The position numbers were made by a program, and so were the translations under genes. Positions 1 to 42,071 of a DNA stretch of 42,071 nt are shown here, piece after piece. The DNA is taken from assembly GCF_000192795.1 (NCBI RefSeq), contig NW_007360653.1, positions 1 through 42,071 on the forward strand. The letters run 5' to 3'. Every line of letters starts with the position of its first letter. Position 1 is the first letter of the stretch. This DNA comes from Vavraia culicis subsp. floridensis (taxonomy: Eukaryota > Microsporidia > Pleistophoridae). The notes under the pieces are model-generated. The model was not told the origin of the DNA. It did no database searches and worked only from the letters and a program-made list of their open reading frames with translations.

Positions 1-642
1 AATTTAAAAACCGCCTCAAAGTATTTTTATGGTCATTTTTTGCTTTTTCCCCTTCTTTCATTGTCTACCTTCACTCTTTATGTTTCGTTGAGTCATCAAA
101 CCATTCTTTAGATTGCCGCTCGGTATCGATACGTAAAATAATTCAAACCTTCAATCAACAACATTGGAATTGTTCAATGTAAAAAAATTATAAAAGCTGA
201 TATTAAGACAGGTAAGAAGACTGGAGTGAATCAACAGCATCAAGTATATTTGTTATAATTGTTTCTTTTTCGTACTAACATTGTGTAAAATGTTTATTTT
301 TAACAACAATAGAAGCCATGAACTAAAACCATCGCGCTACCTAATCGAATTGAACAGCCTGACTTTGCGTTCGCTGTGATTAATCACCATCACTAAGAAT
401 AGAAAGTCTAAATAGCAGCAAAAAATTGTCTGTAAGACAGCAGTCCTGAGGAATTGAATTGGTGAAAGTTTTTGAACCATCTCTGCTAACGAGATGGCTT
501 ACAGCTCGCACGTACTATCGGACCTGAGAAGCGTATCTAATTGTATTACTTCTATTCAATGCTTTATTTGAACACACTAGTACCCGCCTTGGTCTTTAAT
601 TTTGCCTCCAACCATAAACAAATTTGTACTTATCCCTGTAAA
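1..642. other. Leading intergenic region, no gene seen
   Basis: AT-rich sequence without a convincing ORF. A perfect 7-bp hairpin (CCATCTC / GAGATGG, about 478-498) and a small CTGT-AAG-ACAG hairpin near 430 are visible, but nothing identifies them as an RNA gene. The CCC start motif of the next gene lies at 634-636. Confidence 0.5.
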
Positions 643-1008
643 ATGCCGGTAGTAGCCCGAACAAAAGCAGATCTTAACACACAGCTACTTCAGAACACGA
701 ATCATATCAAAATTGTAAGCCATGGCCGCAGATATTTTTCGCATTATTCGGTGATGTTCAATGAATTAGAATATTACCTGTCAAAATTAGCAAAGCTTGT
801 TCTCTACGAAGAATCTGACCTGGATGGTTTACAGTTCTATTTCAACAATAGTTTGGTAAAGGTTGATTGCGGGACGGGTAATACCGAGATTGTAGAATAT
901 GAGCTAAACAAGGAACAATTCATCGAAACGGTCAAAGTTGTGTACATGGCAGCTGCTAATGGCAAAAAGATTGTTTTTATCAATGAGCTGAAGGATATCA
1001 ACCCTTAG
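643..1008 (+). CDS. Hypothetical protein, 121 aa
   Basis: I do not recognise this protein. The frame stays open further upstream, but the ATG at 643 is chosen because a CCC triplet (634-636) sits 6 nt before it, as at most other starts in the window. The product is soluble, with no signal peptide or membrane segment. Mixed polar and hydrophobic spacing suggests an alpha/beta fold, and the C-terminal third (KKIVFINELKDI) reads like a strand followed by a turn. It lies in tandem upstream of the Med27-like gene with a 559-nt gap. It is probably a lineage-specific or very divergent protein; existence as a gene is likely, function unknown. Confidence 0.65.
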   Translation: MPVVARTKADLNTQLLQNTNHIKIVSHGRRYFSHYSVMFNELEYYLSKLAKLVLYEESDLDGLQFYFNNSLVKVDCGTGNTEIVEYELNKEQFIETVKVVYMAAANGKKIVFINELKDINP

Positions 1009-1567
1009 GGACGTTCTTTCACTGTTGTAACTTACCATCCCGTATTCATATGGATGGTGAGAATCGTATATTTTGCGAGCAATGAGCAAATTTACGTTTT
1101 TTTATAGCGCAGTTACTTAAGAAGAATGGCTGAGGAAGAAGTGATTATCATTAAAATTTATATGTGTTACTTAAAGAAGATGTTTTATTTTACAGTATTG
1201 GTATGAAGAAGTAGTAATTGGCACGTGTGTGCAGTCATTGCCAAGGCACGGTACACAGTTACAGGAGATGCTCATCTAATATGAGGCCTGAGAACATAAA
1301 TTTTTAACATGGTAGGTTTGTGCCTATGATTCACCTTAGAAGTGTTCTTGTACATTCTCACACGCCAACGTGAAATATTTATTTTCATGAATGGTGTAAG
1401 GTGTAAATGGAGTAGCAGGTAAATTTGGTACTTTCCAAGTGGTGGAGAGGTGCTTTATTTGTTGTTGACATGAAGAAGCATTTTTTAGCGACTTAGCATT
1501 CATATTGCTGCTTTCACCGTGTCATTTCTACAAATATTTGCTGCTTTTGTTTCGCCCTTTGGTTTCC
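1009..1567. other. Intergenic region
   Basis: AT-rich spacer of about 560 bp without a supported gene. It ends in the CCC element (1555-1557) of the next gene. Confidence 0.5.
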
Positions 1568-2119
1568 ATGATGTCGATTAAAAACAAACTGAAATCAACC
1601 TGTGAACATTTTTTGGCGGACATACACTCATTTCGCATGCCCATAAAGAACGAAACAACGCTTACCAAAATACTCTTGGCCACGCATATCACCTTTACCA
1701 AGCTAATGAACCAAATTGACATTTACAACCGGCATATACACGTCAAGACCATCAAATTACAGAAAAAACAGGAAGATGAGCAGTTTGTATTGTATGAGTA
1801 CAACAATCGCGATGTTACATTCACGGTTCTTGTGCACAATGAGCACGGAATCGTGCAGATTGAGACTGGACTGATTGAGCTGAATTATAAGGCCATGAAC
1901 TACGTCAACAAACTAGAAATAAAGGATCAGCTGGAACAGATAGAACTTTTTCTGTCTTTGTACGCTGATTTTAAATGGCGCTGCTGTGATTTTTGTCTTG
2001 AATACACTATCTTTCCCGATTTCAGCTTTCCCATTGGTAGGGCGCTTGAGAAAGATTTTGTGGCTGCTTTCCATCTAGAATGCAATGAAAAGAATGATGA
2101 AAAACACAAAGTGATCTAA
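1568..2119 (+). CDS. Mediator subunit Med27-like protein
   Basis: 183 aa. The start at 1568 is supported by a CCC motif 10 nt upstream (1555-1557); 21 further in-frame codons upstream are probably untranslated. The N-terminal 60 residues look helical and the middle contains beta-prone stretches. The C-terminal 50 residues carry CCDFC (139-143), a proline-containing link and AFHLEC (168-172). Family knowledge: the Med27 C-terminal domain has a helix with a Tyr/Phe-rich segment, then C-x2-C and a terminal H-x3-C zinc-site pattern, usually in an A-F-H context. If correct, the protein sits in the Mediator tail/upper-middle region and helps transmit activator signals to RNA polymerase II. Similarity is confined to the C-terminus, so the assignment is tentative. 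The next gene, the Hub1 remnant, is convergent. Confidence 0.45.
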   Translation: MMSIKNKLKSTCEHFLADIHSFRMPIKNETTLTKILLATHITFTKLMNQIDIYNRHIHVKTIKLQKKQEDEQFVLYEYNNRDVTFTVLVHNEHGIVQIETGLIELNYKAMNYVNKLEIKDQLEQIELFLSLYADFKWRCCDFCLEYTIFPDFSFPIGRALEKDFVAAFHLECNEKNDEKHKVI

Positions 2120-2457
2120 TGACAGTGAAAATATCTTTCCGTGCTCGTTGGAACGGTTTGATCCTCAGCCAGGGATAAGTAGCCTGGGCGTATTGCCATG
2201 TGGCAAATAAAATACAATGAGGTAAAAATTGCGGTTTGTAAAATTAACAGTTGTTGCATTTTTTAACCAAATCGCACGCGGCTTCAAAAAAGTAATAGCG
2301 CACCGATCAGATGATCCTTCTAGCATTTTACGCTTTGGTACACGTTTACACAATCAATTATCAGAGAAACGAGCTTATTTATTAATCTTGTGCATATCAT
2401 CTTACAACAGCCAGACACGTTCATTGGATCGGTCTTTCTCTCCACCATGCAGCGTTA
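2120..2457. other. Intergenic region
   Basis: About 340 bp between the convergent Med27-like gene and the Hub1 remnant. It has short self-complementary stretches (CCAGG...CCTGG near 2171-2188; TTGCCA-TG-TGGCAA near 2193-2207), possibly 3' end signals. No ORF is supported. Confidence 0.45.
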
Positions 2458-2685
2458 TTAAGAATTGTAGCAAATTTGTATCGCTTGTCCATCCAGTACC
2501 TGATACATATTCAATTTAATGTTGTCTCGCATTATAAAATTGTCTTTTTTCAACCCGATTTTGTGTTAATTCACGTTTATCATTTCTTCCAACCTCTTTT
2601 TTAGGTCCTTCACCGTTACCTCGTCATCGATTTTCACGAATACTGTTTTCCCTAGACCATCAGTACACTTCACCGAGATTATCAT
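2458..2685 (-). pseudogene. HUB1: Hub1/UBL5 ubiquitin-like modifier with an in-frame TAA
   Basis: An ATG at 2685 with CCC one base upstream opens a frame of 39 codons (starting MIISVKCTDGLGKTVFVKI). A TAA follows at 2568-2566, and the same frame continues for 35 more codons (HKIGLKKDNF...YNS) to a TAA at 2460-2458. The two halves together align gap-free or nearly so along the whole of Hub1/UBL5 (family: MIEVVCNDRLGKKVRVK..., DLKK, NKIVLKK), and total length (75 codons) matches the usual 73 aa. The stop falls exactly where the family has its conserved Trp before NKIVLKK. Hub1 binds Snu66 in the spliceosome and modulates 5' splice-site use. The conserved second half argues for recent inactivation, readthrough or a sequence error rather than old decay. 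No intron of plausible size would remove the stop. Confidence 0.8.
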
Positions 2686-3259
2686 TGGGATTGAAAGGAA
2701 AACTTGAAAATAAAGGGTGTATAAACTTGTATAGGAGAATAATTCGGATATTGTTGAGATGAAGGGATTGTTTGTAACGAAACGAATATTCGAAACTTGG
2801 TTTCTTTGTTAAGCATACTTGTAGAGACATAATTTTACTAATACATTCATTCAGAATATCACGTTTAAATGCGCTTTTACAGACACAGATCAAATAGCGT
2901 GGCACACCAGTTAAATTTATACAATGCTTTATTCGACTGCCCTATCATAAAACGGGAAGCGTGTCTTTTTGGTTCGGCGTATATCCTAGACTTTAACGAT
3001 TTTTCTACAAAATTACGTTTATTTCAACATCAGACACAGCATAGTTTGACTAACCACACATTTTGCATTCGATCACTCCACCGACATTTAATTCGTAAAT
3101 TTGTCTGCGTTGATTATCCCAATGTGCCATAGCTGGTGCGAATACTTAGTGTTAATACGATTTGATCGTGGTAGAAAGACTAAAAATAACATATGAACTG
3201 TTTTAATAGCGAAATACAGCGTACTGAAACACGAGTGTCTTCTATAAACAATCACTGTT

Positions 3260-3793
3260 CTATTTCATCTCGTATGCCAGCCAGGCAAAGCCAGCATATA
3301 CTGTACTCTCCTCCTTATATGTACTCCTGCAAATTTTGTGTTTCCTCTTTTGAAACACCTCTCCAATCTTCTCCCACCACAATTCCAAGTTTGGTTTCTT
3401 ATCAAATTTGTGCAAAAAAACTAAAAACGGCAGCTGTTTTAGCTCCTCATCGCTCACCAGCTCATTCAGTATACCGATATTCTCATCTATCCTCCCGATA
3501 TCTGCCGCATCAATAACGAATATAACACCGTTGCAACCTGTAAAATAACATTTCCAGTACTTTCTAATGTTGCTATTGCCAGACAGGTCCCACAAAGAGT
3601 ATTTCCTGTTCTTAAATGTTGTTTTCTGCATGTTGAACCCGAGTGTGGGTGGCATGTACGGCTCACGCATCGTCTTTTTCTTGGGATATTTTAGGAGCTG
3701 GCTCAAAATCGTGCTTTTTCCTGAGTTGTCCAAACCTAGTATGATTACTTTCTTTTCGCGATAATAGTATAAACGAGAAAGAAGCGCGCCCAT
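3260..3793 (-). CDS. Arf-like small GTPase, closest in motifs to ARL6
   Basis: 177 aa, the normal Arf length. The N-terminus MGALLS has the Gly2 and Ser6 of an N-myristoylation site. G1 is GLDNSGKST (20-28), switch I is PTLGFN (49-54), G3 is WDLSGN (68-73) and G4 is HKFD (128-131). The DNSGK P-loop, the D-[LM]-S-G switch II and the IFVIDAAD strand resemble ARL6/BBS3 more than ARF1. Two key residues deviate: the catalytic Gln of WDxxGQ is Asn73, and the guanine-specificity Asn of NKxD is His128. The predicted role is membrane recruitment of coats or effectors, with reduced intrinsic GTP hydrolysis. Microsporidia have no cilia, so a BBSome role is unlikely. No CCC motif precedes this start; the next ATG downstream would lose the myristoylation signal and P-loop. 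Confidence 0.9.
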   Translation of the reverse strand: MGALLSRLYYYREKKVIILGLDNSGKSTILSQLLKYPKKKTMREPYMPPTLGFNMQKTTFKNRKYSLWDLSGNSNIRKYWKCYFTGCNGVIFVIDAADIGRIDENIGILNELVSDEELKQLPFLVFLHKFDKKPNLELWWEKIGEVFQKRKHKICRSTYKEESTVYAGFAWLAYEMK

Positions 3794-5078
3794 TTCGCTT
3801 TATTTGTGATTCTTTTTGTTTTGTGCGTACAATTGATTAGAAGCGTGTGATGAAACAATGTTTAAAACATGATTTGTTGAGTTGTAAACATGTTTAGGCG
3901 TGTAATACGTATGGACAGGCCAATCGATGGCAAAACAATCAAAAATGCATTTATTTACCGCTGTGGAACACCTCACATAGCTGCATCAACCAATTGATTC
4001 TCTGAACGAAGTTAAAGGTAAAAGGCACGAACATATGGTAGAAGGAAGAGATGAGAGCCAACCAGATGCACACGAAAAACTCTGAAGCGCTCACAAGATG
4101 ATGGGCAATAAAACCTGGACGGATCGATGAAAGTTGTCCTATGCAAAAACATGTGCTAAAAGAGTTGATTTAGGTGTTTTAGTTATGAAAAGGTAGCTAA
4201 ACAAATTTTCTAAGAAACATGAGTATGCAACATGCATCAACTACTTGGTTGAAATGCTGAACTGAACACAAAATACAATTTGCGTAATTAAAGACTATCT
4301 TTGTAGATTACACTAGAATTAACCTAAAAAATCAATTACTGCTAGAAAATGCGCTTCTTCATGCCAACACTAGGCTAAATATGCCTTCACTGATCGTTTC
4401 ATTTTTAAAAGGATAAATTTGCGCAATTAAAATACGTTTTCATGTGTAATGGCGTAAAATTACGAAGAGTTCATCAAACTTATGCATTCATAGGATCAAG
4501 AATGGTAGCATTTCTGCAAGATCTAAGTAAAGTTACACCTCATGAACACATATATGGTCATAGAACAGAATTATCAGACCAAAATTTGCCTGTAAAATGA
4601 TGCAAGGTCAGAAGAGGAGTAGGTGTATGTGTATGGCAATACATAAACACGTTTCTGTAAAAAACTAGTACAAAATATGACTGGAATAGTATGTAGATGT
4701 ATGGATTAGTGTTACCAAACCGATCCTACAGTTTCAAAAGAATAAAGTGCTATCTTCGCGCTTGTGGTGTTATCACAGTGGTTGATGAATTTTAGTCCTT
4801 TTTACTTAAAAACCTAAACTACTTAAAAACTGATCGATTTACCTCGGTGATCATGTTCGGTACCACATAGACAACTTTTAACGTTTTATGATGGGATTGA
4901 CCTGATTTATGGAAATTCTGTTGTAACGTGTATGCCTGATGGCAGGTTCAAATTCACAACCAAACGTGCTAAATTACTATTTCTCCTTGTCAACGCTGAA
5001 AAACATATCTTCCTCAGCAACAAAATACTAAGCCAAGCTGCAAAGAATAGTTTTGGATTAAGCGCTTTCACTCTTTAA
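3794..5078. other. Gene-poor intergenic region
   Basis: About 1.3 kb of AT-rich DNA. Neither strand has an ORF with coding character or a CCC-ATG arrangement. A sequence near 4943-4953 resembles a tRNA B box, but no tRNA fold surrounds it. Confidence 0.5.
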
Positions 5079-7427
5079 CTACTTTTCTATAGTTCCCTCC
5101 AAAACGCGATAGTATTCCTCGTTCAAATCGTAGACAATTTTATACTTACATCCGTGTTTACCTTCGATCTTGAACACATCCTCTTTCTTGTTTCTACGTT
5201 CATACACCATCGTGCTGTTCAATACTTCAATATCACTCGTTCTGCTATCGCTCTGTAAAAGAAATCGGTTCGGTTGCAGCTTTGTCAACCGTGCCTTGGC
5301 ACTTACTTTCACAAATTTTAGTTTTTTTACCCTAACCATGTAAAACATGCCGTTCCTCTCCACGACAACACCGACCAACGTTCCATCCACATCTTTAATC
5401 TTTATCGTTCTGTCACAGTTTGCATCGCTACTGTTGATATTAACCGCTGTATTGTCAAATATAAGACATAACAACCTGCACTCGCTTTTCACCTTCAAAA
5501 CGATGTGTGAAAGGAAATAATAAATTGGTTTTGATAAAAGTGCACTAGTGCTGAAAAACAGACCATTTGTCTTCTTGTGCACGCCTTCATCATTGATCAC
5601 TTTTAAGTCGATGCATTTCGCTGGTAACAAATAACTCGGCTGCTTTCCTGAAAGGGCCATTATTATATTCAGAGCTTTGGTTATGTTGTCAGTATTTTCA
5701 TGGTTGATCTTCATGCCCTTTATCATACCTGTGACCTTACTCAGACTTTCATCGTAATTTAGCCTTTTTGTACCTGAAGAATTGGTATCGCTGTGCTCTG
5801 ACCGGTATAATTCGCCTGAACCGTGCCTCTGTTTTTCACTCGAACTATTTTGACCGGTTGATCTGCACACAATATTCATCACATGCCTCTTTTTACCTTC
5901 CTCTATTGAAAAGGCATCATCGGACGAATGCTTTTTTGTATCTTCTTGTGTGATCTTGTCATAAAAATGCTTTTCGTCATTGCCAGCACGATCAGCCATT
6001 TCAAAAATACCCAGCTGTTCATTATGCTCAGTCGCAAGCATTTCTCTAACTCTACCGATTATAACCACACACATGCCGAGCAGCCGTTTTAGATGCGTCC
6101 GATCGTTCAATATTTTGTTATCTATGAGCCTATTCGCCATTGATCTATCATTCACTTTCTGTCGAAGTGTTAAAACGTTAACTTTGACCGATAAGGCATT
6201 GGTAAGAATGTCTGATAATGTTTCATCATTTCCAGCAAGTGTCCGTACACGCTCGCTTATTTTATCACGGTTTTTACCGTTACCATCCAATCCTTGCTCC
6301 CGTGTGAAGAGTTGCTCACCACTTTCATTTGAATTCAGCGGTAATTCCAACTTATTGGGCATAGTTTTTATTTTCTTGTGGTGAATATTACCGTATAGCT
6401 TTCTATCTTCGCTTCTAATTTCTTCCATCACTGCCATATCGTTATAATTCTTGTGCTCGGCCTTCTTGTTGTCCTGGCCGTGATATCCATCACTAACTGC
6501 ACCAAAAGCCTCTTCATCGATTTGCTTAGTATTTCCCTCCTTCTTATCAAAGTGGTGCTCATGTTCCTCTCTGTCCGTGTTTCGGTCAACATTTCTACCA
6601 GCACAGGCTCGAACAATCTCGTCACACAGCACCTCCCTGATCGCACATACATCGTAATCATTTCCAAAAATTGCAGTGCGCCATCTTCTCTCATCAACCA
6701 TTTCATGGACATCCTCACATTGGGACAACACAAGAAATCTAACAGCCATTCGCTTTGCTCCCTTTCTCAGGCACAACATACCTGCCTTGTAGAACACTAG
6801 CCGTTGTTTTGCACAGTTCTTTATTTTCAAGGTGTTTACTACCTTGTTAATAACAGTCGGCTTTAAATCGTTGATGATCTCCACCACAAATTCTACAGCC
6901 CTATCCTCATCCATACTTTTTATGAGGCGTATCATTTTGCCTATCTTCATTTTTTTGGTGTCATTAACGTCTTTTGCTTCTACGTTATTCATCTTTTCTC
7001 CATAGCAGTTCATTCTCTTTACCAGGCACATGTAAAACACTTCCGAGTTTGTTTTCGCACTCTGGCACGCACGTTCAATCAAATTCAGCTTGTAAAAAAG
7101 TGCGGAGTATTGAACATGCCGGATCCTCCTTAGCTTTGTCATAGCATCAGCAATTGTATCGTTTATATACGATGAGATGCTTGCTAAGAGCGACCTGTAA
7201 CTTATCATCTTCGCTTTAGGTAAGGCAGATTCACGATTGGTGTGAATATTTGCGCTGTTCCTATTTTCAACGGCATCACCGCTTATCTCACATATTTTTT
7301 CCGCTTTCTTCCTGCAATACAAAATCCCTCCCTCCACACAATAAACATACAAATCGATTCTCGTGAAATAACTTTCCTTTAGCATGCGCTCTTCGCAGTC
7401 GAATACCTCAACATTAAGTATGTCCAT
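5079..7427 (-). CDS. Hypothetical large protein, 782 aa
   Basis: I do not recognise a family. The frame is open from an ATG at 7547 (822 aa), but the ATG at 7427 (MDILNVEVFD) has a CCC motif 7 nt upstream (7435-7437), so 782 aa is preferred. Residues roughly 90-280 are helix-rich with repeated hydrophobic spacing (for example RLVFYKAGMLCLRKGAKRMA), suggesting an alpha-solenoid or TPR-like segment. About 290-400 and 490-590 are charged, low-complexity and probably disordered. The last 180 residues are rich in beta-prone stretches (GVVVERNGMFYMVRVKKLKF). There is no signal peptide or membrane helix. Trafficking (TRAPP/tethering) subunits can have such a solenoid-plus-beta layout, but I see no diagnostic motif. 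It is the largest gene here and certainly coding. Confidence 0.9.
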   Translation of the reverse strand: MDILNVEVFDCEERMLKESYFTRIDLYVYCVEGGILYCRKKAEKICEISGDAVENRNSANIHTNRESALPKAKMISYRSLLASISSYINDTIADAMTKLRRIRHVQYSALFYKLNLIERACQSAKTNSEVFYMCLVKRMNCYGEKMNNVEAKDVNDTKKMKIGKMIRLIKSMDEDRAVEFVVEIINDLKPTVINKVVNTLKIKNCAKQRLVFYKAGMLCLRKGAKRMAVRFLVLSQCEDVHEMVDERRWRTAIFGNDYDVCAIREVLCDEIVRACAGRNVDRNTDREEHEHHFDKKEGNTKQIDEEAFGAVSDGYHGQDNKKAEHKNYNDMAVMEEIRSEDRKLYGNIHHKKIKTMPNKLELPLNSNESGEQLFTREQGLDGNGKNRDKISERVRTLAGNDETLSDILTNALSVKVNVLTLRQKVNDRSMANRLIDNKILNDRTHLKRLLGMCVVIIGRVREMLATEHNEQLGIFEMADRAGNDEKHFYDKITQEDTKKHSSDDAFSIEEGKKRHVMNIVCRSTGQNSSSEKQRHGSGELYRSEHSDTNSSGTKRLNYDESLSKVTGMIKGMKINHENTDNITKALNIIMALSGKQPSYLLPAKCIDLKVINDEGVHKKTNGLFFSTSALLSKPIYYFLSHIVLKVKSECRLLCLIFDNTAVNINSSDANCDRTIKIKDVDGTLVGVVVERNGMFYMVRVKKLKFVKVSAKARLTKLQPNRFLLQSDSRTSDIEVLNSTMVYERRNKKEDVFKIEGKHGCKYKIVYDLNEEYYRVLEGTIEK

Positions 7428-7862
7428 CTTGGTAGGGCCAAGAAGCCTGAGAGTTGCTGTTTTTAGACCAAGACTTCCGTAGGGTATGCGTATTAATTGG
7501 TAAGGATGAGCAAAATTGGTAAGTACTTTTAGAGAATTGCGTAGCATTGGTATTGCGCTGTCTGTTTATTTATCAAACGCAAGTTTTAACCTCGTAATGT
7601 TTCACATTAAGATAAACAAATACGATTGTCCATGAAAAAGTTGAGGTTTATATACGTGCTGATTGATGAGCAATATGGTGCAAAGTTCATTGCTCTATGA
7701 CGAAGAGAAACACACGTAGCAAGGTTGAATACGTAATACTAAAAAATACGTACTAACATACCGAATCCATTAAAATACGTTTATTGATCACAACAACCCG
7801 CTAACAGCAGTATTTGCAACCAATTAAGAACATGATTGACTGCAAACACTATTAAATATTCG
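7428..7862. other. Intergenic region between two minus-strand genes
   Basis: About 435 bp, of which 7428-7547 is the open but probably non-coding leader of the 782-aa gene, containing its CCC motif at 7435-7437. The rest is AT-rich and empty. Confidence 0.5.
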
Positions 7863-9170
7863 TTAAATCTTCATTCTCTTGGCTGTATCTTCCTCTTCGT
7901 CCTCTTCATCAATACTAAATACGGTAATTAAGGGCGGCTCTGACAGCTCAAAAACAATCCTCGCCTTGTCCAATATAAAGCCTTTGAGTTTTATCTGATT
8001 CTCTTCGGGGATGTCCTTCCCCCCTGTAAAGTCAGGATTCATAAGAAATATTGAAATATCCTCATCTTGGGCCAAATTCGGTTCGTCAGACTGAGAAGCA
8101 CTTATCTCTTTAGCAGCCATGTTTTTATCATTTTTGCCCACATTCTCCTCTTCCTTTACATTTTCTGTAAGCGCTTTCACCTGCGGACATTCGTTTCGTT
8201 CTTCCAATCCATCTTTGCCGTCATTACCGAACTCGCCCACTTCCAATGTTTCCTTTATTTCCTGTTTTTGCCCTTTAATCGATTCATTGCCATTCTTTTT
8301 CTCTTCACCCTCCTCAAACTCACATATTGTCCCTTCATCTACTTGTTTACCACCATTATCCGTCACAAGAGCCTTCATACTTATTTCATCATGAGCTATC
8401 ACCTTGCTCTCATTGCCATCAGCACCATCCTCCTCTCCGCTATCCTCTTCATCCACGGTCTCGATACCCTCATCATCCTCTATTTTCTCATCATCTTCAA
8501 TGCCCTCGTCATCTTCCTCTATTTCCTCATCTTCCTCTATTTCCTCATCATCCTCAATGCCCTCATCATCCTCAATGCCCTCATCATCCTCAATGCCCTC
8601 ATCATCCTCAATGCCCTCATCATCCTCAATGCCCTCATCATCCTCAATGCCCTCGTCAATACTTTCCATCTCACTGCTCTCGTACTTAATCTCATCACTA
8701 TTAATTTCTCTATCTTCTTCATCCTCATATTTCCCAAATTGTTCATTATCTTCACAGGAGGAAACCAAACTTACATCAATATCATCCCTCACGTCCAAAC
8801 ACTCAAGTATTCTGTTTGGTAATCCCGGATAGCTCACATTGACGAAGAAGCCTGCTCTCACAAACTGTCTGCCCCTGAACTTCCCTATGATCACGATGCT
8901 TGTCACGCCAAACATCATTTCTACAGGCACTTTCATGATATCTACGGGTTCAGCACAGAGCGTAAAGCCAAAGCGCCCTTTAGAGAGCGGTCCGACAACG
9001 TCCTCGCTAAGCTTCTGGTCATGTGCATCCTTTTCCGGGTCACCGCAGTATATAATCGTAAACTCCACATCTTGGTTATCCAGATCAGTGTCTATGGTTA
9101 TTTGGAACGGTATTTCATCTCTTATGGAGAACTGCTGTTTTAGTGGTTTGATGGATTTTATTGAGATCAT
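7863..9170 (-). CDS. ASF1: Histone chaperone ASF1 with a large acidic insertion
   Basis: 435 aa against about 155 aa for the conserved ASF1 core. Residues 1-117 match the ASF1 immunoglobulin-like core: IPFQITI, HDQKLSEDVVGPLSKGRFGF (compare HDQ-LD-ILVGPVP-G-NKFVF), then VTSIVIIG and GRQFVRAGFFVNVSY. ASF1 binds H3-H4 and hands it to CAF-1 and HIR during nucleosome assembly. The residues expected next, P-D-F...RNIL...PRVTRF-I, appear only at the C-terminus: NPDF (about 378) and SEPPLITVFSID (about 413-424). Roughly 260 residues, dominated by Asp/Glu and IEDDEG tandem repeats (about 170-245), intervene. In fungi the acidic tract follows the core instead of splitting it. The protein ends in KRMKI, possibly a basic nuclear signal. 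A CCC motif lies 21 nt upstream. Confidence 0.88.
   Translation of the reverse strand: MISIKSIKPLKQQFSIRDEIPFQITIDTDLDNQDVEFTIIYCGDPEKDAHDQKLSEDVVGPLSKGRFGFTLCAEPVDIMKVPVEMMFGVTSIVIIGKFRGRQFVRAGFFVNVSYPGLPNRILECLDVRDDIDVSLVSSCEDNEQFGKYEDEEDREINSDEIKYESSEMESIDEGIEDDEGIEDDEGIEDDEGIEDDEGIEDDEGIEDDEEIEEDEEIEEDDEGIEDDEKIEDDEGIETVDEEDSGEEDGADGNESKVIAHDEISMKALVTDNGGKQVDEGTICEFEEGEEKKNGNESIKGQKQEIKETLEVGEFGNDGKDGLEERNECPQVKALTENVKEEENVGKNDKNMAAKEISASQSDEPNLAQDEDISIFLMNPDFTGGKDIPEENQIKLKGFILDKARIVFELSEPPLITVFSIDEEDEEEDTAKRMKI
8458..8655. repeat. 18-bp tandem repeat inside ASF1
   Basis: Six perfect copies of an 18-bp unit (TCATCATCCTCAATGCCC on the + strand) run from 8545 to 8652. Degenerate copies with 1-3 changes extend back to about 8458. 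In the ASF1 frame each unit encodes six residues (GIEDDE). The perfect copies suggest recent expansion by slippage, and the copy number is likely variable between strains. Confidence 0.95.
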
Positions 9171-9732
9171 TGCTTTGTAGAAGTTTGGCGTGGGATAAAA
9201 AATTTATTTTTGAGGAGGAAATTGTAGCGCAATTAAGGGCGTAGTGAATAAAAGTGCGATGGTGGACGGCTCTTCTGGTACAGAGTGTTTTATCGTAGAT
9301 CGTAGTTTGATTATTTATGCAGGTAAATCACAGTTTAAACATCCTGTTACAGGAAAGCAGGTTCTTTCAAATGGTGTTTCTTTATCCGCTTCTGTTTACC
9401 TACTGCCTGCTACACTTCCTGCCAACTGATCGTTTGGTTTACGGTACGATTTCTTTTATCTTTTCCTACGTTCTGCTCACTCATTCACACATCATCGCTC
9501 CAAGCTGCTTTCAAGGTGTATCACAAGATTGAATGGTGCAAAAAATGCTTTCAAGTACACACCGTTGTACCGAAGGTTGTGGTGCTGAACTAAAGTTTAC
9601 TTTGCGGTTGGTATGCAAGTAAAGGCGTCGCAAATATTCCAACTTGCTAATGCTTGCTTGTGAACGTGTCTCAGACACACCTTGATCATAACCTGCACAC
9701 ATCCGAGCTAGCAACGCATTATCTCCTGCTTG
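9171..9732. other. Intergenic region
   Basis: About 560 bp. Short ORFs exist on both strands (9244-9429 plus, 9511-9714 minus), but none has a CCC start signal or recognisable content. A GTGTCTGAGACAC-like palindrome lies near 9667-9679. Confidence 0.45.
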
Positions 9733-10371
9733 TTACAGCTCATAAGGTTCTCTATCCATTTGAATGCACCGATGAAACAGGTACAAACACGTTCTTAACG
9801 CCATTCTACTCCCCATATATGTTCCTATCTTAACTACGCACCTCTTAACCTCCTTTCCGTCCGTAACTACTCGAATGACTACGTCGTAGTCATTCACAAA
9901 AAAGAAGACGGCAACATCGGGAGCGAGCTTCAAGCTACGCAAGAACCTTATCATCTTGTTATAACCCACACTCACACTCTCCCCAACAAGAAGAGTGCCT
10001 ATATTGCATATCCAGCACATTCCACGTTTGTCTAACACGTTCTTGGCATAACAAGCGTTGAAAGTGCAGCCATCAAGATCGACTGCTATCAGTATGTGTG
10101 TGCCGCTCACTATCTTGTCAACTATGTTCTCGTACATCTCGCCCTTTTCTGTGTAGTACACGTAGTGATCGCCTCTATTTGGACTCATAATGCACAGCAC
10201 CTCCGAGCGCGCTACCGGATGTTTTTGAGAGAGTTCATTGTTGAATTTCAGCACTTTTCGACTGAGCGAATCGTTATGGCATGTGTAGATGAAGTATGAT
10301 ACAGAAAATATGAATATAAGAAAAAATACAAGGAAGAGGCAGAGAAGCTTAAGCCAACTCGTGGTCTTCAT
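9733..10371 (-). CDS. Type II single-pass membrane protein, family member A
   Basis: 212 aa. A short basic N-terminus (MKTTSWLK) precedes a long hydrophobic helix (about 8-30), then a luminal or extracellular domain of about 180 residues. There is no cleavage-site pattern, so it is probably an anchor. The domain has hydrophobic strands SEVLCIM (56-62) and HYVYYT (69-74), then WICNIGTLLVG (120-130), an amphipathic helix, APDVAVFFFVND (150-161), and a final helix SRMALRTCLYLFHRC (188-202). The same order appears in three other proteins of this window (20294-21022, 23961-24638, 39406-40350). Six cysteines in the domain could form disulphides. No CCC motif precedes the start. Function unknown; location in the secretory pathway or parasite surface is inferred from topology. 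Confidence 0.8.
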   Translation of the reverse strand: MKTTSWLKLLCLFLVFFLIFIFSVSYFIYTCHNDSLSRKVLKFNNELSQKHPVARSEVLCIMSPNRGDHYVYYTEKGEMYENIVDKIVSGTHILIAVDLDGCTFNACYAKNVLDKRGMCWICNIGTLLVGESVSVGYNKMIRFLRSLKLAPDVAVFFFVNDYDVVIRVVTDGKEVKRCVVKIGTYMGSRMALRTCLYLFHRCIQMDREPYEL

Positions 10372-11393
10372 GAGATATCGATAAAGTTGTCGGTTTTAAG
10401 TATTCGAATTCCGCCCAAAAGGTACAAATTAATCGCACTTATAGTCATATTTCAGAAAGATATCGAACAGGAATTATTGGAAGACACATATTCATTTAAT
10501 TCAGTGGTAGAATGTGATTTGGTGTTTAGATAGGATTACCACATCACGTTGAGCACGTAGTACCCTCCAAAACCATTATATTGTTTATCTCTGTATTCAG
10601 CTTTGGGATGCATTACCGCTCTGCTGCTCAGTATTGCACAAATTAAACAGCTCAGGAACACGCCATCGGCATTTTACGCGCGTGATGCTGTGTTATAGTT
10701 CATTCGTGGTTTTTGAGAGTGGAGCAGAATCAAACTCATATATTACACCGATTGCTCTTCATATCACTACATCGCACCATTTGTGAGTAAACTTTTGCGA
10801 GATATCACCAACTCAAGCCTGTCCGCCGTTGATCCATAAAGAAGCGCCTGACACACCGCATGTTGATGCAGGCGAGTTACAACATTGCCGAATTCAAAGA
10901 CCCGCAAACCATTGGTACGTTTAAGTGCGTAAGTCAAAGCAAACACACGTAACAAATCTGCTTATTTATGGATCGCTCCTATGATATAGGAAAATACATA
11001 CAGCTAGCATTGTTGTACCTGGTCTCTCACGAATGAGCAACACTTCGTAGCAGGCTATTGCTGTTCAGACAGTTTTACCTACAAAAAACTTTGACAGCGT
11101 CGCAATTTCTTCTACAGAAGAACTCTTGCCATCATAAAGATAGGCCACAGGACCAGTACGTCTCGTTGTATCTTTAGCAAGATTATGGTACTCAACAGAA
11201 CCGCCAGTAAAACATTCAAGACAAGAATTCTTGAAAAGAATAAATGCAATTTACTAAACCGTGATCTACATTGAAGTAAAGCATACGATCATATCACGAA
11301 CAGCTCGCTTAAAATATTACCTGGGAAATATTTTACATAGAAATATTCTAATGCTCAAATCGGTGCCGAGACACGTTACAGCAGCACTTAAGC
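10372..11393. other. Gene-poor intergenic region
   Basis: About 1 kb. The part 10590-10960 is less AT-rich than its surroundings and has a 62-codon minus-strand ORF (10767-10955) of no recognisable kind. It could be a decayed gene or an unrecognised RNA. Confidence 0.4.
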
Positions 11394-12368
11394 TCAGAAA
11401 TACTCGTCCACACTCACAAATAGGAAATCAACCAGATATACGTAGAACTCAAAACAGATCTCTCTGGCACCAGCATCCTCAACATCGAGCAACAGTACCT
11501 CATGCATGTATGCTAGGAGGCGCAACAAATGATACGCATTACACTGCTTCTCCAGATCAAATTTGCCGTATCTCTTCTTTTCCTCGGCTGTAAACAGCGT
11601 GTAGTAGCAAAGTATCTTAAAACAGAGCATAACATGTTTGATAAACTCCTCCAACTCTTCGGAGTATATTGTCGGTTTATTTACCATCATAAATGATCGG
11701 AACTCTTCAAGTATCTCAGTTATGTTGCTGTTGATAGATTTGTTTGGCTTGGTGTACGAATATATACTCGTATTTTCATTTCTGTTGCCAACAATCACTT
11801 CATCTGCTACCAATGCATTCATTTCGGTATCGTTCTGTATGTTTTTCTTGTCCACCTCGTTTTCTAGGCCCTGGATGTCGCTTCGTGCATTTTCGTCGTC
11901 TTTCATACCATCCGTACCATTTTTCAGACTTTGTCCTTTTTCTAGCCTGTCATCATTTCTGCCACTTTCTCCTTCTTCTATCCAGTCACCATCTCTCCCA
12001 CCCGTTTGTTTCTCGCCAATCAGCAAGTCCACCTCGTCCTCATCGACATTCTCCTCCACAGCCAGGCCTCTACCTCCCCTATTTCCAATCATCGCACGCT
12101 CGTAATCCTCAACCATTTTAGCCTTCAGAACGGTCGGCATGTACAAAAAGCCGTTGTTATATCTCACCATGCTGATCTTAAACTTCCTTATAGTCTCTAT
12201 CGTGGATGGAAATATTTGTGTGTCATCTGCAGGCACGTTCAAATTAGAAAGCGTTTTTAGAACGTACAAACCATACAGGTCATTCTGTACGCTTGTTACA
12301 CGGCATTCCAACCACTCCTCGTTTATTTTTTTGTACACGTAGTTGTTTACGTTGAACTGGTCTGACAT
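11394..12368 (-). CDS. MRG-domain (EAF3/MRG15-like) chromatin protein
   Basis: 324 aa from the ATG at 12368, chosen over the ATG 15 nt upstream because the sequence between them contains the CCC motif (12376-12374). Residues 1-60 form a small beta-rich module (VYKKINEEWLECRV...GLYVL) of chromo-barrel or Tudor type. About 90-195 is acidic and disordered. From about 205, NITEILEEFRSF, then a helix with FKILCYYTLF and YHLLRLLAYMHEVLL, and a terminal YLVDFLF match the MRG fold: the family has IL-DY, a helix carrying LLY-FE, G-EHLLRL---LP--L and YL--FL. MRG proteins recruit NuA4 acetyltransferase and Rpd3S deacetylase to H3K36-methylated chromatin. The histone-binding aromatic cage cannot be judged by eye. 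Confidence 0.72.
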   Translation of the reverse strand: MSDQFNVNNYVYKKINEEWLECRVTSVQNDLYGLYVLKTLSNLNVPADDTQIFPSTIETIRKFKISMVRYNNGFLYMPTVLKAKMVEDYERAMIGNRGGRGLAVEENVDEDEVDLLIGEKQTGGRDGDWIEEGESGRNDDRLEKGQSLKNGTDGMKDDENARSDIQGLENEVDKKNIQNDTEMNALVADEVIVGNRNENTSIYSYTKPNKSINSNITEILEEFRSFMMVNKPTIYSEELEEFIKHVMLCFKILCYYTLFTAEEKKRYGKFDLEKQCNAYHLLRLLAYMHEVLLLDVEDAGAREICFEFYVYLVDFLFVSVDEYF

Positions 12369-13928
12369 GGAATGGGCTGACATTTTGCAATAAATTAATT
12401 CTGCGGTACAGAAGCTCGTGTTGCAATATCTCAGCTATGGATGTGTTATACAGTTTCGTTAGAGAGTGCTTAGCCCAAAATGAGTGTACTGTCAGCGGGT
12501 GCTAGTGAAGCTGTTGTAAATTATACCGTGCCATACGTATGTCACCGATCTGCCTGGTTGCGTAAGTAAAACTGCCAGCGACATGCTCAGCCTTTTCATC
12601 ACAAAATGTGTGTAAACCACGTGTTATGCATCATAAATTGAATACCGGACCGAGCAGAACCACCGCATCATATCATCATGCACCTATGGCAAGATCCATC
12701 TTACATACGTGATATAACGACATCCACCCTTACCACATAAAATAACCGTATAAGCTCTTAAGATCAAGTAAACGTGCTACATTGCAATGGATTGTAGACC
12801 GTAGGTTCTGCTGGTGTATGTGGCCGTTCCCTATTTAGTGTTCGCATGGTGCCACTTTGATTGGTACACGGTTCTACTACGGTTACGGTGATATTCGCTA
12901 TGATGCAGGCATAGTATTTGTGCATCGTTTCGTTGTTCAGCTATTTTAAGAGTGACCGTGCTCAATTCGTAACCGGTATTATTACCAACATTCCATTTTT
13001 AGTACGGTTCTCCATCCCTGTTTTTGATTTTGCAGCTGGATGGTAAAACATTTCAACGCGTCCAACACTACAGCGGATTATCTACCGATAATGCTTCAAG
13101 CAATAAACGTAGTTAAATGCAAAATACGACCATGGTATTGATTACGTACGCATTGGTGGCCCACGCGGGTGTAACACCGAGTGTATGTCCCGGACAGCTT
13201 CTTATATTAAGTGACATAAATGACCGGTACTAGGCAAGCACCCTGCTGTTATGATTCGGTTACCGCATCGGTGCATTCATTAAAGAAGGCCTGTCTAACC
13301 CGGAGTCATCCGTGATGAGCGTTCTGAAATGCGTAAAATTTTTATAAAAATTATTTCCTATTTTAAACGATCATAATTGCTAATTTTGTTTGCTATACCC
13401 GTAATTAAAGCGATCTGTGTGCAACCACCCAAACCATGGAAATGTTATTTGAATTGATTAAAATTCAATTTACACTCATTTTCAGACATTTTTGACATAA
13501 AATGGTCGAAACGAACTGCGTTCACAAACATGCCCTGGCGTGATACGGTATTAAATGCCGGTTGATTAGATAAACCGCTTTGCACCCATTCTGTGTACGC
13601 CATCGGTGCCTATATGCAACATCATCGGTCCGTAATGTCCAAAATAGGCATGGCGGACTGTTTGATTGTCCATCACGAGCCGCACAGATTTTCAGCATCG
13701 GTTATGTTTGTGCCGGATCATCGCTGGTTTTCGCACTCATATCAAAATACTTCGGTTGCCATGCGGATATGAGGGCGATAATCAAAGCTGGTGATGAACT
13801 AGACGTAGAAAACTTGCACTACGAAGTACTACACTATCGATCGGTGTTATTACCATCTAAAGTACGGTTTTTAGTGCATCGGTGTAAATCACAAAGAAAG
13901 ACCGTCTTTAATTACCACCCTTATAGCA
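12369..13928. other. Intergenic region with minor ORFs only
   Basis: About 1.56 kb. An ATG at 12480 with CCC 2 nt upstream opens only 29 codons and runs into a GTAAGT (see findings). An ATG at 13435 with CCC nearby opens 19 codons. Between about 12800 and 13900 short phrases recur imperfectly (CGGTTAC, GCATCGGTG, AGTACGGTT), giving the look of decayed sequence. The open frame 13580-14146 mostly overlaps the next gene in another frame and is not supported. Confidence 0.4.
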
Positions 13929-14570
13929 ATGCTGTTTACCTGCAAATTCTGCATCAGGAGCAATCTGTCAGCATACAACGATCTTCTCTACTGTCCAAAA
14001 TGCAAAATTTATCTAAAAGAAAAGGACGGCCGCCTTTTTTACCACTACGTGCCATCGAAGATAGATGGCACCTTCCGCTCGCTGAGCGATCTTTTGTGTG
14101 CGAAATGCAGGACGATGAACACCACGATAACATGCACAAATTTTGATGATTTTTATAAAAAGGTACAATATTGCGATATGTGCAAGGTTAGGGGGTATAT
14201 GGTGCTGCGCAACAATTTCTATAAAAACTTGCCATTGTGCCACATGGTAAGACGGAAGTACAAGCTGCTGTCATACGTAATTATAACACTTTTGATGTTG
14301 ATAATGTATCAGTATGCGCTGTCCAGGAACTTAATTGTGTTCGTTGATGAAGTATACACGCATAGGTTCAGTTTTCTGAAACTCGGGACAAAACTTGCGG
14401 TTTACTGGGCCCTGCGCGATCACAGCAACATAAGATTGTTCGTTCTTATGGGCTGGGCATGGTGTAGCATGTTCTGTAAATATGAAAGCGTGTTTGTTGT
14501 GCGAATATCGAGCGGTCTGATAGATGATGGTTTTATTGATAGATTTCACCGTTTACAAATAGGTTATTGA
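13929..14570 (+). CDS. Ima1/Samp1-like zinc-ribbon inner nuclear membrane protein
   Basis: 213 aa; a CCC motif lies 8 nt upstream (13918-13920). Four Cys pairs form two zinc-ribbon-like units: C5-x2-C8 with C22-x2-C25 (CKFC...YCPKCKIY), and C57-x2-C60 with C82-x2-C85 (LLCAKCRTMNT...YCDMC). This spacing and context match the Ima1 N-terminal domain of fungal Ima1 and animal Samp1/TMEM201 (CWFC...CPSCEQYNGF, then LLC-RC---Q, then Y-LC--C). A membrane helix follows at about 113-130 and further hydrophobic segments occur at about 150-190. Family members sit in the inner nuclear membrane and link chromatin or the spindle pole to the cytoskeleton through the LINC complex. The neighbouring MZT1 gene is also microtubule-related, which may be chance. 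Confidence 0.6.
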   Translation: MLFTCKFCIRSNLSAYNDLLYCPKCKIYLKEKDGRLFYHYVPSKIDGTFRSLSDLLCAKCRTMNTTITCTNFDDFYKKVQYCDMCKVRGYMVLRNNFYKNLPLCHMVRRKYKLLSYVIITLLMLIMYQYALSRNLIVFVDEVYTHRFSFLKLGTKLAVYWALRDHSNIRLFVLMGWAWCSMFCKYESVFVVRISSGLIDDGFIDRFHRLQIGY

Positions 14571-15247
14571 TGAAATAAACATAGATGTGATATTTTGTAT
14601 AGCTTAAATTGTTTGAACACTGCTCATACAGTGCTTCTGCGGGCAGCATCTGTTCGTTTGGTAGATGCAAAAGACCGTGTAATAACAGGTTTTTGTACTG
14701 CTGTATGACATCGAAGAAATGTGGTTAACAAACTGGTATTTGGTGTTTGTGTAGGATATGTGTGCTAGCACGGAATATTCACAACATGAATGAACAGCCA
14801 TAATTCAGATTTTGGCATACAGAGCTCAGCAGCACTGTCAGAATGTAGAAATAGCTAGTGTTCTTAGTTTTTTACTAAAAGCATGTTTTTTAACGCCTAG
14901 GCTTTTTAATCAATTCAAATTCATTGGAGAGAGACGTACCGAATGGGAGAACAAATACCAGGGTAAATGAAAATTGCACTGTGAATGTAAGACACTAGGT
15001 TGTATGCTAACGCAGATTGCTTGTGTTTTTGAATGAATGTTAAAGATAATTTAGCCATTATGCTCTTGATTGAACTCTTTTTAGATCCACAGCTATTCAT
15101 ATCACAAGTATGTTTCTTGCGTGCCGGTATATCCTGTGGAAAGCTTTGGTATTCGTATTTTAGTTGGGCGAGCGTGCACCATAGAGAATAAAAGATTTTG
15201 GCAATGTTTGTAGTGCGCAAAAAATTAAAAACGTTGAGGCCCATAAA
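14571..15247. other. Intergenic region
   Basis: About 680 bp. Minus-strand open frames at 14604-14801 and 14921-15316 have no recognisable content; the latter overlaps MZT1 antisense. The MZT1 CCC motif is at 15240-15242. Confidence 0.45.
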
Positions 15248-15412
15248 ATGACGAAGGAGAAAAAAGAGCTGCTCCTCGAAATATCGAACAAGTTGGACAT
15301 CACGTTCAGTGAACAAATGATTGACATTGCACTGGACATGCTGGAGGGTGGTATGAGTGTAGAGAACATGATAGTGATTTTAGAAGAGATGAGAGTTGAT
15401 GTGGATGGATGA
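15248..15412 (+). CDS. MZT1: MOZART1-like gamma-tubulin complex subunit, 54 aa
   Basis: A short complete ORF (ATG 15248, TGA 15410-15412) with CCC 5 nt upstream. The 54-aa product begins MTKEKKELLLEISNKLDI and contains MIDIALDMLEGGMSVENM followed by a terminal helix ending EEMRVDVDG. This matches MOZART1 throughout: the family reads LLEIS-LLNTGL-, then ETL--C--L-E-GINPEALS--I-EL. Three short helices are predicted, as in MZT1. The protein binds the N-termini of gamma-tubulin complex proteins and is needed to assemble and recruit microtubule nucleation sites at the spindle pole. It is shorter than animal (82 aa) or yeast versions because both ends are trimmed. Confidence rests on full-length pattern match, length and start motif. 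Confidence 0.82.
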   Translation: MTKEKKELLLEISNKLDITFSEQMIDIALDMLEGGMSVENMIVILEEMRVDVDG

Positions 15413-17242
15413 TTGGTACTGTGCTATCATAGGTAAAGTTCATTTGTACATAATAGAACAGTGATCCAGGCCTTATTGGTGCTGGTATGGTGAGTTTATT
15501 GCTGAAAGGTATATTCTAGCCAAAAATACCTGAAAGACAAGTATGTGAGATAAATAATATCTGTGCCATGTCTTGGCGGTGTATTATCTTTAATTATTTT
15601 TGAGATTGTAACAGAACGGGCTGCAATTGATACATAGAATTGTAAACGTAGGGTGATCAAGCAGAATATGCTGACATATTCTGGGCCAGGGTTTACGTTT
15701 TGCCAGAAAGGACAAAAAACATTTGCCTCGTACCGCTGTCTTCGCTTCGGATGCTGCGCTGTAGCAACTGGTTGTGGTATTATGAACTCAGCAAAAAACA
15801 TGCGATTAAAGGCCAATGTGTTGATTAAAAGTCTTTTGGCGCGCTCGTTCCTGTCTGTGCGTCATAAATGTAAATGAGGTTTATTGGTAAAAGTTAAATG
15901 ATCGTACGGCACCTCAGCGTTAGTATGGTGTGATAAGATTAATTTCGTGCTGAGAACAAATCAAACTGAGGAATGGTAACGGTTATTTGGAAGTTTCTAA
16001 GCCTCAAATTCAACTAGGGCTAAGTCTGAGAGGGATCATGGTCAAGGCAGCTGTTGATGGATACGCTACGTAAGCCTGTGTTTGTTTTTTTTCTCCGATA
16101 GATCACAATAATTGTGCCAAAGGAATCAGCTCGTTGATGAGTTGCTCGTGTAGGTTTTTAATCCTGCAGCTATTCTGAAACATTTAAGCTGTGATAAACG
16201 CTTTGTAGGTAGAGGTGATCTGTACATAAGCAAGAATTGCACCAAACTGTGTTCGTGTAATATTAGTTCAGATTTTCGCCAAGGGTAAACGCATACCAAC
16301 AAACAACTGTTAAACAATTAATTGGTGGTAAAAAAGAAAGAAACATGTGAATGGCCATAGCAACGTGGATATGAGGTGAGAGTGCGTACACGAATGGCAG
16401 CTCGAAATAGTAAAATGAGTAGAATATGAAAATTAATGAGAAGAAAAGTTAGTAGAACAATTAGTAATCTATCCCGGGATATAAAAGTTATTAAGTTCAT
16501 TTAATTAATTAAAAATAATCTTTTGTACAATCTTTATACTCTTTACTGTAATAAGTAAATTTATTGATCATCAAATATTTTAATGCGCGCCCAAAACTAA
16601 AATTACTTCCAAAACGTTTAATTCGCACTGATAAGTTAAACTTAGTCCGTACGGATTGGCCATTTTTACATCAAATAATTAGTCGTTCATCACAAGCACG
16701 AACTAAAATTTAGGCTGAACTGTCAGCACACACGCTTACCAACCTGAAAGGAGTTGCGAAAGACGGTATCTTCATTGTGTTGGATGTTGCTGTATAAAAA
16801 CGTAATTAAGCATGTTTTCAACGAGAAAGGGTACTACCGCCATGCTACTAGAAGAACATTTCAGCTCATTGTTGCTGTTTGTTGAGTTTCATTTAACAAA
16901 CATGTTTTTGAAAATAATGGGATTTAAACGTGAAACGATGAATACACCAGTGAGTGTACAGTGTTGCTAACAATCAGCTATAAACAATCACTCCGCGATC
17001 ATTTTTGCACTAAATAATATTCATTCAACCATTTATGGTAGTACCAAAATAGTGCCGGTGTTGATCTGAAGTAACAACATCGTATCATTTTGGAATGATC
17101 ACATGGAATAGCCAACAACATACAAATTTATTTTATGAGGTAATCATGGAAAAACGCGTGCATGTTCGATTAACGGGCACCAAAAAATTGTATCTTGCTG
17201 CAACCATTCGGCCAACACTGCCTGTTAAGGCAAATTACAAAC
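15413..17242. other. Gene-poor AT-rich region
   Basis: About 1.8 kb. It holds a possible transposase scrap at 15653-15877 (listed separately); the rest, especially 16500-17090, is very AT-rich and featureless. Confidence 0.45.
15653..15877 (+). mobile_element. Possible decayed Merlin/ISXO2-type transposase fragment
   Basis: An open stretch encodes FCQKGQ, then YRCLRFGCC, then a GxxMNSAKNMRLK-like segment and a hydrophobic helix (VLIKSLLA). Merlin/IS1595-type transposases common in microsporidia have an N-terminal zinc ribbon (C-x2-C...RC---C-----S---G--F) followed by a basic-hydrophobic helix. Downstream sequence is broken by stops and I found no DDE motif. The opposite strand is also open here (15496-15816), which weakens the call. 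Confidence 0.25.
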
Positions 17243-17389
17243 TCATTTTACCATCGTTTTCTTCGATGCCTCGTCTACCACAGTGAATTTGTATATAAAT
17301 CCCCAGAAAATTATCATGACCACGAATAGCACCGTTACAAACATAAGCCTTTCTTTGAATCTTAGATGAAAAACAAGAAATTCTACCAT
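17243..17389 (-). CDS. Small single-pass membrane protein, 48 aa
   Basis: ATG at 17389 directly abuts a CCC (coding strand CCCATG). The product has a basic start (LRFKERL), one hydrophobic helix (about 15-33, MFVTVLFVVMIIFWGFIY) and a short charged tail ending KKTMVK. Upstream in-frame codons to 17464 exist but lack the start motif. Size and topology resemble small ER or mitosome translocon subunits, but no family motif is visible. Moderately likely to be a real gene; function unknown. Confidence 0.4.
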   Translation of the reverse strand: MVEFLVFHLRFKERLMFVTVLFVVMIIFWGFIYKFTVVDEASKKTMVK

Positions 17390-20293
17390 GGGTTGTAATT
17401 GATCTTTCGTTAAATAAATACGTAGAAAGAGTTCGCAGCACTTTATTGCATGTGATACAACCATGTTAGCGTATCACACCGATCGTATGATGAGCTGTAC
17501 GCGGTCAGGTAAGTGTCGTGGTTTGTTAGCCCTATGCTTGCTCGATATATGAGTTGTATTTATGAGTTGATTGAGTGGTGGAAGAAGCAATGAAGTGTAG
17601 TAAATTTATCGTAATTTAATAATTTGGTCTGCTATTTTACGTAGTAATTAACAAACAAAATAATACAAAATCTTTAGAATGGTAATACAAGCTCATATTA
17701 TCGACTATACATCCCACTTCAACTTGAACATTGGTGTAACGCCGTCCGTAATATGCTCTTCACGGAAATGACCGCTATCAACAGTAAAGGCGCATATTAT
17801 GTGCCTAAAATTGAGCTTCTACATACATCACAGTTCTTGAGAATAGTTCTACAGCGAACTATCCAGGGATTTAACATTAGGTAGAACATTCGGAATCGTG
17901 CTTCTGAGTTGATTTGCAATGCACTTGAACACAATGAGTTACATCTACTTAACAATTACTCGTAATCTTAATTGCCGGTCATAGACATTTATGTGCGCAT
18001 ATAGTACATTAATCGTTGTAATTTATCGCACTGCGTACAGAGAACATCATTTGTTCACAATTTGTGCATATTGTGATGAAAAACAGGTAACATGAATATT
18101 TTGATCAATAAAATGATGTTATACATCGTTTCGTTATCCAAAACCTAAAATATAGGCAACAAAAACAATAGTTTTGATCCATTTCTTTGAAGATGTCAAT
18201 AAAATATCACAAATTACTATTTATTGGTCTTTCTGTCCGGAATTTGATTCATAAATTGTGAAAATATGAATTCTTAGTCGTAACATACATTTAATAGATT
18301 TACTTGCATGTGGTTTTTGCTGTTGTTCACAAGCGGAATGTTAAGGAAAAATTAACAATCACTTACAGCAGCCACTATCCACCACAACCATATTTTAATT
18401 TCGCATTTTTAGTGCACAACAATGAGTGTAGTAATTGCTTGTTGCGGTTTCCTTTAAAAATGTCGTTGTTGAGAATTATTGAATTGTTTTCAGATGCAAT
18501 CTGGAATCATCGTCATCAGAGAAGCGGTGAGCACAGAATAAATTGTTGACATTGAACTACAAATTGGTAGTCATTTTTGGTTCCAGCGTGAAAGAAAAGT
18601 GTGTACGTGTGCGAATAAACATGATTTCAGTAGAGAAAGCAACGACTAATACATAATTGATACAGAAGATGTATTCGTACCCATAATGTGGCTTTAATTG
18701 CAAGATAGAACTCGTTAGCTTTTATTGAAATATACAAAACAGATCTTTTCGTAGTCTCTAACTTTAAAACAGAGGAATATGCATAATCCCGTTTATTAGG
18801 CTGTATCATAGCCAAACAACGGTAGTATCTGACTTTTATTGATCTCAGACAAAACAAATACGTTTAAATTTTCAAACTTTGCGGCGTACTCATGTCAAAT
18901 TCACAAGTTGTGGCATGTCATGTGATCAATTATTACAAAAATAGAAATTTTTGTTAATTATGGATTAAAATTTACATTACGCGTTAAGACAGCGTAAATG
19001 ATGAAAATCGAACATATTCTCCCCTAACATGCGCTTAAATAAATAAAACATGGTTCTTTGTGCTGTTCATTTAGTGGTTTAATCAAAACCTGCAAATATT
19101 GATTGAACTATATCATGCTTTGCTAATATCATTGCAGAATGCAGGATTAAAGTGATTTCGCACTGTTAAGTATATTTTTCATTTTCGTAGTAGATAGGAC
19201 AGAAATCGGGCCTTTTCTGCTGAAGGTAAATTTAGTGATTTACACAGCAAAAATACCTAAACAACACGCTTTTTTGGTTCGCAGGACCGACAACGACAAC
19301 TAATCTTCGATTCATGACAAATATCAGTGCACCGACCCACACTGCAATTTAGCGTACATCCGAGCACAATATAAAGGTGTTCAGCAACTGCAGAAGTGTC
19401 CTTAACACACAAGCTGTGACTTATGCGACACATCTCGTCTGGGATTACGCTGGTGAATTCTTAGCCTCGGAGGTTTTCAAATGGACATAATTTACGGCAA
19501 TTTAACATTTAGCAAAGGAAGCATGTTCAGAATTCGCACATCTTCAGCACTTCCAGACGAAATGTCATGCGCTTTGCCACCTATATTTTCCACAAAATGG
19601 ACATTTTTTCTGTATATTGAGGTGACTACGCCATACCCAACCAAGCGGTAGGCATGCATTAATGTGTCACCCTACCCGAGCTTTGTCAAACAAAACAATT
19701 TAGCTTTGCAAAAATACCGAAAATAAAGGCCTGTTTACCACTCTTACAGGGTTGCATACGATATTTGCTTAGACGGAAAAAATAATTTCTAATAACCAAG
19801 AAAGCATTAACAATGATGTAAGGAGAGTATTGATTATCAGATAAGCATATTTTGTATGAAATGGAGTACTTACTAATATTTAAACATCTTTCTTGGTGTG
19901 GTGTGTATTATTTATTTACTAAAACAGTATTTTTCGTGGATGTATTCGTATGAAAGAAATTGTTGAATTATATCATGAGAAGTTTACTATAACGGTACAA
20001 ATAACAGTGCAGAGGACATCGTACTGCACACAAACAATGCGAGCATACCATTGTGAAATACTGCTATATGTTGTACTAGTGCCATTAAAGACAAATTACG
20101 CACACATACACCATTTTTTGGCTTAACAGGACTCAAAAAATTGGAAAGATTGTGAGGCGATTCCACACTGCAAAGAAGACAATACCGGATCAAAAAATGA
20201 CAATTTGGTACCGTAATCAAGCACTTTATAGGTACATCCGATACAAAACATTAAGCGCTGATTCGTAACATGCTAAGAAAGAACTTTAATGAC
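17390..20293. other. Large gene-poor region
   Basis: About 2.9 kb without a supported gene. Most is strongly AT-rich. The stretch 19270-19700 is less AT-rich (for example GCCTCGGAGG near 19465), but no ORF, tRNA or known RNA motif could be recognised. Confidence 0.45.
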
Positions 20294-21022
20294 TTAACTT
20301 CCAGAGCCGCTGTTATTCGCACCTAACACCTCTTTTAAAAGGAAGTGGAGAACTGCTTGAGTGGGCACCTTACCCTTGTGCTCCACAAACTTATGCGTCT
20401 TATGTTCTGCCTTCTTGTTATCCTTGAACTTGCCCTTAGTGCTATCCTCAACAAAATATAAGGAACTTTCAACCGACTTGGTATCGATCGATAGCATTGC
20501 GACTGGGCAATTCTTATCGTCAACTTTCTTAATCTTAGCCTTAAGATCCTTTACCAATTTTTCGTATTTGTATGCGTTGAGTGTTGTGAACATGCTACCA
20601 ACACCGGCCATAAATGGCGCATCCTTCGACTTATCGGGTACTTTGTCGACATCAAATGCTAGACCAATATCTTTATTGTCCACGTTGAGCTCGTTTTCAG
20701 CATTCTTAACACTGTCCAGGAATTCGCTAGGTTTTTTCATATCTGAATCCTTCAAGTTCTTGAACGCATCAGTTTCTTCAACACCCTTTACAGTCATGTG
20801 GCCGCCGTTCGCATCGTCTTTGTAGAACATCAATATCTTTACCTTGTTCATCAGCTCTTTCTTGGCATCATCACCCTGTATGGCTTGGTAGTTTTTATCC
20901 ACCTCCTCCATAAATTTCTTTTCATATTTTTTGGCCTGGAAATATCCGAACACAAAGATAGAGATCACGACGACTGCTACCACGCCAACGATCAAGAGAA
21001 TTAAGTAGAGTAGGTTTTTCAT
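20294..21022 (-). CDS. Type II single-pass membrane protein, family member B, Lys-rich
   Basis: 242 aa from the ATG at 21022, which has CCC 8 nt upstream (21033-21031); 40 in-frame codons further upstream are probably not translated. A hydrophobic anchor spans about 3-28, followed by a Lys/Asp-rich domain. Strands KVKILMFY (60-67) and GHMTVKG (74-80), then PFMAGVGSMFTTLNAYKYEKLV (136-157), CPVAMLSID (172-180), SSLYFVED (186-193), a spacer, and a terminal helix VPTQAVLHFLLKEVLG (219-234) correspond to proteins A, C and D. It differs in its highly charged composition and GSGSGS-like tail, and in having just one Cys after the anchor. Probably a secretory-pathway or surface protein; function unknown. 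Confidence 0.85.
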   Translation of the reverse strand: MKNLLYLILLIVGVVAVVVISIFVFGYFQAKKYEKKFMEEVDKNYQAIQGDDAKKELMNKVKILMFYKDDANGGHMTVKGVEETDAFKNLKDSDMKKPSEFLDSVKNAENELNVDNKDIGLAFDVDKVPDKSKDAPFMAGVGSMFTTLNAYKYEKLVKDLKAKIKKVDDKNCPVAMLSIDTKSVESSLYFVEDSTKGKFKDNKKAEHKTHKFVEHKGKVPTQAVLHFLLKEVLGANNSGSGS

Positions 21023-23960
21023 TTTCCACAGGGTTAAATTTTTCAATTTATTAAATATTTTTAAAAAAAATCGTATGAGCAGTTTACCGTGGTAAACACA
21101 CAAATTTAATAATATGTGGTGAGATAGGACCTTTACCGACAAAATAGATCACTATTGAAAGCGAACACAATTGCTTTGTTTCTTTTGGTGCGTACCAAAA
21201 TAGTAAATATTGTTTTTATGGATAATTGATGGAAACACATTCTTGCTCGACGAGGGAACTTGCAGGAGCGACTGCGCTGAGAAAAAATTGTGCACTTTTT
21301 TTCCCTCCTTTTATGTTCGATTAAGCTGATATTAATTTAATTTAGTGATATATTGCGGAATATACCGTAGCAACTCAGTGAGTTGATGTTTGGACCTGTT
21401 TGGTTTTCATTAGGTCAAAAAATTTTAAGTGTGCTGGCCAAGACGAGCAGGAAAATATTGAATTTGCAATTTAACAAGAATTGCATGGTACTTAGCTATA
21501 TACAAGGTGTCATAGCATCTGATAAAAGCTTTACATAGAATAGGAGGACACAATTTGCATTTTTTATCGCGTTACCATTATGGTTAGTATTTTTGATTGG
21601 TTCCCTCTCTTTAGATAAAAGTGTCATTCTTATCCATATCTGTAGTGTGAATGGCACGAAGAACCACCTGAATAAAAACCACATTGAACCACAATGTAAG
21701 GAATAAAACACTGAATTACACGACAGATGAACAAATTTGAAAAAAATATTAAATCATAAACAAGTGTCAAACTCTTTAATTTCTTTTTTACACTTTCTAA
21801 TTCTCTATATACATTGCCAGGTTTATTGATTCGATATTCAATTTACCTGCCATCCTATAATTAACTGATTGCATCGTAATAATTTATCGAATTAATTAAT
21901 TAATTATACAGGGAAAATTTAATTGGCAAGTGATGTGATTGCTGTTGTAGTAGAGAAGTACGCTGTTTACATAACATTTGAGTCTACACATACACAATTC
22001 AAAGGCATTGACCAGCTGCAATGATCGTCTACAGAGCAAACACCGTTGAACCTTTCAATATTTGTGTGCAAAGATCTGAACACACCAATTTTATTCGCAA
22101 AATCAACTCCTTTCTACTGTTTTTATCATTAAAGAACACATTCGATCACTATTTTTCAATTTTCTGTTCTTTGATATCTTCCTTTTTGAGAAAGATTTTT
22201 TAAACATTACTGCCCGTGGTACTCCGTAAATGCCTACGTGTTCAAATTGTTGATTACTATTTAGTCGTAATATTCTATCAGGTTGTGCGATCAAGATGAT
22301 AAAATAGCTGTGATATGATTAAAAATATAATATCAGCAAGGATACACCATTTCTCCATGTGGATGTTTGTATTTTAAATAAAATTACAATGTTAGATTTA
22401 TTTGATATATGTTGTGTATTGCCTGAGGGCATTGCATCGGATAGTTCATCTCGGTGGTTTCAAATCATTTGAATGAGGACGTTTTGGATTTGTTGTTATT
22501 AAACGTGTTAAGTGGATTAATAATTTGAGATGCATCTTCTCCTAAGTTAGAATAAAAATTTCATGATTTGGTCGAACAATTGGCAGAAAAAAAATTTTCC
22601 ATTTGAAATGGTATTTCCAAAACGGAAAATTCAATATAAATAAAACAACATTTGAAGGCTGATTGGTTTATTCAGTAACAAATTAGTTAACTCTTCGTTT
22701 AGTAATAATTTTGTTTCGCATTTTGACGTAAACTAAAAAAATAAATCATTTTGTTAAACTTATTTTTCAAGACATGCCTAACTCTTCCCATAAACACAGT
22801 GCTAAAATACACAATTTGCCAACTAAAATCAATTTTTATTCTTACTAAATACTTCACTACCGGTCAAGTAGCTGTGTGCGTGGTACAGTGATAATTCGAG
22901 GGAAACATAAAATGTGTTGAATATAAAACCAAGTTTTTGTTTTAGAAACGGCAATATAGACAGTATTATGTTGGTCGAGATTTACTGACAAAAATTTTTT
23001 CGTGGAATTGATCTACTATAGCCAAAAATCTATTTTTCGATAAAATATCAGTAAACAATATTAACAAGTTATAAACAGATTTTAGTGCGTTAAAATACCT
23101 TAAGAAGAAGGATAGTGCCATAATTTACTGATAAATGCTGTATTGATCGCTGCTATGACTCAGAAACGGTACCTATCATTTTGTTACGTACAGTTTACTG
23201 GGTGTGGTTGTTTTGCTTCTAATTTGTATGCCACCAAAACCATGAGACATGCCAAAACATATTACATCTTATAGTGTGCACCTGTGCGGAAATATGTTGT
23301 AATAAACTCGATTGATTTCCAGCATTGCTGATCATAAAGAAGGTGGCTACCAATTTCGTTCAGAGAACACGGTTTTATACATCATTCTGTGACAAAAACT
23401 TTCGCGAACATATGCTTGGTACGGGCATATGTGGTTATTTGTTGAAAAACGGTACATTAAAGCGAATATGATGGAGGGTTAATCCGTGTAGGCTTGCTGC
23501 CCGAATAAATATCTACAAATGCACTAATTTGCTTTACAAAAGTGTATGTAATGCTCATATAACATATAATAAATAATTTAATTAATTATAATCGGTAAAT
23601 ATTTTCTTTTAATCCATTAATAATTGACCGAATTCAGACTTTTTATATGACTTTCAAACTATTAATTGCTTGTAAGTTTTTTATTACAAACTAGAACAGG
23701 TGTATTAGACGTTTCTAAACAGCGCCACTATAACACTGCATTTGATCATATTTGGTACTGCTCCGGTTATGTCATTGGCTATATCATGGGTAATAATCAA
23801 GTTTTTGCTCATAATTTTCTCACAAAATGGTTTAAATAGTCATAAGGTGGTGGTAACGTATAACTGTCAAGTTGAACTTGTCCACTTATAAACATCCACT
23901 ATCATCTGTAAGCATGCTGTTTATTTTCTTCATTTATGGAAAAAGGTTTATCCCCAACTG
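21023..23960. other. Large gene-poor region
   Basis: About 2.9 kb of very AT-rich DNA with TTAATTAA-type runs (21890-21910, 23575-23600). Short open frames have no coding character. The CCCC of the following gene lies at 23952-23955. Confidence 0.5.
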
Positions 23961-24638
23961 ATGCAATACCCACTCACGAAATGTTTGCTAATTTTTGCCG
24001 TTATTTTCCTCATTCCGATCACATTTATAAGTATTCTGAAGATTACAGAGGCTGACAATCAAATACTGGAGCAGAAAGTAGATTCGTATGCATCCGCCCG
24101 TTTAGCAGAGCGTAATGATTTGATGAATGGAGAAACACGTGCAATAATCATTACTAAGCTTTTTAGTTCCTCAGATACAATCGAAGCATTTACTATCGAC
24201 ACTGAGACCTTTAAGTCTCTGCAAACGAGCTACATGCTTTTTAAGGGCGACCAGCTTCTTCAATACTGCCGAAATATACTGACCAGAAGGTGCCAGATTA
24301 CCAATGACTTTGACATCAAATACGTTGAGAAACTACGACAAGATTTACGATATCCGAGATTAATTACAATAGCAAGGTTTTATTTGCGAGACGAGTTTGT
24401 TCAAAAATTTTGGGAGTTAGTCTATGACTTGAAGAATAAATGTGCCAAGCTGCCAAAGAACGAAGGTCTGGTCTACATGTTTTTTGATCAAGAAGTAATC
24501 CGCACGAGCTATATATATTTTGCGCACAGCAAAGGCAAGAAGAACCATTTATACCGGGTTCATCGTCTTTGGAAAGAACACTCGATTCCCTTCGCTAAAG
24601 AGTGTGCTCTTTACATGTTTTCGCACTATCTGCAATGA
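23961..24638 (+). CDS. Type II single-pass membrane protein, family member C
   Basis: 225 aa with CCCC 5 nt upstream of the ATG. A hydrophobic anchor spans about 8-26, then a luminal domain: strands RAIIITKLF (60-68) and IEAFTID (74-80), a helical middle (QLLQYCRNIL), PRLITIARFYLRDEFVQKFW (132-151), an amphipathic helix, GLVYMFFDQEVIRTSYIYF (169-187), a basic loop and a terminal helix IPFAKECALYMFSHYL (209-224). The order and spacing parallel proteins A, B and D. Four cysteines lie after the anchor. It lies upstream of the convergent kinase gene. Function unknown. Confidence 0.85.
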   Translation: MQYPLTKCLLIFAVIFLIPITFISILKITEADNQILEQKVDSYASARLAERNDLMNGETRAIIITKLFSSSDTIEAFTIDTETFKSLQTSYMLFKGDQLLQYCRNILTRRCQITNDFDIKYVEKLRQDLRYPRLITIARFYLRDEFVQKFWELVYDLKNKCAKLPKNEGLVYMFFDQEVIRTSYIYFAHSKGKKNHLYRVHRLWKEHSIPFAKECALYMFSHYLQ

Positions 24639-25331
24639 TGATACAGGTCGACAACACAGATATTCTGAGACCGAAAAGAATATGGTCATTAAAAATAAAG
24701 CGTTTTGCTAACAACTCATACACCCACCAGAATACTTTCAAGCAATGGTTATCTTCCATTACACTTTATGTAGCGAAATGTTGCGCAACAATTTTTTAAT
24801 TTGGAAGTATAGCGCAGCTGATGCCCTTAAAACCATAACGCATCCCAACTCATACATTTGGGAATACCACAGTTTTGATTATAGAACTACGGCTATTATT
24901 TAAAATAAAAGAGAATATCTATGAACATACGCTTGGCATTGCACTTTTGTGATAGAAATAGTTTCTTAGTTCAATCACCCGTGCTTAATTTACGTGTTAT
25001 ATAAATATTACAGGTCGTACTTCTTGATAAATGATTATTAAGCGCATTCTGGTCTAGAAAACCATCACAAGCGGTACCGAACACAAAACATGTGGTGTTT
25101 CTGATGCATTGCAATGCGGAAGCGCCGTTGTAACATAACAGAAACGAAACCATCCTTAAACTTGATCACAGCCTTATCAACAAATGCTTGCACGTGTACA
25201 ACACCCAAAAACATGAAAATATCAACAGGTTTAATCCTGTCGATTAAACGTAAGCGATACCTCCGCACCTTATTCACAAAAAACCAAGCATTCTGTGACC
25301 ACTCTCAGATTTGATTGACAAACCTGTACCG
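24639..25331. other. Intergenic region with small unconfirmed ORFs
   Basis: About 690 bp. A minus-strand ORF at 24768-24863 (32 codons) starts 3 nt after CCC. A minus-strand open stretch 25065-25277 (about 70 codons) and an opposing plus-strand ATG at 25213 with CCC nearby overlap, so at most one is real. None matches a family I know. Confidence 0.35.
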
Positions 25332-27503
25332 CTAATTGAAATTAGTAAAAAATCTGTCATAGCTTCGTATGGAATTGCACGGTGTAATGATGATCGGTTC
25401 GTCAATGAATTCATCATCAAAATTATCTTTTAAATTAGATTGCGGTATGAACTCAGGCTTTATCTTCTTTTCCATCACATCATTCCAGTTAACATCTTTG
25501 AAGTAGAAGTGACTGCGTATTTCCTTCCCATCAATTGATCCGTGACCTATCCGTTTATTTGGCTCCTTCTGCAATAGGCTCAGTATCAGATCCCGTGCGT
25601 TGCTCGGAGTATTTTCTGTAAACTTTACCGTGCCATGGAGGATTTCTGCCGATATTTCCTCTGTTGTTGATCCGTTAAAGGGGCATTCGTTCTCGTACAT
25701 TTCATAGATTACCACACCGAACGACCACCAGTCGGCATCCTTGGTGTATCCGCCCTCCAGTATTACTTCCGGTGCTATCGTATCCGCGGTTCCACAGAAG
25801 GTGAATGTCATGGTTTCTGGTCCAATTTGATCCTTGCACAGTCCAAAATCCGCTATTTTAACATGCCCGTCCGCACATATCAGCACATTGTCCAGCTTCA
25901 TGTCTCTGTATATGATGTTCTTCGTGTGCAGATACTCAAGACCCAGCAATATTTCGCACACGTACAGTTCTATCTGTGCGTGCGTAAATCTGTGGGTGGC
26001 CGCGTAGTGAAAAAGATCGCCACCAGCGAGGAACTCTGTGCCAAAGTAGACGTTCTGGTCATCCTGGAAGCAATACAGCATCTGCATCAGAAAGGGATGT
26101 TCAGCTTTCGAGACCAGCTGGAGAATGTGCCTCTCTAGCTCAAGATAATGTATATTATTGCAATTGACAATAACCTCTTTCTTCAAGATTTTCATGGCTA
26201 TCATTGTTTTGCCTTTCTTCACAAGCATCACCTTTCCAAATGCGCCTCTGCCAAGCACCTTCACAAGCGAAAAATCGCTGATGTAATGCCGCGTCCCGGC
26301 CTTCTCAGAAACATGTACGGGTGGATTGAAGTCTGCCATTGTGATACGTAGGTCCAGAGCAATGCCGCACGACTTGGGCAAGAAACTTGCACATGTCTCG
26401 TGAAACCGCTTATTACACCTTTTACAGACCTTACACGGCTCTCCTAATCTTATGCGTGTGCCGCATTGGCCACAATACCTGAATCCGCTTGCATTTTCAT
26501 CTTCCAGAATATGTGGTATGTTATACCGCTTGACAAGCTTGGCCTGCTCTACTTCAGGCGCGAACACACAGTAGAACAAAATGTAATTCGAGCACTTCTT
26601 GTGGCAGGTAATTCGGCACTTATAGCAGCGGTACGCATCCATGAAAGTTGCTATATTGTCACATACAGCACAGTAAAACGGCGTAATTGTCTTGTAGTTC
26701 TCAAGAGCATGCCCGTCCCTGTACACACAGATTATCTCTGCATTTTTACGTATGAGCTTGATGTCTCGCTGAAATTGTATCTCACATTCAAGATCGGCGC
26801 TTTGCATAAATTCGAACGTGACCTTCTTTTTAGTCTTGTAGTTCATGAGATATTCGCACGAGAAGAACATCATACCCAGCAAGACTTCGTTCCTTCCCCT
26901 CAATATTATTTCAAAGTCCCTGTTATTCTGCATCCCTATCGTAATTTCTTTTCTCGATTGTTCTTTTACTTCAAACACATCCACAGAAATTTTTATCTCT
27001 GAGTCAACATAAAAATCGATCCAGCAGCATTCAAAAAGAGGATCCGACACAAAGTTAACGATGTTAAATTTGACGGTACCATTCGTTTTTCTTCCGATGC
27101 CTTTCTCAACGATGTCATCTCCAGTGCTGCCAAGCTTCTTCATTTCGCTGTTGAGCAAAGCAATCTTTTTTTCGCAAAACTGCTTTTTCTTCATCAGCGT
27201 GTCTTTCATGCTATCGTCTACTGCCATTATTTTGTTATATCCATCGATCAGGTTATTCTCTTTCTTCAGTTTTTGCGAAAATTCGTAGGTCGTAACAACC
27301 TGCTCCAGTTTGATGTTTTCTTGGCTACTTATTTTGGATATCTTACTCTTCAGCATGTTTATTCTATATTGAGCACTTTCTCGCTGCACACCAGAAAGCT
27401 TGGGCAGCAAGGCCTCCAAGCTCTCCAGCATTTTCTCATCCACAGATTTTTCAGGCATTTGAGAACGCTTCCTCCATCCTTTTAAACTGTGCTGTGACAG
27501 CAT
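25332..27503 (-). CDS. PKC1: Protein kinase C-type AGC Ser/Thr kinase (Pkc1-like)
   Basis: 723 aa. About 20-125 is a Lys/Glu-rich helical region like the HR1 Rho-binding repeats of fungal Pkc1. About 140-250 is beta-rich, possibly C2-like. Two C1 zinc modules follow: H265 to C312 and H331 to C379, each with paired C-x2-C motifs. The kinase domain (411-669) has LGRGAFGKV (417-425), Lys438, YRDMK (532-536, where YRDLK is usual), DFG (552-554), the PDK1-type activation Thr568 in TFCGT, and APE (577-579). The segment after TFCGT reads ADTIAPE where PDYIAPE is usual. The AGC tail has a turn motif ITP (706-708) and ends FFTNFN in place of a clear F-x-x-F-S/T-Y/F hydrophobic motif. In fungi Pkc1 drives the cell-integrity MAPK cascade. 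No CCC precedes either candidate ATG (27503 or 27458). Confidence 0.93.
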   Translation of the reverse strand: MLSQHSLKGWRKRSQMPEKSVDEKMLESLEALLPKLSGVQRESAQYRINMLKSKISKISSQENIKLEQVVTTYEFSQKLKKENNLIDGYNKIMAVDDSMKDTLMKKKQFCEKKIALLNSEMKKLGSTGDDIVEKGIGRKTNGTVKFNIVNFVSDPLFECCWIDFYVDSEIKISVDVFEVKEQSRKEITIGMQNNRDFEIILRGRNEVLLGMMFFSCEYLMNYKTKKKVTFEFMQSADLECEIQFQRDIKLIRKNAEIICVYRDGHALENYKTITPFYCAVCDNIATFMDAYRCYKCRITCHKKCSNYILFYCVFAPEVEQAKLVKRYNIPHILEDENASGFRYCGQCGTRIRLGEPCKVCKRCNKRFHETCASFLPKSCGIALDLRITMADFNPPVHVSEKAGTRHYISDFSLVKVLGRGAFGKVMLVKKGKTMIAMKILKKEVIVNCNNIHYLELERHILQLVSKAEHPFLMQMLYCFQDDQNVYFGTEFLAGGDLFHYAATHRFTHAQIELYVCEILLGLEYLHTKNIIYRDMKLDNVLICADGHVKIADFGLCKDQIGPETMTFTFCGTADTIAPEVILEGGYTKDADWWSFGVVIYEMYENECPFNGSTTEEISAEILHGTVKFTENTPSNARDLILSLLQKEPNKRIGHGSIDGKEIRSHFYFKDVNWNDVMEKKIKPEFIPQSNLKDNFDDEFIDEPIIITPCNSIRSYDRFFTNFN

Positions 27504-28111
27504 ATGTTACAAAATTAATTGGTGGCATGTCAACCAATGAGTAGGAAAGTAAAAACAGATCGTACTCCCTACTAAAGTACCTTGCGGACGATAACGCATG
27601 GTTAGGAGAGAGTTTTCCGCTTTGTGGAGGAGAAGCGAACCAAAATAACGATCAATAACAGATTAAACCATGATCTACAAAGAAAATGAATTCGGGACAA
27701 TGATAAATCGCAAATTAGTATAAAAACTAAAATTGTTGATGAACATGGCCATATCTTGCCTGAACGTTCTCTTCAAAAGCTTTCACCACCAAATATGCGA
27801 AAAGAAATAAATACTCATGTTTGATAAGACATCATCACAACCGGTAGGTATTACTGACACGCCGATGCACATTCTACGATTACCTACAATGATCAGACGT
27901 TCACAAGTATGAACGTGTAATATTTTAATATTTCAAGTGATAAAATACCCTATAACTACTGTAAATCAAATCAAACACGCAGAGCTCACGTAAACTACGG
28001 TCTATCAGTTATCTGCTCACAAGGAATTTGTTAGAGCAACGCGCACAAATGGAGACGATATCACACACCTCATAGGATATGAAACAAAAAGTAAATTTAA
28101 TTAAAAAATAG
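27504..28111. other. Intergenic region before the RNase P RNA
   Basis: About 600 bp, AT-rich, no supported gene. On the minus strand it holds the RNase P RNA terminator (T run 28108-28103). Confidence 0.5.
28103..28108 (-). terminator. Pol III terminator of RNase P RNA
   Basis: Six consecutive T on the minus strand, starting about 3 nt after the closing P1 stem of the RNase P RNA. Confidence 0.8.
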
Positions 28112-28331
28112 ATCCGTTCAAGAGAGTAGTCTGAATTCTGTTACGGCAGGACCAACTGCCGCCTTTCGTATTGGACTGCCAACGTAACACACCGATACCT
28201 TCCAAGCAGCCTTGCGGATGCGAACGTTTCTGTTAGACCGGTCAAAGGCGTTAGCCCTTTGCCATCTCAGCTTGTGTGTTCTCAGACCTTCCTAAGGACA
28301 GTGCCCCTAAACGAAAGCTTCTTGAACGGAC
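28112..28331 (-). ncRNA. RNase P RNA
   Basis: On the minus strand the transcript of about 220 nt begins GTCCGTTCAAG and ends CTTGAACGGAT, forming a P1 stem of about 10-11 bp. Near the 5' side it has GGAAGGTCTGAGA (28287-28275), the conserved region I core of eukaryotic nuclear RNase P RNA. Near the 3' side it has AATTCAGACTACTCTC (28137-28122), the conserved region V, which pairs with CR-I to form P4. A middle GCTTGGAA (about 28207-28200) resembles the CR-IV context. The CAGACTACTC element separates it from RNase MRP RNA. The RNA cleaves 5' leaders from pre-tRNAs. It is compact, well below the roughly 340 nt of human H1 RNA. Confidence 0.93.
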
Positions 28332-28345
28332 GAAGGGTCAACCTC

Positions 28346-28361
28346 AAATTTTTTTAATAAT
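28346..28361 (-). promoter_or_regulatory. TATA-like element upstream of RNase P RNA
   Basis: On the minus strand ATTATTAAAAAAATTT lies about 15-30 nt before the predicted 5' end, the position of a TATA-type element in Pol III promoters of small RNA genes. The 5' end itself is inferred from the P1 stem. Confidence 0.4.
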
Positions 28362-29261
28362 GTAAACGATCGAAGCTGAAGAAAAGCAGTTTAAAAGTAA
28401 AATGCCAGCAGATCCGCGTGATCGTCTCGTTCTTAATGTTTTTTAGTGTCAAACATCCCTTTATACTGAACTGAAGTAATGTTGCAAGGTGGGACATATC
28501 AGGTTGGTGGGAATTTACTGTCGAAATTATATGATGGTTCATTTTAGTGGCTGTATGTCGATTAACACTGTACTAATAGTATATATCAAATTCTTGCTGC
28601 ACATATTATGTTTTTGGGAATAGCACGCCGTACAAAACACTGTTCTTGAACGTCAAACCATTTCGTACTATAATGCAAAATAAATATTAAATTGATTGCT
28701 TTACACCAATCTGTTCATATACAGGCCAGAACCATCGGTATTTGAGGTGAAATCACAAAAAATGAAGAGCAAGCTGCAATATTTTGATAAAAACTGTAAC
28801 TCTTGAAGAGAATTAACAAAGAAAGCGATGAAAATGAAAGTAAATGAAGAAAAACTCCAAGATTTCTTAAACATGCTGATGCACTTAGATCGACTGAACG
28901 TACAAGAATACAACAACAGGAATGATTACCAACCGAGACGATGATGCATCGCCACTATAGGAAATTTTAGTGAGCAGAGCAATCGCTACACTATTCCTTG
29001 ACAAAGAAGATCAGTTAAAGCAATTGACATCATAAGTAACCATCTGATCCAAGGAGCAAGCTCTTTAAGATGCCTTAATTGAACATGTTCATTGAATTTA
29101 GATTTGTTTAACTGTTTTCTTAGTTGAAGATTTATCTGCATTTTAATACGATATCAGTAGAAAATAAAAGATAATTTGATTTTTTGACTTATTATTGTGC
29201 CTCATTTTAAGCAAAATATTCATATTTAGTCATCAAATTATACATTTAATAACTAAACACA
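28362..29261. other. Intergenic region
   Basis: About 900 bp of AT-rich sequence with only spurious open frames, ending at the left boundary of the inverted repeat. Confidence 0.5.
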
Positions 29262-30461
29262 TATATTAAGCTATTACATTAACTCATCTGATTTTATTGA
29301 AAATCATGCTGTCTATTCACTCTAAAACCTTTTGTACGGTCCTACCAACCTAATCCTGTTCACATGCTACGTCCTTAATTATTCACTGTCACTGCTCAAT
29401 TTCGCCTGTTTTACTCCGATTTTCAGCCCAGCCCCCATGCCTGACTACGTGCTCACCCCCCCGGAGAAAAAACATGCTCTGATAAAACTGAACGAGTACC
29501 CAAGAACAAATCCTAACAAGTCATTTGATCCATCGGTCGAGCAGACAACTCCACAGACACTGTTCACTCCGCTTCTGCGCGTGTGCAACGTAGAGCTGAC
29601 GAAGCGGATCATAACGAGCACTGTAACGGAGGTGGAAACATCCGGGAAAGCGGAGGCCGTCCCGTGGCTGCGCAAATTTGCGTTTGACATGGGGAACAGA
29701 GTCGCCAAGGACGAGAACATAAGAATGAGGGAACTGGACAAGATCAGGAAGCCGATCGACTACAATCAGTTCTATCTCGAGTCGTTCGTGAGTGTTGACG
29801 AGGGACTGGAGGGATGCACGAGCTACGATTTCGTGCCGGGCGACGAGAAATACATGATCTTTGATTTTGATGAAAGAAATTTTGCGGTGAAGGAGATGAA
29901 AGACTTTGTGCTGGAGTATCCGTCACGGGTCGTTATTGATAGGAATGGGGAGGAGGCTGAGTATGGATGCAATGCCAATGATATGAGTAACTACGTGCTG
30001 GTTGAGGTGAAGGATGACAGGGCATACTACTATTTACTGAAGAACAGTCTCAAGCTGAAGCGCCTGAAGACACATCACAATTCGAGCGAACAGAGCTAAA
30101 CAGTGAGCCGGTGAGTGTGTGACCTGGAGGCATGCGGCTTGTATTTGTGCCGTTGCACACCCGTTTTAATGATCATGAGACAGCCTGTAGCGTATATCTG
30201 TGAATTAAAGTATGTTGCACGCTCATTTTATGTTTTGCGAATTGCTGCTGTGTTATGAGCTGAGATGCTCTGCTGTTTGGAGTGAAGAATCGTGTGAATG
30301 CCTTGGAACTACCAATTTGAGGTATGGGCAGGCACAGACCGATCTGAGAAATGAGGAATTTCCTCAACTAAAATTTAGTTTTTATGATGTGATCATAGAG
30401 GATGCAAACTGCCAGGAGATGAGTGGTTTGTACGATTTACGAGTCGATTTGCTCGATGCAT
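29262..30461 (+). repeat. 1,200-bp inverted repeat, left copy
   Basis: This segment reappears in reverse orientation at 36479-37678. Boundaries were set where the two copies diverge (outer edge TATATTAAGC, inner edge GCTCGATGCAT). Both encoded ORFs translate identically and the non-coding segments I compared base by base are identical. It contains about 175 bp upstream, the complete PAF1-like gene and most of a second ORF. The copies are 6,017 bp apart. Confidence 0.96.
29437..30099 (+). CDS. PAF1-like transcription elongation complex protein, copy 1
   Basis: 220 aa from the ATG at 29437 (MPDYVLTPPEKKH), directly preceded by CCCCC; the longer open frame from 29332 is rejected because it lacks the motif. 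The N-terminal third has SFDP and LFTPLL, then AVPWLRKF (about 74-81), which resembles the VPWMRKTEYI element of PAF1. The C-terminal third (SNYVLVEVKDDRAYYYLLKNSLKLKRLK) resembles the PAF1 ending, where a strand is followed by YYNELETRVRLSKRR. PAF1 scaffolds the Paf1 complex on elongating RNA polymerase II and supports histone modification. Length is well below other PAF1 proteins (over 400 aa), so it would be a minimal version. Assignment is tentative; the gene itself is well supported by two intact copies. Confidence 0.55.
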   Translation: MPDYVLTPPEKKHALIKLNEYPRTNPNKSFDPSVEQTTPQTLFTPLLRVCNVELTKRIITSTVTEVETSGKAEAVPWLRKFAFDMGNRVAKDENIRMRELDKIRKPIDYNQFYLESFVSVDEGLEGCTSYDFVPGDEKYMIFDFDERNFAVKEMKDFVLEYPSRVVIDRNGEEAEYGCNANDMSNYVLVEVKDDRAYYYLLKNSLKLKRLKTHHNSSEQS

Positions 30462-30466
30462 CTTAA
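30212..30466 (+). CDS. Unknown 84-aa ORF crossing the repeat edge
   Basis: Open frame 113 nt after the PAF1-like gene. The first 20 residues are hydrophobic with cysteines (FMFCELLLCYELRC) and could be a signal peptide; the rest is polar (NEEFPQLKFSFYDVIIED). The last two codons and stop lie beyond or on the repeat edge at 30461, so the true gene may have been cut by the duplication. There is no CCC motif. Could be a truncated gene or non-coding. Confidence 0.35.
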   Translation: MLHAHFMFCELLLCYELRCSAVWSEESCECLGTTNLRYGQAQTDLRNEEFPQLKFSFYDVIIEDANCQEMSGLYDLRVDLLDAS

Positions 30467-31945
30467 TGAATCTGATCCTGGATAGTCGGGTGTACAGACC
30501 AGCATGCACTATCTCTAGAGCCTAGTATTTGAATTCTTCTGTGTATGAAGAAGGCGTGATCAATGTATGCTTGTCGGCCAAGTGCAAACGGTTTACAATG
30601 CGTAGAAATTTACGGCAATGACAAGCTGTCTACTATGTGGCCAGGTGAGTATTGTGTAGATTATAATTAATGTGGTTGTTACGGTGAATTTGGCGGAAAT
30701 TATATGCTTTCTGGTATTGTATAGGACAAAAGCGAACAACTTAAAGCGAGAACATTAACTCGTTGCGGCTAGTGTTAAGCGCTGACGTGGATTAATGGTG
30801 CTGTGCTCGAATCTGTTGTGAGTGAGTCCTGAAAAGGAGTCAGCAAATGATAATAGCATCGGTACTCTCTCGGAAGAACCATTGCGACTTGCTTTACAAA
30901 CCCGGCAGATTGTATGAAATAGATCATTGAAACCAATAGCCGTGTTAGGTCCCAAGGAGCATATTTGATCCAATAAATGTATGCGAGGTAATGTTAAATA
31001 ATGCTGTTGTAAAACAATAAGGAAGTATAACGATTCCTATCAGCTTACACACAACGATTTTATCGACTAAGATTTCACATAACAGCAGGAAAACGCTACT
31101 CTTTTGTGGCAGTCCAAATAGATGTAATAGTATCATACCATGGCCTCACATCCCTCAAATGACAAGCATCTCTTCGTTTTATTTACAAATTTCATAGCAT
31201 TTCTCAAGTTTTTGCGTATATAAACGATAAATAAGTAAAGGTCAGCGATGTTACATGATAGAATGCTCGGCTATAAGAGAATACGTAACATCACCATGAG
31301 CGGTGTCCATAACTAACACGAAATTCTAAATCCAGTTGATATCGTATTTTACAACGGATGGTACCTAAGGAAATCATAAAGAAGATAAATTGTGAAAAGA
31401 ACGGTGTCTACAGATCATGCTGATGAGATTTGTCCAAAAAAATAAAATATAGCAAAGTTACGTACAGAGATAGCAAAAAACGAATTGCAAATTTTCTGTA
31501 CTTTGTTCCCACGTGGTACATTAAAATTTATCTAATATTCTGTCATTAAAAATTATAAAAGAGTAACAGCAACGTAATGATTGATCGGGTCGAAATGACG
31601 CTCTTAATAATTATAAGTAATGTGATTGGTCACTAAATCATGCACAACAATACTACGATACCAGTCTATAATATTGAGTAGTTGAGCAAAAACATATTTT
31701 ATATCTATCTGTACTCATCTACTCTACTTTTCTCATGTTTTTTTGTCTTTTCTTGTCTTTCTCAAACAATTCGTTCTTTGGAACGAAAAGAAATAGCATT
31801 TAGACCGTGTTCTCCGCCATTTCACATGAAAATATATTTGATACAAAAAATCTCCAGCTCTTGGCGAATTCTTACAATCTGTTTCAACGCAATCTAAGTT
31901 TCACGTAGATCATATAAAAGTAAAAAGTAGCAAAGCACAAAGCAA
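30462..31945. other. Gene-poor region inside the inverted repeat
   Basis: About 1.5 kb. The portion 30750-30960 is less AT-rich and contains a stable hairpin with a GAAA loop (30823-30842); no known RNA class could be assigned. Remaining open frames are not convincing. Confidence 0.4.
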
Positions 31946-32251
31946 ATGGTCAAAACGGCTAAGAGTGGTTCAAACAAAAACAGTGTAAGTAGCGTAGCCA
32001 ATAAGACAAAAGCACGGGGCAGTTCCAAGCCCGGCACAAAAGACCCTCCAAAAAGTAAGAAAGATACCCGAACCGATTCATCGTTCGAGAAGCCCGCTGT
32101 CAACGAGCTGAGGGATCTTTATGAAAATGGAAAGCCATTTGATAAGAACTGGTCTGAGCATAGGGAGGAGACGGAATATGTGCTTAAACCGGATATCAAT
32201 GAGCTGATACGGTTTTGGGAGAATATTAATGAGAAGGAAGCAACCAAATGA
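31946..32251 (+). CDS. Hypothetical basic protein, 101 aa
   Basis: Not recognised. The first 45 residues are Lys/Ser/Thr/Gly-rich and disordered (KPGTKDPPKSKKDTRTD), suggesting nucleic-acid binding or a nuclear signal. Residues 50-100 are acidic and helical (NELRDLYENGKPFD, INELIRFWENINEKE). There is no membrane segment. No CCC motif precedes the ATG; another ATG is not available upstream in frame. It is convergent with the acid phosphatase. Compositional bias and helix periodicity favour a real gene, with moderate confidence. Confidence 0.55.
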   Translation: MVKTAKSGSNKNSVSSVANKTKARGSSKPGTKDPPKSKKDTRTDSSFEKPAVNELRDLYENGKPFDKNWSEHREETEYVLKPDINELIRFWENINEKEATK

Positions 32252-32562
32252 AACCGCGCTGCATATTAAATAAACTAAGTTTTGAGCATTTATTGAAAAC
32301 ATGATTTGGAATGGACCAGAATGTGACAAAGAATTAACAGCGTTTATTTTTTGTTTGTTTACGGTTAGGCGAGAACCCATTCTCATGATGTCATCCTACG
32401 CTTCACCATGGCTATAAATAGCATCTATCACAGCTATGTGCATCGTTGTAATCGTGTGAAATTGGCACCAACATGTACTGTAACGTTGCACTGCACCGTC
32501 CACATCCTCTTGTATATTATATAATTATTTTCGTGCCATACCTCGGATTTGTTTTAATTGTG
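32252..32562. other. Convergent intergenic region
   Basis: About 310 bp between two 3' ends; AT-rich, nothing recognised. Confidence 0.5.
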
Positions 32563-33963
32563 CTATAAATACGGACAGGCCTCCACTAAGGACTTGTCAT
32601 CTGTTTTTATTGCGTTTAAATATCTTATGAATTTATCAAATGGAACATTTGTACTGCTATCGACACCCGTAACGCATACAAACTGGTTGAACAACACTCT
32701 GACGTATTTATCATCTCCGTTCTCCCACACCTCGATGAAGACAGCGCTCGCTAGTGGTGGCCGCTCAATGACCCGCGTTCCCAGCCCGGCCAAAACATAT
32801 GAGAGCGAATTGTCGTGTAGCGACAACACACTGAGCTTTCTGTTATCTTCGAGCAGCAACCTAAGATCAACTGCAAACTTACCAAATAAAAATTTTAAAA
32901 CTTTTATATGATTGAGCAATAGTATGGATTGATACGTCCACGTTTTAAAGTTAGCTGTTACCATGTCAGAGACTTCGTCCATATCGCAAATCAGCTTGTT
33001 ACAGTCGAGCTGTGTACCAGCACACATGGAACACAAATAGTTATCTGTAACGTTCTGCAGATCGGCCTGGTTTCTAACATTGCTAAAGGCTTTTTTTGTT
33101 GTTAGAGTAAGAATATGCGTAAGCTTTGGGCACGTTTTGTAGCCCACAAGAGTGTCCTTGTTGATAGATGGTATCTTCAATGTAAATACCTTGCCAAATC
33201 CATCTCTGTTGGTTTTCTTTACGCTTTTTTTACTCGGCTTTCTTCTATATATATTCATAAAGTTCCATTTCATATTATCATCTTGATATTTCTTCTTGCT
33301 GTTCACATACTCATCCTCTTCATAATTATCTTGGTCGTTAATCTCGTCTGTTTCCCTTCTACTCGATGAACTGTCCGTATCCGGTTCGATATCCTCGCCA
33401 TCATTCTCCATCCAGCTACTGAAGGTATTTGGTTCCTCGCCAGGAAAGTCCGCCCGAGTCTCCTCAAACATCCCACTAACGACGCCACTTAATGAACTGT
33501 GCGTTCTCTTAACAGCTGTTGCTCTGAAGTTTACGTCTTTCAGCTTTATTTTTCCCAGCTTTGGAACGTATTCGTTCTTGATATAACGGCCGAGCCGTCT
33601 CATCTGGTTATAACCCTTTAAAGTTAATGTTCCATCGGAACATTTGCTAATTCTGCATTGTTGCATCGAATAGGTATCTGCATTGCTGTCGTACCATGGC
33701 TCATCTCCGCCTTCCGTCCGTTCCCCATTCATTCCACCCATCTGCTGTCTCGCGTCACAACGCACACACATGCCTCCTCCCTCACCGTACATCTTAAGGG
33801 GCATTCTATCACCATGTCGGTGTAAAACAATTACCTTCTTCAGCTTGAATCCCCTTTTCTGCGGTATGTGCCTATATTGCGCCTGGCAATAGGGATGATA
33901 CATTTTTAAAGAAGGAATGTGGTAAAGCGCCAGTGACAGGACGCAAATGAAGTGTAATAACAT
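32563..33963 (-). CDS. Secreted histidine acid phosphatase
   Basis: 466 aa. An N-terminal hydrophobic stretch (MLLHFICVLSLALYHI) acts as signal peptide or anchor. The phosphate-pocket motif RHGDRMP is at 49-55 with catalytic His50. It is followed by LTLKGYNQMRRLGRYI and FRATAVKRTHSSLSG, the conserved helix and second Arg of branch-2 histidine phosphatases. The proton-donor motif is HDN (383-385), where HDT/HDS/HDA is usual. An acidic Ser-rich insert lies at about 170-230 (DTDSSSSRRETDE...EEDEYVNSKKK). Many cysteines fit an extracellular protein. The enzyme hydrolyses phosphomonoesters at acid pH in the secretory pathway or outside the cell; the substrate may be phosphorylated sugar or protein, not predictable here. 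There is no CCC motif upstream. Confidence 0.9.
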   Translation of the reverse strand: MLLHFICVLSLALYHIPSLKMYHPYCQAQYRHIPQKRGFKLKKVIVLHRHGDRMPLKMYGEGGGMCVRCDARQQMGGMNGERTEGGDEPWYDSNADTYSMQQCRISKCSDGTLTLKGYNQMRRLGRYIKNEYVPKLGKIKLKDVNFRATAVKRTHSSLSGVVSGMFEETRADFPGEEPNTFSSWMENDGEDIEPDTDSSSSRRETDEINDQDNYEEDEYVNSKKKYQDDNMKWNFMNIYRRKPSKKSVKKTNRDGFGKVFTLKIPSINKDTLVGYKTCPKLTHILTLTTKKAFSNVRNQADLQNVTDNYLCSMCAGTQLDCNKLICDMDEVSDMVTANFKTWTYQSILLLNHIKVLKFLFGKFAVDLRLLLEDNRKLSVLSLHDNSLSYVLAGLGTRVIERPPLASAVFIEVWENGDDKYVRVLFNQFVCVTGVDSSTNVPFDKFIRYLNAIKTDDKSLVEACPYL

Positions 33964-34812
33964 ATTTCTGGTTGAGTTCGCTGTTTTCTTTTTGGATTTA
34001 CTTGAAACTTTGGTAATGGATGTGATTTGTTGATAAACGGGGCAAGAACGAATTAATACGATGAATCTTATGGGAATGAATAGGATGAAAAATATTGATT
34101 GGTGAAATTTGTGTTATAACAACACATAGTTGCCATTTGTAAGAGATAATTAACTCATCAGTGCATAGTTTATAATAGGTTCGGCCTGCTGCTCGTTATT
34201 CATCAAATTTTTTTACCAAAAGTACGTTTATCTCCTCACACATCAACAACATTCAAACCAATACGTTGTTCTGATCTGCTAAGACGGAACGTGGCCATTA
34301 TTCTTTGATAAATGATCAGCTGTGTGATCGTTTGCGGTGACCGACATTTCTCCTGATGCATACCGGCAGTAACTCAATCCTGCTTAAATTTTGGATATAA
34401 ACCGGCAGCACATGCCTATGCATGGCCAATCATATCTGCAGAAAGCAAAGTTCTTCATTGATTGCTCTGTACGATCATCAACCCAATTAATAAAACATCA
34501 AAAATGTGCTCCAAAATGAAAACATTGGGCAAAGATGGCCCATCACAGGTGAATGGGGTCAATGAACGATGATTCGTGCAGTGCTAATCACCGTAAGACA
34601 CATGTATCCGAACAGACAAACCTCCACTCAGTACTCAATTACGAATTAAACATTTCTTGAAATATATCCTGAATCACCGCAAGGCCATGTAGGGCATTGT
34701 GCACACCTGAAATGAACATTTCATCATGCTGTGCTAGAAATACCAAACGAATAAATACGAAATAACACCAACAACACATTGGTATACAAAAGCCTGTCGT
34801 TAACCCGTTTAA
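33964..34812. other. Intergenic region
   Basis: About 850 bp, AT-rich, without an ORF of coding character on either strand. Confidence 0.5.
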
Positions 34813-35115
34813 TTAGAAAATTTCGAAGAGATCCACATCATCGTCCGCTGGCTTAGGAGCCTCTTTCGGCTTCTCTTCCTCCTCAGCCTTTTCTTCCTTA
34901 ACAACTGAGCCAGCCTTACTTTCCACGCTCTGCATCATACCCATTCCTTCGGCAACCGCCTCTTGTATGCTTTTTCCACTCAGCTTAACAAGAAAATCAT
35001 CTACCTCATCCTCCTGCGGCTCCGCGCCAGCTTTTCTTATAAGCTCGGATATGCTCTGCTTTGTTATTTCCAGACCAACTTCGTTGAGTATGAGCGACGC
35101 TAGGATTACCTTCAT
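34813..35115 (-). CDS. RPP2: 60S acidic ribosomal protein P2
   Basis: 100 aa from the ATG at 35115 (MKVILASLILNEVG), with CCC 8 nt upstream (35126-35124); an upstream ATG at 35142 lacks the motif. The first 60 residues match the P1/P2 helical dimerisation domain, and LSGKSIQEAVAEGMGMM fits P2 better than P1, which has a Trp-containing segment here. An Ala/Glu/Lys hinge (about 65-90) and a very short acidic end DDDVDLFEIF follow. P1/P2 heterodimers form the ribosomal stalk that recruits and activates elongation factors. The terminus keeps the acidic-then-LF pattern but lacks the canonical MGFGLFD. Confidence 0.9.
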   Translation of the reverse strand: MKVILASLILNEVGLEITKQSISELIRKAGAEPQEDEVDDFLVKLSGKSIQEAVAEGMGMMQSVESKAGSVVKEEKAEEEEKPKEAPKPADDDVDLFEIF

Positions 35116-35719
35116 TTTCTCGAGGGTGAAAAATTTTGTCAAAATAAAAAATAAGCTGCTTTACACACGTCTGAACAGGTGAAGAGCAGCTAAAGTTGAA
35201 AACAAGCTGACAATTACTGTCTGTATGGTGAATTAATTACCAATCGAAACATTTTAGAAATATTAAGAGGTTATTTTCTGCTATTTTTGTTCACTACAGA
35301 ATGTCAAAAGCCTTTACAGCGATTTCCCGCTATAATAATGCAATTTGTGCGTTATGGATTACGACTGAATGTCTATTTCACGAGAGTATAGAACGATTTG
35401 TGGTCTCAGAAGAATTTAATTGCAAACAGAATAAATCACGCTTAGTCCTGAAATATGGTGCAACTCCTTGTATTTATGTGTTAACACGTTCTTGTAGAAC
35501 ATTATTCTTTGTGCGCGTGGAGCCTTAAAAAAGGTATAGAACAGTAAAATACAAACGATTATCTCCATATGACTGAAGGGCAATATACGGAGTTTGTGCC
35601 ATTGATAAAGTATGATTAAGCGAAATGAATATTTCATTCTCGTTGATTCTCCGATTTTCATTTTATATCTTTCTTATGTCAACTACGATAAATCATTGAA
35701 AAACGTCCGCCCTTGTTCC
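35116..35719. other. Divergent promoter region between P2 and SUMO
   Basis: About 600 bp containing the CCC motifs of both flanking genes (35124-35126 minus, 35710-35712 plus) and a candidate minus-strand micro-gene at 35416-35568, listed separately. Confidence 0.5.
35416..35568 (-). CDS. Candidate small membrane protein, 50 aa
   Basis: An ATG at 35568 has CCC 9 nt upstream (35580-35578) and opens 50 codons beginning MEIIVCILLFYTFF, a hydrophobic start like a signal anchor, then a basic tail (RAQRIMFYKN). An overlapping plus-strand ORF competes. Only the start motif and hydrophobicity support it. Confidence 0.3.
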   Translation of the reverse strand: MEIIVCILLFYTFFKAPRAQRIMFYKNVLTHKYKELHHISGLSVIYSVCN

Positions 35720-36001
35720 ATGTCAACATCTTTGCCAGGTAAGGAAGAGGAGAGCAGCCATAGGAAGTACGTCAAAATTACACTTGCTGATAATGAAGGC
35801 AACCAGATAGAATACAAGGTGAAGCGCCACATACCATTCGGTAAAATAGTTGAGTTGTATGCCAGCAGCAATAACAAGAAAGCCAGTCAGCTCAGACTGA
35901 GCTGGAAAGGACGGCCAGTGCAAATTACCGACACAGCGGACTCTCTTGAAATGGAAGATGAGGAAGAAATGGAGATTGTTGCACCACAGGTGGGCGGTTG
36001 A
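35720..36001 (+). CDS. SMT3: SUMO (Smt3-like), mature C-terminus encoded directly
   Basis: 93 aa from the ATG at 35720, with CCC 7 nt upstream; the open frame extends 36 codons further up without a start motif. A disordered acidic N-terminus (1-15) precedes the ubiquitin fold: YVKITLADNEGNQIEYKVKR (strands 1-2), IPFGKIVELYAS (helix), LRLSWKGRPVQITDTADSLEMEDEEEMEIV. The last residues are VGG followed at once by TGA. Most SUMO precursors carry a few residues after the diglycine that an Ulp protease removes; this one needs no such step. SUMO is conjugated to lysines of nuclear proteins by Aos1-Uba2 and Ubc9. A GGTAAG at about 35738 looks like a 5' splice site, but the frame is continuous. Confidence 0.93.
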   Translation: MSTSLPGKEEESSHRKYVKITLADNEGNQIEYKVKRHIPFGKIVELYASSNNKKASQLRLSWKGRPVQITDTADSLEMEDEEEMEIVAPQVGG

Positions 36002-36478
36002 TGCACAGATTAAATATTTTTTAAATTTAGCAATTTCTTTTCTTTATATGGAGCAACATGCACCACATGGTCTATTTTGGTGTTTTTCTGATTTTTTATA
36101 TTTACTTTAGCACTTTATGCAATGTAAAATAATAATATAGGATCATTTACACCATATATGTGCACGTGGATAGGAAACAGGCCAGTGTTAACTACCTATT
36201 GTCGTGTTTAGTCTGTGCGACACCGCATGTTCTGACTTAATTTGCGTAGTTGCGCCATATGCTGTGAGTTGTTCTCGGCTGTTATATCGGATGCAATTCA
36301 CAACGAAATTATCGTACGGAATTTGATATTACTGCTATTACAAGATAAATAACGGGATGTACAACAAAAGTGTTGTAAGAATGGTGTGAGTTAGTTGGCT
36401 GGAAGTATTCTAGTATTTTCACACTTGCGATTTACAACTATGTGACCCGATGATAGTGCAGTTCATATCAAAATAATC
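36002..36478. other. Intergenic region
   Basis: About 480 bp, AT-rich, no gene seen; ends at the inner edge of the right inverted-repeat copy. Confidence 0.5.
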
Positions 36479-36728
36479 ATGCATCGAGCAAATCGACTCG
36501 TAAATCGTACAAACCACTCATCTCCTGGCAGTTTGCATCCTCTATGATCACATCATAAAAACTAAATTTTAGTTGAGGAAATTCCTCATTTCTCAGATCG
36601 GTCTGTGCCTGCCCATACCTCAAATTGGTAGTTCCAAGGCATTCACACGATTCTTCACTCCAAACAGCAGAGCATCTCAGCTCATAACACAGCAGCAATT
36701 CGCAAAACATAAAATGAGCGTGCAACAT
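36477..36728 (-). CDS. Unknown 83-aa ORF, second copy at the repeat edge
   Basis: Same protein as the ORF at 30212-30466 up to residue Ala83; here the flanking sequence supplies a TGA immediately at the repeat boundary. Finding a stop at the break in both copies means neither end need be original. Confidence 0.3.
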   Translation of the reverse strand: MLHAHFMFCELLLCYELRCSAVWSEESCECLGTTNLRYGQAQTDLRNEEFPQLKFSFYDVIIEDANCQEMSGLYDLRVDLLDA

Positions 36729-37678
36729 ACTTTAATTCACAGATATACGCTACAGGCTGTCTCATGATCATTAAAACGGGTGTGCAACGGCACAAATACA
36801 AGCCGCATGCCTCCAGGTCACACACTCACCGGCTCACTGTTTAGCTCTGTTCGCTCGAATTGTGATGTGTCTTCAGGCGCTTCAGCTTGAGACTGTTCTT
36901 CAGTAAATAGTAGTATGCCCTGTCATCCTTCACCTCAACCAGCACGTAGTTACTCATATCATTGGCATTGCATCCATACTCAGCCTCCTCCCCATTCCTA
37001 TCAATAACGACCCGTGACGGATACTCCAGCACAAAGTCTTTCATCTCCTTCACCGCAAAATTTCTTTCATCAAAATCAAAGATCATGTATTTCTCGTCGC
37101 CCGGCACGAAATCGTAGCTCGTGCATCCCTCCAGTCCCTCGTCAACACTCACGAACGACTCGAGATAGAACTGATTGTAGTCGATCGGCTTCCTGATCTT
37201 GTCCAGTTCCCTCATTCTTATGTTCTCGTCCTTGGCGACTCTGTTCCCCATGTCAAACGCAAATTTGCGCAGCCACGGGACGGCCTCCGCTTTCCCGGAT
37301 GTTTCCACCTCCGTTACAGTGCTCGTTATGATCCGCTTCGTCAGCTCTACGTTGCACACGCGCAGAAGCGGAGTGAACAGTGTCTGTGGAGTTGTCTGCT
37401 CGACCGATGGATCAAATGACTTGTTAGGATTTGTTCTTGGGTACTCGTTCAGTTTTATCAGAGCATGTTTTTTCTCCGGGGGGGTGAGCACGTAGTCAGG
37501 CATGGGGGCTGGGCTGAAAATCGGAGTAAAACAGGCGAAATTGAGCAGTGACAGTGAATAATTAAGGACGTAGCATGTGAACAGGATTAGGTTGGTAGGA
37601 CCGTACAAAAGGTTTTAGAGTGAATAGACAGCATGATTTTCAATAAAATCAGATGAGTTAATGTAATAGCTTAATATA
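36479..37678 (-). repeat. 1,200-bp inverted repeat, right copy
   Basis: Reverse complement of 29262-30461, apparently identical throughout. Sequence beyond 37678 and before 36479 is unrelated to the flanks of the left copy. There are no obvious terminal inverted repeats or target-site duplication, so a transposon is unlikely. Confidence 0.96.
36841..37503 (-). CDS. PAF1-like transcription elongation complex protein, copy 2
   Basis: 220 aa, identical in sequence to the protein at 29437-30099, with the same CCCCC directly before the ATG and about 175 bp of shared upstream DNA, so both copies should be expressed. See copy 1 for the reasoning behind the tentative PAF1 assignment. Confidence 0.55.
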   Translation of the reverse strand: MPDYVLTPPEKKHALIKLNEYPRTNPNKSFDPSVEQTTPQTLFTPLLRVCNVELTKRIITSTVTEVETSGKAEAVPWLRKFAFDMGNRVAKDENIRMRELDKIRKPIDYNQFYLESFVSVDEGLEGCTSYDFVPGDEKYMIFDFDERNFAVKEMKDFVLEYPSRVVIDRNGEEAEYGCNANDMSNYVLVEVKDDRAYYYLLKNSLKLKRLKTHHNSSEQS

Positions 37679-39405
37679 CGTTTCTAATGGTCTGATATTT
37701 CTCTGACTACTTTTTTATGTTACCGTGAATTATTTGAACTTTCGTGTGTTCCTTAATGGTAGTTTGAGGGCCAACTTTGGAGCAAAGTTACGTCTTTTTG
37801 TACCATCGAAAGATACGAACTACGATTAAATAATTTACTTCTAACAAAAATTCAAATACACATGAAACGATGAAAGTCTAAATTACAACATTATCGTAGC
37901 AATAATACCAAGTACAAAACCATGTGGCGCTCTCACGATTTACATTTTTAAACATGTCTTGCTTCAGCTATATCAGAAACATTGAAATGAGATATGATAT
38001 AAAAACAAAACTGGAGTCAACTAAATGTTTGTTCCTCTTTTACTCCCGCTTGTAACTTGCGTACCAAGCATGGAAGGCTATCATAACATGACACCTGCAA
38101 TGAGTACATATAAGTTGGCCAGAGAAACAATTAACCTTTATAATGAGTTTTACGCAAGAAAAAGTCGCAGAAAAGATGATTTTGAGCACAGAATAAAATG
38201 AAAACTAATAATATAAAAGTAGAAATGGTGTTGTCTTTATAAGCACACATGTAGGTAAAAAAATATTATGGTCTAACATTGTAGCGTTTATTTCGCCAAT
38301 TATTCATATATTTAGCTGCATACACAAGCTAAGTAGTTATTTATGTTCTCATGCTCTTATACACTCTACAGATTTGTGTTTAGATTGAGCTTGTGTGATT
38401 TTTGATCAGTACATGATAAACGAATCAAGTAAACAAAGTGATCATGATTTTACATTTGACCTCTTCTTGCTTACCACATCCTTAAAAACATGTTATGACT
38501 ACAGATCGTAGTTCCGGCTACTGCCATGTATTAGCAATATCCCTAGTACCGATGTATATTAATGATGATAAATACCGAAATGTGTCAGGCATCAAGAACA
38601 ATTAACTACAAGAACAGCGACTTTTTTGACCAAAGGCCTTTATTATCACTTCGTAGAACCAGTTGGACTAAGAAATTCTTATGATCTGCTGAGATTGGTC
38701 CTGGCATCTACCTTTAGTTGATGCGATAACATCGGAGGTGGTTCGAAATTCTATAATGTTCTGTTGTTCACATCCACACAATGAAATGTGTTTATGTTCT
38801 GCGTGCCAAAATGGCTTATCCGTTCGCTTTGGCAGTACCAATAGATAAAAATATATGAGCTGCAGTTCTTTACTACGTCATAGGCAAGCGATGTGATTGG
38901 CAATTGCAGACCTGACACGAGACACGGTTTATAATGGTGATATGCACAACAACAATAACATAGCAAAGCATACCAATAAATATCCGTAGACACAGGTATA
39001 AATCAGGATCATTACGACACTACGAACAAAATACTGTCATATAGAACAAAATAATTAAGTCATTCGAAGTATTAGTCGACAAAAAATACGGTCCAAAAAT
39101 CAACTATGCATCTCATATTTCTTCTCATTAACAATAATAACCGTTGATTAAAGGGGATATTTTATTCAACGCGGACATAGAATGGTAAAAAATTTGAAAG
39201 GCAAAATGAAGACATAGGCAAAGGCACTCATTTCGTAAGATTCTAAAATATAATACATCAATAACCTAGCATCTTCAAGAAGAAAAGAAATAGGTGCACA
39301 ATTTCGATTTGTACTGCGCCAAAAGAAAGGAGTTGCTCGCATGTCGCTCGTTTGATATTAGCTTTATATTTGTTTGTTTGACGGCCAACAAGCACTTCAT
39401 TCCTA
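37679..39405. other. Gene-poor region
   Basis: About 1.7 kb, AT-rich. Short open frames (for example 38751-38993 minus) have no start motif or recognisable content. Confidence 0.5.
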
Positions 39406-40350
39406 CTATTCGTTTTTTTCGTTCTCAAATGACATCCGAACTTTAGAATCGCAAAAATCGGCGGTTTTGGATAGTTCATCTATCTCGCCACCTTTCAACT
39501 TTTCTGTAAATGTATGTATGATATGTGAAAAACATCTTGCTGCCATTTTTTCTGGGAAATAGAATGATTCGCTAAAATTCAGAACAAGTTGCTCATCCGT
39601 ACAGCTATATACAACAGCATCCACATACGACTCATCAATTATACAAATAGTGAATATTTCATTCATATAAGTAAAAATAAGTGGATTTAAGATGATGTTG
39701 ATAAATTCATTAGCTGTGTAGATTAAATCATTTCTGATGATCCCTGTAAAATTATAAATTGCCTTAAGATGTTTTACAGGAAGCACACTCTTCCGTTTGA
39801 GATTAGAGTAGGGAATATACAGGAAATTATTCTGATCCTTAGAATAGGAGAGCATGGTGCTCCAGAAAAGCTTGTAGAAGTAAGGGCGGTCGATCATTTC
39901 TTTCGGCATTCTTATGTAAATCTCAAATAATTCAGAGCTGTACTGGTGTAATGGAATAACGAACAAACAATCCTCATCATTAACTGTACAACTAAACATT
40001 ATTACCAACGATGATTTTGCGCCTTCATCCACATATCTCGCAGCTACTTCTCCCATCTCATCCGATGCAAGGTAATTAACAAACATTTTGGTTTTTCTTC
40101 TCAAATATAATCTCAATGTGATGTATAAGCCAATTATACCCGTGATGAATACTAAAAATCCTGCAAAGAACAATATAGCCAATAACCTTCTATATTTGAA
40201 ATTTCCTGATTCAGCATCAGATTTATTGCGCGAATCATATGATCCCGCGTAATTTATCCCATAATATGACGATTGATCGGTGCTGATGTTAAAGGGAGCA
40301 GATAGATCACCTAAAGAAAAGTCTGAGTCATCGATGCTGCTCACGATCAT
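39406..40350 (-). CDS. Type II single-pass membrane protein, family member D
   Basis: 314 aa from the ATG at 40350 (MIVSSIDDSD), which has CCC 7 nt upstream (40360-40358); the ATG at 40395 lacks it. A Ser/Asp/Asn-rich cytosolic tail (1-50) is followed by basic FKYRR and a hydrophobic helix (about 54-79), then a domain of about 225 residues. Strands SLVIMFS (114-120) and LFVIPL (129-134), YNFTGIIRNDLIYTANEFINI (199-219), EIFTICIIDESYVDAVVYSC (231-250) and a terminal helix PEKMAARCFSHIIHTF (266-281) occur in the same order as in A, B and C. It differs by its long cytosolic tail and an extra C-terminal acidic extension. Function unknown; probably endomembrane or surface. Confidence 0.88.
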   Translation of the reverse strand: MIVSSIDDSDFSLGDLSAPFNISTDQSSYYGINYAGSYDSRNKSDAESGNFKYRRLLAILFFAGFLVFITGIIGLYITLRLYLRRKTKMFVNYLASDEMGEVAARYVDEGAKSSLVIMFSCTVNDEDCLFVIPLHQYSSELFEIYIRMPKEMIDRPYFYKLFWSTMLSYSKDQNNFLYIPYSNLKRKSVLPVKHLKAIYNFTGIIRNDLIYTANEFINIILNPLIFTYMNEIFTICIIDESYVDAVVYSCTDEQLVLNFSESFYFPEKMAARCFSHIIHTFTEKLKGGEIDELSKTADFCDSKVRMSFENEKNE

Positions 40351-42071
40351 TGACGATGGGCACGAAAATTTTTGATTTGTTGATAGTTTCTGCATCGTAT
40401 TTAGGTATCAAAAAGGTGTTGCTGTCCCACGATAGTAGCCCATTTAATATTTTACAACGCTTCTAAAAATGTACATGTCAGAAAAAAAGGATATTAGTTA
40501 TTATTGCAAAAAATACGTTGTTTAGCATTATATGGGAGTAACAGTTGTAGAGATTGTGAGAAGACAGTCGAGTTATTTTAGTTTAATAGATTTTGTTTTG
40601 TTTAGTAAATAAAAATGGCGTACTTGAACAGATTATAGCAACTAAATCGCATATAGAGATGTTCTTCGATGGTGCTCTATTTAAATTCTCTAACAGATTT
40701 TTACTAAGGCAATTACATAATTAGCTAATGAACTTAGTCATTTGGATTATGAATCCAAGGCCGATGGTCATAGTCATCCGATGTACCAAGAAATATGTTT
40801 GTTGGTATTAGATGTGAATTAAAACACAAACATATTTTCAACAACAAAAGCACGCTATTAGAATAAACAATCCATTTTTGTTGTTATCTTCCTTATCTGT
40901 TGACTTGTGCTACCCACTAATAGCTTAAAGACACTGTAACTTGCACATCATTTATTTCTCTTGTCGCTAATTCAGTTAAACGGATTATTTAAGCATGCTT
41001 AAATCCAAATACAACTTGTTATTTTCCTATTTACAACGTATTCAATGTCAATCCGTAAGATAAAAGAACAACATTCAGTGAAATAAATTCAACTAAAATC
41101 CATAAATATATTTCTGATGGTATTATATATCATCTTCATAATCGTTTTCGTTTAGTACCGAATTATTATCACAATCATCATTGTGTAGGTAAAATGACAA
41201 CACGAAATATGATTGGTCAGTTGGTGGGAAATAAGTTATTTTACTTTCAAGAAAAATTAAAATTTTCGTTTGACATCTTTGCATTAAATAAAAATTCAAC
41301 GGCTGTTATTCCGTATATCTCTTCTGACATATCCTCAATTATATTTGCAAGCACCATTAACTACATGGTTAACGAATAAATCAACTTTAGACTCATACCA
41401 AAATACTCAGAACGAAAGAAAAAACATAACATATTGACAAAAGAAATCTACCTAGTAAATAATTGAACCTCTGTTTCATAAACAAAAATAGCACAGCTAG
41501 TGTACATATAAAATTACTAATAAGCTTATAAATTCCCTTTTTAGCTGCTAAGAGAGAGCATAGTTCTTTTCTATAGAGTTTATGAATCACATAAACAAAG
41601 GAACTCTACCGTTGTAAAATTCATATAGCACAATTTTTTTAATAATTCGGTATAAAATTGTTTTATATCGTTAAAGTGCCGTAACTACACGTGTAATAAA
41701 CGTATATTTATCGATATAGTATAGAAAGAGCAATACCAAACATTTTATGGCGTCTAGCCTCAAAATATTAAGCTGTAGCAGTTGGACTGTTGGCAGAAAA
41801 AACAGCACTATGTTTAACAATCGAATTCATTTAATTTAAAGATAATATACACCCAAGGCTCGTCTGTTAATTCAAACCTTTAGTAAAACGTATTGGTACA
41901 AAAACTAAGGATGATCTTACTATCGGTGCAGTTGCACACAAAAAGAAGTTTTATCAAATTTGACATGAGTAGATAATATTTAACAGTTACCAGCACATGA
42001 ATAAAGGCTTTTGCATTCTTATACGGTACTAGGTACAGTCTGTAACCAGACACTAAAAAGTGTGTTAAAGA
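40351..42071. other. Terminal gene-poor region
   Basis: About 1.7 kb of strongly AT-rich sequence. Open frames at 41194-41379 (plus) and 41393-41590 (minus) lack the start motif and look fortuitous. Confidence 0.5.

What the first reader, a model, noticed from the sequence alone, without database searches (positions are those of the whole stretch)
2458..2685. Hub1/UBL5 with a stop codon exactly at its conserved Trp
The frame reads as Hub1 over its whole length, but a TAA (2568-2566) replaces the Trp that precedes N-K-I-V-L-K-K in the family. Everything after the stop (HKIGLKKDNF...) is still clearly Hub1, so selection acted until recently. Options: recent pseudogenisation, which would fit weakening of the spliceosome; programmed readthrough; a truncated 39-aa product; or a sequencing error. 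TAA is used as a normal stop elsewhere in the window (for example ASF1), so code change is unlikely.
Basis: partly seen in the sequence, partly recalled or inferred. Interest (0 to 1): 0.8.

Follow-up and report, generated by a model that had tools for sequence, protein, structure and literature searches.

The report
Splicing gene Hub1 with premature stop
In a microsporidian parasite genome the one copy found of a small splicing gene, Hub1, carries a stop signal in its middle while close relatives have an uninterrupted gene; this is most likely a very recent loss of a gene the parasite can spare, or else a one-base assembly mistake, and not a new way of reading the genetic code.

Summary
In detail: frame 2685->2458 (-) encodes a full-length divergent Hub1/UBL5-like protein with one TAA at codon 40 (2568-2566), and no second locus was found in the 5.63-Mb genome. 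The 'conserved Trp' part is wrong: yeast Hub1 has Pro there, and the four uninterrupted relatives found have Gln (97% identical protein), Asp (Trachipleistophora hominis), Glu and Met. The stop hit a variable position and is absent from the closest relative. Code change is rejected: all three stops end genes, 1 of 77 conserved-domain matches holds an internal stop (TGA, in a decayed kinase), eRF1 looks canonical, and none of 50 detected tRNAs has a stop anticodon. Intron and programmed readthrough are not supported. U6, Prp8 and Prp38 are present and a Dib1-like gene lies near Hub1, so splicing machinery persists. The Asp that contacts the HIND peptide and one Tyr of the di-Tyr end differ in all four relatives and the window. 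Best reading: a recent nonsense allele of a gene under weakened constraint in an intron-poor parasite (0.6). Assembly error or an unassembled intact haplotype (0.27) stays open, as raw reads were not available. Modest interest.

The parts
2458..2685 (-). Divergent Hub1/UBL5-like frame, 75 codons plus terminal TAA, interrupted at codon 40
2566..2568 (-). Internal TAA, codon 40; relatives have Gln, Asp, Glu or Met there
2569..2685 (-). 39 codons before the stop; by the model of the relative P0001 this half holds strands 1-2 and the helix
2458..2565 (-). 35 codons after the stop plus terminator, still aligned with relatives over the full length
559..1008 (+). Dim1/Dib1-like (U5 snRNP 15-kDa) open frame, recognisable only at residues 82-140 of 149; context gene, one ORF (1568-2119 +) lies between it and Hub1

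Best explanation
A divergent Hub1/UBL5 gene, single locus, in a microsporidian related to Trachipleistophora, hit very recently by one nonsense mutation. Translation should end after 39 residues and leave about half of the ubiquitin-like fold, so the allele is most likely null. Shown: the stop, one locus found, uninterrupted relatives, no other stop or indel in the frame, core spliceosome genes present. Inferred: that the base is real, that the allele is null, and that it is tolerated because Hub1 does little where introns are few and because this clade's Hub1 had already changed at the HIND-contact position.
For: One internal stop and no indel over 75 codons. Closest relative P0001 differs at 2 of 75 residues, one being the stop, so the lesion is young. 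All 4 relatives found are uninterrupted. The window's kinase differs from an unnamed near-identical protein at 6 of 708 residues; of 4 that outgroups polarise, 1 is derived in the window and 3 in the other, which looks like real strain divergence, not a window full of errors. The position aligned with human Asp22 is Val, Val, Val, Lys, Leu (window, P0001, P0002, P0003, P0116) and the di-Tyr end is Cys-Tyr or Gly-Tyr. Hub1 is dispensable in intron-poor S. cerevisiae and essential in S. pombe (PMC4141198 passages; PMC10216172 passages). Vavraia culicis: introns in 27 genes, median splicing efficiency 25.3% (PMC4435813 passages).
Against: No raw reads; I saw P0001 only as a protein, from an unnamed source. 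The frame outside the stop is well conserved to T. hominis (84%), so the gene was under selection until recently. U6, Prp8 and Prp38 persist. Human Hub1 D22A still complemented splicing defects, perhaps less well, so loss of that Asp does not prove loss of function. A kinase on C6 split over two frames shows that other single-site lesions of unknown origin exist in the assembly.
Confidence: 0.6

Rival explanations
1. Assembly or base-call error, or a nonsense allele in one haplotype of a diploid or tetraploid with the intact allele not assembled.
For: One base decides; no reads seen. A C6 kinase is split over two frames. Other microsporidian assemblies have been characterised as diploid or polyploid (PMC12558613, abstract). 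Nearly identical P0001 is uninterrupted.
Against: Of 115 adjacent in-frame ORF pairs in 242 kb 0 look like a gene cut by a stop at 5 bits (sensitivity about 0.65 on long ORFs; Hub1 itself is too short for this screen); 0 frameshift candidates, sensitivity not measured; 76 of 77 domain matches hold no stop. Only one copy of the locus DNA in the assembly.
Confidence: 0.27
2. The UAA is read through, by basal misreading or a dedicated element, and full-length Hub1 is still made at low level.
For: The 35 codons after the stop remain intact. Near-cognate misreading of UAA by Gln-tRNA in yeast is recalled, not looked up beyond a listing.
Against: The stop is absent from all 4 relatives found; the 90 nt after it fold no better than shuffles (z -0.76, 44 of 200 at least as good); UAA followed by C ends 4 of 93 sampled ORFs; none of 50 tRNAs is a suppressor by anticodon; preferred leaky contexts (recalled) are not matched.
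Confidence: 0.07
3. An intron removes the stop, a changed code makes it sense, or the 39-residue product is functional.
For: Frame-preserving GT..AG pairs spanning the stop exist, the shortest 75 nt.
Against: Each such pair would delete at least 25 codons that relatives keep as protein. 41 of 93 sampled ORFs end in TAA, eRF1 keeps NIKS and YMCDSRF, no stop anticodon in 50 of 50 tRNAs. The half-protein lacks the strands after the helix.
Confidence: 0.04

Closest known systems
Hub1/UBL5 (S. cerevisiae YNR032C-A, human UBL5)
   Same: Best solved-structure matches by sequence; length 75 against 73; no di-Gly end; fold model of relative P0001 nearest to Hub1 structures
   Different: Interrupted at codon 40; Val at the Asp22 position; Cys-Tyr instead of Tyr-Tyr; no recognisable HIND partner found, though that search had no working control
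T. hominis ubiquitin-like protein P0002 and unnamed P0001, P0003, P0116
   Same: Clear orthologues by full-length identity, 97, 84 and 67% to the window and 59% (P0116) to P0001
   Different: All four uninterrupted
Lineage-specific loss of splicing components in microsporidia (PMC4435813, passages)
   Same: Few introns, reduced component set, repeated losses
   Different: There absence is scored across species; here a single site differs from a nearly identical relative

Membership tests
Hub1/UBL5 | Best sequence similarity to Hub1/UBL5 among ubiquitin-like proteins | tested here: met
   6 of 7 PDB sequences at E<=1e-3 for the window frame, 6 of 6 for P0001; no dedicated Pfam model rang, only generic ubiquitin-like ones below or near cut-off
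Hub1/UBL5 | Ubiquitin-like fold | tested here: met
   Model of relative P0001, mean pLDDT 81 in the best of five models, about 38 in the other four; 5 of 7 PDB chains at E<=1e-3 are Hub1. Not folded for the interrupted frame
Hub1/UBL5 | Short C-terminus without di-Gly | tested here: met
   Ends ICYNS
Hub1/UBL5 | C-terminal di-Tyr motif (PMC8431670 passages) | tested here: not met
   Cys-Tyr in window, P0001, P0002, P0116; Gly-Tyr in P0003
Hub1/UBL5 | Asp22 that contacts HIND (PMC4141198, PMC6857937, passages) | tested here: not met
   Val at the aligned position; neighbouring Glu might stand in. Hence filed as divergent, Hub1-like
Hub1/UBL5 | HIND-bearing partner (Snu66 or Prp38) in the genome | tested here: inconclusive
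   PF03343 and PF19252 no match, but no control shows that the search finds eukaryotic members; Prp38 ORF is only 152 aa
Recent nonsense pseudogene | Premature stop, otherwise intact frame, intact close relative | tested here: met
Recent nonsense pseudogene | Lesion present in the organism's reads | not testable with these tools
   No raw reads
Reassigned stop codon | Same codon in frame in many conserved genes, matching tRNA, altered release factor | tested here: not met
Programmed readthrough | Stop conserved among relatives with coding sequence after it | tested here: not met
   0 of 4 relatives have the stop

The most novel reading that the evidence does not exclude
The parasite still makes full-length Hub1 by misreading this UAA, so that the amount of a splicing cofactor is set by translational leakiness in a lineage on the way to losing it.
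Probability: 0.07. Interest if true: 0.7.

Novelty: new member of a known kind. Interest (0 to 1): 0.3.

Why it matters
If the base is real, two nearly identical microsporidian lineages differ by the presence or absence of one splicing cofactor. That would make it testable whether a very reduced spliceosome needs Hub1, and it fits the yeast contrast (dispensable where introns are few, essential where they are many). If it is an error, it is only a caution for annotation.

Tried and rejected
Code change: rejected. Intron: rejected. Readthrough element: no support. Second Hub1 copy: none found. An apparent in-frame TAG in Prp38 is that gene's own terminator; my note, which suspected otherwise, is superseded. 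The TGA in a C31 kinase match lies in a decayed gene. DNA of relatives in viral contigs: 5 pattern matches, none confirmed. My codon screen cannot see Hub1 itself: it needs 40 codons on each side, and Hub1's halves score 14.7 and 1.0 bits.

Papers: microsporidia+Hub1+spliceosome 0; microsporidia+spliceosome+Snu66 0; microsporidia+UBL5 1, listing only; Hub1/Snu66/HIND/UBL5 23 held, 12 listed, passages of 4 read; T. hominis/V. culicis/intron 3 listed, passages of 2 read; Vavraia genome assembly 6 listed, passages and abstract of 1 seen, no source for this genome found; readthrough 55 held, 8 listed, none opened.

Full report
Observation. The minus-strand frame 2685-2458 reads 75 codons with one internal TAA at codon 40 (2568-2566) and then its own TAA. 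With X at the stop it matches human UBL5 over its whole length without a gap; of 7 distinct PDB sequences with E<=1e-3, 6 are UBL5/Hub1 (best E 1.2e-9) and one is a Dsk2. The genome that holds the window (G000, 5,626,998 bases, 80 contigs; the window is all of contig C50) has one place matching this protein, and 601 bases of DNA around it match only themselves.

Relatives. A search of about 5.8 billion proteins gave three relatives, and a profile of those gave one more: P0001 (97%, unnamed), P0002 from Trachipleistophora hominis (84%), P0003 (67%, unnamed) and P0116 (59% to P0001, unnamed). All 4 are uninterrupted. At codon 40 they have Gln, Asp, Glu and Met; yeast Hub1 has Pro there and human UBL5 Trp. 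The premise that the stop sits on an invariant Trp is therefore wrong. P0001 differs from the window frame at two of 75 residues, the stop and residue 55; at residue 55 the window has Asn, as has P0003, while P0001, P0002 and P0116 have His. I saw only the protein of P0001, not its DNA.

How close is P0001's source? The window's protein kinase is identical at 702 of 708 residues to P0004, another unnamed protein, and 84% identical over 80% of its length to T. hominis. That P0001 and P0004 come from the same organism is an inference. Of the six kinase differences, outgroups polarise four: one is derived in the window and three in P0004. This is what two real, slightly diverged strains look like and not what a window full of base errors would give.

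Is TAA read as sense here? In 242 kb (first 100 kb of C1 and of C2, with 11,147 N in C2, and the window) 93 ORFs of at least 150 codons without N end in TAA (41), TGA (32) and TAG (20); one further ORF with N was dropped. Of 115 adjacent in-frame pairs, 0 look like one gene cut by a stop at 5 bits or more, with sensitivity about 0.65 by random splitting of the long ORFs that also trained the score, so an optimistic figure; at 3 bits one short pair appears. Hub1 itself is too short for this screen: its halves score 14.7 and 1.0 bits. A screen for frameshifts, of unmeasured sensitivity, found 0. Genome-wide, 77 matches to kinase, DEAD and AAA domains (34, 23 and 20; matches, not genes) contain one internal stop, a TGA. 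That match lies in a kinase whose first half is not recognisable in the same frame, which I read as decayed. eRF1_1 matched two places; the one I read, which I take as eRF1, has NIKS and YMCDSRF (meaning of these motifs recalled). 50 tRNA genes scored over the cut-off; ARAGORN read all 50, including Gln TTG and CTG, and none has a stop anticodon. As only the best candidates are scored, 50 is a lower bound.

Intron and readthrough. All frame-preserving GT..AG pairs that span the stop are 75 nt or longer and would delete at least 25 codons that relatives keep as protein. The 90 nt after the stop fold no better than shuffles (z -0.76). The stop is absent from all four relatives found. Modest basal misreading cannot be excluded.

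Spliceosome. U6 RNA, a Prp8 central domain in an open frame of 1932 aa and a Prp38 ORF of 152 aa are present. A Dim1/Dib1-like ORF lies 1.45 kb from Hub1 with one ORF between them, and is recognisable only at residues 82-140 of 149. Snu66 (PF03343) and HIND (PF19252) gave no match, but no control shows that these searches would find divergent eukaryotic forms. I did not test introns in this genome. In Vavraia culicis introns were reported in 27 genes with median splicing efficiency 25.3% (PMC4435813, passages).

State of Hub1 in this clade. The residue aligned with Asp22, which makes the salt bridge to HIND (PMC4141198, passages), is Val in the window, P0001 and T. hominis, Lys in P0003 and Leu in P0116. 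The di-Tyr end (PMC8431670, passages) is Cys-Tyr or Gly-Tyr. Human Hub1 D22A still complemented splicing defects, perhaps less well, so this does not prove loss of function. The model of P0001 (mean pLDDT 81 in the best of five models, about 38 in the others) has 7 PDB chains at E<=1e-3, 5 of them Hub1; a stop after residue 39 would leave two strands and the helix.

Interpretation. The simplest reading is a recent, private nonsense allele in a single-locus gene whose constraint had weakened; Hub1 is dispensable in intron-poor S. cerevisiae and essential in S. pombe. The main rival is a wrong base or a hidden intact haplotype. The C6 kinase split over two frames shows that other single-site lesions of unknown origin exist in this assembly, and other microsporidian assemblies have been characterised as diploid or polyploid (PMC12558613, abstract). 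I put the first at 0.6 and the second at 0.27. Either way the finding is of modest interest: no new decoding and no new family.

Noticed in passing
window 29254-30461 and 36479-37686: A perfect inverted repeat of 1208 nt, arms 6017 nt apart, each arm with an identical 220-aa ORF without a Pfam match: a very recent duplication, gene conversion or assembly feature.
   Followed up: partly
G000:C6:158088-158845 (-), locus L076: A kinase domain split over two reading frames that overlap by about 10 bases: recent lesion, frameshift or assembly error.
   Followed up: partly
G000:C31:2961-3473 (-), locus L075: A CDK-like kinase remnant with an internal TGA and no recognisable first half in the same frame; looks like a decayed gene.
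   Followed up: partly
window 28115-28328 (-): Nuclear RNase P RNA (RF00009, 83.2 bits).
   Followed up: no
window 35612-36001 (+): A SUMO-like protein ending in Gly-Gly, Pfam Rad60-SLD over cut-off: an intact ubiquitin-like gene in the same window.
   Followed up: no
window 8434-8670, inside the ASF1-like gene 7863-9170 (-): An array of mostly 18-nt units that encodes an acidic repeat tract in the ASF1-like protein.
   Followed up: no
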